Shown here: positions 1-44,617 of the stretch, one piece after another | Numbering within the stretch: position 1 is the first letter of the stretch | How the letters are laid out: each line of letters opens with the position of its first letter | From: an uncultured bacterium | GTDB taxonomy: Bacteria; Atribacterota; Atribacteria; Atribacterales; Caldatribacteriaceae | Length of the DNA stretch: 44,617 nt | NCBI GenBank assembly: GCA_937922705.1 | Contig: CALAIW010000004.1 | Location: 1 to 44,617 of the forward strand | Direction of reading: 5' to 3' | The notes under the pieces: model-generated | Told to the model about the DNA's origin: nothing | The model's input: the letters and a program-made list of their open reading frames with translations, nothing else | The model's database searches: none | Made by a program: the position numbers and the translations under genes

Positions 1-1113
1 TCTTTGCAACCACTCCCGTATAGGAATCTTCTGTGGGCACTTTTCTTCGCAGAGTCCGCACTCTATGCAGTTTCCAGGGCGCTCTGATTCTTTCAGGAAA
101 CCAAAGTAGGTCCTTCGTGCTCCCTCGGAGTCTCCGAATTGGAAGACCTGATTATAGAGGCCAAAGAGCATTGGGATAGCAACACCCTGAGGGCAGGGAA
201 GACAATAGTGGCATGTGGTGCAGGGAATAGGAGCAACGTTTTTGAGGATAGCACGAACTTCAGACAGTAGAGCGAGCTCTTCTTCGCTCAAGCATCCCTC
301 TTGGGCAAGGGAAGCGGTATTGAGGTTTTCTTCGAGTTCTTCCATGGTACTCATACCGCTTAAAACTGTAGTAACCTCTTTTTGGTTCCAGAGCCAAAGA
401 AACGCCCAGGAAGCAGGAGTCCTCTGGGGATTATGAGAGGCAAGGAGTGCTTTGGCTCTCTCGGGAAGGCGGGTGAGTTGTCCCCCTTTTAGGGGTTCCA
501 TGACAACCACAGCAAGCCCCCTGGAGGCAGCGTAACGTACTCCTTCTTGTCCTGCCTGGAAATCAATGTCGAGGTAGTTGTACTGCACCTGGCAGAACAC
601 CCAAGGATAAGCGTCGACAATACGTTTAAAGGTAAGGAGGTCATCGTGAAAGGAAAAACCAAGGTGTCCGATATCTCCTCGTCTTTGAGCTTTTTCAGCC
701 CATTCGAGAACTCGATATTTTTGCATCGTTTCCCAGCGGTTGCGATCCAGGGCATGGAGAAGGTAAAAGTCGATGTGGTCGGTTTTGAGACGGGTAAGTT
801 GTTCCTTAAGATACTTTTCGGGGTCGTTTTCAGAAGCAATAAGCCAGGTTGGAAGCTTTGTGGCTATTTTGGCTTTGTGTCGGTACTCTCCTTGGAGAGC
901 CATTCCAACGATTGTCTCGCTTATCCCTTGGTGGTAAGGATAAGCGGTATCGACGTAATTTATGCCGTGGTCGATGGCGTATCGGATAAGGCTTACGGCC
1001 TTTTCTACGTCTACCGTACCTTCATCTTGCGGGTTGCGCAAGGGAAGGCGCATAGCGCCAAAGGCAAGAATAGACACTTCAAAGTCAAGAGGGCCGAATT
1101 TTCGGTACCGCAT
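1..1113 (-). CDS. Aldo/keto reductase with C-terminal 4Fe-4S domain (cut by window edge)
   Basis: NAD(P)H-dependent aldo/keto reductase of the cytoplasmic ferredoxin-domain subfamily; the substrate cannot be told. Reading begins M-R-Y-R-K-F-G at an ATG preceded by AAAAGGAG. The family pattern is clear: INYVDTAYPY with the catalytic Asp and Tyr near residue 55, DFYLLHAL near 110, and a C-terminal region with CTTCHYCLPCP followed by CIECGLCEEKCP, a C-x2-C-x2-C-x3-C 4Fe-4S motif. 371 codons are visible and the frame runs off the window at base 1, so only the last residues should be missing (usual length about 375-390). It is divergent from the sugar ABC remnant to its right. The start codon lies only about 60 bases from that remnant, so its promoter abuts what looks like a deletion junction. 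Confidence 0.93.
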   Translation of the reverse strand, partial: MRYRKFGPLDFEVSILAFGAMRLPLRNPQDEGTVDVEKAVSLIRYAIDHGINYVDTAYPYHQGISETIVGMALQGEYRHKAKIATKLPTWLIASENDPEKYLKEQLTRLKTDHIDFYLLHALDRNRWETMQKYRVLEWAEKAQRRGDIGHLGFSFHDDLLTFKRIVDAYPWVFCQVQYNYLDIDFQAGQEGVRYAASRGLAVVVMEPLKGGQLTRLPERAKALLASHNPQRTPASWAFLWLWNQKEVTTVLSGMSTMEELEENLNTASLAQEGCLSEEELALLSEVRAILKNVAPIPCTTCHYCLPCPQGVAIPMLFGLYNQVFQFGDSEGARRTYFGFLKESERPGNCIECGLCEEKCPQKIPIREWLQR

Positions 1114-1152
1114 AGCTCTGCTCCTTTTCTCATGATGTCTTTCCATATCTAT

Positions 1153-1158
1153 ATTATA
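1153..1158 (-). promoter_or_regulatory. Candidate -10 element of the aldo/keto reductase gene
   Basis: Read on the minus strand, TATAAT lies about 40 bases upstream of the reductase start, and the spacer is AT-rich. No good -35 hexamer stands 16-18 bases upstream; that position falls in the binding-protein remnant (TCCGCC). The call rests on the perfect -10 alone. Confidence 0.4.
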
Positions 1159-1170
1159 TCTTTATTTTAC

Positions 1171-1934
1171 GCTGGGGCGGATGAGGCTGGAACCTGGCAA
1201 TTTCAACCTTTCCTGTGGTCGAACGGGGGAAGCCTTTTGGAGCTTGATCGACCTGAAGCTGTAGAGGCACTTGAGTTTGTTACACAGCTGGTGAAAGAGG
1301 GATATGCTCCTCGAGATGTAATGAATTTGAAGGACCAAGGCGACGAAAGTCTTTGGTTTATGGATGGCCAGGTTGCAATGATGGTTAATGGAAACTGGGA
1401 ATTTGGATGGCATCTTTTGCCAGATGTCTTGGAACGACTTGGTGACGTAAAAGTAGCCCCCTTCCCCGTGCCGGATGCAAGCATGCGTTCAGCTGTTTTA
1501 CCCTTCGGTGGAGAGTGTGTAGGTGTCACCACTGCGGATCGTGAAAGAGCACAGTACGCGTGGGAACTTATTCGTATTTGGTTTGCTGAGAAACTTGATG
1601 AGTACTATAAGAAATGGACAGGTCATATTCCAACGCTTGCCTCATACTCGGCAAAGATTGCGGATGTTCGGCCAGAGTTCAAGATCTTTATCGAGCAGGC
1701 TCAATTTGCTCTGCCGCGACCGCCCATGGGCGGTATGGAGAAATATCCCGATGTTTCCAATGAGGTTGCTTTAGCTCTGCAGAAAGCATTAACCGAAGCA
1801 AAACCCCTGAGGTGGCTTTTAAGGAGGCGGCACAGAATATCAGAAACCTGTTCACCCCTGAAGAGTATGAGAAGCACAGAGCATTTGCGGCGAGTGTCTT
1901 GAAAGGGGTTCTTGAGAGAACGAAACAGTGGTAA
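1171..1934 (+). pseudogene. Sugar ABC transporter substrate-binding protein, 5'-truncated and frameshifted remnant
   Basis: C-terminal half of a family-1 extracellular solute-binding protein for sugars (periplasmic, MalE-like). Recognisable pieces are FQPFLWSNGGSL, the MVNGNW segment (the usual place for ligand-contact residues), PLPRPPMG-like RPPMGGMEKYPDVS and the ALQKAL helix. The first half with the signal peptide is absent: homology begins at about 1171, right beside the divergent reductase promoter. In the run AAAACCCC at 1800-1807 one base is missing; beyond it the other frame continues the family sequence (PEVAFKEAAQNIRNL) to TGG TAA at 1932-1934. Two independent lesions argue for a decayed gene, though an assembly or sequencing error in the homopolymer could explain the frameshift. 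A stop-free frame reaches back to 547, but that part is only a shadow of the reductase gene. Confidence 0.85.
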
Positions 1935-1955
1935 ACGTATCTTGGCTATTTTGGG

Positions 1956-1987
1956 GCTGGGGAAAATTTTCCCCAGCTCTTTTTTTC
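1956..1987 (+). terminator. Intrinsic terminator between binding-protein remnant and permeases
   Basis: Perfect self-complementary stem GCTGGGGAAAA / TTTTCCCCAGC at 1956-1977 followed by TCT and a run of T. In intact sugar ABC operons a leaky terminator here lets the binding protein be made in excess of the permeases. Confidence 0.8.
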
Positions 1988-2039
1988 TGTTTTTCTCTTG
2001 TTTACCTGTATAGGTTATGTGCCGTAAGGGGGATGTGTA

Positions 2040-2912
2040 ATGAAAGGAGCGCGGATTACCCTTTTTTTCTTCCTTCTGCCCTCTCTTGCGCTGATTTTTA
2101 TTTTTGGCATCTACCCTATAGTGTACAACGTATTTCTGAGCTTGCGGGATGTGAACCTTATCAGTTACATTCGTGGAACGGCTAAGCCGGTGGGTTTTGC
2201 CAATTACAGGGACATACTTCAGGACCAGCTCTTTTGGCGGGCACTTTTCAACACTATTATTTTTACCCTTTTATCTATCGTGTTTCAGATGATTGTAGGG
2301 TTTTTGCTTGCCCTTCTTTTTAATTTTGAATTCCCTCTTAAAGGGCTTTTTCAGGCTTTTGTTATGATTCCTTGGGTCATGCCGATCATGGTCTCAGGGT
2401 CCTTCTTCCGGTGGTTTCTGAGCGACAATGGATTCCTGAATAATTTCTTGAACGCAGTTGGATTGATCAAAGAACCTATACGGTGGATTACCACCGAGAA
2501 AACAGCTATTTATTCTCTAACCGGGGTCAATATATGGTTGGGAATACCCCTCAACTTCATTCTTCTCTATACAGGGATGCAACAAATCCCTGAGGAGCTT
2601 TACGAAAGTGCCGGTATTGATGGGGCATCGGGTTGGGAAAAAGTGTGGTATATTACCCTTCCCATGCTGCGGCCAGTAGTGGTGGCAACTTTTGTACTTG
2701 GATGTATTCTCACTTTTAAAGTTTTTGACCTTGTGTGGATAGTAACCAAAGGAGGTCCCGGCGGTACCTCACACCTTTTGAGTACCTTTTCGTACTCTCT
2801 TGCCTTCGATCGGTTTCAATTTGGAAAGTCCACGGCCGTTCTTGTGATTATGCAAGCTATTGTCGTTCTGTTTATCCTTCTCTCAAGCCGAATTCAGTGG
2901 GAAGAGAGGTGA
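2040..2912 (+). CDS. Sugar ABC transporter permease, MalF type
   Basis: Inner-membrane subunit of a carbohydrate importer. 290 residues with six predicted membrane helices, the first at residues 7-29. The EAA loop that docks the ATPase is present (ESAGIDGASGWEKVWYITLP, around residues 190-215) with conserved G and LP. The start is an ATG after AAGGGGG. The second permease follows after six bases. No ATPase (MalK/UgpC type) is nearby; in this class one ATPase commonly serves several importers. The cognate binding protein just upstream is a remnant, so whether this importer works depends on a binding protein encoded elsewhere. The substrate is unknown. Confidence 0.92.
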   Translation: MKGARITLFFFLLPSLALIFIFGIYPIVYNVFLSLRDVNLISYIRGTAKPVGFANYRDILQDQLFWRALFNTIIFTLLSIVFQMIVGFLLALLFNFEFPLKGLFQAFVMIPWVMPIMVSGSFFRWFLSDNGFLNNFLNAVGLIKEPIRWITTEKTAIYSLTGVNIWLGIPLNFILLYTGMQQIPEELYESAGIDGASGWEKVWYITLPMLRPVVVATFVLGCILTFKVFDLVWIVTKGGPGGTSHLLSTFSYSLAFDRFQFGKSTAVLVIMQAIVVLFILLSSRIQWEER

Positions 2913-2918
2913 CACCAG

Positions 2919-3737
2919 GTGAGGAAGAAAAGAGGGTGGAAGTGGAGTATTTTAGTAGCTGGAGTGGTTGCGCTCATTGTATCGCCCTTGTACTTTATCG
3001 CTATTGGAGGGTTTATGTCGACGGAGGAAATTTTCTATAAACCTCCTTACTTCTTCCCACCACGGCCAAGCTTTCAGTACTACAGGGAAGCCTTTGTAAC
3101 GCTCTTACCCTATCTTAAAAATAGCTTTATCATTGCTTTTGGAACCCTTCTTTTGACCTTAGCTATTGCCTTGCCCGCACCTTTTGTTCTTACCAAGTTC
3201 CGATTTCCAGCCAAAGGGCTTTGGAGTTTTCTTTTCGCTTTCGTACAGATGTTGCCCTATGCTGCTGTCGTTATTCCCTTGTTCCTCATGTTTACAAGAC
3301 TGCGACTCATTAACTCGTATTCTGGAGTTATTCTTGCATTATCCGTTTTCCTTGTGCCTTTTGCGGTCATCATTCTCCGATCGTATATGGTTGCTGTCCC
3401 TTCTGGCCTTATAGAAGCTGCCCTTATAGATGGGGCGGGGTATTTCAAAATCTTTACAAGCATTTTCCTCCCCCTCTCGGCTCCTGGTATTGCTTCTGTG
3501 GCAATTCTTGTTTTTCTCCTTGCTTGGGGCAATTTTATTGTCCCCTTAGCCTTTATTAAGGAAGAAAGCATGCGCCCAGTAAGCATTGGTCTTTATGTTT
3601 TCATAGGCCAGTACGGAGTCCAGTGGAATAAACTTATGGCTGGGAGCATGATTTATACCATACCTCCTCTTGTGGTAGCACTACTTGCTGGGAAATCCAT
3701 AGTTGCAGGGTTAACCGCTGGGGCCTTTAAAGAGTAA
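2919..3737 (+). CDS. Sugar ABC transporter permease, MalG type
   Basis: Second membrane subunit of the importer. 272 residues, six predicted helices, first at about 12-32. The EAA loop reads EAALIDGAGYFKIFTSIFLP around residues 168-187. The start is GTG with AGAGGTGA eight bases upstream, overlapping the stop of the preceding permease. The 3' end overlaps the convergent photolyase gene by 11 bases, so no terminator separates them. The frame is fully open, so the decay seen in the binding-protein gene has not reached the permeases. Confidence 0.92.
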   Translation: MRKKRGWKWSILVAGVVALIVSPLYFIAIGGFMSTEEIFYKPPYFFPPRPSFQYYREAFVTLLPYLKNSFIIAFGTLLLTLAIALPAPFVLTKFRFPAKGLWSFLFAFVQMLPYAAVVIPLFLMFTRLRLINSYSGVILALSVFLVPFAVIILRSYMVAVPSGLIEAALIDGAGYFKIFTSIFLPLSAPGIASVAILVFLLAWGNFIVPLAFIKEESMRPVSIGLYVFIGQYGVQWNKLMAGSMIYTIPPLVVALLAGKSIVAGLTAGAFKE

Positions 3738-5097
3738 CGTCAGGAGCAAACACCCTCTCAATGTACTTTTTCTGGGAGGCTACCGTTCGTGCCCCTCTTT
3801 TCATGGGGCGAACTTTCCCATATATCGGGCGTTCCTGGAAAGGTCGGTCGTGTTTCCCAAAGCACCAGGCAACGCCGGTGAAACTGTTTGGGTCGCGACC
3901 ATCAAGGGCGTACTTGTTGTTCAGGTAAAGGGCGATCGCAAAGGCTTCTTCAGGGTCCTTTGTCCATTCAAGAATCTTCTTCCCCCAGTACATACGAACG
4001 TATCCGTGGATTATGCCTCGGACTAAGAGTTCCTTTTGAGCGGCATTCCAGAGGGGGTCATGCGTTTTGGCACTCTCAAGGACCTCGAGGGAGTAAAGAT
4101 AAGGTCTTGGATCTTGGGCGTGAGCAATCAGGGTCTTTTGAGCCCACCTGGGAAGCGCCTGGAAGGAGTCGTAATGGGGGTTGTAATGGACAAAGTTTAC
4201 CGCAAGTTCTCGACGTATGATGAGTTCTTCCAAGTACGCTTCCTTATGGATTTGAGGAACTTGGGCCTTTGTAATCTCCCAGGCGATATAGAGTGGGGAA
4301 ATCTGGCCAAAATGGAGGTATGGACTCATCCCAGAGAGTCCATCACAACCAGGGTCATTTCGAGAAAAGGCGTAAGAAGAAAGTTTTTGGCTGATGAATG
4401 CCTGGAGTCGTTTCTTAGCTTCCTCTGTGCCTCCTTGGGAAGCAGTTACAGGTGCAACGGATGTATCGGTTTGCAAAAGCGAGAGTACTCGACCAGGGTG
4501 GGAGAGGTCCAGCTCTCCAGGGATAGGGGGGAAGGATAAGGAGGAGAGAGTTACCGGGGTTTCCTCAACAGGTACGAGAAAGCGCGGAAGGTGCTTCACA
4601 ATCTTAGGACGGATGGTTCGGGCGGCGTATTCCTCCCGAGACGAAGCAACTGCAACGGGGACAACCACATCACTCTCTACCTCAACGAAAAGGCAAGGAA
4701 GTTCCTTTGCCACCTTCTCTCGCCACTTTTTCTGAATTTTGAGGTATCCCATGTCAGTCACAACAAGTGAAGCATCGGGAGCAAGGCGAAGAACCCCTTC
4801 ATCCGGGGAGATGTGGAGAACCACCATTTTGATGTTCCGCTTGGCAAGTTTTCTCTGGGTCTCGTGGAGTCCCTCAAGCATGAAAGCAAAATGGCGAAGA
4901 TTTGCCTCGGGAAAGGATTCGGTGAGACCGAAGAACACCAAAAGAGGTTGTTTGAGCTCATTTGCTCTTAGGATAGCGTATTCCAGAGCGTGGTTCCATT
5001 CGGCACGTTGTGAAGCCTGCATCCAGTAGAGAACAAACTTTCCTTTTCGTATTGGTTTTTCATTACGGATATGGATACGCTCTTTCTCGATTCTCAT
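3727..5097 (-). CDS. phr: Deoxyribodipyrimidine photolyase, class II
   Basis: Light-driven repair of cyclobutane pyrimidine dimers using reduced FAD. 456 residues, the usual class II length. Class II signatures are YWMQASQRAEWNHAL near residue 24, the ELIIRRELAVNFVHYNPHYD block near 290, GYVRMYWGKKILEW near 365, and LDGRDPNSFTGVAWCFGKHD near 400 followed by RPF-ERPIYGKVRPM. It is the last gene of the long Rnf operon: its ATG overlaps the stop of the TM1266-type gene (ATGA). That position is odd for a repair enzyme, especially in an anaerobe whose other genes suggest a dark habitat. Class I photolyase and cryptochrome are less likely given these blocks. Confidence 0.95.
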   Translation of the reverse strand: MRIEKERIHIRNEKPIRKGKFVLYWMQASQRAEWNHALEYAILRANELKQPLLVFFGLTESFPEANLRHFAFMLEGLHETQRKLAKRNIKMVVLHISPDEGVLRLAPDASLVVTDMGYLKIQKKWREKVAKELPCLFVEVESDVVVPVAVASSREEYAARTIRPKIVKHLPRFLVPVEETPVTLSSLSFPPIPGELDLSHPGRVLSLLQTDTSVAPVTASQGGTEEAKKRLQAFISQKLSSYAFSRNDPGCDGLSGMSPYLHFGQISPLYIAWEITKAQVPQIHKEAYLEELIIRRELAVNFVHYNPHYDSFQALPRWAQKTLIAHAQDPRPYLYSLEVLESAKTHDPLWNAAQKELLVRGIIHGYVRMYWGKKILEWTKDPEEAFAIALYLNNKYALDGRDPNSFTGVAWCFGKHDRPFQERPIYGKVRPMKRGARTVASQKKYIERVFAPDVTL

Positions 5098-5366
5098 TCG
5101 GTCGGTACAAGAGCCGATTTGACCCGAACCCCAGGGATTTTTCCCAAGCGTCCAGTGAGAGCTCCAAGGACATCGGTATCTCCATCGACGATGAGGGCAA
5201 TAACCGAAATGTTACGTTCTCGGTAAGGAATACCCATGCGGCCAACTATGATGTCTCCAAATTCTCCGAGGATTTTGTTCACTCGCTCAGCCTGTCTTTC
5301 CCGGTCTGTCACAATAATACCAATAACCCCAACCCTATTCTTCGATTCCCCGGGCGATGCACACAT
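5094..5366 (-). CDS. TM1266-type putative iron-only hydrogenase regulator (ACT-like)
   Basis: Small cytoplasmic ACT/ferredoxin-fold protein of the family named for Thermotoga TM1266, which usually accompanies [FeFe]-hydrogenase or its maturases; its biochemical role is not settled. Family sequence starts at RVGVIGIIVTDRE and includes IIVGRMGIPYRERNISVIAL and GALTGRLGKIPGVRVKSAL to the C-terminus. I place the start at the ATG at 5366 (90 residues), inside the last 32 bases of the kinase gene; the frame stays open to 5525 upstream, but that part has no family character. No hydrogenase or maturase is in the window. Lying behind rnf, it may sense redox state; this is inference. Confidence 0.82.
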   Translation of the reverse strand: MCASPGESKNRVGVIGIIVTDRERQAERVNKILGEFGDIIVGRMGIPYRERNISVIALIVDGDTDVLGALTGRLGKIPGVRVKSALVPTE

Positions 5367-6807
5367 TAGCGCTTTTGAGAACCTCCCGAAGGCTCTGATA
5401 CATGGAAAACCAACACTCCACTTCCTCTTCGAGTTCTGGAATAGGCTCAAAGGTAGACTCTGCCTGGAATGTCTGCGTGAAAGCTTCCTGAGCGCTTTGG
5501 TATACTCCACTTCCAAGGCCGGCAAGAAGCGCGGCTCCTTGGCAGCTTCCTTCTTTCTCTTTTGGAACCACGATGGGGCGCTTCAAAAATGTGGCTTTAA
5601 GACGCATCCAGGATGTGTTCTTGACCCCTCCACCAACATTTACTGCCTGTGTCACAGTATACGAGAGGTCCCTCTCCATCCGTTCCCAGATAATTCGATA
5701 CTCGGCACACAACCCAAAAAGGACAGCCCTCAGAAAGTCTTCTTCTTTTGTATCGCCAGAAAGGTTCAAAAAAGCCCCCTTTGCCTCCTCGTATTCGCCC
5801 CCAAGAAGGTATGGGAAAAAGACTGGCGTGTGCCGAGAGGGGCGAAGGGTCATGTGATCAAAAACATCATAGGACTCCTTGAGTATTTGAAGTGCCCAAT
5901 CGATGGCGTAGCCCCCACTATATATGCCACCCATGGCGTAGTAGAGAGGGAAGACCACGTGGTGCCCAAAAGAAAATGGCTTACCTTCTTTTGTGTCTGT
6001 GAACTTTGGCGCATTTTCTAAAGGGACCATAAGGGACTCGGTTGTTCCGGTAGAAATAAGCCCCCATCCCCTCTCAAAGACACCACTTGCCAAGGCGGCA
6101 CAAGGATGGTCATGTCCTCCTGTAACTACAAGGGTCTCTGGTGCAAGGCCAGTGACAGAGGCCACTTCCTTTCTCACCCGCCCCAAAGCTACCCCTGAGG
6201 GCACGAGGGGCGCAAGGTTTTTCTCCTCAAGGTGCGCAAGTGCAAGGAGTTCTTGGGACCAGGAGCGCTTCCTCTGGTCGAAAAGCATGGTGCGGGATGC
6301 AAGGGAATAGTCAAAAGACAAAATTCCGCTTAAGGTAAAGAGGATGAATCCTGACATAGAAGTCCAAACACGGACGCTCTGAAATACCTCTTTTTCGTGG
6401 TGGTAATGCCAGAGGAGCTTGTACAGAGAGTACTTGTGGTGAGGAGAGAGTCCTGTTGTTTCATACACAAAGGCTGGGTCAAGGAGTAACTTCTCCGCTT
6501 CTCCTTTTGTCCGTTCATCGTACCAGGGGATGCAATGGGTAATGGGCCTTCCTTTTTCGTCAAGGCCTACCATGACCTCGGCAAAACTTGAAACGCTAAG
6601 CGCAGTGACACTCTTTCGCACTTTTTCTGGAAATCCTGAAATGGCGTCGCAAAGTACCTCAAAGAGCCTTCCTGCGTCGTAGTAAGGACCATTGGAGTCG
6701 GAAAAAAGCGGTGTGGAAAAGTTCGTTTCAGCGAGGGCGTTTCCTCTTTCGTCATACACTTTGAGCTTGGTGTTTGTTGTGCCGATATCGATGCCAAGGA
6801 GGGCCAT
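5335..6807 (-). CDS. FGGY-family carbohydrate kinase (xylulokinase/gluconokinase-like)
   Basis: ATP-dependent sugar kinase, 490 residues, normal family length. N-terminal phosphate-binding loop GIDIGTTNTKLKVYDE at residues 5-20; second domain with GGHDHPCAALASG (around 235) and STGTTESL; C-terminal ATP-site glycines in VNVGGGVKNTSWMRLKA (around 405). FGGY subfamilies cannot be separated by eye, so xylulose, gluconate, fuculose or erythritol types remain possible. Its ATG shares bases with the rnfB stop (TAATG), so it is translated with the Rnf operon. No sugar isomerase or dehydrogenase is next to it to suggest the substrate. Confidence 0.9.
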   Translation of the reverse strand: MALLGIDIGTTNTKLKVYDERGNALAETNFSTPLFSDSNGPYYDAGRLFEVLCDAISGFPEKVRKSVTALSVSSFAEVMVGLDEKGRPITHCIPWYDERTKGEAEKLLLDPAFVYETTGLSPHHKYSLYKLLWHYHHEKEVFQSVRVWTSMSGFILFTLSGILSFDYSLASRTMLFDQRKRSWSQELLALAHLEEKNLAPLVPSGVALGRVRKEVASVTGLAPETLVVTGGHDHPCAALASGVFERGWGLISTGTTESLMVPLENAPKFTDTKEGKPFSFGHHVVFPLYYAMGGIYSGGYAIDWALQILKESYDVFDHMTLRPSRHTPVFFPYLLGGEYEEAKGAFLNLSGDTKEEDFLRAVLFGLCAEYRIIWERMERDLSYTVTQAVNVGGGVKNTSWMRLKATFLKRPIVVPKEKEGSCQGAALLAGLGSGVYQSAQEAFTQTFQAESTFEPIPELEEEVECWFSMYQSLREVLKSANVCIARGIEE

Positions 6808-7631
6808 TACCCTTTCACCTCAAGAAGCGCAAGCTTCTCTCCTACCCGGATAATGCAGTGGGTGGGGCACTTTTCAACGCAGAGTCCACAGAGAGTGCAC
6901 TTTTCCCGAGAAATGACAATGCGCCCGTTTTCGAAGGTTATTGCTCCTTCAGGGCAAGTGCGCACGCAAAGCTGGCACTTAATGCAACCTCGGCTACAGA
7001 GCTTCCTTACCTCTTTCCCTGGGTCAAGGGATACGCAGGCTACGGTGACCTGCTCACGTTTGGGAACAAGAGTGATAATATTCCGGGGGCATTCGGCTAC
7101 GCATTTTCCACAGCCAGTGCATTTTTCCCAATCAATGACGGGGAGGTGGCTTTCTGTGTCCAGGTGAATGGCCCCAAAAGGACACACCTTCACGCAATTT
7201 CCAAGGCCAAGGCATCCAAAACGGCAGCCCTTAAAGGAAGCAGGAAGCAAATGCGCCGCCTTACAGTCGGCAACCCCTTCATACTCAGCTACGGTTTGCG
7301 CTATGCCTTCTCCTCCCTGACAGAGAAGCAAAGCCCTCTTAGCTTCCCAGCTCCCGCTCTCCTGCCCAAGGAGTCTTGAGAGCTCTGCCCAGACCCGGGG
7401 TCCACCAACGGGGCAGGCATTGGGAGAAGCTTCTCCCGAGGCGATTTTCTCTGCAAGACCACTGCATCCGGGAAAACCACAGGCACCGCAATTTGCCCCA
7501 GGAAGGAGACGCTCTATCTCTTGCACCAGGGGGTTGGTTGGAACGGCAAACTTCTTTGCAAAGAAGGCAAGCATAAGTCCAAAGGCAAGACCTAAAGTTC
7601 CTACAAGGATTGTTGGTAGGAAAATATTCAT
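6807..7631 (-). CDS. rnfB: Rnf complex subunit B, polyferredoxin
   Basis: Electron-input subunit of the Rnf complex, which oxidises reduced ferredoxin, reduces NAD+ and pumps Na+ or H+. 274 residues: an N-terminal membrane anchor (3-26), the RnfB cluster motif NCGACGFPGC (47-56) with its distal Cys at NACPVGG, then four further Fe-S motifs: CRFGCLGLGNCVKVCP, CTGCGKCVAECP, CIKCQLCVRTCP and CTLCGLCVEKCP. That is one RnfB-type cluster and at least four ferredoxin-type clusters. The start has GAGGTGA upstream and follows rnfA after 12 bases. Gene order C-D-G-E-A-B is the anaerobe (Clostridium/Thermotoga) order. Confidence 0.97.
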   Translation of the reverse strand: MNIFLPTILVGTLGLAFGLMLAFFAKKFAVPTNPLVQEIERLLPGANCGACGFPGCSGLAEKIASGEASPNACPVGGPRVWAELSRLLGQESGSWEAKRALLLCQGGEGIAQTVAEYEGVADCKAAHLLPASFKGCRFGCLGLGNCVKVCPFGAIHLDTESHLPVIDWEKCTGCGKCVAECPRNIITLVPKREQVTVACVSLDPGKEVRKLCSRGCIKCQLCVRTCPEGAITFENGRIVISREKCTLCGLCVEKCPTHCIIRVGEKLALLEVKG

Positions 7632-7643
7632 AGAAGCTCACCT

Positions 7644-8234
7644 CTATTTCACAAGCCCTTTAAAGCCTAAAAAAGCAATAGCCAAAAGACATGTAGCTAT
7701 GAACACAATTGGGTATCCTTGCCAAAAATTGGGGACCTTGGCGAGACGCAGACGTTCCCGAATTCCAGCAAGGAGAATCAAAGCAACGGTAAATCCCAAA
7801 GCAACACTTATACTGTAGATCACGACTTGAAAGAGGGGGTACCCATAGTCCACCCCCAGGAAGGTTACGGCAAGAATAGCACAGTTTGTGGTGATAAGGG
7901 GAAGGTAAATGCCCATTGCCCGGTAGAGGTTTGGAACGTTTTTCTTAAGGAGAATTTCTACAAGTTGCACCAGAGTGGCGATAACCAGGATAAACACCAT
8001 GATGCGGAGGTACTCAAGGCCGAAAGGAACAAGAACGTAGTTCCAGAGAATCCAAGTCACAATGGAGGCAAGAACCATGACAAAAGTTACGGCCATACCC
8101 ATACCGATAGAGTTTGCTACACTTGAGGACATGCCAATATAAGGGCAAAGGCCAATGTAGCGGGCGAGAATGATGTTGTCCACAAAAGCAGCGCTCACAA
8201 TGATTTTGAAAATGGTAAGGAATTCTGTGCTCAT
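7644..8234 (-). CDS. rnfA: Rnf complex subunit A, integral membrane
   Basis: Membrane subunit of the ion-pumping Rnf complex, homologous to RnfE and NqrE. 196 residues with six predicted helices. The family features LARYIGLCPYIGMS (around 24-37), VEILLKKNVP and YLPLITTNCAIL (around 108-120) are present; the conserved Cys residues are thought to bind an Fe-S centre with RnfE inside the membrane. The start overlaps the rnfE stop by four bases. Confidence 0.97.
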   Translation of the reverse strand: MSTEFLTIFKIIVSAAFVDNIILARYIGLCPYIGMSSSVANSIGMGMAVTFVMVLASIVTWILWNYVLVPFGLEYLRIMVFILVIATLVQLVEILLKKNVPNLYRAMGIYLPLITTNCAILAVTFLGVDYGYPLFQVVIYSISVALGFTVALILLAGIRERLRLAKVPNFWQGYPIVFIATCLLAIAFLGFKGLVK

Positions 8235-8833
8235 CGTTTGGCCCTCCTCAGTGACCAGTTCAGAATTGCAATGTAGATGCCAATGAGAAGGAAAGCCCCA
8301 GGGGGCAGAATCATGGCCATCATTCCCTGAAAGGATTCAGGGAAAACCGGATGCGAGAGGAATTCCCCATACCCAAAGAGTTCTCGCACCACCCCTATTG
8401 CGGTAATGACCAAGGTGTACCCAACTCCCATCCCCAAAGCGTCGGCAACGGCATAAAGGGGGGGTTTACGAGAAGCAAAGGCTTCTGCACGGGCCATGAT
8501 GATGCAGTTGACAACGATAAGAGGAATGAAAATGCCCATGGCTTTCGAGAGGGGTGGAAGATATGCTTTCATGACCAGGTCCACAATGGTGGTGAAGGTG
8601 GAGATAACGACAATGAAGATGGGGATGCGGACTTCGTTGGGGACAAAGTTTCGCATAAGGGATATGACGAGACTCGAGCACGTTAGAACAAAAATCACTG
8701 CCATCCCCATGCCAAGGCAGTTATCCACCCGTACTGAGACAGCCAAAACCGAGCACAATCCAATCATCAGTTTCAAGACGGGGTTTTCCCCCAAAAGGCC
8801 ATTTTTAAAGTAGTGCCAAAACTCCCGCATCAT
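8231..8833 (-). CDS. rnfE: Rnf complex subunit E, integral membrane
   Basis: Paralogue of RnfA. 200 residues, six predicted helices, with ENPVLKLMIGLCSVLAVS (residues 16-33) and FIPLIVVNCIIMARAEAF (around 106-123), the NC of the latter being the conserved cysteine position. The C-terminal helix runs into a short basic tail. The gene overlaps rnfG at its start and rnfA at its end by four bases each, so it is translationally coupled to both. Confidence 0.97.
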   Translation of the reverse strand: MMREFWHYFKNGLLGENPVLKLMIGLCSVLAVSVRVDNCLGMGMAVIFVLTCSSLVISLMRNFVPNEVRIPIFIVVISTFTTIVDLVMKAYLPPLSKAMGIFIPLIVVNCIIMARAEAFASRKPPLYAVADALGMGVGYTLVITAIGVVRELFGYGEFLSHPVFPESFQGMMAMILPPGAFLLIGIYIAILNWSLRRAKR

Positions 8834-9390
8834 TCCCTCTCACCCCGCAGAAGTTCTGCAACTTTCCCGCACGCTCGAGCTACTGCTCGACTCGAAATGG
8901 TCGCCCCACTCACTGCCTGCACGTCTTCCCCTATGGTGAAAGGACTTGTCAGGGGTTTACCCAGGAACTGGGAGAGAAAAGGCTCTGCAGCGACGTTGGA
9001 ACCAAGGCCCGGAGTTTCCTGGTGCTCTAAGACCCTGATGCCGGTAATTGTGCCTTTCTCAGTATCTACCCCGATAAGGAGTACGATAGGTCCACCATAT
9101 CCGGTGCTGGCAACTTTCACCACTATGCCCTGTCGCTTCCCGCCTTTTATGGCCTCGTACGCTTCAAGGAATTGGAGTTCTTTTGACTCTGGAATAGGTC
9201 CAAGGGTGGCAAGGTCTATAGGGGTAAAATTCTCTCCCTCGGGGAAAACCAAAGCGAGGGCTTCGTCGAGTTCTTTTCGAGCCTCGCTAGCGATTCGTTC
9301 TCTCGTCACCACGTACACAAAGGACAGTGCGAGGGCGGCAACACCACAAACCACAGTAAGGGCTAAGGCGGTACGGAGGATTTTAGTCAT
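8830..9390 (-). CDS. rnfG: Rnf complex subunit G, covalent-FMN protein
   Basis: Membrane-anchored extracytoplasmic flavoprotein of the Rnf complex. 186 residues: one N-terminal helix (6-28) and an FMN-binding domain whose flavinylation motif is visible as VSGATISS around residues 162-169, the Thr being the residue esterified to FMN in this family. EHQETPGLG around 120 is also conserved. ATGA overlaps join it to rnfD upstream and rnfE downstream. Flavin attachment needs an ApbE transferase, which is not in this window. Confidence 0.96.
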   Translation of the reverse strand: MTKILRTALALTVVCGVAALALSFVYVVTRERIASEARKELDEALALVFPEGENFTPIDLATLGPIPESKELQFLEAYEAIKGGKRQGIVVKVASTGYGGPIVLLIGVDTEKGTITGIRVLEHQETPGLGSNVAAEPFLSQFLGKPLTSPFTIGEDVQAVSGATISSRAVARACGKVAELLRGERE

Positions 9391-10364
9391 ACCTTTTTCA
9401 CCCCAAATCGCCGTGGAAGCATCCGATCAAGAAGAGGTACAAGGGCATTCATAGTGAGAATGCCAAAGGTGACCCCTTCAGGGTACCCTCCAAGCCAACG
9501 AATGATGCCGGTTAAGGCTCCCGCTCCAAAACCAAAAATGACACGTCCCTTTGGAGTCATAGGGGAAGTGGTATAGTCGGTTGCCATAAAACACGCTCCC
9601 ATGATGGCCCCACCAGCAAAAAGATGGAAGAGAGGGTTTTGCCCTGCTGCAAGGGCTATAGCTACAAGGCCAAGAGCATAAGAAAGCGGGATATCCCACT
9701 GTACCACACCCCGGGCAAGAAGGTACACAAAGCCAAGAAGAAGGAGCAATGCCGAGATTTCTCCAATGCACCCAGGCACAAGTCCTACAAAGAGTCGGAA
9801 GAGGAGATTTGGCGTTTCCCATACCGCGGTGTACCCATAGGCTTTCACGATTCCAAGGGGCGTGGCACTGGTTACTACATCAACAGGGGTAGGATAGGTT
9901 GTTACTCCGAGGGCAAAAGGAGAGCGGACGTGCCAAGTGGCCATGATTTTTGGCCAGGAGATAAGAAGGACTGCTCGGCCTACGAGTGCCGGGTTGAAGA
10001 TATTCTGTCCAAGTCCCCCAAACATTTGTTTCCCAAGGAGAATGGCCACACCCCCACCTATGATGGGGATCCAAAAGGGGCATCCAGGGGGCAGGGAAAG
10101 CCCAAGGAGCATTCCGGTAACCACGGCACTCCAGTCGCCTATGGTAAGGGGACGACGAAAGAGGAGACAGTCAAGAGCTTCAAACCCTACACAGGAGAGG
10201 ACAGAGAGAAGTAGAGGTAAGAGCGCCCATCGTACTCCAAAAAATACCACTCCCCAGATTGCAGCAGGGAGGAGAGCAAAAACGACCTGGCGCATAATCC
10301 AGGGGACGGTGGTGGTGCTTTTCATGTGTGGCGGGGGGGCAATAATGAAGCGTGATTCCTTCAT
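9387..10364 (-). CDS. rnfD: Rnf complex subunit D, integral membrane flavoprotein
   Basis: Large membrane subunit, homologous to NqrB. 325 residues, around nine predicted helices. The FMN attachment motif appears as TSATPL around residues 155-160 (family S/T-x-A-T-P-L). GGLGQNIFNPALVGRA (around 116-131), GACFMATDYTTSPMTPKGR (around 255-273) and GYPEGVTFGILTMNALVPLLD near the end are strongly conserved. It follows rnfC after two bases and overlaps rnfG by four. Confidence 0.97.
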   Translation of the reverse strand: MKESRFIIAPPPHMKSTTTVPWIMRQVVFALLPAAIWGVVFFGVRWALLPLLLSVLSCVGFEALDCLLFRRPLTIGDWSAVVTGMLLGLSLPPGCPFWIPIIGGGVAILLGKQMFGGLGQNIFNPALVGRAVLLISWPKIMATWHVRSPFALGVTTYPTPVDVVTSATPLGIVKAYGYTAVWETPNLLFRLFVGLVPGCIGEISALLLLLGFVYLLARGVVQWDIPLSYALGLVAIALAAGQNPLFHLFAGGAIMGACFMATDYTTSPMTPKGRVIFGFGAGALTGIIRWLGGYPEGVTFGILTMNALVPLLDRMLPRRFGVKKV

Positions 10365-10366
10365 GT

Positions 10367-11692
10367 TTATTTCCCTCCTCGCTTTCGACGACGCATAACT
10401 TCAAATTTGGCAAGCTTTATGAGGTGTACCAGAGCAATTCCTGCTGGACACACGTAAGCACAGGAACCACATTCGACACAATCAAGAACCCGGTTCGTCT
10501 CAGCCTCTTCAAAGAGGTGTTCTTCCGCAAGCCTCCCAAGAAGATACGGTAAAAGGCGCATGGGGCAATGGAGAACGCAGCGACCGCAGCGAATGCAAGA
10601 ATGCTCAGGTTTGCCCACATTTTGAGCAAAGAAGAGGAACCCCGAGGTTCCTTTAATCACTGGTACAGCAAGTGTTGCCTGGGTAATGCCAGTCATCGGT
10701 CCACCCATAACGACTTTACGAGGGGGTGTGGTGAAACCGTCGCAGAGAGCCACGAGGTCTTCAAGGAGCATTCCCAAGGGAACTTCAAAATTCCCCCGCT
10801 TTTTCAGGCAGTCTCCGGAGAGGGTAATAACCCGTTCCACCAGGGGGATGCCCTCTTTGGCCATTCGACCTAGGGCTGCAGCAGTTTGGACGTTGTTTAC
10901 CACAACACCCACATCAAGGGGTAACCCTCCTGGAGGAACTTCTCGGCTGAGGATAGCAAGGATCAGGTGTTTCTCAGACCCTTGAGGGTACTTTGTTTTC
11001 AGGGGAATGACTTCTGTGGGGAAAGGTAGGTCGCGCACCAAGGGGGTGAGATGGGTAATACAATCTTTCTTATTGTCTTCGATGCCGATGTAGGCCCTTT
11101 GTGCTCCACAGGCTCGAACCATAATACGAAGCCCAAGGAGCATGTCTTCGGCTCGCTCAAGCATCACCCGATGGTCACAGGTAAGGTACGGTTCGCATTC
11201 AGCGCCATTGAGAATGAAAGCATCGATAGGTTTGTCGGGAGGTGGGGAGAGCTTCACGTGGGTTGGAAAAGCGGCTCCACCAAGTCCGACAAATCCACCT
11301 TCGCGAACGAAAAGGCGGAGGGACTCGGGCTCAAGACTTTCGATATCTTCGGGAAGGGGATCGTAGCGGAATTCCTCAGAACTTCCATCGTTCTCAATGA
11401 CAATAGCCTGGAATCTTCCTAAGGTTGGATGCGCCCAATCCTCAATCCCAGCGACTTTTCCACTCACAGGAGCATGAAGTGGTGCGGCGACAAAGGCATC
11501 GACGTCGGCGATTTTCTGTCCCCGTTTCACCGTGTCTCCTTTTTGCACAAGGGGTTTGAGGGGGGCACCAGTGTGCTGGGAGAGGGGAAGAACTACCCGA
11601 GATGGAGGGGGAACACGAACAATCGCAAGGTGTGCTGTGTCTTCTTTGTGGTGAGGGAGAAAGACTCCTTGAGGAAATGTTCGAAGTTTCAT
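10367..11692 (-). CDS. rnfC: Rnf complex subunit C, NADH-binding
   Basis: Peripheral cytoplasmic subunit that passes electrons to NAD+. I start at the ATG at 11692 (441 residues) rather than further upstream: it carries GGAGG and GGAAAGAG ahead and interlocks with the accC stop as ATGA. N-terminal barrel-sandwich domain, then the glycine-rich nucleotide and FMN region GGAAFPTHVKL (around 145) and NGAECEPYLTCDHR, a SLBB-type segment, and two 4Fe-4S motifs near the C-terminus, CIRCGRCVLHCP and CVECGSCAYVCP. The basic tail RRRKRGGK ends just before rnfD. Confidence 0.97.
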   Translation of the reverse strand: MKLRTFPQGVFLPHHKEDTAHLAIVRVPPPSRVVLPLSQHTGAPLKPLVQKGDTVKRGQKIADVDAFVAAPLHAPVSGKVAGIEDWAHPTLGRFQAIVIENDGSSEEFRYDPLPEDIESLEPESLRLFVREGGFVGLGGAAFPTHVKLSPPPDKPIDAFILNGAECEPYLTCDHRVMLERAEDMLLGLRIMVRACGAQRAYIGIEDNKKDCITHLTPLVRDLPFPTEVIPLKTKYPQGSEKHLILAILSREVPPGGLPLDVGVVVNNVQTAAALGRMAKEGIPLVERVITLSGDCLKKRGNFEVPLGMLLEDLVALCDGFTTPPRKVVMGGPMTGITQATLAVPVIKGTSGFLFFAQNVGKPEHSCIRCGRCVLHCPMRLLPYLLGRLAEEHLFEEAETNRVLDCVECGSCAYVCPAGIALVHLIKLAKFEVMRRRKRGGK

Positions 11693-13056
11693 CTCTTTCC
11701 TTCGCCTCCTTTTGCCTCCTGCCACATTTCCTCGACAAAGCGAGTGTGGAGGTTACCTTCGAGGAAATTAGGGTGGGAGAGGATTTTCAGGTGAAAGGGA
11801 ATGGTTGTGGCAATGCCCTCGATGAGAAATGCCCGCAAGGCCTCTCGAGATCGTCGTATGGCAAAGTCTCTGTTGCAATCCCAAACAATGAGTTTGGCTA
11901 CAAGGGAATCGTAGTAGGGTGGAACGGTGTATCCGCTGTAACAGTGGGAATCCACTCGGATTCCTGGACCTCGGGGAATCTCAAACTGCGTGATACGCCC
12001 AGGAGAAGGAGCGAATTGCTTTTCTGGATCTTCAGCGTTGATCCGCATTTCTATGGCGTGTCCTCGAAGGAGGATATCTTCCTGGCGCAAGAGTAGCCTT
12101 TCCCCGGCAGCAAGGCGAATTTGCTCTCGCACAAGGTCAACACCAGAAATTTCCTCGGTTACCGGATGTTCCACTTGAATACGGGCATTGAGTTCCATAA
12201 AGTAGAACTCACCCTCTGGGGTTACGAGAAACTCAAAAGTTCCGCAGGTTGTGTACCCTATGGCTTTTGCTCCCCGAACGGCAGCGGAAAGAATCTGGGA
12301 GCGCAAGGATTCAGGGAGGTTTACCGCTGGGGCTTCTTCAAGAATTTTCTGGCGGCGACGCTGGAGAGAGCACTCTCGTTCTCCAAGGTGAATGACGTTA
12401 CCAAACCGATCAGCAAGAACCTGGACTTCGATGTGTCGAGCGCAGTTAATGAGCTTTTCGATGTACAGTTCGTCGTTCCCAAAGGATGCCTGAGCCTCCC
12501 GGCGGGCACTGTCAAAGGACTTTTTGAGGTCTTCCTCACTGGTGATGACGCGGATGCCCCGTCCTCCTCCTCCAAGACAGGCCTTCAAGAGGAGGGGGAA
12601 ACCGATTTCTTTAGCAATGTCATGGGCATCGGCAAAGCTTTTGATTGGTTCAAGGGAGCCAGGAATGACTGGAACATTTGCTTCGTGCATGAGGCGCTTT
12701 GCCTGAAGTTTGTTCTTCATTTTTTGGAGCACTGAAACTTCAGGACCAATAAAGGTAATACCTCGCTTTTCAAGTTCTGCAACAAATGCAGCATTTTCTG
12801 CAAGGAAACCGTATCCTGGGTGTACTGCGTCAGCACCGGTAACCTCGCAAGCTCGGATAATTTTAGGGATATTCAGGTAGGTTTCAACAGCCGAACTGCC
12901 CCCTAAGGCTACTTTTTGGTCCACAAAGCGAAGATGCAGGAGGTTCGCATCAGGCTCTGAGAACACTCCTACTGTTTTTAGGCCTAATTCTCGACAAGCT
13001 CGAACGACCCTCAGGGCAATTTCCCCACGGTTGGCGATGAGGACTTTGGAGAACAA
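11689..13056 (-). CDS. accC: Biotin carboxylase (acetyl-CoA/pyruvate carboxylase subunit)
   Basis: ATP- and bicarbonate-dependent carboxylation of biotin on a carrier protein. 455 residues, normal for AccC. The start is TTG at 13056, supported by AGGAGGG seven bases upstream and by alignment of FSKVLIANRGEIALR with the family N-terminus. ATP-grasp features are KACLGGGGRGIR (around 155), EVQVLADRFGNVIHLGERECS, and FMELNARIQVEHPVTE near 290. No biotin carrier or carboxyltransferase gene is in this window, so it could serve acetyl-CoA carboxylase, a two-subunit pyruvate carboxylase or a Na+-pumping decarboxylase. Coupling directly to rnfC is unusual. Confidence 0.94.
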   Translation of the reverse strand: MFSKVLIANRGEIALRVVRACRELGLKTVGVFSEPDANLLHLRFVDQKVALGGSSAVETYLNIPKIIRACEVTGADAVHPGYGFLAENAAFVAELEKRGITFIGPEVSVLQKMKNKLQAKRLMHEANVPVIPGSLEPIKSFADAHDIAKEIGFPLLLKACLGGGGRGIRVITSEEDLKKSFDSARREAQASFGNDELYIEKLINCARHIEVQVLADRFGNVIHLGERECSLQRRRQKILEEAPAVNLPESLRSQILSAAVRGAKAIGYTTCGTFEFLVTPEGEFYFMELNARIQVEHPVTEEISGVDLVREQIRLAAGERLLLRQEDILLRGHAIEMRINAEDPEKQFAPSPGRITQFEIPRGPGIRVDSHCYSGYTVPPYYDSLVAKLIVWDCNRDFAIRRSREALRAFLIEGIATTIPFHLKILSHPNFLEGNLHTRFVEEMWQEAKGGEGKR

Positions 13057-13067
13057 GGGAATCCCTC

Positions 13068-14411
13068 CTAGATGAGCACTCGTTCTTCGGGGTATACCAG
13101 GAGTTCTTTTCGCTCCCGAGCAATGCCCATGGCTACAAGCGCCGTGAAGATACCGACCCGTCCAAGAAACATCGTTACAATGATAACAAGCTTCCCTGCG
13201 TCTGACAAGTTTGCCGTTACTCCTCGGGAAAGCCCTACCGTCCCGAAAGCGGACACTGCTTCGAAAGCAAGGTCAAGGGGTGTACCTTTTTGAGTAACGA
13301 GAAGAAGAAAGGCCGAGCAGAATACAAGTCCTAGGGCAAGGAAAAAGACGGTAAGGGCGCGACGAACGGCATTTCGGGCAACCCTTCGGTGCAGAAGGTC
13401 CACTCCATCGTGACCCTGAAGGGCGCTACGGATAAGAGCAAGAATAATGGCCAAAGTTGTTGTTTTCACGCCTCCTCCGGTTCCTCCTGGAGAGGCACCA
13501 ATAAACATGAGAAACATAGCAAGGAGTGCCGACGCAGGATGGAGGTACCGGATTGGGACAGTATTGAATCCGGCAGTTCTTGGGGTTACTGAGAGGAAGA
13601 GTGCAGCCATAAGCTTTCCCCATCCTGGGAGTGGTCCAAAGGTCAGGGGGTTGTGGAATTCGAGTGCCAAAAAGACAATCGTACCGGTGCTTATGAGGGC
13701 AAGCGTTGTGAGAATGACTGTCCTGGCGTGAAGAGAAGCAATATGGCGCCTTTCAACAAGCTCGCGAATGACCACAAAGCCAATGCCTCCGGTGACGATA
13801 AGGCCTATGATGGGAAAGTTCACCAAAGGGTCGAGGACGAAGTTTTCGAGGTTGTTGGAAAAAGTCGAAAATCCAGCGTTACAGAAGGCGGAGATAGAAT
13901 GGAAAAAAGCCGAAAAGGCGGCTTTGCTGACGGGCAAATACCGCAAAAAAGCAGCAAAAAGGAGCACAAATCCTATTCCTTCCATCCAGAGGACGTACCG
14001 AAGGACGTCAAGGACAAACCGTACTATTCCCCCAGGAACGTCGAGACTGAAGGAATCTCGAATAGCCAGACGGTCCCGGTACTCTATGCGTCGCCTCAAG
14101 GTTAAAGCAAGAAGAGTCGCCACGGTCATGTACCCAAGACCACCAAACTGAATAAGGACAAGGATTACTATCTGTCCCCATATCGAAAAAAATGTTCCTG
14201 TGTCTACGACGACAAGACCTGTAACACATACTGCTGATGTTGCGGTAAAGAGCGCGTCGATGAAACGAATGGTGTTTCCAGGAGCAACAGAAAAGGGTAA
14301 AAGGAGAAACAGGGTACCAATGAAGATGAGCGTCAGAAATCCAAAGAGAATAGGAAAAGCGGGGGAAGATGGTACAAAAGTCCTTCCCAAAAAGCTCTTT
14401 AGAGCTATCAC
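13068..14411 (-). CDS. ktrB: TrkH/KtrB-family K+ uptake transporter
   Basis: Integral membrane K+ (probably Na+-coupled) transporter. 447 residues. The four pore repeats are visible, each with its filter glycine: ATSAVCVTGLVVVD (around 59-72), HSISAFCNAGFSTF (around 191-204), TPRTAGFNTV (around 285) and AVSAFGTVGLSRG (around 395). GASPGGTGGGVKTTT, just after the third repeat, is a KtrB/TrkH hallmark. The start is GTG with GAAGGCG upstream, 15 bases after the UroD-like gene. No ktrA/trkA partner is adjacent; the only RCK protein in the window is the fused channel at 16364-17362. Confidence 0.93.
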   Translation of the reverse strand: MIALKSFLGRTFVPSSPAFPILFGFLTLIFIGTLFLLLPFSVAPGNTIRFIDALFTATSAVCVTGLVVVDTGTFFSIWGQIVILVLIQFGGLGYMTVATLLALTLRRRIEYRDRLAIRDSFSLDVPGGIVRFVLDVLRYVLWMEGIGFVLLFAAFLRYLPVSKAAFSAFFHSISAFCNAGFSTFSNNLENFVLDPLVNFPIIGLIVTGGIGFVVIRELVERRHIASLHARTVILTTLALISTGTIVFLALEFHNPLTFGPLPGWGKLMAALFLSVTPRTAGFNTVPIRYLHPASALLAMFLMFIGASPGGTGGGVKTTTLAIILALIRSALQGHDGVDLLHRRVARNAVRRALTVFFLALGLVFCSAFLLLVTQKGTPLDLAFEAVSAFGTVGLSRGVTANLSDAGKLVIIVTMFLGRVGIFTALVAMGIARERKELLVYPEERVLI

Positions 14412-14426
14412 CGTATCGCCTTCTTC

Positions 14427-15551
14427 TTATCCGAACACCCCGAAGCGTCGAGCTTCATCATACATTGCTACGATATTTTGGGGAGGAACATCTGGCTGAA
14501 TGTCGTGCACCGCACAGAGCACGTAACCCTCAGGGCCCAAATCGTCGATACGGCGACGTACCTCACGACGTACATCGTCTTCTGTTCCTCGTGGAAGGAC
14601 GAATGTTGTGTCGATGGCACCCCAAAAGCACAGGTCTTTCCCAAAGCGCTCTTTTAAAGCTTTTGTATCCATGCCCTGGGCGGAAACCTGTACAGGATTC
14701 AAAATGTCAACACCAATCTCAATCAAGTCCGGGATAAAGGGTACAATGCTCCCGCAGGAATGGTAAAGGAGTTTTGCTCGTGGGGCCATCTTCTTGAGGT
14801 TTTTGAAGTACTCTTTATGGTACGGTTTTACAATATCCCGATAGGTCTTAGGGCTCATGATGGTGCTTTCGGCAGTTGCCAGGTCATCACCGACAAAAAT
14901 CACGTCAAGGAACTCTCCACATTCGGCAAGGAAAAGGGAATACCGTTTGAGCTGGTACTCATACATTTTCTCGAGCAGGGTGGTGGCAAAGTCTACGTTG
15001 CATATGAGGTCGACAAGGAAATTTTCAAAACCTCGCAGGTACCAGCAAGGCTCAAAAATTCCTGTATCAATCATGTCCCCTACAAGGAGGTATTTTCCCT
15101 CCTGTGCAAGCGTTAGAGCCCGTTCCCGCACACCCGTAAGGTCCATGGTCTTTGCCGGATCTGGCCACTCGTAATCCTTGAGTTCTTCAAGGGTTTTCCC
15201 AGCAAGAGGGTGTTCCACCATGTCGTAGTACAAGCCACTTTCAGGCATCCGATACTTGATACCAAACTCGTTGTAGTACGTGCGCTCATCGATCATGCGT
15301 TTTTCTGGTCGCGGAGTAGGATGGATACCACGAGTGTCGATACCAAGAATTTCAAGAACTTCTTCATCAACAAAGACGATTTGAAAATTCTCCATCATAA
15401 GGCGAGTTTCCTTCTCGATACCGAGGTACTTTTTGAGGTTTTCGTAAGCCTTACGCGTGAGCGTAGTGCAGTTTGTCGTTCCAAGATCCAGGGGAATACG
15501 ATCCGGTATCTCATGGTTGAGTGCCCGTAAAACCCGTTCTCGTGGTGTCAT
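14427..15551 (-). CDS. Uroporphyrinogen decarboxylase (URO-D) family methyltransferase-like protein
   Basis: 374-residue cytoplasmic TIM-barrel protein of the URO-D superfamily, in the branch of corrinoid methyltransferases (MtaA/CmuA-like) rather than haem biosynthesis. The start at 15551 has GGGAGGGAA seven bases upstream; N-terminus TPRERVLRALNHEIPDRIPLD is typical. YHSCGSIVPFIPDLIEIGVD (around 270) contains the His and Cys expected for zinc-thiolate binding in the methyltransferase branch; the motif LNPVQ follows. It is the first gene of the Rnf operon. No corrinoid protein is near. Substrate unknown. Confidence 0.85.
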   Translation of the reverse strand: MTPRERVLRALNHEIPDRIPLDLGTTNCTTLTRKAYENLKKYLGIEKETRLMMENFQIVFVDEEVLEILGIDTRGIHPTPRPEKRMIDERTYYNEFGIKYRMPESGLYYDMVEHPLAGKTLEELKDYEWPDPAKTMDLTGVRERALTLAQEGKYLLVGDMIDTGIFEPCWYLRGFENFLVDLICNVDFATTLLEKMYEYQLKRYSLFLAECGEFLDVIFVGDDLATAESTIMSPKTYRDIVKPYHKEYFKNLKKMAPRAKLLYHSCGSIVPFIPDLIEIGVDILNPVQVSAQGMDTKALKERFGKDLCFWGAIDTTFVLPRGTEDDVRREVRRRIDDLGPEGYVLCAVHDIQPDVPPQNIVAMYDEARRFGVFG

Positions 15552-15585
15552 GGTATTCCCTCCCGAAATTGCGCAACCAGAGAGT

Positions 15586-15591
15586 ATTATA
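15586..15591 (-). promoter_or_regulatory. Extended -10 promoter of the UroD-Ktr-AccC-Rnf operon
   Basis: On the minus strand TGC-TATAAT stands about 35 bases upstream of the UroD-like start. The TG one base before the hexamer makes an extended -10, which fits the absence of a recognisable -35. Because all following gaps down to 3727 are 15 bases or less, this may be the main promoter of the whole run. Confidence 0.55.
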
Positions 15592-15678
15592 GCACACAAT
15601 CCTCAAAGGGGCGTGTTACAATACAGGTAAAGTTTTGAGAGTTGCGTCCGATATATTCTGGAGGGAAGAGGCGTTCTT

Positions 15679-15888
15679 ATGCTCTTTGTGGAGAACGGGG
15701 AGGAAATTGTGAACCCCAAAGAGCGGGTCTACAAGGCTTTTGACGAAGTCATTTTCCTTCAAGACCTTGTGGACCGTGTTTTGCTCCCCCTTCCGGTAGT
15801 TTGGGATGCTGTTCTTAGCCTGGAAAAGGAGGGAAAAATTACCTATTTTTCCTGGCAGAGAAAGACCGTGATTATTAAGAGGAGGTGA
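15679..15888 (+). CDS. Small winged-helix-like protein upstream of cheW
   Basis: 69-residue basic-tailed protein that I do not recognise as a named family. Residues 22-67 have the helix-helix-helix-beta-hairpin pattern of a winged helix: FLQDLVDRVLLPLPVVWDAV then LEKEGKITYFSWQRKTVIIKRR, resembling the C-terminal wing of DprA. AGAGG lies eight bases before the ATG. The stop overlaps the Shine-Dalgarno of cheW, so the two are co-translated. It may be a DNA- or protein-binding partner; function is not inferred further. Confidence 0.6.
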   Translation: MLFVENGEEIVNPKERVYKAFDEVIFLQDLVDRVLLPLPVVWDAVLSLEKEGKITYFSWQRKTVIIKRR

Positions 15889-15893
15889 GGCTC

Positions 15894-16367
15894 ATGCCTC
15901 AAGAGTTGCAACTTGTTGCGTTTCAGCTTGCTCAGGAAGTGTATGGAGTTGATATTGCCCAGGTGCAGGAAATCATTCGCATGCAACCAATAACCAAAGT
16001 TCCAGGAGCTCCTGATTTTGTCGAGGGGGTTATTAATCTCCGCGGTCGGGTTATCCCGGTGATCGACCTGCGCAAGCGCTTCCACCTTCCCAAGGGTGAG
16101 GAAACCAAGTCCACTCGCATTATCGTTGTTGATGTTCCACCTCATACCGTGGGTATGATTGTGGATAGCGTTGATGAAGTTCTACGCCTCAGCGAGGACA
16201 AGATCGAACCACCCTCGCCACTTATTGCCTCCATTGACACTGAGTACATTAAAGGCGTGGGGAAGCTCGAGGGGAAACTCCTCATTCTTCTTGACCTTGG
16301 GAAAGTCTTGAGTAAAGAAGAAAAATACGCCCTTGAGGACCTTAAGGGAACCCTTGAAAAGGACTAA
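15894..16367 (+). CDS. cheW: CheW chemotaxis scaffold protein
   Basis: Couples chemoreceptors to the CheA kinase. 157 residues from the ATG at 15894, which has AGGAGGTGA at 15880-15888; a GTG at 15885 lies inside that site and is rejected. The CheW core is complete: LVAFQLAQEVYGVDIAQVQEII (residues 7-28), PGAPDFVEGVINLRGRVIPVIDLRKRF and GMIVDSVDEVLRL, then LEGKLLILLDLGKVLS. No other chemotaxis gene is in the window. The 3' end overlaps the convergent K+ channel gene by four bases. Confidence 0.95.
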   Translation: MPQELQLVAFQLAQEVYGVDIAQVQEIIRMQPITKVPGAPDFVEGVINLRGRVIPVIDLRKRFHLPKGEETKSTRIIVVDVPPHTVGMIVDSVDEVLRLSEDKIEPPSPLIASIDTEYIKGVGKLEGKLLILLDLGKVLSKEEKYALEDLKGTLEKD

Positions 16368-17362
16368 AGGGCGAGTTTTCGAAGTTTTAGAATCTCTTCG
16401 ACTCTTCCAATAACAATAAGAGTATCGTGGGGGTTGAGGCGGGTAGCCCTACCAGGGTTAAAAATAAAGTCTCCCTTTTCTTTGCCTTTTATGGCTACGA
16501 CCAGGAGCCCGAATTTCCCGGGGAAATCCACCTCTTCAAGGGTTTTCCCGCAGATGGAAGCGTTAGGTTGTACTTCAATTTCTTCAATGGTCAAATCCAA
16601 AGTTTCGCTTCGGAGGAGAAGGTCAAGAAAAAATGAGGCCTGTGGTCTGAGTGCTGCAGAGGCAAGACGAAGAGCCCCGATTTTTTGTGGACAAATGACG
16701 TAGTCAGCTCCTGCCCGGCGGAGAATATCTACCGATTCGGGAGCAATAGCCCGAGCAACGATTCTCAGATGGGGGTTGAGTTGCCGGGCAGTAAGGGTAA
16801 TGTAGACGTTTTCTGGGTCACTTCCCACCAGGGCTAAAAGCCCTTTTGCCCGTTCAACGCCTGCTTCTTTGAGGATTTCTTCCTCTGTCGCGTCTCCTTC
16901 AATAAAAAGGAGGTTTGGGTGGATAAGGAGAACCCGGTTGATTTTCTCCCGGTCCTTTTCGATGACCACATATGGAGCTCGTGCCCGTTCAAAGTAGGCT
17001 ACAACTTCGCTTCCCACAACCCCACATCCGCATACGATGAAGTGTCCCTTTAGGGTTTCAAGCATTTGCTTCACCTCGCGTTTTTTCAAGTACTCACCGA
17101 GTTTCCCCTCAGAAAGAAGGCTCACAAGAGAGGTGACTCCATAGGTCACAAGGAGAACGCCTGACCCTACGATACCGATGGTGAATACCCTTCCGGCTAC
17201 ACTGAGTGGGCGGACTTCCTGGAACCCTACTGTGGTAAGCGTGATGACCGTCATGTACAGAGAGTCAAGAAACGGCCAACCTTCAAGGAGGGTGTATCCG
17301 AAGGTTCCCCCAAGAACAAGGCCAAGGATGAGAGCTCCGATGCGTATAACGTGGCGAATCAT
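16364..17362 (-). CDS. Two-helix K+ channel with RCK (TrkA-N and TrkA-C) domains
   Basis: Inner-membrane ion channel, 332 residues. TM1 about 5-26, pore loop with filter TTVGFQE at 43-49, TM2 about 58-85, a linker helix with LKKREVKQML, then RCK-N with the Rossmann start HFIVCGCGVVGSEV (around 108-121) and RCK-C at about 250-328. The usual filter is TVGYGD; here it is TVGFQE, so Y becomes F and G-D becomes Q-E, which may change selectivity or conductance. ATGA overlap with the LptD-like gene makes it the last gene of that operon. Confidence 0.93.
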   Translation of the reverse strand: MIRHVIRIGALILGLVLGGTFGYTLLEGWPFLDSLYMTVITLTTVGFQEVRPLSVAGRVFTIGIVGSGVLLVTYGVTSLVSLLSEGKLGEYLKKREVKQMLETLKGHFIVCGCGVVGSEVVAYFERARAPYVVIEKDREKINRVLLIHPNLLFIEGDATEEEILKEAGVERAKGLLALVGSDPENVYITLTARQLNPHLRIVARAIAPESVDILRRAGADYVICPQKIGALRLASAALRPQASFFLDLLLRSETLDLTIEEIEVQPNASICGKTLEEVDFPGKFGLLVVAIKGKEKGDFIFNPGRATRLNPHDTLIVIGRVEEILKLRKLAL

Positions 17363-18906
17363 GGTACGCTAAGGTCTCGTCTAAAGTCCAGAGGGTCGAA
17401 GGATGCCTTTTCGTCAAAGAGGCTCTCTGCCCGACGAGGTTTATCAAAACCAAGGAAATTCACCGCTACAAAGAAACTCTCCTCGGGCTCAAGGAATGAC
17501 ACTTCCACATTGATGCAATCCTCAATGTTTTTACGCAGGAAGTACCGTTGTTCTGTAAAAGATTTCTCACTCCATGAGTACACTCCCTCAACGCCAAAAG
17601 AGAAATCCTCGTTTCCCAGGCCAATTCCCACTGTCCAATCTCGAAAGTCTTGCACCTTAAGGTCGTACCGCCCACGAAGGTGGAGGAAACTTGCCTCTTC
17701 CTTACCCCAGAGGAATTCAAAGGAAAGGAGGGATTCCGGTTGAGGGTCACAGAAGAAGGGTGAGGAATCGCCTTCGACAAAGCGCCAGGAAAGACGCGTC
17801 CAAAAGCTCGGAGAGAGGTCTTTTTCCCAGAACGCCTCGATTCCTATGCGGTTAAAGTACTCTCCTTCGAAGAAGGTCATCCATCCGAAGGCTTTCACCT
17901 CAAAGTTTTCCTTTGCAAAGGAGAGTAGAAGGCGAGCATCGTAGCGTAGGCCAGAGAGTTCTTCCGTAACGAAGTATCCGTAGCTGAGTTGTCCAGAGAG
18001 TTCGGTGTTTTCTGTAAGGTGCTCGGTGAAAGAGGCAACAAGCTGGGGAGAGCGGGAAAGCATGTGGGAGTCAATCCGTTCGTTGTGGATGGAGAGAAAG
18101 AGGAGAGAGATTGTGTCGCTTCGGAGCTTTGCTGCCACACCGAAAGCGTCATCCCCTGAAAAACGCGTATCCCAAAAAATTTGTCCCTTGAAATTTGTGC
18201 TTTCAAAGACAAAGTCAGTTTTCAGTTCCTGGCCTTTTTGTGTTGTCAGGATGTAGCGAGCAAGGAAAAGGGTATCTGGCGTCAGTGCATACTCATAACG
18301 AAAACCTGTGTACCACCCCGTTTGGCGGGAGAAGCCCAAAGCGGGCAGGAGATTTCCGCCACCTTGTCCAAGGGTTCTTGTGTACCAGGGGATTTCGAGG
18401 ACCTTCCAGTCTCGAACATATAAAGCGAGTCCTTCGATGACCACCTTTCCCTCGGGGAGGACAGTAATCTCTTTTGCCCGAAGGCTTACCAGGGGAGGGT
18501 CTTTGCGACATCCAGTACAGAGGATATCGTTGCCTTTCCAGGTCCCCTGGAGGTACGAAAGGCGTCTTCCCCGAAAGAGGAGTTCTCCTCTTCCTCGAAG
18601 AACGTAGGAAAGTTTTGCCCTTTCCATCCATCCTTCGAGGCGCGTGAAGGAGAAGTACAGAGCTTCTCCCTCAATCTTTGCTTCCCCAAAGGAGGCAGAA
18701 AAAGAAGTATCCACAAAGACCTCAGAGGTCAGAATGGAGAAGCGCAAATGCTCCGTGGTGAGGGTAAAATCCTGCCACCTGACCTCAACTTTCCCCGAGG
18801 CCTCGACAACCTCTTGGGTTGCATCGTAAAGGAGCGTTTCTGCCCGAATGCGTACACCCTCAGAGGCAAAGGCAGAAGCGCTAAAAATGAGAACAAGAAA
18901 AACTAT
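17359..18906 (-). CDS. lptD: LptD/OstA-like outer-membrane assembly protein with a non-canonical (AUA) start
   Basis: Outer-membrane barrel protein of the LPS-transport type, about 515 residues, shorter than proteobacterial LptD (about 780). The mature N-terminus has the OstA/LptA fold pattern RAETLLYDATQEVVEASGKV and later LPEGKVVIEGLALYVRDWKV, LEIPWYTRTLGQ; the rest alternates as in a beta-barrel. The signal peptide core VFLVLIFSASAFA is encoded upstream of the first TTG at 18747, but that open stretch has no ATG, GTG or TTG back to its stop codon. The best start is ATA at 18906-18904, sharing bases with the upstream TAG (ATAG). One extra G in GGGG at 18907-18910 would give MRRGGIVFLVLIFSASAFA, but it would abolish the upstream stop. 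Confidence 0.78.
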   Translation of the reverse strand: MVFLVLIFSASAFASEGVRIRAETLLYDATQEVVEASGKVEVRWQDFTLTTEHLRFSILTSEVFVDTSFSASFGEAKIEGEALYFSFTRLEGWMERAKLSYVLRGRGELLFRGRRLSYLQGTWKGNDILCTGCRKDPPLVSLRAKEITVLPEGKVVIEGLALYVRDWKVLEIPWYTRTLGQGGGNLLPALGFSRQTGWYTGFRYEYALTPDTLFLARYILTTQKGQELKTDFVFESTNFKGQIFWDTRFSGDDAFGVAAKLRSDTISLLFLSIHNERIDSHMLSRSPQLVASFTEHLTENTELSGQLSYGYFVTEELSGLRYDARLLLSFAKENFEVKAFGWMTFFEGEYFNRIGIEAFWEKDLSPSFWTRLSWRFVEGDSSPFFCDPQPESLLSFEFLWGKEEASFLHLRGRYDLKVQDFRDWTVGIGLGNEDFSFGVEGVYSWSEKSFTEQRYFLRKNIEDCINVEVSFLEPEESFFVAVNFLGFDKPRRAESLFDEKASFDPLDFRRDLSVP

Positions 18907-19682
18907 TCCCCACGCCGCATGCCTTTGAGTTCTTCGAGACGCTCCCTGACCCTCCTTTCCTCGTCTTCAAGGCGCTTCATGCTCTCCTCAAGTTGCTTCT
19001 TCCGGTACTCTATGTCCTTGAGGCGTTCTTCAAGGCGAAGAATTTCTTCTTCAAGGACCGGCTTCCATTCAGGTCGGGAGAAATCAGGAGGTATGTAAGG
19101 GTCGTCAAAACGGAGCTCAACTTCGTAGGAAATCAGGGATGCCTCAGGGGAAAGCTGGGTGAGGTGGAGGATGATGTAACGAGTTTCTGGAGTAATGAAG
19201 GGGTTACCGTCTTTATCGAAGCGAGGGAAGTAGATTTTCCCAGTGAATTCCCGGAGAATCTTTTCTTCAAAGCCCTTATCGTAATCGGCGGGAAAAATTT
19301 TTTGCCCTTTATCGTCAACGAGGTAGGTGTTTTTGGCAAATCGCAAAGGATACAGAGGGGCGCCTTTAAGCCTTTTTAAGGTCACCTCAAAAACGAGGTA
19401 TCGGTTGAGGCGTTCTCGCTGGATGAAATCCCGATGGTATGCTCGTTCCTCCTCTGCGGAAAGGAGGTTTTCTTTTCCGTACTTTGCCACCCAGGCCTGG
19501 GTCACCTCTTCATTCCAAAAAAGAGCTGAAACACTGAAACTGTCCCGGACGGTCACTGAGCGGGTCCATCGAGCTACCGTATCTTTGTAGATTTTCTCGT
19601 AATCTTTGGTTTCAGCCCAGAGAATCGAGAATCCGAAAAGAATGCAGAGCGCTATGATTCCAAAAACAGCAATTCGTCTCAC
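18903..19682 (-). CDS. Exported protein with C-terminal coiled coil, unknown function
   Basis: 259 residues, family not recognised. The start is GTG at 19682, eight bases after AAAGGAG; an earlier in-frame start at 19703 lies ahead of that site. Signal peptide: RR then a hydrophobic core to about residue 23 with likely cleavage after LWA. The middle (about 40-200) is a mixed alpha/beta domain with no motif I know. Residues about 205-255 form a highly charged coiled coil (LEEEILRLEERLKDIEYRKK and RLEDEERRVRERLEEL). It is periplasmic or envelope-associated by inference. The stop interlocks with the LptD-like gene, which suggests co-translation and a shared envelope task. Confidence 0.75.
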   Translation of the reverse strand: MRRIAVFGIIALCILFGFSILWAETKDYEKIYKDTVARWTRSVTVRDSFSVSALFWNEEVTQAWVAKYGKENLLSAEEERAYHRDFIQRERLNRYLVFEVTLKRLKGAPLYPLRFAKNTYLVDDKGQKIFPADYDKGFEEKILREFTGKIYFPRFDKDGNPFITPETRYIILHLTQLSPEASLISYEVELRFDDPYIPPDFSRPEWKPVLEEEILRLEERLKDIEYRKKQLEESMKRLEDEERRVRERLEELKGMRRGE

Positions 19683-19696
19683 AGTATCCACTCCTT

Positions 19697-20797
19697 TCAC
19701 CACTCTTCAAAGGGAAGGATTTCTATTTCCACCTGAGGGGTTTCCCAGGGAGCAACTTCCTTTTCAGGCTGTGGTGTCTCTTCGATAGGAGTTTCTTCCC
19801 AAGCTTCTCCTTCTTCAGGAGTAGCGCCCTCGAAAGGAATCTCTGTGGTTTCCTCTTTCTTAAGAATGCCCTCAAGCCCTTCAAGGGGACCAGCTACTTC
19901 TCTGTCCTCGGCAACCTCAAGGTAAAATTCTTTTCCTTTCTCCACTTTTGCCGGCTCGCCCTGAACAAAAACTCCTGCTACTGCCCCCACCGGACCAAAG
20001 ATGGCAAGTCCTGCAATACTTGCACCCACCGCATATGCCAGGGCTTTGTTCTCCTGGATTGCCCGCTCACCCATAGTGAGAGGGATAAAAGTTCCATCGA
20101 CTGCCTCCACCTTACCAAAGTCAATCTCAATGCGCCCTGGTCGTCCAAAGGCTCCTCGCCTCCGGATTTTGGTGATTCTTCCTTCCCCTCGAGCATTTTT
20201 CGCAATGACCAGTACCCCTTCTATGCGCACATCCTCAAGAACAATGTAGGGAACTGGATCGCCTTCGTCGCTCTTTTCTGAGTTGAGGTCAGTCTCAAGG
20301 GCCACCTTGACGAGGGTCCCCTTGGGGACAAGGACGGTGAAACTCGAAGCTTGTCTTGGGTCGACACACGTCCGATAGAGCCGGTCAACCCGCACGCCAA
20401 TGGGATCATTGCTTACCACACCAAAGATCAAGCGTTCCAACTCCTCAAGTTCTGCAAGGAGGATACCACTTTTGGGGGGTTCGGATCGCAGTGTGAGACG
20501 AATAGCCCGCATTTTAAAGGCAAGCGATGGTTCGTCCTTTGTTCCATCGAGGATAAACGTCTTGAGTTTTGCCACTCGTTCCATCAAGGTTCCAGAAAGG
20601 GTATCTCCTACAAGGTCTCGCTCAATTTTTTCTACCCGGGCAAGGACGCTCCCACTTTGGGGGGTCCCATAGAGCACCTTTTCCATTTCCTCAACGTCCC
20701 GAACAATCGGTGAGACCACTTTTCCTTCCTGTGCCTGTGCTCCCAGAGTCCACAGGATGAACCCAAAAAGAACCATCAGGGTTATGAGTCTCCGCAT
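19697..20797 (-). CDS. Exported repeat protein with acidic tail, unknown function
   Basis: About 366 residues, unrecognised. Signal peptide to about residue 22 (GAQA-QEG). Residues about 34-145 hold roughly five tandem 21-residue units of pattern hydrophobic-E-x-hydrophobic-E-x2-L-x-G-x4-G-x-L-x2-R, for example VEEMEKVLYGTPQSGSVLAR and VEKIERDLVGDTLSGTLMER. A beta domain follows (LVPKGTLVKVALETDL, then RGAFGRPGRIEIDFGKVEAV and DGTFIPL), then a glycine-rich hydrophobic segment near 250-275, then a Glu/Pro-rich tail. The ATG at 20797 overlaps the TGA of the GGDEF gene (TGATG); GTG at 20800 is an equally spaced alternative from AAGGAG. Confidence 0.72.
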   Translation of the reverse strand: MRRLITLMVLFGFILWTLGAQAQEGKVVSPIVRDVEEMEKVLYGTPQSGSVLARVEKIERDLVGDTLSGTLMERVAKLKTFILDGTKDEPSLAFKMRAIRLTLRSEPPKSGILLAELEELERLIFGVVSNDPIGVRVDRLYRTCVDPRQASSFTVLVPKGTLVKVALETDLNSEKSDEGDPVPYIVLEDVRIEGVLVIAKNARGEGRITKIRRRGAFGRPGRIEIDFGKVEAVDGTFIPLTMGERAIQENKALAYAVGASIAGLAIFGPVGAVAGVFVQGEPAKVEKGKEFYLEVAEDREVAGPLEGLEGILKKEETTEIPFEGATPEEGEAWEETPIEETPQPEKEVAPWETPQVEIEILPFEEW

Positions 20798-21783
20798 CAC
20801 GCGTCACGCTCCTTAAAGGCACGCTCCTTTTCTTGGATATCTGAAAACGCACATACCCGGTTTCTTCCGGTTTGCTTCGCAAAGTACAGCGCTCGATCCG
20901 CAAAAATGAAAAGGTCCGTTGCACTTGCAGCGTTTTCCCTTCCACAAACCCCGCAGGATACGGTTACCACTCGGGCAACGGGGCTTTTAGGGTGCGGGAA
21001 AGAACACTCTTTGACCTTCTCTCGCAGGCGCTCCGCAACCTTTTCTCCTTCCTCTTCTTTTGCCCCAAAACAAAGAACCACGAATTCCTCGCCCCCGAAT
21101 CGGGCAACAAAGTCTCCTCCACGGACGGAGGCCCCAAAAACTGCAGCAAGAGAACGCAAAAGCTCATCTCCTTTATGGTGGCCAAAGGCGTCGTTATAGA
21201 GCTTAAAGTGATCGATATCAATAACCACCAGGGTATAAGGAGTTTGGTAACGGAGGTAATTTGCCTCCATCTCGTTGAGGCGCTGGTCAAAGGCTCGACG
21301 GTTTGGAATGCCAGTAAGGGGGTCGAAGAAGGCTAAGTGTTCAAGTTCTGCAGCGAGCTCTTCGAGCTTGCGGGTCTTCTCCTCAAGTTCTTTTACGTAC
21401 TGCCGCAATCGCACATGTATCCGGACCCGAGCAAGGAGTTCCTGAGGATGAATGGGTTTTACGAGGTAATCGTTGCCTCCAACCTCAAAGCTCCGTATTC
21501 GAGTATTTTGGGCTTCAAAGGCGGTGAGGAAAATTACTGGAAGATGGGTAAATTCAGGATGCATGCGAAGTTTTCTACACAGGGTAAAACCATCGGTGTC
21601 AGGGAGAACAACGTCAAGAAGCAGTGCATCAGCGTCTTTCAGTTCCTCACAGGCAAAGAGTGCCTGCCCGTCTGGAAGGGTTACCACTGAAAACCCTTCC
21701 TTTTCCAAGATATCTCGCACTAAGTAACGGATAAATTGGGAATCGTCAACAACAATGACCTTTCCCACACTGCTTTTATCCAT
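20797..21783 (-). CDS. Response regulator diguanylate cyclase (REC-GGDEF)
   Basis: Makes the second messenger c-di-GMP under phosphorylation control. 328 residues from the ATG at 21783, which overlaps the TAA of the activase gene. REC domain with D13, D14, phospho-acceptor D57 in LLLDVVLP and KPI near 107; a short coiled linker; then GGDEF domain DPLTGIPNRRAFD, DIDHFKLYND and active site RFGGEEF. An RxxD inhibitory site (RGGD) sits five residues before GGEEF, so product inhibition is expected. The cognate sensor kinase is not in the window. Confidence 0.95.
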   Translation of the reverse strand: MDKSSVGKVIVVDDSQFIRYLVRDILEKEGFSVVTLPDGQALFACEELKDADALLLDVVLPDTDGFTLCRKLRMHPEFTHLPVIFLTAFEAQNTRIRSFEVGGNDYLVKPIHPQELLARVRIHVRLRQYVKELEEKTRKLEELAAELEHLAFFDPLTGIPNRRAFDQRLNEMEANYLRYQTPYTLVVIDIDHFKLYNDAFGHHKGDELLRSLAAVFGASVRGGDFVARFGGEEFVVLCFGAKEEEGEKVAERLREKVKECSFPHPKSPVARVVTVSCGVCGRENAASATDLFIFADRALYFAKQTGRNRVCAFSDIQEKERAFKERDA

Positions 21784-22822
21784 GCATCGCGCACCTTCCA
21801 GGTACACATTCAGTAGGAAACACGAGAGAGGGTACTGTGTCTTCTTCTTCCTCGAGACGGTTTGTGGCTGTTTCCGGAGTCCATTTACCGCAGCGGCTCC
21901 CCCAAAGGGCCCTGACTTGATTGTCCTCTTTAAGGACTACAATCTCGCAGGCATTGGGACAATCGGTACAGGTGAAGCTTCGACTTGTGAAGTTGCGCTC
22001 CACCACTGAGAAACCCTGGAAAGCAGTTTTTTCAGGAGCGTACTCCATGGCAAGAATTGCCGCTCCCCAGGCTCCCATGACACCGTGTTCTTCCGGGACA
22101 ATAATGCGCTTTTTTCCTCCAAAGAAATCCCGGAATGCCTGGACCATACCCTGGTTCGCAGCGACACCACCCTGAAAGACAATGGGATCTTCAATTTCCC
22201 GACTGGCTGCAAGGTTATTTATGAAATTCCGAACCAGAGCCTCACAGAGGCCTTTGACAATCTCTGCCTTACCAAAACCAAGCTGCTGCTTGTGAATCAT
22301 GTCCGATTCGGCAAATACAGTACAGCGCCCAGCAATGCGCACTGATTGCCTAGCCTGAAGGGCAAGTTTGCCAAACTCTTCAATAGGAACATTGAGCCGC
22401 ACTGCCTGGTGCTCAAGGAACGACCCCGTTCCCGCAGCGCAAACGGTGTTCATAGCAAAGTCCTCAACGACACCATTACGGATGATGATGAGTTTTGAAT
22501 CCTGTCCCCCAATTTCGAAAACCGTCCGTACATCAGGAACCTTGGTAATGGCTGCAACTGCATGGGCGGTAATCTCGTTTTTCACAATGTCCGCCCCTAC
22601 GATGACTCCAGCAAGATGGCGCGCACTTCCTGTGGTACCCACACCACAAATAACGCCACCTTCTGGCATGTGCCGTTCAATATAGCGCAAGCCTTCTTTT
22701 AAGGCGGCAATGGGGTCACCGCTTGTGCGGAGGTAACAGCTAGCAACGATCCGCTTGGTTTTGTCCATAAGAACAAACTTTGTGGTTACCGAACCTACAT
22801 CAACGCCAAGGAAAAGCTCCAT
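21776..22822 (-). CDS. BadF/BcrA-type activase (2-hydroxyacyl-CoA dehydratase activator homologue, COG1924)
   Basis: ASKHA-fold ATPase with a bridging 4Fe-4S cluster that in known members injects electrons into 2-hydroxyacyl-CoA dehydratases or benzoyl-CoA reductase. 348 residues. GVDVGSVTTKFVLMDK (6-21), GVGTTGSARHLAG, EIGGQDSKLI (around 117) and NTVCAAGTGSFLE (around 134) are the family motifs; the cluster Cys are in NTVCAAG and AGRCTVFAE. A C-terminal extension adds CTDCPNAC and further Cys (GSRCGKW, VPGRCAM), probably another metal site. It overlaps COG3581 by 23 bases. No dehydratase subunit is nearby. Confidence 0.9.
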   Translation of the reverse strand: MELFLGVDVGSVTTKFVLMDKTKRIVASCYLRTSGDPIAALKEGLRYIERHMPEGGVICGVGTTGSARHLAGVIVGADIVKNEITAHAVAAITKVPDVRTVFEIGGQDSKLIIIRNGVVEDFAMNTVCAAGTGSFLEHQAVRLNVPIEEFGKLALQARQSVRIAGRCTVFAESDMIHKQQLGFGKAEIVKGLCEALVRNFINNLAASREIEDPIVFQGGVAANQGMVQAFRDFFGGKKRIIVPEEHGVMGAWGAAILAMEYAPEKTAFQGFSVVERNFTSRSFTCTDCPNACEIVVLKEDNQVRALWGSRCGKWTPETATNRLEEEEDTVPSLVFPTECVPGRCAMHG

Positions 22823-23921
22823 CGTGCTCCAGCCTCCGTTTTCTCTCCCACCTTCTTCGTTCTAAAACGTCTACAAAGGCTTCCACCCTCGTGACAAGCC
22901 CTGCTTCTCCAGAGTGCTCATCAATAGCAAGGTGGAGGATGGGAAGATCAAAGTCTCTGCTCACGGCTTGAAGGACGCCTTTGGCCACGATTTCTGGCAT
23001 GCAGGTGAAAGGATACAGGTGCACTACTCCATCAAAACCCTCCCGGGCGTATCGTATAGCGCTTCCAACGCTGTCAATGCCTTCACCGCCTACGAATCGC
23101 TTGAGATAGGGCTTGGCCAGCTTCCAGGCTTCTATTTTTTCCTTGGACCTTGTGATTGGCCGAAGGGTGTGGAGAATGTATTCGACGGTTGAAACCGAAT
23201 TGTGTACGTACACTCCAAGGTCTCCCAAAAGCCGCTCCACGTTGAAGTTTACCCGGGTTTCCTGGGCAATGTACACTTCACCCACAATGCCTACTCGGAG
23301 GAAATCTTTTCTTCCGTTTCGGGGAAGGGAAGCAATCTCTTCTGCGGCTCTTTTTTTTAAGGCTTCAAGCTCTTCAAGACTTGCAACACTCCGCAATGCT
23401 TCAAGAGTTTGGTCAATCACCTGGTCAAGGTTTTGGGGGTTTTCCACTTGACAGCGAAGAGCACGTCTTTGTGCCTCAAGTTCTTCGGTGAAACGAAGAA
23501 CACCCCAGCTCAAGCGCACTGCCTTAATGATTCGGGGAAGGGAGATGCGCCCTCCTGCCATGGTGCGGAGGGCATCAAGAAAGGGACGGATTCCGTAACG
23601 GGGATGGTCAAGCAGCACAAAACGCACTTTGTATCCTAAGTCCTCGATAATAAGGCGCTGCATCTGTCCGTAATAGCCAAAGCGACATGGCCCCACACCA
23701 CCAACCATAAAGATAGTATCAGCGCCCTTTTCAATTGCCTCGATAAAATTTCCTAGAGTTACCTTAAGGGGAAAACAGGCGTTTTGGGGTGCAAGTTTTA
23801 CCCCGATTTCTATAGTCTTTTGGGTTATAGGAGGAGGCGGGACGATTTCGATGCCTAGGGTTGGATAGAGGATCCCTAAGGCGATGTCAAGGTGCAAAAG
23901 ATGTGGGAATGTAGCCCGCAT
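22800..23921 (-). CDS. COG3581-type protein of the activase system
   Basis: Homologous to the C-terminal part of the large CoA-substrate-specific activases and to HgdB-like Fe-S proteins. About 373 residues from the ATG at 23921, about ten bases after GGAGG; an ATG at 23930 is too close to that site. Conserved cysteines are APQNACFPLK (around 45), GGVGPCRFGYYG (around 77) and LYPFTCMPEIV (around 310), followed by LAIDEHSGEAGLVTRVEAF near 338. The biochemical role is undefined. It overlaps the COG3580 gene by 35 bases, and that gene ends with the same EIDEHTGEAGLVTRLEAF block, pointing to an old duplication. Confidence 0.85.
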   Translation of the reverse strand: MRATFPHLLHLDIALGILYPTLGIEIVPPPPITQKTIEIGVKLAPQNACFPLKVTLGNFIEAIEKGADTIFMVGGVGPCRFGYYGQMQRLIIEDLGYKVRFVLLDHPRYGIRPFLDALRTMAGGRISLPRIIKAVRLSWGVLRFTEELEAQRRALRCQVENPQNLDQVIDQTLEALRSVASLEELEALKKRAAEEIASLPRNGRKDFLRVGIVGEVYIAQETRVNFNVERLLGDLGVYVHNSVSTVEYILHTLRPITRSKEKIEAWKLAKPYLKRFVGGEGIDSVGSAIRYAREGFDGVVHLYPFTCMPEIVAKGVLQAVSRDFDLPILHLAIDEHSGEAGLVTRVEAFVDVLERRRWERKRRLEHDGAFPWR

Positions 23922-24879
23922 GGTGAGCATTCCTCCATTCCATCATGTCAACGAAAGCCTCAAGGCGAGTAACAAGACCAGCTTCCCCAGTGTGTTCGTC
24001 AATTTCTAAGCGGAGATAGGGAAAAGAACGGTTGCTGCGCTTTATGTATCGTTCAACAACTTCACCAACCAGAGAATCTGGCCCACATTCGAAGGACACA
24101 AGGTGTACAAATCCTCGCACCTTTGAGTCTTGCTCTTCGAGGAACGTAAAGGCTGTTCCTACAATTTCGTTCGATATGGTCCAGAAGCTTGCTTTGGGGA
24201 GTTTCTGAAGGGCTTTTCGAGTTTGTGTTTCTGGGACCATATCAGGAGTGATAACCGAGTATCCAAGGTCATGGATTTTGCGGACGATGTTCATGTTGAT
24301 GTAACTGTCGCTGAGAAGATAAGTGTGCCCAAGGAGGACAACTTTTTTCTCTCTTGGCGAAAGGGGTGGTCGCCCATCGATAAGGTTTTCGGGAAGGTAC
24401 CCTTCACGGAGTTTTTCCCGATACGCCTGGTGTGCCTTTTCGGCCTTGTGCAGAGCCTGGGCAATTTTCCGCTCGTTTGAAGTGAAGCGTCGACCAATCT
24501 GGAGAAAACCCTCCCACCATCCTCGGATTCCTCGATCCCGCATGTTCACCTCATCGTCAATAACGTTATCTACCTTAAAGATGTTCCGCACGAGGTCTGG
24601 GAGTCCAAGGATCTTTGGGCAGTTGTACTCTCTTTTGTGGAAACTCACTATCCGGGGGATGAAAAGCGCGTCGACTTTCCCAAGGAGCGCATACGTGTGC
24701 CCCAAAAAGACTTTTACCGGGAAACAAATTTCCTCAACCCCGTAGATCAAGCCATGCTGAATAATGGCTTTGTTCGAAGGTGGGGAAGCAACCACCTCCA
24801 CCCCAAGTTCCTCAAGAAACGTCTTCCAGAGGATAAAAAATCGGTAAAAGAGCAATCCCCGGGGAATACCGACGCGCAT
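23887..24879 (-). CDS. COG3580-type (DUF2229) protein of the activase system
   Basis: 330 residues, first gene of the eight-gene run. N-terminus VGIPRGLLFYRFFILWKTF is the DUF2229 hallmark. Conserved Cys occur in GVEEICFPVKVFLGH (around 49), YNCPKILG (around 86) and VSFECGPDSLVGE (around 267), consistent with an Fe-S cluster site as in HgdB-like proteins; LEIDEHTGEAGLVTR follows. In other bacteria COG1924, COG3580 and COG3581 are often one polypeptide of about 1400 residues; here they are three genes. ATG after AAAGGAGG, with its own promoter. Confidence 0.87.
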   Translation of the reverse strand: MRVGIPRGLLFYRFFILWKTFLEELGVEVVASPPSNKAIIQHGLIYGVEEICFPVKVFLGHTYALLGKVDALFIPRIVSFHKREYNCPKILGLPDLVRNIFKVDNVIDDEVNMRDRGIRGWWEGFLQIGRRFTSNERKIAQALHKAEKAHQAYREKLREGYLPENLIDGRPPLSPREKKVVLLGHTYLLSDSYINMNIVRKIHDLGYSVITPDMVPETQTRKALQKLPKASFWTISNEIVGTAFTFLEEQDSKVRGFVHLVSFECGPDSLVGEVVERYIKRSNRSFPYLRLEIDEHTGEAGLVTRLEAFVDMMEWRNAHHAGYIPTSFAP

Positions 24880-24905
24880 TAGCTTTCCTCCTTTCAGGTA
24901 CCACT

Positions 24906-24933
24906 ATTATACCGTAGAACCGAGAAAAGACAA
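24906..24933 (-). promoter_or_regulatory. Promoter of the COG3580-to-K+-channel operon
   Basis: Minus-strand -35 TTGTCT (24928-24933), 16-base spacer, -10 TATAAT (24906-24911), about 27 bases before the COG3580 start. It lies over the end of the M20 gene, so this operon can also receive read-through from upstream. Confidence 0.65.
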
Positions 24934-25956
24934 AAAGATTTCCCGAAGTCGTTCGAGTTCGGCAAGACTCACACACTCCCGTTCGGAGTGGGCAAGGGCA
25001 AGGTCTCCTGCTCCGAAAACCACGCTTGGCACACCCCGCATGACGAGGTAGGTTGCATCTGTCCAAGAGGGCATTCCCGCATAGATTGCCTTTTTCCCCT
25101 CAACGCGTTCAATGGCTCTTGCAAGGCCTTTGACCACTGGACTTTCCCAGGGAATAGAAAACGCTGGGTTGGTGTCAAGAAAGACTACTCGCACTGGGTA
25201 CTCCCGCTCAAGAGCGAGAACCCTTTCTTTCACCTCTTCTACTCCGTGAGGTGGAGGAAAAGGAAGGGCGCATTCAAGCAAACAACGTTCGGGAATAACG
25301 TAACTCGATTCGCCTCCTTCAATCTTCCCAAGCATGAGCCGAAGCGGTGGAGAAAAAAGGGGATGAGGAGCAAAAGTAGCGACAATTTCCTCACACTTTC
25401 GAGCGATTTCCATGGCTAAGGCAATGGCGTTTTGCGCTGCATGGGGGTATGCTCCGTGCCCACTCAAACTCTCGATTACAAAACGCACTTCCACGTCTCC
25501 TGCTAAAGCAGTACAGAGGCTAAAGCTTGTTGGTTCGAGGACAACGGCACCCTCAAAACTTCGGTGGGGTTCAAAGTGCCAGGAGCCTGCACCAGTTGTT
25601 TCCTCTTCTGAGAAGAACACAAGTTCTACTGGACTTGTTGTCCGCTGCACCGCATCAAGAAGGGCGGCAATCTGTCCCCGCGTGTCGAGGACTCCGGCAC
25701 CGAAAATGAAACCGTCTCGCGTTGAAAAACTCGGTTGCCTTCCTGCGTAGTGAACGTCCACATGGGTGGCAAGGAGAAAGGGAGACGACCCTCTCCGGGC
25801 ATAGAGGTTCCACTTTCCCGGATCGTATTCCTGCCAGTGGATATCCTCAAATCCGCAGTCTTCGAGGAAACTGGCAATCCATTGGAGCACCGGGAGTTCC
25901 TCACCGCTTGCTCCCCGAAGACGAAGGAGTTTCTCGAGAATCTCGAGGAGATACAG
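24907..25956 (-). CDS. M20-family metallopeptidase/deacylase with a CTG start
   Basis: Zinc-dependent exopeptidase or deacylase (ArgE/DapE/carboxypeptidase relatives). Metal-site motifs: ATHVDVHYAGR (His, Asp), GAGVLDTRGQIAALL (Asp), SEEETTGAGS (Glu-Glu) and a late His in AHSERECV; dimerisation domain with SLSGHGAYPHAAQNAI. The N-terminal helix LLEILEKLLRLRGASGEELP is encoded upstream of the first GTG (25890). The only sensible start there is CTG at 25956, nine bases after a perfect AAGGAGGTGA (25963-25972); an in-frame TGA sits within that site. Length then is 349 residues, normal for the family. It overlaps the GNAT gene by 56 bases. Confidence 0.85.
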   Translation of the reverse strand: MYLLEILEKLLRLRGASGEELPVLQWIASFLEDCGFEDIHWQEYDPGKWNLYARRGSSPFLLATHVDVHYAGRQPSFSTRDGFIFGAGVLDTRGQIAALLDAVQRTTSPVELVFFSEEETTGAGSWHFEPHRSFEGAVVLEPTSFSLCTALAGDVEVRFVIESLSGHGAYPHAAQNAIALAMEIARKCEEIVATFAPHPLFSPPLRLMLGKIEGGESSYVIPERCLLECALPFPPPHGVEEVKERVLALEREYPVRVVFLDTNPAFSIPWESPVVKGLARAIERVEGKKAIYAGMPSWTDATYLVMRGVPSVVFGAGDLALAHSERECVSLAELERLREIFLSFLGSTV

Positions 25957-26434
25957 GAGTGCTCACCTCCTTAATCATGCGAACCCACTTTCCATATTGG
26001 CTAGCTTTCTGAAAGCCCCGCCGGAGGTAAAAGGCAATGGCATGCTCGTTTTTCTCTCCTACCCAGAGACCAATTTTTGTTCGTCCAGCCTTTTCAAGGT
26101 AGGCAAGCGCATGATTAAAGAGAGTGCTACCGATGCCTTTACCTTGAAAGTCAGGGTCCACCACGAATTCGTGGACTTCCCCAAACAGCTCTCTACCCTC
26201 CCACCACTGGGCATGAACCCCGATGAATCCAGCGATTCTCTCTCCTAAGAAGGCAACAAAGAATCCCTTTGGGTCTCCCCGAAAGAGCCATCGAATGTAT
26301 CCCTCGATACGCTGGGGGAGGTGGTACCCATACTCGGGGAGGTGGGCATACGCCCGCTCGTAGAGGCGCACAAGGTCCGGCATGAAACGATGGAGTTCTT
26401 CTTCGGTGAGGTTTGTGATGCGAAGATCAGACAT
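25901..26434 (-). CDS. GNAT-family N-acetyltransferase
   Basis: Acetyl-CoA-dependent acetyltransferase, 177 residues. The start at 26434 has GGAG six bases upstream. GNAT motif A is EFVVDPDFQGKGIGSTLFNHA (Q/R-x2-G-x-G/A as QGKGIG, around residues 88-108); motif B contains NEHAIAFYLRRGF. The acceptor is unknown; it may be a peptide or amino acid, given the M20 deacylase next to it. The last 19 or so residues (after WVRMIKE) are encoded in the overlap with the M20 gene and look like low-complexity overprinted sequence rather than domain. Confidence 0.88.
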   Translation of the reverse strand: MSDLRITNLTEEELHRFMPDLVRLYERAYAHLPEYGYHLPQRIEGYIRWLFRGDPKGFFVAFLGERIAGFIGVHAQWWEGRELFGEVHEFVVDPDFQGKGIGSTLFNHALAYLEKAGRTKIGLWVGEKNEHAIAFYLRRGFQKASQYGKWVRMIKEVSTPVSPRDSRETPSSSGSKR

Positions 26435-26448
26435 AACCATCTCCACGC

Positions 26449-27624
26449 CTATGAAAAGCGTGCTTGCAGTTCCTGGACAAAATCCTCGAAAGAATGGAAA
26501 AGAAGTGCTTCAAAGGTTTCTCGATGTTCTTTATAGGAGGATGGTACAAGCGGCAAAGGACCAAACTTTTCGCGGAGGGATTTGGGGTCTTTTGTGGCGA
26601 GGAGGTTGCAAAAAATGGAAAACCCAGGGTACTTGAGGATAACAAAGTACTCCTCTTTTAGGGATGCTGGATTTTCGGTCCAAAATCCGGGGCGGTACCC
26701 CTGAATGGTGCGGGAGAGAAGGAGGTGTTCTTCGGCTTGGGACTCAAAAAGAAGGATTTTAAAGTCCACACCCCGGCGGTGGAGTTCTTCGGCAAGGAAA
26801 AAGTGTGCCTCTTTTGAGAGATCCCCAAAAGACACCCCAAATGCAAAGGGAACACGGTATCCCGAGAGGACGACAAAGCATTCTTCAAGAACGTCCAAAA
26901 GAGGAGAGTAAGCAAGAAGCATTCGCAGGAATGGTTCCTCAGAAAAGCTGAGGATGCAATCCTTGGAGAATCTAATGGTTCGCTCAGCATACCGCTTCCA
27001 GAGTTCTTTTTGCCGGGAAGTAAGAGAAAAAAAGGCATCGGCAAGTTTCTTTGTATCCCACAGGAAGACCTCAGAGGAGATACAGTTTTTAGCTTCAAGG
27101 ATGACTAGAGTGTATCCAAGTCGCAAAGCCTTCACAAGGAGGTCTTTCTCTCCCCCAAGAAATGCTGCTCCAAAAGGACCGCTTTTTCCTCCCGCAAAGG
27201 CTCCCCAAAAGGCAAAGAGAATTCCTCCCTCTAAGGTCTCTGCCCCGTGAGCAAAGGCAAAAGGCATAAAATTCTTCTCCCAAAGGACCTTAAAGAGTTC
27301 TGGAAAGAAACTCGGACTCACATCGAGGATACCTGAGGCGTTTTCTTCCCCGGGTGCCTGGGGGGTAAGTTCCGGGATAGCCTCCCTGAGGTGCTCGAGG
27401 TTTTCAAGGGTTAGAGGAAAGGCGAAAAGGTGCTTTCCAGAGAACGCTCCAAGAAACTTACCCCCTTCCCACCGTGGTTCACCATCAGTACACAGGCCAA
27501 TGAACCACTTTCCAGGACTCCACAGAGGGAAGAAGACCTCTTTTTCCCCGAAAAAGTATGGGAAAAGGTACAAACCCTGGTCTTTAAGTATTTTACAGAG
27601 GAAGTTCTTCGAGAATGGAAACAC
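26449..27624 (-). CDS. UxaE-like (tagaturonate epimerase family) protein, apparently lacking the metal-site motifs
   Basis: About 391 residues, not assigned with certainty. Several blocks recall UxaE uronate epimerases as I remember them: ENLEHLREAIPEL near 90, FAFAHGAETLEGG near 130, and HFFLAEELHRRGVDF near 285. Where I recall UxaE having Asp/His-rich motifs (GADADH, DPSDH, DETET), this protein has FGAAFLGGEK, ILEAKNC and GVSFGDLSKE, so a different chemistry or no catalysis is possible. Start uncertain: GTG at 27624 overlaps the ACT gene by 32 bases; TTG at 27573 is an alternative after its stop. Cytoplasmic, no signal peptide. Confidence 0.5.
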   Translation of the reverse strand: MFPFSKNFLCKILKDQGLYLFPYFFGEKEVFFPLWSPGKWFIGLCTDGEPRWEGGKFLGAFSGKHLFAFPLTLENLEHLREAIPELTPQAPGEENASGILDVSPSFFPELFKVLWEKNFMPFAFAHGAETLEGGILFAFWGAFAGGKSGPFGAAFLGGEKDLLVKALRLGYTLVILEAKNCISSEVFLWDTKKLADAFFSLTSRQKELWKRYAERTIRFSKDCILSFSEEPFLRMLLAYSPLLDVLEECFVVLSGYRVPFAFGVSFGDLSKEAHFFLAEELHRRGVDFKILLFESQAEEHLLLSRTIQGYRPGFWTENPASLKEEYFVILKYPGFSIFCNLLATKDPKSLREKFGPLPLVPSSYKEHRETFEALLFHSFEDFVQELQARFS

Positions 27625-28009
27625 CCTTCTCTTCAAGGAGACGCTTTGCTGTTTCAAGGTCCTCAACACGTAACACAACGTATGCCTTATCTCCCCTTGG
27701 GGAGACAAAGGCATAGAGGTACTCAATGGAAATCCCAGCTTGGGTCAGGATGGCAACCACATCACAGAGTCCCCCTGGACGGTCTTCTACCCCTACTGCG
27801 AGGACTTCGGTGAGCGTTGCAGCGAAGCGTTCTTCTTTGAGCTTGGCCACAATGGCCTCAGGATGCTCAACAATGAACCGTAAAACCCCAAACTCTGCGG
27901 TATCTGCTAGGGACAACGCTCGAAGGTTCACACCCCACTCTTTGAGTTTTTGCAGTACCGCATAAAGGCTCCCCGGCCTATTTTCAAGAAAGACAGAGAT
28001 TTGTTTCAT
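27593..28009 (-). CDS. Double ACT-domain protein associated with phenylacetate-CoA ligase
   Basis: 138 residues made of two ACT domains: [20 protein letters not shown] (2-21) and [19 protein letters not shown] (around 72-90), each with the glycine turn after an Asp/Glu-x-Arg-Pro-Gly motif where amino acids bind. Proteins of this kind commonly sit beside PaaK homologues in anaerobes and archaea and probably sense an aromatic or branched amino acid. The start overlaps the paaK stop by four bases (ATGA). Confidence 0.9.
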
Positions 28010-29325
28010 ACCATCCCCTCTTTTTTTCGAAGATCAAGAACTCTCTTGGCCTTCCCTTCGGTACGGGCCAAAGATTTGGGTTCCAGAAGTTTCACCTCAC
28101 AGTGAATGTTGAGTTCTGCTTTGAGGCGCTCCTCAATCGCCTTTTTCAGGCGCTCAAGAACTTTAACCTCATCGGAGAAAAAGTGAGGAGCAACTTCAAC
28201 CTGGACCTCAAGAAGATCAAGGTAGTTCTCGCGTTTCACCACAATCTGGTAGTGTGGTTCTACACCGTCAACACTCAAAAGAACACTCTCAATCTGCGAG
28301 GGATACACGTTGACGCCACGGATGATGAGCATATCATCAGTACGTGAAGCTACCCGTTTCATGCGTACCAGGGTGCGACCACATGCACAGGGCTCGTACA
28401 TGAGAGCGGAGAGGTCCCCTGTTCGGTACCTGATGACTGGAGTTCCTTCTTTCGTGAGTGTCGTAAAGACGAGTTCTCCAGTTTCCCCTGGAGGGAGCAC
28501 TTTTCCAGTAGTGGGGTCAATGACTTCTGGAAGGAAGTGGTCCTCGGAGATGTGCAGACCACAGTGCTTTTCACATTCAAAAGCTACCCCTGGTCCGATG
28601 ACTTCGCTGAGTCCATAGATGTCATAGGCTCGGATGGGGAGTTGGCGTTCGATTTCAGCGCGCATCTCTTCTGACCAAGGTTCAGCCCCAAATATTCCAA
28701 GGCGAAGACGGGTTTTCGTCCAGTCGATGTTGTTCTCCTTTGCCACCTCAGCAAGGTACAGTGCGTACGAGGGAGTACAGCAGAGTACCGAAACCCCAAA
28801 ATCCCGCATGATCTGAATCTGCCGCAGGGTATTACCGGTTGAGGTAGGAACGACGGTAGCCCCAAGTTTTTCTGCCCCGTAATGGACACCCAACCCTCCG
28901 GTGAAAAGCCCATAACCAAAGGCAACCTGAATGACATCTTCAGCCGTGACCCCACAGCCACATAGAGTCCGGGCCATAAGCTCTGCCCAGGTGTCGATAT
29001 CTTTTTTAGTGTACCCTACAACCGTTGCTGTTCCCGTGGTTCCGGAAGAAGAGTGGAGGCGAACGATGTTTCGCATAGGTTCAGCGATGGCCCCGAAGGG
29101 GTATGCTTTTCGAAGGTCATCCTTAGTTGTAAAGGGAAGGTATTTGAGGTCCTCAAGAGAGTTGATATCGTAGACGTTGATTCCTGCGTCCTCAAGCTTT
29201 TTCCGGTAGTACGGGAGGCTGTGATATGCTCGGACGAGAACCTTTTTCAGGCGGTTCAATTGGATTTTTTCCATTGCTTCGCGAGGCAAGAGTTCAAAAT
29301 ATTCGTCCCAGAACGTAGGCTTCAC
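28006..29325 (-). CDS. paaK: Phenylacetate-CoA ligase family, AMP-forming
   Basis: Activates phenylacetate or a related aryl or acyl acid to its CoA thioester with ATP. 439 residues, normal length. ATP-binding loop [16 protein letters not shown] (around residues 91-106), [15 protein letters not shown] (around 238), YRTGDLS (around 305) and the C-terminal hinge [19 protein letters not shown] (around 330) are all intact. The start is GTG with GGAAGGGG just upstream. Divergent from the aminotransferase gene; with it and the ACT protein it would fit an oxidative amino-acid fermentation route (transaminase, 2-oxoacid oxidation, ligase), which is inference. Confidence 0.93.
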
Positions 29326-29399
29326 CCCCTTCCTTTTTTCATGGTGTACAATACAATAAAGACAGCAAAAAGGGAAGAGGGAAGGTAGGAGTGGGACGC

Positions 29400-30314
29400 A
29401 TGCAAGAGCTCCGACTCATCTGGCGAAATGGGAAGCTCGTCGACTGGAAGGAAGCAACGACTCACATTCTGACTCACGCCCTCCACTATGGAACTGCGGT
29501 TTTCGAAGGTATTCGTTGCTACAAGGCCAAAAAGGGTCCAGCGGTTTTTCGCCTCAAGGAACACATACGGCGCCTCTTTGACTCTGCCCACATCATCAAA
29601 ATGAGTATTCCTTATACTCCTTCGGAGATTGAAGAAGCGGTTCTTGAGACCATACGGGCTAACGGGGTTGAGGAGTGCTATATTCGTCCGGTTGTCTTTC
29701 GGGGATATGGGGAGATGGGAGTAGACCCAAGCCGCTGCGAGGTCGACTGTGCTATTGCTGCCTGGTGCTGGGGTGCCTATATGGGGGACAAAGCCCTCAA
29801 AGAGGGTATACGGGCAAAGATTTCCTCCTATGTTCGCATTTATGCCAATTCTGGTTCCCCTCGAGCGAAAACGAGTGCGAATTACCTGAATTCCGCTCTT
29901 GCCAAGATGGAAGCGAAAGAGTTGGGATACGATGAAGCTATCCTTCTTGATGCTCACGGCTTTGTGGCTGAGGGGAGCGGCGAAAATATTTTCTATGTTA
30001 AGGATGGTATCCTCTACACACCGCACCCCTACTCTATTCTCCTTGGCATCACTCGGGATACGGTAATGCGTCTTGCCGAGGACCTTGGGATACCTGTTCG
30101 AGAGACTCTTTGTACCCGTGATGACCTTTACCTTGCAGATGAGGCTTTCTTTACGGGTACAGCTGCGGAGATCACCCCTATTGTGGAGATTGATGGACGG
30201 AGGATTGGTGATGGGAAACCCGGTCCTCTCACCCGCAAGCTCCAGGAGGTCTTTTTCCGAGTTGTTCGGGGAGAGGAGCCGAAGTATGAACACTGGCTTG
30301 CGTACGTTAGGTAA
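29400..30314 (+). CDS. ilvE: Branched-chain amino acid aminotransferase
   Basis: PLP-dependent class IV transaminase for Leu, Ile and Val with 2-oxoglutarate. 304 residues from the ATG at 29400, eight bases after AGGAG; a GTG at 29391 is too near that site. Family features: [13 protein letters not shown] (around 27-39), [15 protein letters not shown] (catalytic Lys, around 158), [21 protein letters not shown] and [11 protein letters not shown]. The small membrane protein gene follows after 12 bases. No leucine or isoleucine biosynthetic genes are adjacent. Confidence 0.95.
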
Positions 30315-30326
30315 GGAGGCGAGATT

Positions 30327-30605
30327 ATGTGTTACGTAGGACCCCTCGCGGGAGCGATTGTAACCTCGGTTCTCTGGCGGAAGGCAAGAAATGTGAAAAT
30401 ATTCTGGCTCAACCTTCTTTTCTGGGGTGGGGCACTCTTTGGGGTCATCGATCACCTGCTCAACGGTGAACTCTTCCTTATTTCTGAGAACGTTGGCTGG
30501 GATCTCCTCCTTGGAGCGATCATCACCGGAGCGATTCTCTCTGCTTGGAAAGGTGTTGTGGTGTTCTCTCGAAAGCACCCGGTTCTCTCTCGAATGCTCT
30601 CGTAA
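30327..30605 (+). CDS. Small three-helix membrane protein, unknown
   Basis: 92 residues with hydrophobic segments at about 5-17, 27-43 and 57-75 and a positively charged loop (WRKARNVK) after the first. AAGGAGG lies seven to eight bases before the ATG. It has GGALFGVIDHLLNGELFL in the middle, with polar His and Asp inside a membrane-proximal stretch, which could be functional. I do not recognise a named family. It is placed between ilvE and an MFS transporter in the same direction. Confidence 0.8.
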   Translation: MCYVGPLAGAIVTSVLWRKARNVKIFWLNLLFWGGALFGVIDHLLNGELFLISENVGWDLLLGAIITGAILSAWKGVVVFSRKHPVLSRMLS

Positions 30606-30613
30606 AGAGGCTT

Positions 30614-30647
30614 CTCCCTGAGGCCTTACTGAAGGTCTCAGGGGGAG
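30614..30647 (+). promoter_or_regulatory. Hairpin covering the Shine-Dalgarno of the MFS gene
   Basis: CTCCCTGAGGCCTT pairs with AAGGTCTCAGGGGGAG around the loop ACTG. The GGGGGAG in the right arm is the ribosome-binding site of the ATG at 30657. There is no T run after it, so it is more likely a translational control element (or RNA-stability stem) than a terminator. Confidence 0.6.
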
Positions 30648-30656
30648 TGGATTCTT

Positions 30657-31760
30657 ATGGCTTTATTGCTCTTTCTGTTTCATTTTTTTATCGATTGGGC
30701 GAGCTCTTTCCCCGCACCTCTTGGTCCATACTTTGTAGAGCGATACAACCTGGATACCAGAACGGTTTCTGTGGCTATCACGGCGCTCGGTTTTCTTGGA
30801 TCTTTTGCCCAGCCGGTTTTTGCTCTCTTTCTTGGCAGGGTGAAGAATCACCTTGTGAGTCTCTACCTTTCCTTGTCTCTGGCCGCCCTTTCGGTGGTTT
30901 TTCTTTCTCTACCCCTCTCTTTTGTGCTCCTTTTTGGGGTTTTTCTTCTCCTCTTCCTCGCTAATGCCTCTTTCCATCCTGTGGGAGCAGCACTCTCTGG
31001 GGTACAAAATGGAGCCCAGGGTGTAGCGTTCTTTACGGCGGGGGGTATTGCTGGCGGAGTTATAGGACCCTTGTGTGTTACCTGGCTTGCTTTGCGCTTT
31101 TCTCTGGAGCCACTTTCCTGGATTGCTCTGGGGCTTTGGGGACTTCTCAGTATCGGTTTCTTTCGCTTTCGAGGGGTTACCCTTCGTGTTCCTTCTGCGT
31201 CCTTTTCCTTGCGTCTTTTTCCCGTTCTTTTCCCTATCTGGCTCCTAGTGGGAGTGCGAACGTTTTTCACCTCTCTTTTTCACACCTTTTTACCCCTCTA
31301 TGTCGCTTCCTTTGCTCCTATGTTTTGGGGTGGAGTGTTCCTTTCCCTGGGGGTTCTGGTTGGGTTTTTTGCCAACTTCCTTGGTGTTGCTCTTTTGAGG
31401 AGAGTTCCTATCTGGGTTATGAATTTTCTATCCTTCATTGGTCTTGGAATAGGATTGCTTTTCCTCCCCATGACCCAGAGTATCCCTCTTCTTTTTCTTC
31501 TCTCCCTTTCTGCCGATTTCTCTGCGTTCCTCACCATGAGTGCCAATGTTCACGAGGCGCAGGAAATCCTTCCTGAACACCGGGTCTTTGCCTCTTCTGT
31601 AGCTATGGGTCTAGCCTGGTCTTTTGGAAACCTTCTCAGTTTTGCCTTTGCAAGTGCTTTTGGCGATAGAGTAACTTTTGTTCTTGAAGTGTCGGGAATC
31701 CTTGGGATTCTTGTAGCCTTGACCCTCCTTGGTGTTCGTCCCCGTATTTTGAGGAGGTGA
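30657..31760 (+). CDS. MFS transporter, fosmidomycin-resistance (Fsr)-like
   Basis: Inner-membrane secondary transporter, 367 residues, about 11-12 predicted helices, a little short for MFS. HFFIDWASSFPAPLGPYF at 9-26 and FLANASFHPVGAALSG at about 100-115 match the Fsr subgroup (drug or metabolite efflux), the latter with the conserved HP. The charged loop after helix 2 (FLGRVKNH) corresponds to MFS motif A. The ribosome-binding site is inside a hairpin. The stop overlaps the Shine-Dalgarno of the next gene. Confidence 0.85.
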   Translation: MALLLFLFHFFIDWASSFPAPLGPYFVERYNLDTRTVSVAITALGFLGSFAQPVFALFLGRVKNHLVSLYLSLSLAALSVVFLSLPLSFVLLFGVFLLLFLANASFHPVGAALSGVQNGAQGVAFFTAGGIAGGVIGPLCVTWLALRFSLEPLSWIALGLWGLLSIGFFRFRGVTLRVPSASFSLRLFPVLFPIWLLVGVRTFFTSLFHTFLPLYVASFAPMFWGGVFLSLGVLVGFFANFLGVALLRRVPIWVMNFLSFIGLGIGLLFLPMTQSIPLLFLLSLSADFSAFLTMSANVHEAQEILPEHRVFASSVAMGLAWSFGNLLSFAFASAFGDRVTFVLEVSGILGILVALTLLGVRPRILRR

Positions 31761-31765
31761 AAGCT

Positions 31766-33517
31766 ATGCGGTATGTGCTTGTGGTCTTCTTTTGCCTTTT
31801 CTGGGTTTCTTGCCTTTGTGCCGCAGAATTTAGGGGTATCCAGGGGGTGTGGATTGACGTTCGGAGTATTCCCCAAACCCCAGAGGGCATACGAGACCTC
31901 GTGGAACACTTGCACAAAGCTCACTGTAATGCCCTTTTTGTGGAATCCTTTTACCGTGGGGAGACTATTTACCCATCTTCCTTTTGTGCCACGCAGGGTC
32001 TCTCCCCTCAAATGGAACCTTTCCGTTCCGCTTCTTTTGACCCTCTGGCCGTTTTTATAAAAGAGGCAAAAAAGCGGGGTATGCAGGTTCATGCCTGGTA
32101 CCACATGTTCTATGTGGGGCTTGATACGCCTGGACCGATACTTTCTCGCTTTCCCCAGTGGGTTGCCCGAAACCGCGATGGAACTGCCGGGTACGTCCAG
32201 GGTGGGAAACGTTTCTTTTTCGTTTGCCCAATGCATGAGGGAGTGCTTGAGTTTTACCAGGGGCTTCTTGAGGAAGTTGCCACAAAGTATGACCTTGACG
32301 GCATTCACCTTGACTACTTTCGTTTCCCCGACCCCACCCTTGCCGATGCTTGCTATTGCGAGAACTGCCGAGAAACCTTTAGGAGAGCTTATGGTTTTGA
32401 CCCCCTTTTCCTCGACCCTGTAAAGGATTTTGAAAAGCACCAAAAGTGGATTGCCTTTCGAGCAGATGCTCTTTCGCGCTTTGCCGCATCTTTAGCACAT
32501 TCTGTACGCAGGGTCCGCCCAGAGGTACTCCTCTCCTGCGCAGTCAAACCCTTTGGTTTCCCTCTTTTGGGGTATCCAGGTTTTCTCCAGGACTGGCCAA
32601 GATGGGGGAAAGAGAGAATTTTCGATTTCCTTGTTCCTATGACGTACAGTTCGCGACCAGCAGAGTTTGAAGGGCTTCTCCTCTGGGTTCGAACATTCCT
32701 GCGGGAAACCCCATTTTGCGCTGGTGTCTGGTGCGCTGGGATGGAGAAAGAAAAAGTTCTCGATGAAGTTCATCGAGCTTGGAAGCACACCCCTTTAGGT
32801 GTGGTGCTCTTTGCTTTACCGTACCTTTCTGAAGACCTTTTGGCAAGCGTCTTTGCAGGATCTGTTGCACCCCCTTCTTTGGAGGATTTCCCCAATCTTT
32901 TGGCTTTGCCCCTTGCTCCTCAAGATTTTCTGAACCGGAGACGTACTATCGTGGCAAGATACGCTGCCTCTCCCGTAACTATCGATGGGGTTCTTGAGGA
33001 TGTGTGGCAGTATGCCGACTGGCAAGGGGATTTCGTGTCTATCCTTGGGGAAAGAGCGCAGGAGGAAACGAGGGTTGCTTGTCTTTACGATGCGCATAAT
33101 CTCTACGTTGCCTACCTTATCAGGGGCTCTTTTGCCCCAGGTCGCATCACCGCCTATGATGGTCCAGTGTTTTACGATGACTCTGTAGAGCTTTTCCTCG
33201 ACCCTTGGTTGAGTCGGAGTTTCTTCCTTCAGTTTGCCACAAATGCCCTGGGCACAAAATACGATGCGTCGTCGTTTCTTGGAGCTCGTTTTGAGGGGGC
33301 ATGGGAGGTAGGCGTAAAGAGCGAAGGTGATGAAACCGTTATAGAGATGATGATACCCTTTGTTACGCTTTCCAAAGAGGTGCCGAAAGAAAACGAGATG
33401 TGGGGTGTGAACTTTTGCCGAAACAACGTAACTTTGGGAGCATTTTCAAGCTGGAGCCCAATGCCTGGGGTGTACGGAGCGTCATTTTTCTTTGGGACCT
33501 TGGTTTTTGAGCCCTAA
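31766..33517 (+). CDS. Exported GHL10-type glycosidase-like protein with C-terminal CBM9-like domain
   Basis: 583 residues. The start ATG at 31766 has AGGAGGTGA; a GTG at 31757 overlaps that site. Signal peptide to about residue 20 (CLCAAEF). Domain 1 (about 22-330) is a DUF187/PF02638 glycosyl-hydrolase-like TIM barrel: RGIQGVWIDVRSI, NALFVESFYRG, MQVHAWYHMFYVG, DLDGIHLDYFRFPDP and FDFLVPMTYSS; the acidic pair likely acts in catalysis. Domain 2 (about 400-583) resembles a CBM9-type sugar-binding beta-sandwich (VTIDGVLEDVWQYADW, YDDSVELFLDPW). Members are linked to peptidoglycan or polysaccharide. It ends the ilvE-led operon. Confidence 0.85.
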   Translation: MRYVLVVFFCLFWVSCLCAAEFRGIQGVWIDVRSIPQTPEGIRDLVEHLHKAHCNALFVESFYRGETIYPSSFCATQGLSPQMEPFRSASFDPLAVFIKEAKKRGMQVHAWYHMFYVGLDTPGPILSRFPQWVARNRDGTAGYVQGGKRFFFVCPMHEGVLEFYQGLLEEVATKYDLDGIHLDYFRFPDPTLADACYCENCRETFRRAYGFDPLFLDPVKDFEKHQKWIAFRADALSRFAASLAHSVRRVRPEVLLSCAVKPFGFPLLGYPGFLQDWPRWGKERIFDFLVPMTYSSRPAEFEGLLLWVRTFLRETPFCAGVWCAGMEKEKVLDEVHRAWKHTPLGVVLFALPYLSEDLLASVFAGSVAPPSLEDFPNLLALPLAPQDFLNRRRTIVARYAASPVTIDGVLEDVWQYADWQGDFVSILGERAQEETRVACLYDAHNLYVAYLIRGSFAPGRITAYDGPVFYDDSVELFLDPWLSRSFFLQFATNALGTKYDASSFLGARFEGAWEVGVKSEGDETVIEMMIPFVTLSKEVPKENEMWGVNFCRNNVTLGAFSSWSPMPGVYGASFFFGTLVFEP

Positions 33518-33570
33518 AAACACCTATAGGGGAGCCGCCTCTCTGCGGGAAGGCAGCCCCCCTATAGGTG
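33516..33570 (-). terminator. Strong intrinsic terminator of the GGDEF/HD-GYP gene
   Basis: Inverted repeat CACCTATAGGGG (33521-33532) / CCCCTATAGGTG (33559-33570), extended inward by GCC/GGC pairs. On the minus strand the stem is followed by TTTTTAGGG, the U-run of a terminator for the gene ending at 33667. On the plus strand no T run follows, though the stem may still protect the 3' end of the glycosidase-like transcript. Confidence 0.75.
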
Positions 33571-33666
33571 CAAGGAGGGGATTTTCGCTCGTTAGAAATC
33601 TTTCCGAAACTCCAAAGGGTATTATATTGGCTTTCTTGAATCTGTCAAGGGGTCAAGGAAAATTTT

Positions 33667-35754
33667 TTAAAAAATTTTTGAAACTTCGTTAAGGGTATCG
33701 TGGCCGAGGCTAAGCGCTTGCTCTTTGACCACCTGCAGAAATACTTGAACGAGCTCTGGGTCAAACTGTGTCCCTGCACCTTTGGTAATCTCCTCTAAAG
33801 CCTTAGAGAAAGACATGGCTTTTTGGTACGGACGGTTGCTTGTCATTGCTACAAAAGCGTCGATGATTGCAATGATGCGGGCAAAAAGGGGAATGTCCTT
33901 GCCTTTGAGTCCTTGAGGGTATCCTGTGCCATCAAAATGCTCATGGTGGGCCAAAACACCCTCAGCAATGGGGAGGAGTTCTGGGAAAAGGCGAGCGATG
34001 CGGTATCCAACTTCGGGGTGTTTGCGGATTTCTGCCCACTCTTTCTCGGTGAGGGATTCGGTTTTCACCAGGATAGCTTGGGGGATGGCTACCTTTCCTA
34101 GGTCGTGGAACTGGGCAAGAAGGACAAGGTTATCGGTTTCTGCCTTTGAGAGGCCAAGAGCCTCGCCCATTTTCTGGGCAAGGATGCGCATGCGTTCGTG
34201 GTGCGTTTCCATTTCCCCTGGGGTTTCTCGGAGGTACTGCTCAAGGAAAAGGAGGAAAGCAGTGCGGGAACTTTTGGTTTTGGCAGTCTTACTCTGGTAC
34301 ATGCGATTTTCTGCTTCGCTAAGGATGGTGTCGATGTCTTCATGTTCCTTCTCTTTTGTAGCACATCCCAAGGCCATGCTTACAGGAAAAGGAGTTTCTC
34401 TCTTCTTGGACTCCTCATCACAGAGTTTTTGAATGCGCTGGAGGATATCTTGTGCAGCAGCAAAGGGAGTTTTGGGAAGGAGAATGACAAATTCATCTCC
34501 ACCGAAACGGCAGACAATGTCCTCTTTTCGACATGCACGGGTAAGGATTGCAGAAACCTTTTTGAGAAGCGCATCGCCTTGGGAATGCCCAAAAACGTCG
34601 TTTACGAGTTTGAGGCCATTCACATCAACCATAACAACGCTTAGGGGGAGTTGGCGGGGAACGTCGAGTCGCTTCAGGGCATCCTCAAAGAAAAGGCGGT
34701 TATAGAGGCCAGTGAGGGGGTCGTGGAACGTAAGGTAGAGAATGCGTTCCTCGGCTTGTTTTTTCGCAGTAACATTGGAGGAGATGGTAACTACCCGAAA
34801 AACCTGACCTTCTTCGTCAAGAATAGGATACGCTCTCTGGTGCCAGATAGTGCCATCATGGGAGGTAACTTCGGCCTCTTCCGTTTTCCCAGTAACAAAG
34901 GCTCTCACCGTCGCACATCCAGGACAGGGAGTATTTCGTTTTTCGAAAACCTCAAAGCAGTACTTTCCAATAACCTCCTTGGGTTCAAGGTGAAGGCTCC
35001 GAAGTACTGCCTGGTTCACCCAAACGATTCTTGGTCCTTTCTCGTAGTAAACCACCCGGTCCTCAAGAGCATTAAGGATGAGCACCTTTTCCTTTTCTGA
35101 TGCTCTCAGAGCTTCCTCTATTCTCTTTTGCTCAGTGATATCCCGGCTTATTCCTACTAGGCCAACAATATCTCCTTTCTCGTCGCGAAGGGGAACCTTG
35201 TTTGTGACCATCCAGATTTTTCGTGGCACTCCGGCAGAAGAGTCAAGAACCTCCCGCTCATCATGGAGCATTGGCGTTCCATTGTGCAAAAGCTCTTCTT
35301 CCTTTTCCCAGAGGTAACGTGCAACCTCCTCCGGATAAAGGTCAAAGTCGGTTTTTCCAAGCACTTCATCAGGGGAGGTGAACCCATGGTGGTGAGCGAA
35401 AGCCGCGTTGGCAAAGGTAAAGCGGTGGTTGCGGTCCTTCACATAAACGTGCTCGGGTAGAGCGTTAACACCTGCAAGAAAGAGACGCTTTTCCTTGAGG
35501 TATCGCTGGAGTTCTTCGAAACGTTTTTCCCAAAAGACAAGAACCTTCCAGGATCCCTCCTTTTCGAAAGAGAGCATGGTGAGTTCTAAGGTTTTTTCGC
35601 CTACCTTCCATGAGGTATCCTGGGGGATTTGGGAAAGAATGCTCTTGAGCCCAACAGTATCACCAGGAGCGAGGGAGAGGAGGTGAAAAGCTCCCTCACT
35701 GGCGGCAATGACCGCCCCTTTTGCGTCCATAACAACAACGCCTATTTCCTCCAC
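33667..35754 (-). CDS. PAS-PAS-GGDEF-HD-GYP bifunctional c-di-GMP protein
   Basis: Cytoplasmic sensor that may both make and degrade c-di-GMP. 695 residues. Two or three PAS-type domains (about 1-80 weak, 90-215 clear with LPEHVYVKDRNHRFTFANAA, 220-345 with CPGCATVRAF, a possible metal or haem site). GGDEF domain about 350-510: DPLTGLYNRLFFED, active site RFGGDEF intact, with RxxD inhibitory site (RKED) five residues before. HD-GYP domain about 520-680: FHDLGKVAIP, HHEHFDGTGYPQGLKG and DAFVAMTSNRPY. Start GTG at 35754 has AGGGGAG nine bases upstream; the frame is closed by TAG ten codons earlier. Both catalytic sites look intact. Confidence 0.95.
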   Translation of the reverse strand: MEEIGVVVMDAKGAVIAASEGAFHLLSLAPGDTVGLKSILSQIPQDTSWKVGEKTLELTMLSFEKEGSWKVLVFWEKRFEELQRYLKEKRLFLAGVNALPEHVYVKDRNHRFTFANAAFAHHHGFTSPDEVLGKTDFDLYPEEVARYLWEKEEELLHNGTPMLHDEREVLDSSAGVPRKIWMVTNKVPLRDEKGDIVGLVGISRDITEQKRIEEALRASEKEKVLILNALEDRVVYYEKGPRIVWVNQAVLRSLHLEPKEVIGKYCFEVFEKRNTPCPGCATVRAFVTGKTEEAEVTSHDGTIWHQRAYPILDEEGQVFRVVTISSNVTAKKQAEERILYLTFHDPLTGLYNRLFFEDALKRLDVPRQLPLSVVMVDVNGLKLVNDVFGHSQGDALLKKVSAILTRACRKEDIVCRFGGDEFVILLPKTPFAAAQDILQRIQKLCDEESKKRETPFPVSMALGCATKEKEHEDIDTILSEAENRMYQSKTAKTKSSRTAFLLFLEQYLRETPGEMETHHERMRILAQKMGEALGLSKAETDNLVLLAQFHDLGKVAIPQAILVKTESLTEKEWAEIRKHPEVGYRIARLFPELLPIAEGVLAHHEHFDGTGYPQGLKGKDIPLFARIIAIIDAFVAMTSNRPYQKAMSFSKALEEITKGAGTQFDPELVQVFLQVVKEQALSLGHDTLNEVSKIF

Positions 35755-35841
35755 TTTGGAAGTCTCCCCTATCTTTTTCTGCTCCTAGAGGCTGTACGAT
35801 TCCGCAAAAAGAAGACTCCCCCAATGAATTGTCTTAAAGTA

Positions 35842-35870
35842 AGTATAACAGGCTGTTTTCCCTGGGTAAA
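35842..35870 (-). promoter_or_regulatory. Promoter of the GGDEF/HD-GYP gene
   Basis: Minus-strand -35 TTTACC (35865-35870), 17-base spacer ending in TGT, -10 TATACT (35842-35847). The TG before the -10 makes it extended. It predicts an untranslated leader of about 80 bases. Confidence 0.6.
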
Positions 35871-35932
35871 GAAGTGGCTGAGTCCTAAAGGAGAACTTTG
35901 GAGGAGAAGGAGTTGTTGCATGACGCTCGTCC

Positions 35933-35961
35933 TTGACTTCCCCTTTTTGGGATGCTACCAT
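35933..35961 (+). promoter_or_regulatory. Promoter of the dctP operon
   Basis: -35 TTGACT (35933-35938), exactly 17-base spacer, -10 TACCAT (35956-35961), about 30 bases before the dctP start. The -10 lies inside an inverted repeat, so it is probably repressed by a bound regulator. Confidence 0.7.
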
Positions 35962-35976
35962 CGTAGTATCCCAAAA
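35945..35976 (+). promoter_or_regulatory. Operator palindrome over the dctP promoter (candidate GntR box)
   Basis: TTTTGGGATGCTAC (35945-35958), loop CATC, GTAGTATCCCAAAA (35963-35976); 13 of 14 pairs match. The inner 18 bases (35952-35969) match the box in front of the gntR gene at 14 of 18 positions. It covers the -10 and the expected start point, which suits a repressor. It would also form a hairpin if transcribed, but it has no T run and precedes the gene. Confidence 0.7.
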
Positions 35977-35992
35977 GAGAGGGGGTAAGTGG

Positions 35993-36967
35993 ATGCGCTG
36001 GTTCTTTCTGATTGTCTTCCTCACTCTTTTTAGCGCGGTAATGCTTTCTGCGCTAGTGGAAGCAAAGGTCGTTTGGAAGTTCGGACATCTTGTGAATGAG
36101 GAGCATATGTGGCACCGCACAGCAGTGAAGTTTGCCGAACTTGTGAGAGAAAAAACCAATGGGGCAATTGAAATTGCCATTTATCCAAATGAACAACTTG
36201 GGAAGGAAATCGAGGTTCTTACCATGATCCAGGCTGGAACAGCAGACCTTACCATCTCTGGAGAGTCTATGCAAAACTGGGCTCCAAAGGCTGCCCTTAT
36301 TGCCGCTCCATATGCCTTTAAGAGCATTGACCACATGATACGGGCCATAAATAGCGACATTGGTCACGAGATTCGCCAAGAAATCATCGAAAAAGTTGGA
36401 GTTATTCCTCTGTACTACCACATCCGGGCTCCTCGAAACCTTACATCGAATAAACCCGTGTCCAAGCCGGAGGATGCTCGGGGTCTCCGTCTGCGTCTTC
36501 CCAATGTCCCCCTCTTTGTGGAGGCGTGGAAAGCGGTGGGGGCAAGTCCCCAGGTCATGGCCTTCAGTGAGGTTTTCACCGCACTCCAGCAAGGGGTTAT
36601 CGATGCTCAAGAGAATCCCTATGACCTTATCTATAACGCAAGCTTTTATGAGGTTCAGAAATATGTCAATGAGACAGAGCACGTTATCGGGTGGGTGTGG
36701 GTAGTTCTTGGAAAGAAGCAGTTTGAATCTCTTCCCAAGGAGCTTCAGGATGCTGTTCTTGCTGCTGCCCAGGAAGCGCAGAAATACGCCGATCTCCTTT
36801 TCTGGCAGGAGATGCCCACCTTCAAGCAAAAGCTTATTGAGAAGGGTATGATGATCAACTCCGATGTGGACAAGGAAGCTTTCCGGAAGATCATGTCCGA
36901 GGCGGTGGAGAGGGTTTTGACTCCAGAACAGGCAGATCTTTACCGGAGAATTCAAGAGCTCGAGTAA
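35993..36967 (+). CDS. dctP: TRAP transporter substrate-binding protein, DctP family
   Basis: Periplasmic binding protein for an organic acid, probably a uronate or aldonate given its operon. 324 residues. The start ATG at 35993 follows GGGGG by seven bases. Signal peptide about 1-22 (LSALVEA-KVV). Family features: FGHLVNEEHMWHRTAVKFAE (28-47), PNEQLGKEIEVLTMIQAGTADL (around 65-86), the carboxylate-clamp Arg in ARGLRLRLPNVPLFVEAWKA (around 160) and TALQQGVIDAQENP (around 190-203). It is separated from dctQ by a terminator, so it can be made in excess. Confidence 0.95.
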   Translation: MRWFFLIVFLTLFSAVMLSALVEAKVVWKFGHLVNEEHMWHRTAVKFAELVREKTNGAIEIAIYPNEQLGKEIEVLTMIQAGTADLTISGESMQNWAPKAALIAAPYAFKSIDHMIRAINSDIGHEIRQEIIEKVGVIPLYYHIRAPRNLTSNKPVSKPEDARGLRLRLPNVPLFVEAWKAVGASPQVMAFSEVFTALQQGVIDAQENPYDLIYNASFYEVQKYVNETEHVIGWVWVVLGKKQFESLPKELQDAVLAAAQEAQKYADLLFWQEMPTFKQKLIEKGMMINSDVDKEAFRKIMSEAVERVLTPEQADLYRRIQELE

Positions 36968-36991
36968 GCTTGAGGTGGTGAGGATGTGGGA

Positions 36992-37027
36992 AAAAGCCTC
37001 GGCGAATGTGCCGAGGCTTTTCTTTTT
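36992..37027 (+). terminator. Intercistronic terminator between dctP and dctQ
   Basis: Stem AAAAGCCTCGGC / GCCGAGGCTTTT with loop GAATGT, followed by CTTTTT. Perfect 12-pair stem. dctQ begins 14 bases later with no promoter visible between, so it must be read through in part. Confidence 0.85.
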
Positions 37028-37040
37028 GAGGTGAGGAAGG

Positions 37041-37508
37041 ATGAAGGGAAAAGGAGATATGCTTGAGCGAGTTCTTGAGACAGGGATGTTCGTATCTTTC
37101 CTTATCCTTGTTGGGGTAGTTATGCTCAGTGTTACCACGCGTTTTTTTCTCCCTTTTGTGGTCTTTTCCTGGACAGAGGAGACTTCACGTTTTCTTTTCC
37201 TGTGGATGGTAGCTTTAGGAGCACCTTGCGCTCTGAAACGTGGAGAATTTGTGAGCGTGGATTTCCTTATGGGTCGCTTCCCACAAAGGTTTCGAAAATG
37301 GTTTCAGTCTGTGTTCTACGGTATTACCGGGGGATTCTTTACTGTTGTGTTCTTTTTTAGCCTCCAGTTTGCACGGCTTGGTTTTCTGCAGATGTCGCCC
37401 ACTATGCGCATTCCTATGGTCTTTGCCTATCTCAGTATGGTCGTCACTTCCTTCCTCATTGCTTTGTACGCCTTTGTGCTCCTTTTCCAAAGGGGTGATG
37501 CACGATGA
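37041..37508 (+). CDS. dctQ: TRAP transporter small membrane subunit, DctQ family
   Basis: 155 residues, four predicted helices (about 13-33, 45-63, 85-105, 127-147). Conserved DctQ features: SVTTRFFLPFVVFSWTEETSRF (around 30-51), LGAPCALKRGEFVSVDF (around 58-74) and MRIPMVFAYLSM near 120. Shine-Dalgarno GAGGTGAGGAAGG precedes the ATG. Its stop overlaps the dctM start. Confidence 0.95.
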   Translation: MKGKGDMLERVLETGMFVSFLILVGVVMLSVTTRFFLPFVVFSWTEETSRFLFLWMVALGAPCALKRGEFVSVDFLMGRFPQRFRKWFQSVFYGITGGFFTVVFFFSLQFARLGFLQMSPTMRIPMVFAYLSMVVTSFLIALYAFVLLFQRGDAR

Positions 37509-38779
37509 TGGCCCTTGTGCTTTTCCTTATGTTCGTCGGGCTTCTCCTTTTGGGTTTCCCAGTTGCCTTCTCCCTTGGGGTTGCATCCCTCTTCTACCTT
37601 GTGGTCAAAGGAATTCCTCTCAGTATTATTCCTCAGAAGATGTACTCAGGAATTGACTCTTTTGTCCTTCTTTGCATTCCCGCTTTTATCGTTGCGGGAA
37701 ACCTTATGAACACTGCTGGTATTACCCGACGTATTATTAACTTTTCGAATGCCCTTGTGGGGTTCATTAGGGGGGGACTGGCTCTTGCCAATGTTGCTGC
37801 GTCTATGATTTTTGCCGGGATATCTGGGACGGCTCTTGCGGATACGGCAAGCATAGGTGCTATCCTCATACCGGCAATGAAGGACGAAGGGTACGATGCC
37901 GACTTTTCAGCGGCAGTTACGGCGTCTTCTTCAACCGTTGGGCCAATTATTCCCCCGAGTGTTCCTATGATTATCGTTGGAACACTCACAGGACTCTCAG
38001 TTACCCGTCTTTTCCTTGCAGGAGCCATTCCTGGAGTTATTCTCGGCTTTGCTCTCATGGCCATTACTTACTACCTTTCAGTGAAGAGGAAGTACCCCAA
38101 AGAGGAAAAACTACCTCTGCGGCTTATTATCCGCGCTTTTCTTGACGCCTCCTTTGCACTGGGTATGGTTGTGCTCATCCTCTTTGGTATTCTTGGTGGT
38201 GTTTTCACTCCTACCGAGGCTTCAGTGGTTGCCGTAGTCTATGCGCTCCTTGTGGGTCTTTTTGTATACCGGGAATTGAAGCTCCGAGATGTTCCTCGCA
38301 TTATTATTGAATCGGCTCGGATGACGACCTCGGTCATGATTCTCGTGGGCCTGGCACGTCTTTTTGCCTGGATCATCACCACCGAAAGGATTCCTCAAAT
38401 TGTTGCCCAGGGAATACTCAATATTTCCACAAATCCTTATGTAGTCATTCTCCTCATCAATGCTATACTCCTTTTTGTTGGATGTTTTATGGAGACCGTA
38501 GCGGCTCTGGTCATTTTTGTTCCGGTTTTGCTTCCTGTAGCCACAAGAATTGGTATGGATCCAATTCATTTTGCTGTTATGGTGGTTTTAAACCTCATTA
38601 TTGGTCTCACGACACCCCCTGTGGGAGTGTGCCTTTTTGTAGCTGCAAATATTGCGAGAATCTCTCTTGGTGAGCTGGTTAAGGCCATGGTACCGTTTTT
38701 GCTTGTTCTTCTTGCGGTGCTCTTTCTTGTGAGTTATGTACCATCATTGAGCCTTACCTTGCCAAATCTTTTACGATAG
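37505..38779 (+). CDS. dctM: TRAP transporter large membrane subunit, DctM family
   Basis: Na+-driven transport subunit, 424 residues, 11-12 predicted helices. Family landmarks: GFPVAFSLGVASL (around 18-30), FAGISGTALADTASIGAILIPAM (around 103-125), SSSTVGPIIPPSVPMII (around 142-158, the ion-site signature), GVFTPTEASVVAVVYA and ETVAALVIFVPVLLPVA, LTTPPVGVCLFV near the end. Start ATGATG overlaps the dctQ stop; AAAGGGGTGA lies upstream. Complete and without lesions. Confidence 0.96.
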   Translation: MMALVLFLMFVGLLLLGFPVAFSLGVASLFYLVVKGIPLSIIPQKMYSGIDSFVLLCIPAFIVAGNLMNTAGITRRIINFSNALVGFIRGGLALANVAASMIFAGISGTALADTASIGAILIPAMKDEGYDADFSAAVTASSSTVGPIIPPSVPMIIVGTLTGLSVTRLFLAGAIPGVILGFALMAITYYLSVKRKYPKEEKLPLRLIIRAFLDASFALGMVVLILFGILGGVFTPTEASVVAVVYALLVGLFVYRELKLRDVPRIIIESARMTTSVMILVGLARLFAWIITTERIPQIVAQGILNISTNPYVVILLINAILLFVGCFMETVAALVIFVPVLLPVATRIGMDPIHFAVMVVLNLIIGLTTPPVGVCLFVAANIARISLGELVKAMVPFLLVLLAVLFLVSYVPSLSLTLPNLLR

Positions 38780-38788
38780 GGGGGTACG

Positions 38789-39805
38789 ATGGTGCGAGCG
38801 GTGCTTGTGCCAGAGCCGGGAAAGCTTGTTCTTGCTGAGAAAGCTGTGCCAATCATTAGAGAGAGTACCGAAGTTCTCGTGCGGGTTAAAGCCGGGGGAA
38901 TCTGTGGAACAGACCTCCACATATTCCATGGGACTTCTCCTGTAGCCACATATCCACGGGTCATTGGGCATGAGTTCGTTGGAGAGGTGGTAGCGCGAGG
39001 AAGGGGGGTTACGCGAGTACGAGAGGGAGATCACGTGGTGGTAGAACCAATCTTTTTTTGTGGGAAGTGTTACCCCTGTTCTATTGGAAGACCTAATGTG
39101 TGTGAAAACCTTGAGGTTATGGGGGTACATCGGGATGGGGGGTTTCAGGAGTACGTCGTAGTACCGGAACGTAATGTCTACCCTTTTTCCAAGGACATTT
39201 CCTGGGAAGAAGCCGTTCTTATGGAGCCTTTTACCATTGCTTTGCAGGTTGCTGATAGGGGAAACATCGCCTCTTCAGACACAGTCTTTATTATAGGGGC
39301 GGGTCCCATAGGCCTTTGTATTCTTGCGTACCTTAAATACCTGGGAGCACAGTGTGGGATATCGGATATTATTCCAAAGCGTTTGGAGAGAGCTAAAAAT
39401 CTTGGAGCAGATTTTGTGGTGCATTCCGGAGAAGAAAATCTTGAAAGAGAGGTTTTGCGCCACTTTCCAGGTGGAGCTCATGTGGTGATTGATGCTTCTG
39501 GTCTTCCCGAAACCTTTGCACAGGCGGTGCAACTTGCCTCCCGGGCAGGAAGAGTTGTGGTTCTTGGGTTTCACACCGCACCCTCTCCTATTCCTCAGGC
39601 CTCCATCACCCTTCGAGAGCTTACCATTGTGGGCTCAAGGCTTCAGGCGCACAAATTCCCCCAGGTTGTAGCGCTCTTTGAGGAACGAAAGCTACAGCCA
39701 GGAAAACTTGTGAGCCACGTGTTTTCTTTTGAGAGAGTTCATGAGGCCTTTGCGCTTCTTGAACACTATCCGGAGGAAACCTGTAAAGTTCTTCTCTCCT
39801 TTTAG
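38789..39805 (+). CDS. Zinc-dependent medium-chain dehydrogenase (sugar-acid/polyol type)
   Basis: NAD(P)-dependent alcohol dehydrogenase, 338 residues. Catalytic zinc ligands: Cys in AGGICGTDLHIFHG (around 39), GHEFVGEV (His-Glu around 60). Structural zinc: CGKCYPCSIGRPNVC (around 91-105), C-x2-C-x2-C-x8-C as read. Rossmann glycine pattern IIGAGPIGLCILAYLK near 170. Closest in style to RspB, L-threonine dehydrogenase and galactonate-5-dehydrogenase-like enzymes. In this operon an oxidation or reduction of a hexonate or hexuronate is the likely job, by inference. Start follows dctM after nine bases. Confidence 0.92.
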   Translation: MVRAVLVPEPGKLVLAEKAVPIIRESTEVLVRVKAGGICGTDLHIFHGTSPVATYPRVIGHEFVGEVVARGRGVTRVREGDHVVVEPIFFCGKCYPCSIGRPNVCENLEVMGVHRDGGFQEYVVVPERNVYPFSKDISWEEAVLMEPFTIALQVADRGNIASSDTVFIIGAGPIGLCILAYLKYLGAQCGISDIIPKRLERAKNLGADFVVHSGEENLEREVLRHFPGGAHVVIDASGLPETFAQAVQLASRAGRVVVLGFHTAPSPIPQASITLRELTIVGSRLQAHKFPQVVALFEERKLQPGKLVSHVFSFERVHEAFALLEHYPEETCKVLLSF

Positions 39806-39820
39806 AGGGAGGTGGGTAGA

Positions 39821-40651
39821 GTGTTCAATTTTACTGGGAAGGTTGCGGTTGTTACCGGTGGAGGCGGAGTCCTCTGCAGCATTTTCTCAAGAGCCTTGGC
39901 TTCTTATGGTGCGAAGGTTGCCGTTCTTGACCTGAATTTCGAAGCGGCACAAAGGGTTGCCGAGGATATAAGGACAAACGGTGGCGAAGCTTTAGCGGTG
40001 CAGTGCGATGTGCTCAGTCGGGAGAGTGTCTTAAAGGCAGCTGAAAGAGTACAAGAGGTTTTTGGAGAGTGGGATATTCTTATCAATGGAGCTGGGGGGA
40101 ATCATCCTCGTGGGACCCTGTCTCGAGAGTTTTTTGAACCTGGGGATCTTGAACAAAAGGAGACTTTCTTCGATCTCGATCTTGAGGGGTTCCGTTTCGT
40201 TTTCGATCTCAACCTTCTTGGTACCATTATCCCGACACAGGTTTTTGGGAGAGAGATGGCAAGAAGGGGTAAGGGTGTCATTATTACCATTGCTTCTATG
40301 GCTGCGTTTCGAGCCCTAACTCGGGTTCCTGCTTATGCAGCGGCAAAGGCAGCAGTAGCCAATTTCACCCAGTGGCTTGCTGTGTATCTAGGGAAATCGG
40401 GTGTGCGAGTTAATGCTATAGCACCGGGGTTTTTCCTGACACAGCAGAATTACCGTCTCCTTGTGGCTGAGGATGGGAGTTTTACCCCCCGAGCGCAAAA
40501 GATCCTTGCCCATACTCCCATGGGAAGGCTTGGAGAGCCCCAAGAGCTTATCGGAACACTTCTTTGGCTTTGTGACGATGAAGCTTCTGGTTTTGTTACC
40601 GGAGCAATTATTCCTGTGGATGGGGGATTTTTAGCGTATGCTGGAGTATAG
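39821..40651 (+). CDS. uxuB: SDR oxidoreductase, UxuB-like (D-mannonate/fructuronate oxidoreductase)
   Basis: NAD(P)-dependent short-chain dehydrogenase, 276 residues from GTG at 39821, eight bases after GGGAGG; GTG at 39812 lies on that site. Cofactor loop TGGGGVL (around 12-18), NGAGGNHPRGT (around 88) with the characteristic insertion FFEPGDLEQKETFFDLDLEG, catalytic Ser in IASMAAFRAL and YAAAK (around 165-169), then VNAIAPGFFLTQQN and HTPMGRLGEP. The insertion and the RAQKILAHTPMGR block match the Bacillus UxuB/YjmF group that interconverts fructuronate and mannonate. This suggests the operon handles hexuronates. Confidence 0.88.
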   Translation: MFNFTGKVAVVTGGGGVLCSIFSRALASYGAKVAVLDLNFEAAQRVAEDIRTNGGEALAVQCDVLSRESVLKAAERVQEVFGEWDILINGAGGNHPRGTLSREFFEPGDLEQKETFFDLDLEGFRFVFDLNLLGTIIPTQVFGREMARRGKGVIITIASMAAFRALTRVPAYAAAKAAVANFTQWLAVYLGKSGVRVNAIAPGFFLTQQNYRLLVAEDGSFTPRAQKILAHTPMGRLGEPQELIGTLLWLCDDEASGFVTGAIIPVDGGFLAYAGV

Positions 40652-40653
40652 GG

Positions 40654-40682
40654 TTGACATGAATATATTAGTATGGTAGTAT
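40654..40682 (+). promoter_or_regulatory. Promoter of the gntR gene
   Basis: -35 TTGACA (perfect, 40654-40659), 17-base spacer, -10 TAGTAT (40677-40682). It begins directly after the SDR stop codon, so the regulator and UroD-like gene can be expressed apart from the transport genes. Confidence 0.75.
40665..40682 (+). promoter_or_regulatory. Second candidate GntR box, in the gntR promoter
   Basis: ATATTAGTATGGTAGTAT covers the spacer and -10. Compared with the reverse complement of 35952-35969 (ATACTACGATGGTAGCAT), 14 of 18 positions agree, with shared outer halves ATA(C/T)TA and TAG(C/T)AT. Its position predicts autorepression. Confidence 0.6.
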
Positions 40683-40703
40683 GCAAAAGGAGGGGAAAAT
40701 ACG

Positions 40704-41384
40704 GTGGAACTTCTTTCGGTACCCAAAAGGGGCACTTCAGCTCGAGAGTATGTCTATGAGACGCTCAAACGGAGCATTATCTTTCTCTCCTTAAAGCCAG
40801 GGCAGAGCATAACTGAACAGGAGATTGCTGAAAAACTCTCGGTGAGCCGTACGCCTGTTCGAGAGGCGTTTATTCGCCTTGTTCAGGAGGGGTTACTTGA
40901 AACGTATCCTCAAAAGGGGACTGTGGTTTCCCTCATTGACCTGGAGCGGGTGGATGAAGCTCGTTTCATGCGCCGGACCTTGGAGAAAGCCATTCTTCGT
41001 CTTGCCTGTGAATCTTTTCCTTCGGATCTTGCCTTTGAGTTGCGCTCAAACCTTGCGCTCCAGGAAGTATGCCTTGAAGAACAAAATTTTATCCGTCTCT
41101 TCGAGCTCGATGAGGAATTTCATCGCCTCATTTACCGAGGATGCAAAAAGGAGCGTATTTGGGACCTTATTGCTCAAATCAATGCAGACTTTCGGCGTAT
41201 TAGGGTTTTAAAGCTTTCCCTGGGGATTGGGGTTGGAGAAGTGGTGCAACAACACCGGGAGATTGCGGGAGCGATTTTTGACCACAACGCAACACGGATT
41301 GAAGAGCTCGTTGAGGTACATCTTCCGCAAAATGACCCAGGTTTTGAGCGGCTACGAAGGGAGTATCCTGAGTACTTCGCATGA
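40704..41384 (+). CDS. GntR-family transcriptional regulator, FadR/FCD subgroup
   Basis: 226 residues. Winged-helix N-terminus: SAREYVYETLKRSIIFLSL (12-30), EIAEKLSVSRTPVREAFIRL (around 41-60, recognition helix), EGLLETYPQKGTVV. FCD effector domain: FELDEEFHRLIYRG with Asp and His, then QQHREI and EVHLPQND supply the other His of the metal and ligand site. Such proteins are usually repressors released by a sugar acid. The start is GTG, eight bases after AAAGGAGGGG. It probably controls dctP and itself through the related boxes. Confidence 0.94.
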   Translation: MELLSVPKRGTSAREYVYETLKRSIIFLSLKPGQSITEQEIAEKLSVSRTPVREAFIRLVQEGLLETYPQKGTVVSLIDLERVDEARFMRRTLEKAILRLACESFPSDLAFELRSNLALQEVCLEEQNFIRLFELDEEFHRLIYRGCKKERIWDLIAQINADFRRIRVLKLSLGIGVGEVVQQHREIAGAIFDHNATRIEELVEVHLPQNDPGFERLRREYPEYFA

Positions 41385-41471
41385 AGAGGCAAAAAAGAAG
41401 GTCACTGCCCTCATTCTTGTTCCACAGCTTTCTCTTGCTCTTGCAGGACTTATGAAGTAAGGAGGAGAAAC

Positions 41472-42509
41472 ATGGACGAGGTACGCTGGCGTTGGTTTCA
41501 GGAAAAGGTTTTTGGTGCAACAGAGCGTCATCCTCTTGTGGCCCTCATTGTTGATAGTCCTTGGATTCCAGGATGGCGAGGTATTTCCCATTTTGACTAC
41601 TATCTTTCTTTTGATGCTTGGCTTGAGGCAAACCTCAGAGTGTACGAGACGTATCCCCATATTATCTTCCTCCCTGGCTTCTGGGTAGAGTACGGCATGG
41701 CCACGGAGCCCTCAGGTTTCGGCTGTAAAATCAACTGGTATAGTGGAAGCACTCCAACCATAAATCCAGTGCTTCGGAGCATTGAGGAAGGAGAGACGCT
41801 TTCTGTTCCTGACCCTGAGCGAGATGGACTTATGCCCTTTGTACTGTGGTGGTACAGGAAAGCTCAGGATGTTCTTAAAGACCGGAATAGGTGCATCCGC
41901 ATGGTGGCGGCTCGCGGACCGCTTGTTACCGCGGCACACCTACGTGGGCTCACTGAATTCCTTCTCGACCTCAAAACAGAGCCAGAGAAAGCGAAAAGAC
42001 TTCTTGAGGTGACAACAGAAACAGTCATTGCCTGGCTCAAGGCACAGATTCAAGTTGTATCCACCTGTGAAGGTATCATGGTTCTTGACGATGTGGTGGG
42101 CTTTCTCTCTCGAAAGGATTACGAAGAGTTTGCTCATCCGTATCTTAAAGCGATTTTTGAGGCGTTTCCTGATATGATTCGGGTCTATCACAACGATGCC
42201 AACGTTCTCCCCTTTGCCGATTTACTCCCGGAGACAGGGCTTCAGGTGCTCAACTTCAGTCATACGGTAAGCATAAGGGACCTTGCAGAGAAGACCGGAG
42301 GAAAAATCTGTCTCATGGGGAACATTCCGCCCCTTGAGGTCCTGGCGCAGGGAACCCCAGAGGAAGTGCGGCAAAACGCTCTGTCCTGCCTTGAGGAAGC
42401 AAAAAACTTCAGTGGTCTTACATTGCTTCTTTCAGCAGGTGGTGGAGTATCTCCAGGAACTCCAGGCGAAAATATTGCCGTCCTTGAGGAAATCGCCGCC
42501 TCTTCATAG
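41472..42509 (+). CDS. URO-D family methyltransferase-like protein in the sugar-acid operon
   Basis: 345 residues, TIM-barrel protein of the URO-D superfamily, second member in this window but distant from the first. Features: RHPLVALIVDSPWIPGW near the N-terminus, MVAARGPLVTAAHLRGLTEFLLD (around 145-167), ICEGIMVLDD-like CEGIMVLDDVVGFLSRKDYEEF (around 203), IRVYHNDANVLPFADLLPETGL (YHND in place of the zinc-site YHSCG) and MGNIPPLEVLAQGT. The metal Cys of methyltransferases is therefore not obvious. AAGGAGGAG precedes the ATG. Reaction unknown; clearly not a haem-pathway setting. The 3' end overlaps the convergent HAD gene by six bases. Confidence 0.82.
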   Translation: MDEVRWRWFQEKVFGATERHPLVALIVDSPWIPGWRGISHFDYYLSFDAWLEANLRVYETYPHIIFLPGFWVEYGMATEPSGFGCKINWYSGSTPTINPVLRSIEEGETLSVPDPERDGLMPFVLWWYRKAQDVLKDRNRCIRMVAARGPLVTAAHLRGLTEFLLDLKTEPEKAKRLLEVTTETVIAWLKAQIQVVSTCEGIMVLDDVVGFLSRKDYEEFAHPYLKAIFEAFPDMIRVYHNDANVLPFADLLPETGLQVLNFSHTVSIRDLAEKTGGKICLMGNIPPLEVLAQGTPEEVRQNALSCLEEAKNFSGLTLLLSAGGGVSPGTPGENIAVLEEIAASS

Positions 42510-43265
42510 TTCTATTTCAACGAGAGACTCTACAACCCGATGAGGTCGATACGGGAAACGGGGAATGTCCTCTTTTTTGGTAACCCCCGTGAGAACCAGG
42601 ATGGTTTCTAAACCTGACTCAAGGCCAACGCGGATATCGGTATCCATTCGGTCACCAATCATCACCGCGTTTTCAGAGTGCTCTTCGAGGTGGCGAAGGG
42701 CAAGGCGAAGGATAAGGGGATTTGGTTTTCCTACGAAATAGGGAGCGCATCCCGTGGCTTTTTCAATAAGTGCGGCTACAGCTCCACAGGCTGGGACGAT
42801 GCCATGAACCCCTGGTCCAGTAGGGTCGGGGTTGGTGGCAATGAACGATGCACCGGCCATGATGAGTTGGCACGCCCGGATAATACCATCGTAGGGATAG
42901 GACTCCATCTCGCCGAGAATAACAAAGTCTGGATGGTAGTCGGTAAAGGAGTATCCCACTTCCATAAGGGCTTGGTATAGTCCTGTGCCCCCAAGGACAA
43001 AGGCAGACCCTTTGGGTTTTTGGGAGCTCACAAAATGAGCCGTGGCCATGGCACTGCTGAAAAAGTACCTTGCCTCGATATCAAGACCCGCTTTGCGCAT
43101 TCGGTGCTGCAGGTCAAGAGGGGTAAAACGAGAGTTGTTGGTAAGAATGAGGAACTTATGCCCTCCCGCCTTAAGCCGCTCAATAAACTCCTTTGCTCCA
43201 GGGATAGCTTGGTCACCAAAAAGGAGCACTCCATCCATATCGATGAGGAAGGTTTTGTGCTTCAT
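42504..43265 (-). CDS. HAD-superfamily IIA phosphatase (NagD-like)
   Basis: Sugar- or nucleotide-phosphate phosphatase, 253 residues. HAD motif I FLIDMDGVLLFGD (residues 6-18), motif II LTNNSRFTP (around 41), C2A-type cap (60-175), motif III GKPNPLILRLA (around 178) and motif IV GDRMDTDIRVGLESGL (around 203). Substrates in this group vary (UMP, glycerol phosphate, 4-nitrophenyl phosphate). GGAGG lies close before the ATG, and a TATAAT sits directly upstream of that, so the transcript may be nearly leaderless or begin at the ferredoxin-like gene. Confidence 0.93.
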   Translation of the reverse strand: MKHKTFLIDMDGVLLFGDQAIPGAKEFIERLKAGGHKFLILTNNSRFTPLDLQHRMRKAGLDIEARYFFSSAMATAHFVSSQKPKGSAFVLGGTGLYQALMEVGYSFTDYHPDFVILGEMESYPYDGIIRACQLIMAGASFIATNPDPTGPGVHGIVPACGAVAALIEKATGCAPYFVGKPNPLILRLALRHLEEHSENAVMIGDRMDTDIRVGLESGLETILVLTGVTKKEDIPRFPYRPHRVVESLVEIEL

Positions 43266-43330
43266 ACCTCCATTATATCTTAGAAAACGCTTTTAAGGTA
43301 CGGGAAAACTGTCCTCTCCAAAGCCTTTCT

Positions 43331-43948
43331 TTATTGGTGTTTTAAGGAAAGGGTTTCTGTCGTCTCTGCCACCTTCCCCTCAACTGACACCGTGGTTACA
43401 CGGAGTTCTATGTTTTTCCCGCTTCTTCGTATGGCTTCTTCTACAAGGCGTACAATGCCAAAGCAGCATGGGACTTCCATGCGAAAGACTTCAATGCTTT
43501 GAAGGTTGTTGTGGCGAAAGATTGTAGCGAGTTTCTCAATGTATCCGGCGATGTTGCTGTCAAGCTTTGGACAGGCAATGAGTACCCTTCGCCCCCTAAG
43601 GAGCTCGTGAAACGAAGGCGCGGCAAAGGCGGTGCAGTCGGCAGCGATAACGAGTTCTTCTTCTGGAAAGCTGTGGAGTGGCGAGACAAGGGCAATCTGC
43701 AAAGGCCAGTGGGGAGCTGTACGGTGTGTTGCCTCATGGGGACAACCAGCAACAGCCTTTTCCACAAGGCGTATGGCTCCCTGTGGGCAAGAGGGTACAC
43801 AGCTTCCAAGACCGTCACAGAAATCGGGTCGAACGACCTTTGCCTTGCCGTTGACCAGGGCTATAACGCCCTCGTGGCATGCTGCAACGCATTGTCCACA
43901 TCCATTGCATCGTGTTTCATCAATTTCAATGGTCTTTATCACCGGCAT
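43331..43948 (-). CDS. 4Fe-4S dicluster ferredoxin-like protein
   Basis: 205 residues from the ATG at 43948, seven bases after AAAGGAGG. N-terminal ferredoxin domain: first cluster CNGCGQCVAACHEG (around 14-27), second motif CDGLGSCVPSCPQG (around 43-56), where the second Cys of C-x2-C is Leu; this CDGLG form is common in this group. A variable linker is followed by a C-terminal domain with LIACPKLD and MEVPCCFGIVRLVEEA, whose Cys-Cys may bind metal. Members often accompany hybrid-cluster or other redox proteins. Partner not visible here. Confidence 0.85.
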   Translation of the reverse strand: MPVIKTIEIDETRCNGCGQCVAACHEGVIALVNGKAKVVRPDFCDGLGSCVPSCPQGAIRLVEKAVAGCPHEATHRTAPHWPLQIALVSPLHSFPEEELVIAADCTAFAAPSFHELLRGRRVLIACPKLDSNIAGYIEKLATIFRHNNLQSIEVFRMEVPCCFGIVRLVEEAIRRSGKNIELRVTTVSVEGKVAETTETLSLKHQ

Positions 43949-43975
43949 GGTTTCTCCTCCTTTCATCTTTTCAGT

Positions 43976-44004
43976 ACTTTAATACTTAAATTGAGCGGTG
44001 TCAA
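43976..44004 (-). promoter_or_regulatory. Promoter of the ferredoxin-like gene
   Basis: Minus-strand -35 TTGACA (perfect, 43999-44004), 17-base spacer, -10 TAAAGT (43976-43981), about 28 bases before the start codon. Confidence 0.7.
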
Positions 44005-44034
44005 GTCTCCAGAAGGATTGCAACTCGATTTTTT

Positions 44035-44616
44035 TCAACGTAAGGTACGCGCTCTCACCACGCCCTGGTACCAGAAGAAACTCTTTTTGGGAATGCGCTT
44101 TTGCGTTGCATAGTCCACATACACAAGGCCAAAGCGCTTTGAGAGCCCAAAGGCCCACTCAAAGTTATCCATGAGGCTCCAGACAAAATACCCTCGGACA
44201 GGATATTGAGCCTCGAGTGCCTGGTAGAGCCACAGAATATGATCTCGAAGGTAACGTATCCGGCGCTCATCGTTTACGAAACCATCTTCTGGGGTATCAG
44301 GCCAGGCAAAACCATTTTCCGTTACGTATATGGCTTTGGGGTGGTACTCCAAAGCCACCCGCTCAATGATTTCGTACATCCCTCGTGGGTACACTTCCCA
44401 GCCCATGTCGCTTTTTTCCGCGTACTCGTTGTCTCCAGGAGCAACATCAAGAATTGGCTCTGTTCCACTTGTGACCACATGTCGGGAGTAATAGTTGATG
44501 CCCAGAAAATCAAGGGGCTGGGAGACAAGCTCTGCTTCTTCTAAAGAGAAAGGTGGTACCGTGAACCCTTTCTTTTGGTACCAGAAGAGCATATCCTCTG
44601 GAAATTGGCCACGGAA
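44035..44616 (-). CDS. bglA: GH1 beta-glucosidase, C-terminal part (cut by window edge)
   Basis: Hydrolyses beta-linked glucosides or galactosides with retention. The visible 193 residues are the C-terminal 40 percent or so of a roughly 445-residue enzyme; the frame enters from the right edge. LDFLGINYYSRHVV, the catalytic nucleophile in YVTENGFAWPD, and the aglycone/glycone-site block GYFVWSLMDNFEWAFGLSKRFGLVYVDY are present; the acid/base Asn-Glu motif is outside the window. The C-terminus KKSFFWYQGVV is typical. No signal peptide can be judged. No terminator was found between it and the ferredoxin-like gene promoter. Confidence 0.95.
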   Translation of the reverse strand, partial: FRGQFPEDMLFWYQKKGFTVPPFSLEEAELVSQPLDFLGINYYSRHVVTSGTEPILDVAPGDNEYAEKSDMGWEVYPRGMYEIIERVALEYHPKAIYVTENGFAWPDTPEDGFVNDERRIRYLRDHILWLYQALEAQYPVRGYFVWSLMDNFEWAFGLSKRFGLVYVDYATQKRIPKKSFFWYQGVVRARTLR

Positions 44617-44617
44617 A

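Follow-up and report, generated by a model that had tools for sequence, protein, structure and literature searches.

A probable CTG start codon for an M20-family gene of Caldatribacterium, in an order with further near-cognate start codons

Introduction

Where does translation of an M20-type deacylase/peptidase gene begin when its first in-frame ATG, GTG or TTG lies 22 codons inside a conserved N-terminus? The question is raised by a gene on the minus strand of contig CALAIW010000004.1, within the window, i.e. the whole 44,617-nt stretch of DNA that was analysed. A sequence-only reading of the window had proposed that the gene starts at a CTG behind a Shine-Dalgarno (SD) sequence, and had suggested that near-cognate starts may be used more than usual in this organism. 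Here we weigh both proposals by comparison with related genomes. The features concerned are as follows.

24907..25956, minus strand: M20-type deacylase/peptidase coding sequence read from the putative CTG start, 349 aa plus stop, assigned by its Pfam domains
25954..25956, minus strand: probable CTG start codon; the orthologue column holds CTG in 6, ATG in 3 and TTG in 1 (n = 10)
25963..25972, minus strand: Shine-Dalgarno sequence AAGGAGGTGA, with 9 nt from GGAGG to the CTG and an in-frame TGA at 25965-25963
25888..25890, minus strand: GTG, the first in-frame ATG/GTG/TTG and the start chosen by the ORF finder; GTC in genomes G001 and G002
25901..26446, minus strand: upstream GNAT acetyltransferase ORF, whose 3' end overlaps the M20 start; stop TGA 25903-25901

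Results

Layout of the M20 start region

The M20 frame is closed at its upstream end by the TGA lying within AAGGAGGTGA, exactly where the sequence-only reading had placed it, and continues GCA CTC CTG TAT CTC CTC GAG ATT, the CTG (25956-25954) being one base off ATG. AAGGAGGTGA is unique in the window (both strands searched). The predicted protein has 327 aa when read from the GTG (ORF 24907..25890) versus 349 aa from the CTG. No ATG, GTG or TTG lies between the frame opening and the CTG in the window's own genome (G000) or in three of the four other Caldatribacterium genomes compared (G001, G003 and G004); in the fourth, G002, a GTG stands two codons upstream of the CTG, 3 nt from GGAGG. The placement of the TGA within the SD is not general, since in G002 the frame is bounded upstream by a TAA, five codons ahead of the CTG.

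The start column in orthologues

The search covered 61 genomes, of which 48 gave some M20 match and ten held a close orthologue (E < 1e-100), among them G000 and the four other members of the genus, G001-G004. The start column is gap-free in all ten, with a conserved ATT or ATC exactly five codons downstream. The column holds CTG in the five Caldatribacterium genomes and in G006, ATG in G005, G014 and G016 (the last two orthologues being nearly identical), and TTG in G012; variation of this kind, between ATG, TTG and CTG, is expected of a start codon. The sequence AAGGAGGTG is kept in all five genus genomes. The conserved N-terminal helix that had been recognised ahead of the first GTG is borne out by the ten orthologues, none of which lacks it.

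Some orthologues have further canonical codons close by. In G006 the open frame has two GTG codons, 11 and 14 codons upstream of the CTG and preceding the SD; six codons downstream of the CTG it has a TTG, with GGAG 5 nt before the TTG. G005 has an extra GTG one codon and an ATG two codons upstream of the start column, and G014 and G016 have an extra TTG two codons upstream. A leucine codon that is fixed within the genus is weak evidence, as 7 of the 19 all-Leu M20 columns also use a single codon; CTG makes up 7.6% of Leu codons (predicted genes, 419-kb sample).

Read from the CTG, the protein scores 69.4 bits against PF01546 (cut-off 24.6) and 42.9 bits against PF07687 (cut-off 21), placing both the catalytic and the dimerisation domain of Peptidase family M20 (ArgE/DapE-like) above the Pfam cut-offs. 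Among NCBIfam models, those of ArgE/DapE-type deacylases rank highest, the best 25 of 32 all scoring below their own cut-offs. With NF006404, at a score below the model's cut-off, protein residues 3-342 align to profile positions 3-322; because this alignment begins at residue 3, the CTG start fits the N-terminus of the NF006404 family. ArgE/DapE-type profiles and solved structures likewise align from about residue 3-8 onward.

Given the variation of the column between genera, the rarity of CTG among Leu codons and the family N-terminus, the M20 gene very probably starts at CTG in Caldatribacterium, and the proposal of a CTG start behind an SD is well supported by the orthologue comparison. 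Counting against it, poor initiation at CUG by E. coli ribosomes in vitro is described in the available part of one report (PMC11497404).

Alternative readings of the M20 start

A start at a downstream canonical codon, here GTG 25890, would yield a protein without the first helix. This GTG is the first in-frame ATG/GTG/TTG, and starting there would remove 22 residues that are conserved among the orthologues. Its column is GTC in two of the five genus members (see above), and the first downstream canonical codon itself varies within the genus, G001, G003 and G004 having a TTG about 12 codons in. By eye, no SD-like run is found at a matching distance from a downstream start. We regard this reading as very unlikely.

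Another non-canonical start, at CTC 25959 or ATT 25941, seems scarcely likely either. The claim that the CTG is the sole codon at correct spacing does not stand, for CTC 25959, only 6 nt behind GGAGG, is also workable: the distance from SD 6-mers to a canonical codon, taken over 309 predicted genes of the 419-kb sample, is most often 7 or 8 nt (34 and 35 cases), while distances of 6 and 9 nt occur 12 and 13 times. The CTG is preferred because it is constant in the genus while the codon preceding it is CTC, TTC or TCT; CTC is moreover two bases off ATG. The column of ATT 25941 shows eight ATT and two ATC among the ten orthologues; however, it lies 24 nt from the SD and encodes an isoleucine of the helix, and the orthologues with ATG or TTG start five codons earlier.

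A +1 ribosomal frameshift from the GNAT frame, producing a GNAT-M20 fusion, is suggested by the overlap of the two genes, in which GNAT runs on 53 nt past the CTG in all five genus genomes. Against it, the M20 start column in orthologues of other genera is occupied by ATG or TTG, their GNAT genes end elsewhere, and no slippery site is apparent by eye. A programmed frameshift would also predict relatives lacking a separate start for the second frame, whereas those of other genera have ATG or TTG. We judge a frameshift highly improbable.

Least credible of all is a sequencing or assembly error (the true codon being ATG, GTG or TTG) or gene decay: a single base does decide the start codon, yet the CTG recurs in five genus genomes and G006, and G001, G002 and G004 have an uninterrupted M20 frame of 86-88% identity (in G004 to the contig end), the G003 copy appearing as two overlapping matches of 72% and 80%.

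The GNAT overlap and a proposed explanation of the CTG start

In each of the five genus genomes the first base of the CTG precedes the GNAT stop by 53 nt, a layout in which stop-start coupling is unavailable. In the other genera the GNAT end stands, relative to the M20 start codon, at 11 nt in G005, 1 nt in G006, -4 nt in G012 and 20 nt in G014 and G016. A stop-start overlap of the termination-reinitiation type is thus absent from the genus M20 genes and found in G006, where the GNAT stop and the M20 CTG overlap as CTGA.

Returning to the CTG start, we consider it highly likely, judging from the sequence comparison, that M20 is translated from CUG by the ordinary fMet-initiator tRNA, with the near-perfect SD inside the end of GNAT positioning it. 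Strong SD pairing would compensate for the first base of the codon being mismatched, and translation of GNAT, by opening the mRNA and delivering ribosomes, would help to do so. The first residue of M20 would be fMet. By analogy with published near-cognate starts, M20 output may be low and sensitive to IF3. The gene would be one of a set, since near-cognate starts are also kept in dnaB, pilQ and infC of this order.

Near-cognate starts elsewhere in the order

The survey used sampled stretches of G000 (819 kb, 44% of the genome), G005 (690 kb) and G006 (400 kb). Among the 384 G000 genes for which usable reciprocal orthologues existed, 33 rows showed conservation extending upstream of the first canonical codon, most of these rows being SD-derived or due to an overlapping frame, as judged by eye. 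Six near-cognate candidates were chosen by hand, five from this extension list (infC, dnaB, M20 and two ATA cases described below) and pilQ from a separate list. Four of them, M20, infC, dnaB and pilQ, hold up; the three outside the window are as follows.

G000 C10:100936 (L160; relatives L161-L180), minus strand: dnaB, CTG start column
G000 C9:7458 (L052:7458; L250-L266): pilQ-like gene, secretin domains
L069:1252 and 23 other loci (L056-L079): infC, ATC or ATA start column

The dnaB start is CTG in 21 of 21 loci inspected in the order, across four families, and the preceding codon varies; the other 19 all-Leu dnaB columns use 3-6 codons each. Of the 25 genomes, G001 and G016 gave no match, and the partial matches in G008 and G011 were left out. 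In family f7 the start is ATG in all nine loci inspected (dnaB was also found in f5 and f6, which were left out). The dnaB CTG overlaps the stop of the upstream ORF as CTGA in 14 of the 21 loci; from its sequence we take this ORF to encode ribosomal protein L9.

The C9:7458 gene is named pilQ here on its secretin domains. All 17 loci inspected carry ATT at the start position, at a distance of 8 nt from GGAGG, and the frame from its opening up to the ATT contains no canonical codon. Some match was found in 20 of 25 genomes; the split gene of G024 and the partial ones of G023 and G001 were left out, and for G012 the ATT was read separately, as the scripted reading took an earlier GGAGG. An Ile-column control says little, comprising a single column with 13 ATC and 4 ATT. 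For infC, which was matched in 24 genomes, the start column holds ATC in 18 and ATA in 6 of them; GGAGG (22 genomes) or GGGGG (G006 and G008) precedes it by 8 nt, and in 8 of the 24 a canonical codon lies 6-38 codons upstream in the open frame, ahead of the SD.

Two ATA candidates are weaker. The sequence-only reading had named one of them alongside the CTG:

18904..18906, minus strand: ATA, frame opening at 18966; overlaps the stop of ORF 18903..19703 as ATAG

The column is not conserved: across the genus (L190-L194) it is ATA in G000, GTG in G002 and GTA in G001, G003 and G004. It overlaps the stop of the upstream ORF (261-273 codons) in all five, as ATAG, GTGA or GTAG, and by eye no clear SD is found at that place in the five genus genomes. 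The case is ambiguous and weaker than that of the CTG; it could be stop-start reinitiation on odd codons. A miscounted G run behind this case was considered and dropped because, among the other genus members, only G002 shows a canonical start at this place, a GTG. The second, C5:34879 (L108:14879; L275-L286), was rejected as a conserved ATA, which is present in G000 only, the other 11 having ATG (9) or TTG (2).

Other scans added little. A scan with SD 6-mers for codons 5-10 nt downstream gave 10 observed CTG versus 5.3 expected and is uninformative, a canonical codon being so placed in only 108 of 309 genes. A codon-blind boundary test returned 263 boundaries from 428 orthologue pairs and was swamped by gene-internal positions; a stricter version returned 64, of which 36 were canonical in both genomes, the others being mostly codons adjoining a canonical one or gene-internal, and it put dnaB and infC one codon early.

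Two further observations were made along the way: a possible CTG start at C3:84751, and an apparent ATT start 8 nt behind GGAGG in G005 (C9:26608) and G006 (C6:2295), which belong to two sister genera, for a regulator that is presumably Rrf2-like by its sequence and has ATG in G000.

With dnaB, pilQ and infC in its favour, the suggestion that near-cognate starts are used more than usual is likely to be right for this lineage, as a hand-picked count, not as a controlled rate.

IF3 and the initiator tRNA

Features of IF3, which had been put forward for inspection, gave no support for a cause there. The IF3 gene is present and ordinary by alignment, the G000 protein aligning with solved IF3 from residue 6 to the end, and the G000 initiator tRNA keeps the three G-C pairs, GGG-CCC, in its anticodon stem. 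Both look ordinary, and an odd initiator tRNA or IF3 is unsupported as a cause. With no sign of a relaxed start check in these two, ordinary initiation on weak codons aided by a strong SD is the likelier account.

Discussion

Near-cognate starts are already known, E. coli pcnB for instance reportedly starting at AUU; what is unusual here is CTG together with conservation across an order. A close parallel to M20 is sigR of Streptomyces, described in the available part of PMC5472188. There too a conserved non-canonical start stands behind an SD, a GTC behind AGGAGGTG, and the original annotation had placed the start at a GTG close by; of 34 species, 32 have GTC and two have GTT (PMC5472188). The sigR start is, unlike that of M20, a GTC described for one gene in one genus, and it was shown by the mature N-terminus, stop-codon mutants and IF3 mutants (PMC5472188), whereas the M20 start is put forward here from sequence comparison.

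Conserved near-cognate starts with a strong extended SD, as in M20, are also described in the available text of PMC13009471: AUA in ccpN of S. aureus and B. subtilis, and AUU in cvfC1 and AUA in infC of S. aureus. These are AUA or AUU, not CUG, and were seen by Ribo-Ret and measured with reporters, reaching about 10% of AUG in poor medium and, for ccpN, up to 30% in rich medium (PMC13009471). The infC start is given as ATT for E. coli and as ATC for Streptomyces (PMC5472188); E. coli infC resembles the infC of this order (ATC or ATA) in its near-cognate start, and differs from M20 in having AUU and autoregulation through IF3. Such published cases are the model on which we would expect the output level and IF3 control of the near-cognate starts described here.

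A survey of start-codon switches in 36 genome groups, as far as its available text goes, found 2 changes to CUG and 1 to AUU among 61,358 ancestral AUG starts (PMC5622118). It documents rare CUG and AUU switches on annotated starts; here CTG stands in all 21 inspected dnaB loci. Our literature search returned no paper joining Caldatribacterium with a start codon, and among the matches listed (titles and abstract openings) nothing relevant for a CTG start with dnaB or rplI, or for Atribacterota with translation initiation.

It is tempting to suppose that the near-cognate set is kept across the order by selection, with replication, pilus and other genes co-tuned by the level of IF3. We think this unlikely on present evidence. 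If true, it would constitute a translational regulon read via start-codon quality, with CTG in dnaB and in Caldatribacterium M20, ATT in pilQ and ATC or ATA in infC, and CUG, weak on E. coli ribosomes, would be the working start of an essential gene.

For annotation, gene finders restricted to ATG, GTG and TTG would truncate the products of M20, dnaB and pilQ in this lineage. Should the dnaB CTG indeed serve as the start, a codon regarded as very weak has persisted in the replicative helicase gene throughout the divergence of the order, and the purpose of weak starts, be it low output or IF3 control, would become directly testable.

Follow-up and report, generated by a model that had tools for sequence, protein, structure and literature searches.

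Introduction

UxaR (TM0439) of Thermotoga maritima is a GntR-family regulator of hexuronate genes that has a site upstream of kdgA-kdgK-uxuB-uxuA and also targets transporters; its operator motif is 17 nt long, it binds in vitro with a Kd of 40-80 nM, and its inducer was not found (PMC3750489). In Escherichia coli, UxuR and ExuR are members of the FadR subfamily and use palindromic operators of the form TKGT-N2/3-ACMA (PMC4494728). The same survey catalogued FadR-subfamily regulators, with one from Clostridia and 18 from Bacilli, and described GntR-family palindromes that are accompanied by an extra half-site 7-12 nt from the centre of the main site (PMC4494728). E. coli NanR, also a GntR/FCD protein, binds (GGTATA)3 and requires at least two repeats, and its cooperativity depends on a 32-residue N-terminal extension (PMC8012715).

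Here, we analyse a stretch of 44,617 nucleotides (the window; contig C4) of a Caldatribacterium genome of the phylum Atribacterota (G000; 1.85 Mb in 48 contigs, estimated completeness 99.4%), in which a TRAP transporter and uxuB lie next to a gntR gene (Table 1). By analogy, the system appears to be a GntR/FCD hexuronate regulon of a known type that would work like that of Thermotoga UxaR. The likeness to UxaR concerns the type of regulator, the hexuronate and transporter targets and the site at uxuA/kdgK; the sequence match is distant (about 49 bits). PDB sequence matches of the window regulator include 3sxy and 3fms, which we take to be structures of TM0439. UxuR and ExuR are also GntR/FCD proteins, and they repress hexuronate genes from palindromic operators, as the window regulator probably does; however, the window regulator scores only 25.2 bits against the E. 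coli UxuR model NF007588 (cut-off 442) and, thus, is not an E. coli-type UxuR. Moreover, the two window boxes, ATGCTACCATCGTAGTATCCC and ATATTAGTATGGTAGTATGC, do not conform to TKGT-N2/3-ACMA, and TAGTATACAA occurs in some relatives only. NanR, a GntR/FCD repressor of sugar-acid genes, resembles the probable role of the window regulator, and its close direct repeats resemble many gntR boxes. By contrast, its repeat sequence is different, its model gives 30.7 bits (cut-off 260), and the sites at uxuA and dctP studied here are dyads; NanR-type close direct repeats are present at many gntR boxes and absent at most uxuA boxes.

Results

Table 1. Features of the window, with positions counted from its first nucleotide
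Feature	Position	Strand	Details
Possible RNA hairpin that would cover the dctP ribosome-binding site, restricted to read-through transcripts	35935-35990	+	Folding z
dctP promoter	35933-35961	+	TTGACT 35933-35938, 17-bp spacer, extended -10 TG-C-TACCAT 35956-35961
Probable dctP operator, 32-bp inverted repeat TTTTGGGATGCTAC-CATC-GTAGTATCCCAAAA	35945-35976		Conserved core ~35952-35972
dctP, TRAP transporter solute-binding protein	35993-36967	+	Profile matches
dctQ, TRAP small permease	37041-37508	+	Profile matches
dctM, TRAP large permease	37505-38779	+	Profile matches
Zn-dependent sugar-acid/alcohol dehydrogenase	38789-39805	+	Closest NCBIfam model PRK10083, 354 bits, below cut-off 376
uxuB, SDR-type D-mannonate oxidoreductase (fructuronate reductase)	39812-40651	+	NF006132, 421.6 bits, cut-off 281
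gntR promoter	40654-40682	+	TTGACA 40654-40659, 17-bp spacer, -10 TAGTAT 40677-40682 inside the probable operator
Probable gntR operator ATATTAGTATGGTAGTATGC	40665-40684		Orthologous sites in G003, G004, G014, G016
gntR, 226-aa GntR/FCD (FadR-type) regulator	40704-41384	+	PF00392, PF07729
Relic of a second dctM, last ~20 codons (KVTALILVPQLSLALAGLMK, then stop)	41398-41460	+	Between gntR and the MtaA-like gene
URO-D/MtaA-family methyltransferase-like gene	41472-42509	+	Near gntR also in G004, G014, G016

The regulator contains a GntR winged helix (PF00392, 67.0 bits, cut-off 27) and an FCD domain (PF07729, 71.1 bits, cut-off 24.3). Residues D136, H140, H184 and H206, presumably the metal-binding Asp and three His that are usual in FCD domains, do not vary among four orthologues. 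It is common for FCD proteins to bind a carboxylate via the metal. The GntR domain starts at residue 15 and is, therefore, preceded by ~14 residues, i.e. the regulator does not have a long N-terminal extension of the NanR type.

The preliminary description of this DNA reported a 14-base inverted repeat with one mismatch on the -10 of the dctP promoter, and this is exactly what the sequence contains: the arms (35945-35958 and 35963-35976) are 14 nt long, 93% complementary and 4 nt apart. No other inverted repeat of the window combines 14-nt arms with no more than one mismatch and a loop of 3-10, and no equivalent was found in 10 versions of the window in which consecutive base pairs had been shuffled. 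The predicted transcription start at ~35968 lies within the repeat, and the -35 and -10 elements are kept in relatives as well. The core is conserved in G001, G003 and G004. By contrast, the outer TTTTGGG/CCCAAAA arms, with their GGG/CCC, are private to the window genome; conservation is limited to the inner ~20 bp and, therefore, the 32-bp repeat overstates the operator. We considered that the repeat could be an intrinsic terminator and rejected this candidate, as neither strand has a T-run after the repeat and the repeat is absent among the terminator-like sites.

The second box lies, as previously reported, over the -10 of gntR, with TAGTAT contained in the box and a spacer of the same length as at dctP. 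It can be read as a dyad, ATATTA-N6-TAGTAT, and also as an 8-bp tandem of TAGTATGG (40669-40676) and TAGTATGC (40677-40684), which agree at 7/8 positions. The dctP box is a near-perfect dyad that as a direct repeat reaches just 5/8. Two details of the preliminary description are corrected here: the 18-mers ATGCTACCATCGTAGTAT and ATATTAGTATGGTAGTAT, i.e. the dctP core and 40665-40682, agree at 13 of 18 positions instead of 14, and the consensus of the two boxes is ATRYTA-N6-TAGTAT instead of ATA(C/T)TA-N6-TAG(C/T)AT. It had also been argued that many random genomic matches would speak against the proposed operators. With up to one mismatch, the 12-base consensus alone gives 11 matches genome-wide and 15 for the reversed control, i.e. 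no enrichment; with zero mismatches, its matches in the window genome are these two boxes only. The specificity of the operator resides in the longer conserved core described below.

Orthologues of the regulator are 85% identical in G004, a relative of the same genus (‘Candidatus Caldatribacterium californiense’, contig APKF01000166.1), 69% in G014 and 68% in G016, and fragments are present in G002 and G003. G003 and G004 carry both boxes; of the two, G001 has the one at dctP, whereas G014 and G016 have the one at gntR. The flanking intergenic DNA has changed among relatives while the core of the box is kept. Twelve aligned sites from six Atribacterota genomes give GnATryTAnyATgGTAGYATrC followed by an A-run, with ATgGTAGYATrC nearly invariant, and the broad dyad axis proposed at the outset is the best one for these sites. 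A shorter axis, TAGYATRCNA, is FadR-like and the best dyad of half-length 5 in Atribacterota; because the window dctP box and the Firmicutes sites lack it, it was not taken as the operator.

To search 13 genomes, a 25-base pattern with up to three mismatches was built from dctP and gntR sites, excluding those at kdgK-uxuA. It matched the dctP, gntR and kdgK-uxuA sites and nothing else, and its reversed control matched only twice, each time in a genome that lacks the regulator. The kdgK-uxuA locus is an unexpected third site in three relatives (G001, G003 and G004), and answers the earlier proposal to look for the box upstream of other uronate genes. The site lies just upstream of a PfkB-type sugar kinase gene, which on our reading of its sequence is kdgK-like, and the following gene encodes the mannonate dehydratase UxuA (NF003027, above cut-off).

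Box and regulator are both present in G000, G003, G004, G014 and G016, and both absent in G005-G007, G012, G013 and G017. In G014 and G016, uxaC lies upstream of gntR and the neighbouring, downstream operon is different, and the gntR box is retained. G002 contains only broken pieces of gntR and of an MtaA-like gene (L042, near 9036-9370) and has no operator match; regulator and sites are lost together in this genome. In G001, the sites are present and gntR was not seen; here, the dctP contig ends after dctM.

A profile search of the window genome found no uxuA, its kinases reach only about 28% identity and a kdgK orthologue is absent, and a search for a ManD-type substitute for uxuA (RspA/ManD-type, PF13378) gave one marginal match only. 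The genome carries uxaC and a KDPG/KHG aldolase-family gene, and a complete glucuronate-to-KDG route was not found in it. Accordingly, there is no third site, and the physiological role of the operon in this genome is, therefore, incomplete. A gene like that at 31757-33517 precedes kdgK-uxuA in the three relatives; its window counterpart has a GGDEF/HD-domain gene of the opposite strand behind it (31757-35754 for both), so kdgK-uxuA is missing at that place.

Outside the phylum, GTDB genomes were scanned with four orthologues as queries; 230 relatives were found, 80 of which were kept. These are 35-52% identical and come mostly from Firmicutes, with some from Spirochaetes and Synergistes, and most of their genes adjoin uxuA, uxuB or uxaC. 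Many of the distant gntR, uxuA and dctP homologues are preceded by ATGGTAGTAT with ATACTA at the left (ATACTA-N6-TAGTAT). A matrix made from the Atribacterota sites only matched upstream of uxuA in 18 of 52 cases (shuffles, 3/260 or 1.2%) and upstream of gntR in 40 of 81 (shuffles, 12/405 or 3.0%). When ATACTAGTATGGTAGYAT was searched with up to two mismatches in eight genomes, 14 of the 17 genome-wide matches lay, by our count, at most 7 kb from the regulator gene; the ~14.6-kb stretches around this gene make up about 0.35% of the DNA in the eight genomes. A recognisable box is missing in about half of the distant loci and is present in only two of 20 below 40% identity; therefore, only some members of the family share the motif. 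In one distant locus (L146), the box is a long and perfect palindrome.

Discussion

The box stands before sugar-acid genes in relatives as well as in distant Firmicutes, and therefore very probably represents the binding site of the regulator. Accordingly, the two boxes of the window would be the operators of the GntR/FCD protein encoded at 40704-41384, which, judged from sequence, acts with high probability as a repressor of hexuronate uptake and catabolism and of itself. This agrees with the earlier prediction of a FadR-type regulator that acts on its own gene as well as on the sugar-acid operon, as relatives retain the box at both promoters and the box travels with gntR where the neighbouring operon differs (G014 and G016) and in the distant loci. 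The genes that carry the box are those of a hexuronate regulon, i.e. the uxuB operon in the window, kdgK-uxuA in relatives, and uxuA, gntR and dctP in distant loci.

We suggest the following model for this regulon. A dimer of the regulator would bind ATRYTA-N6-TAGYAT (fuller core GnATryTAnyATgGTAGYATrC) and cover the -10 and the start point of both promoters, and would, therefore, block RNA polymerase at the dctPQM-dehydrogenase-uxuB operon and at gntR(-mtaA). That this is repression rather than activation we infer from the position of the box on the -10. The inducer would be a hexuronate or a pathway intermediate, for example fructuronate or mannonate, that is bound in the FCD pocket, with the release of the regulator and induction of uptake and catabolism as the expected result. 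In close relatives, kdgK-uxuA would be under the same regulator, too. Such a control circuit is sound and fairly ordinary for bacteria; the operator sequence appears to be undescribed. In the open-access literature searched, we found no specific description of this operator or regulon in Clostridia, Geobacillus or Caldatribacterium, and a search with the motif string returned chance matches only; such an absence is weak evidence. The pair of regulator and operator is testable, concerns hexuronate metabolism in a phylum on which few experiments have been done, and reaches into many Firmicutes, in which motifs of the FadR subfamily are scarcely catalogued.

The sites differ in how the half-site is arranged. 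Those at uxuA are mainly dyads, in which the left ATACTA is matched at 5.15 of six letters and a downstream repeat is found in one of 13. At most gntR sites, the palindrome is imperfect, and 15 of 25 distant gntR sites have a further TGGTAG-like unit (at least five of six letters) 8 bp downstream; at one of them (L082), four tandem 8-bp units follow each other in a row. Three loci (L085, L086 and L088) contain both arrangements, with a dyad at dctP and a tandem at gntR, and this difference between the two promoters is absent in L090, L094 and L097. Because related sequences are not independent, the contrast between dyad and tandem should be read as a tendency rather than a rule. The additional unit at gntR promoters resembles the extra half-sites of GntR-family palindromes (PMC4494728), except that it is in tandem orientation and often equally strong. 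We tentatively propose a regulator family common to Atribacterota and several Firmicutes lineages, with an operator outside the FadR consensus in which GTAGTAT may be inverted at enzyme and transport promoters and tend to an 8-bp tandem at the regulator’s own promoter. In that case, the complexes that repress the pathway genes and those that repress the regulator gene could differ in their assembly. A regulon that uses a single half-site in both arrangements would be a neat system for studying how a GntR/FCD dimer reads dyads and tandems.

Alternatively, the true recognition unit could be the 8-bp direct repeat (TAGTATGG)n, on which at least two dimers would sit next to each other as those of E. 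coli NanR do, with the palindrome as a by-product of the TA/AT symmetry of the repeat. The tandem reading of the window gntR box, the extra unit at distant gntR sites and the precedent of NanR, in which at least two repeats are required, all speak for this possibility; nevertheless, we regard it as rather unlikely, because the downstream repeat is nearly absent from the uxuA sites where the left ATACTA is well matched, the dctP box is a near-perfect dyad, the wide axis is the best for the 12 Atribacterota sites, and the L146 box is palindromic. Moreover, the short N-terminus of the regulator lacks the extension on which NanR cooperativity depends.

An improbable alternative to the dyad operator is that the dctP repeat acts as RNA: in read-through transcripts, the right arm and the ribosome-binding site would be sequestered by pairing to the left arm and a pyrimidine tract, and translation would be blocked. 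The folding z-scores (-6.0 in the window, -3.6 in G004 and -3.2 in G003) and the presence, opposite the ribosome-binding site in each genome, of pyrimidine tracts that differ between genomes are in line with such a structure, and CRISPR-type repeats directly upstream of dctP in G003 and G004 are a likely source of read-through. However, the gntR and kdgK boxes fold insignificantly (z 0.18 and 0.26), and the predicted start lies inside the right arm and, therefore, the operon’s own mRNA is without the left arm. In addition, any pyrimidine tract can easily pair with a ribosome-binding site that is rich in purines, and the few, closely related sequences provide no real covariation. The hairpin could add to the operator, not replace it, and might silence transcripts that read through; the conservation of the box is not accounted for by such a structure.

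It is very improbable that the boxes are those of another regulator and that their linkage to gntR is incidental. The window genome does encode several further GntR-family proteins, one of which could bind; however, none co-occurs with the box as gntR does, and the box follows gntR across phyla and, in Atribacterota, is present together with its orthologue in five genomes and missing where the orthologue is absent or, as in G002, broken. Finally, a chance inverted repeat, to which the lack of enrichment of the 12-base consensus at one mismatch might point, is refuted by the conservation of the core across genomes and has next to no probability given the shuffled controls.

The surroundings of the two operators show some further features. 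A strong terminator-like hairpin (36992-37021) between dctP and dctQ is kept, with a changed sequence, in G001, G003 and G004, and probably lowers the amount of permease relative to the binding protein. The URO-D/MtaA-like gene is probably transcribed from the gntR promoter; one guess for its place beside a hexuronate regulator is the demethylation of methylated uronates. At the position of the dctM relic, Ca. C. californiense has a full second TRAP transporter (L071), and the order in G014 is gntR-dctP'Q'M'-mtaA. Apparently, the second transporter was deleted in the window genome, and the relic is the scar. The CRISPR-type repeats upstream of dctP in G003 and G004 (L039, L043, L060 and L071) have the sequence GCCTACCTATGAGGGATT and a period of ~66 bp, with at least 11 units in L060.
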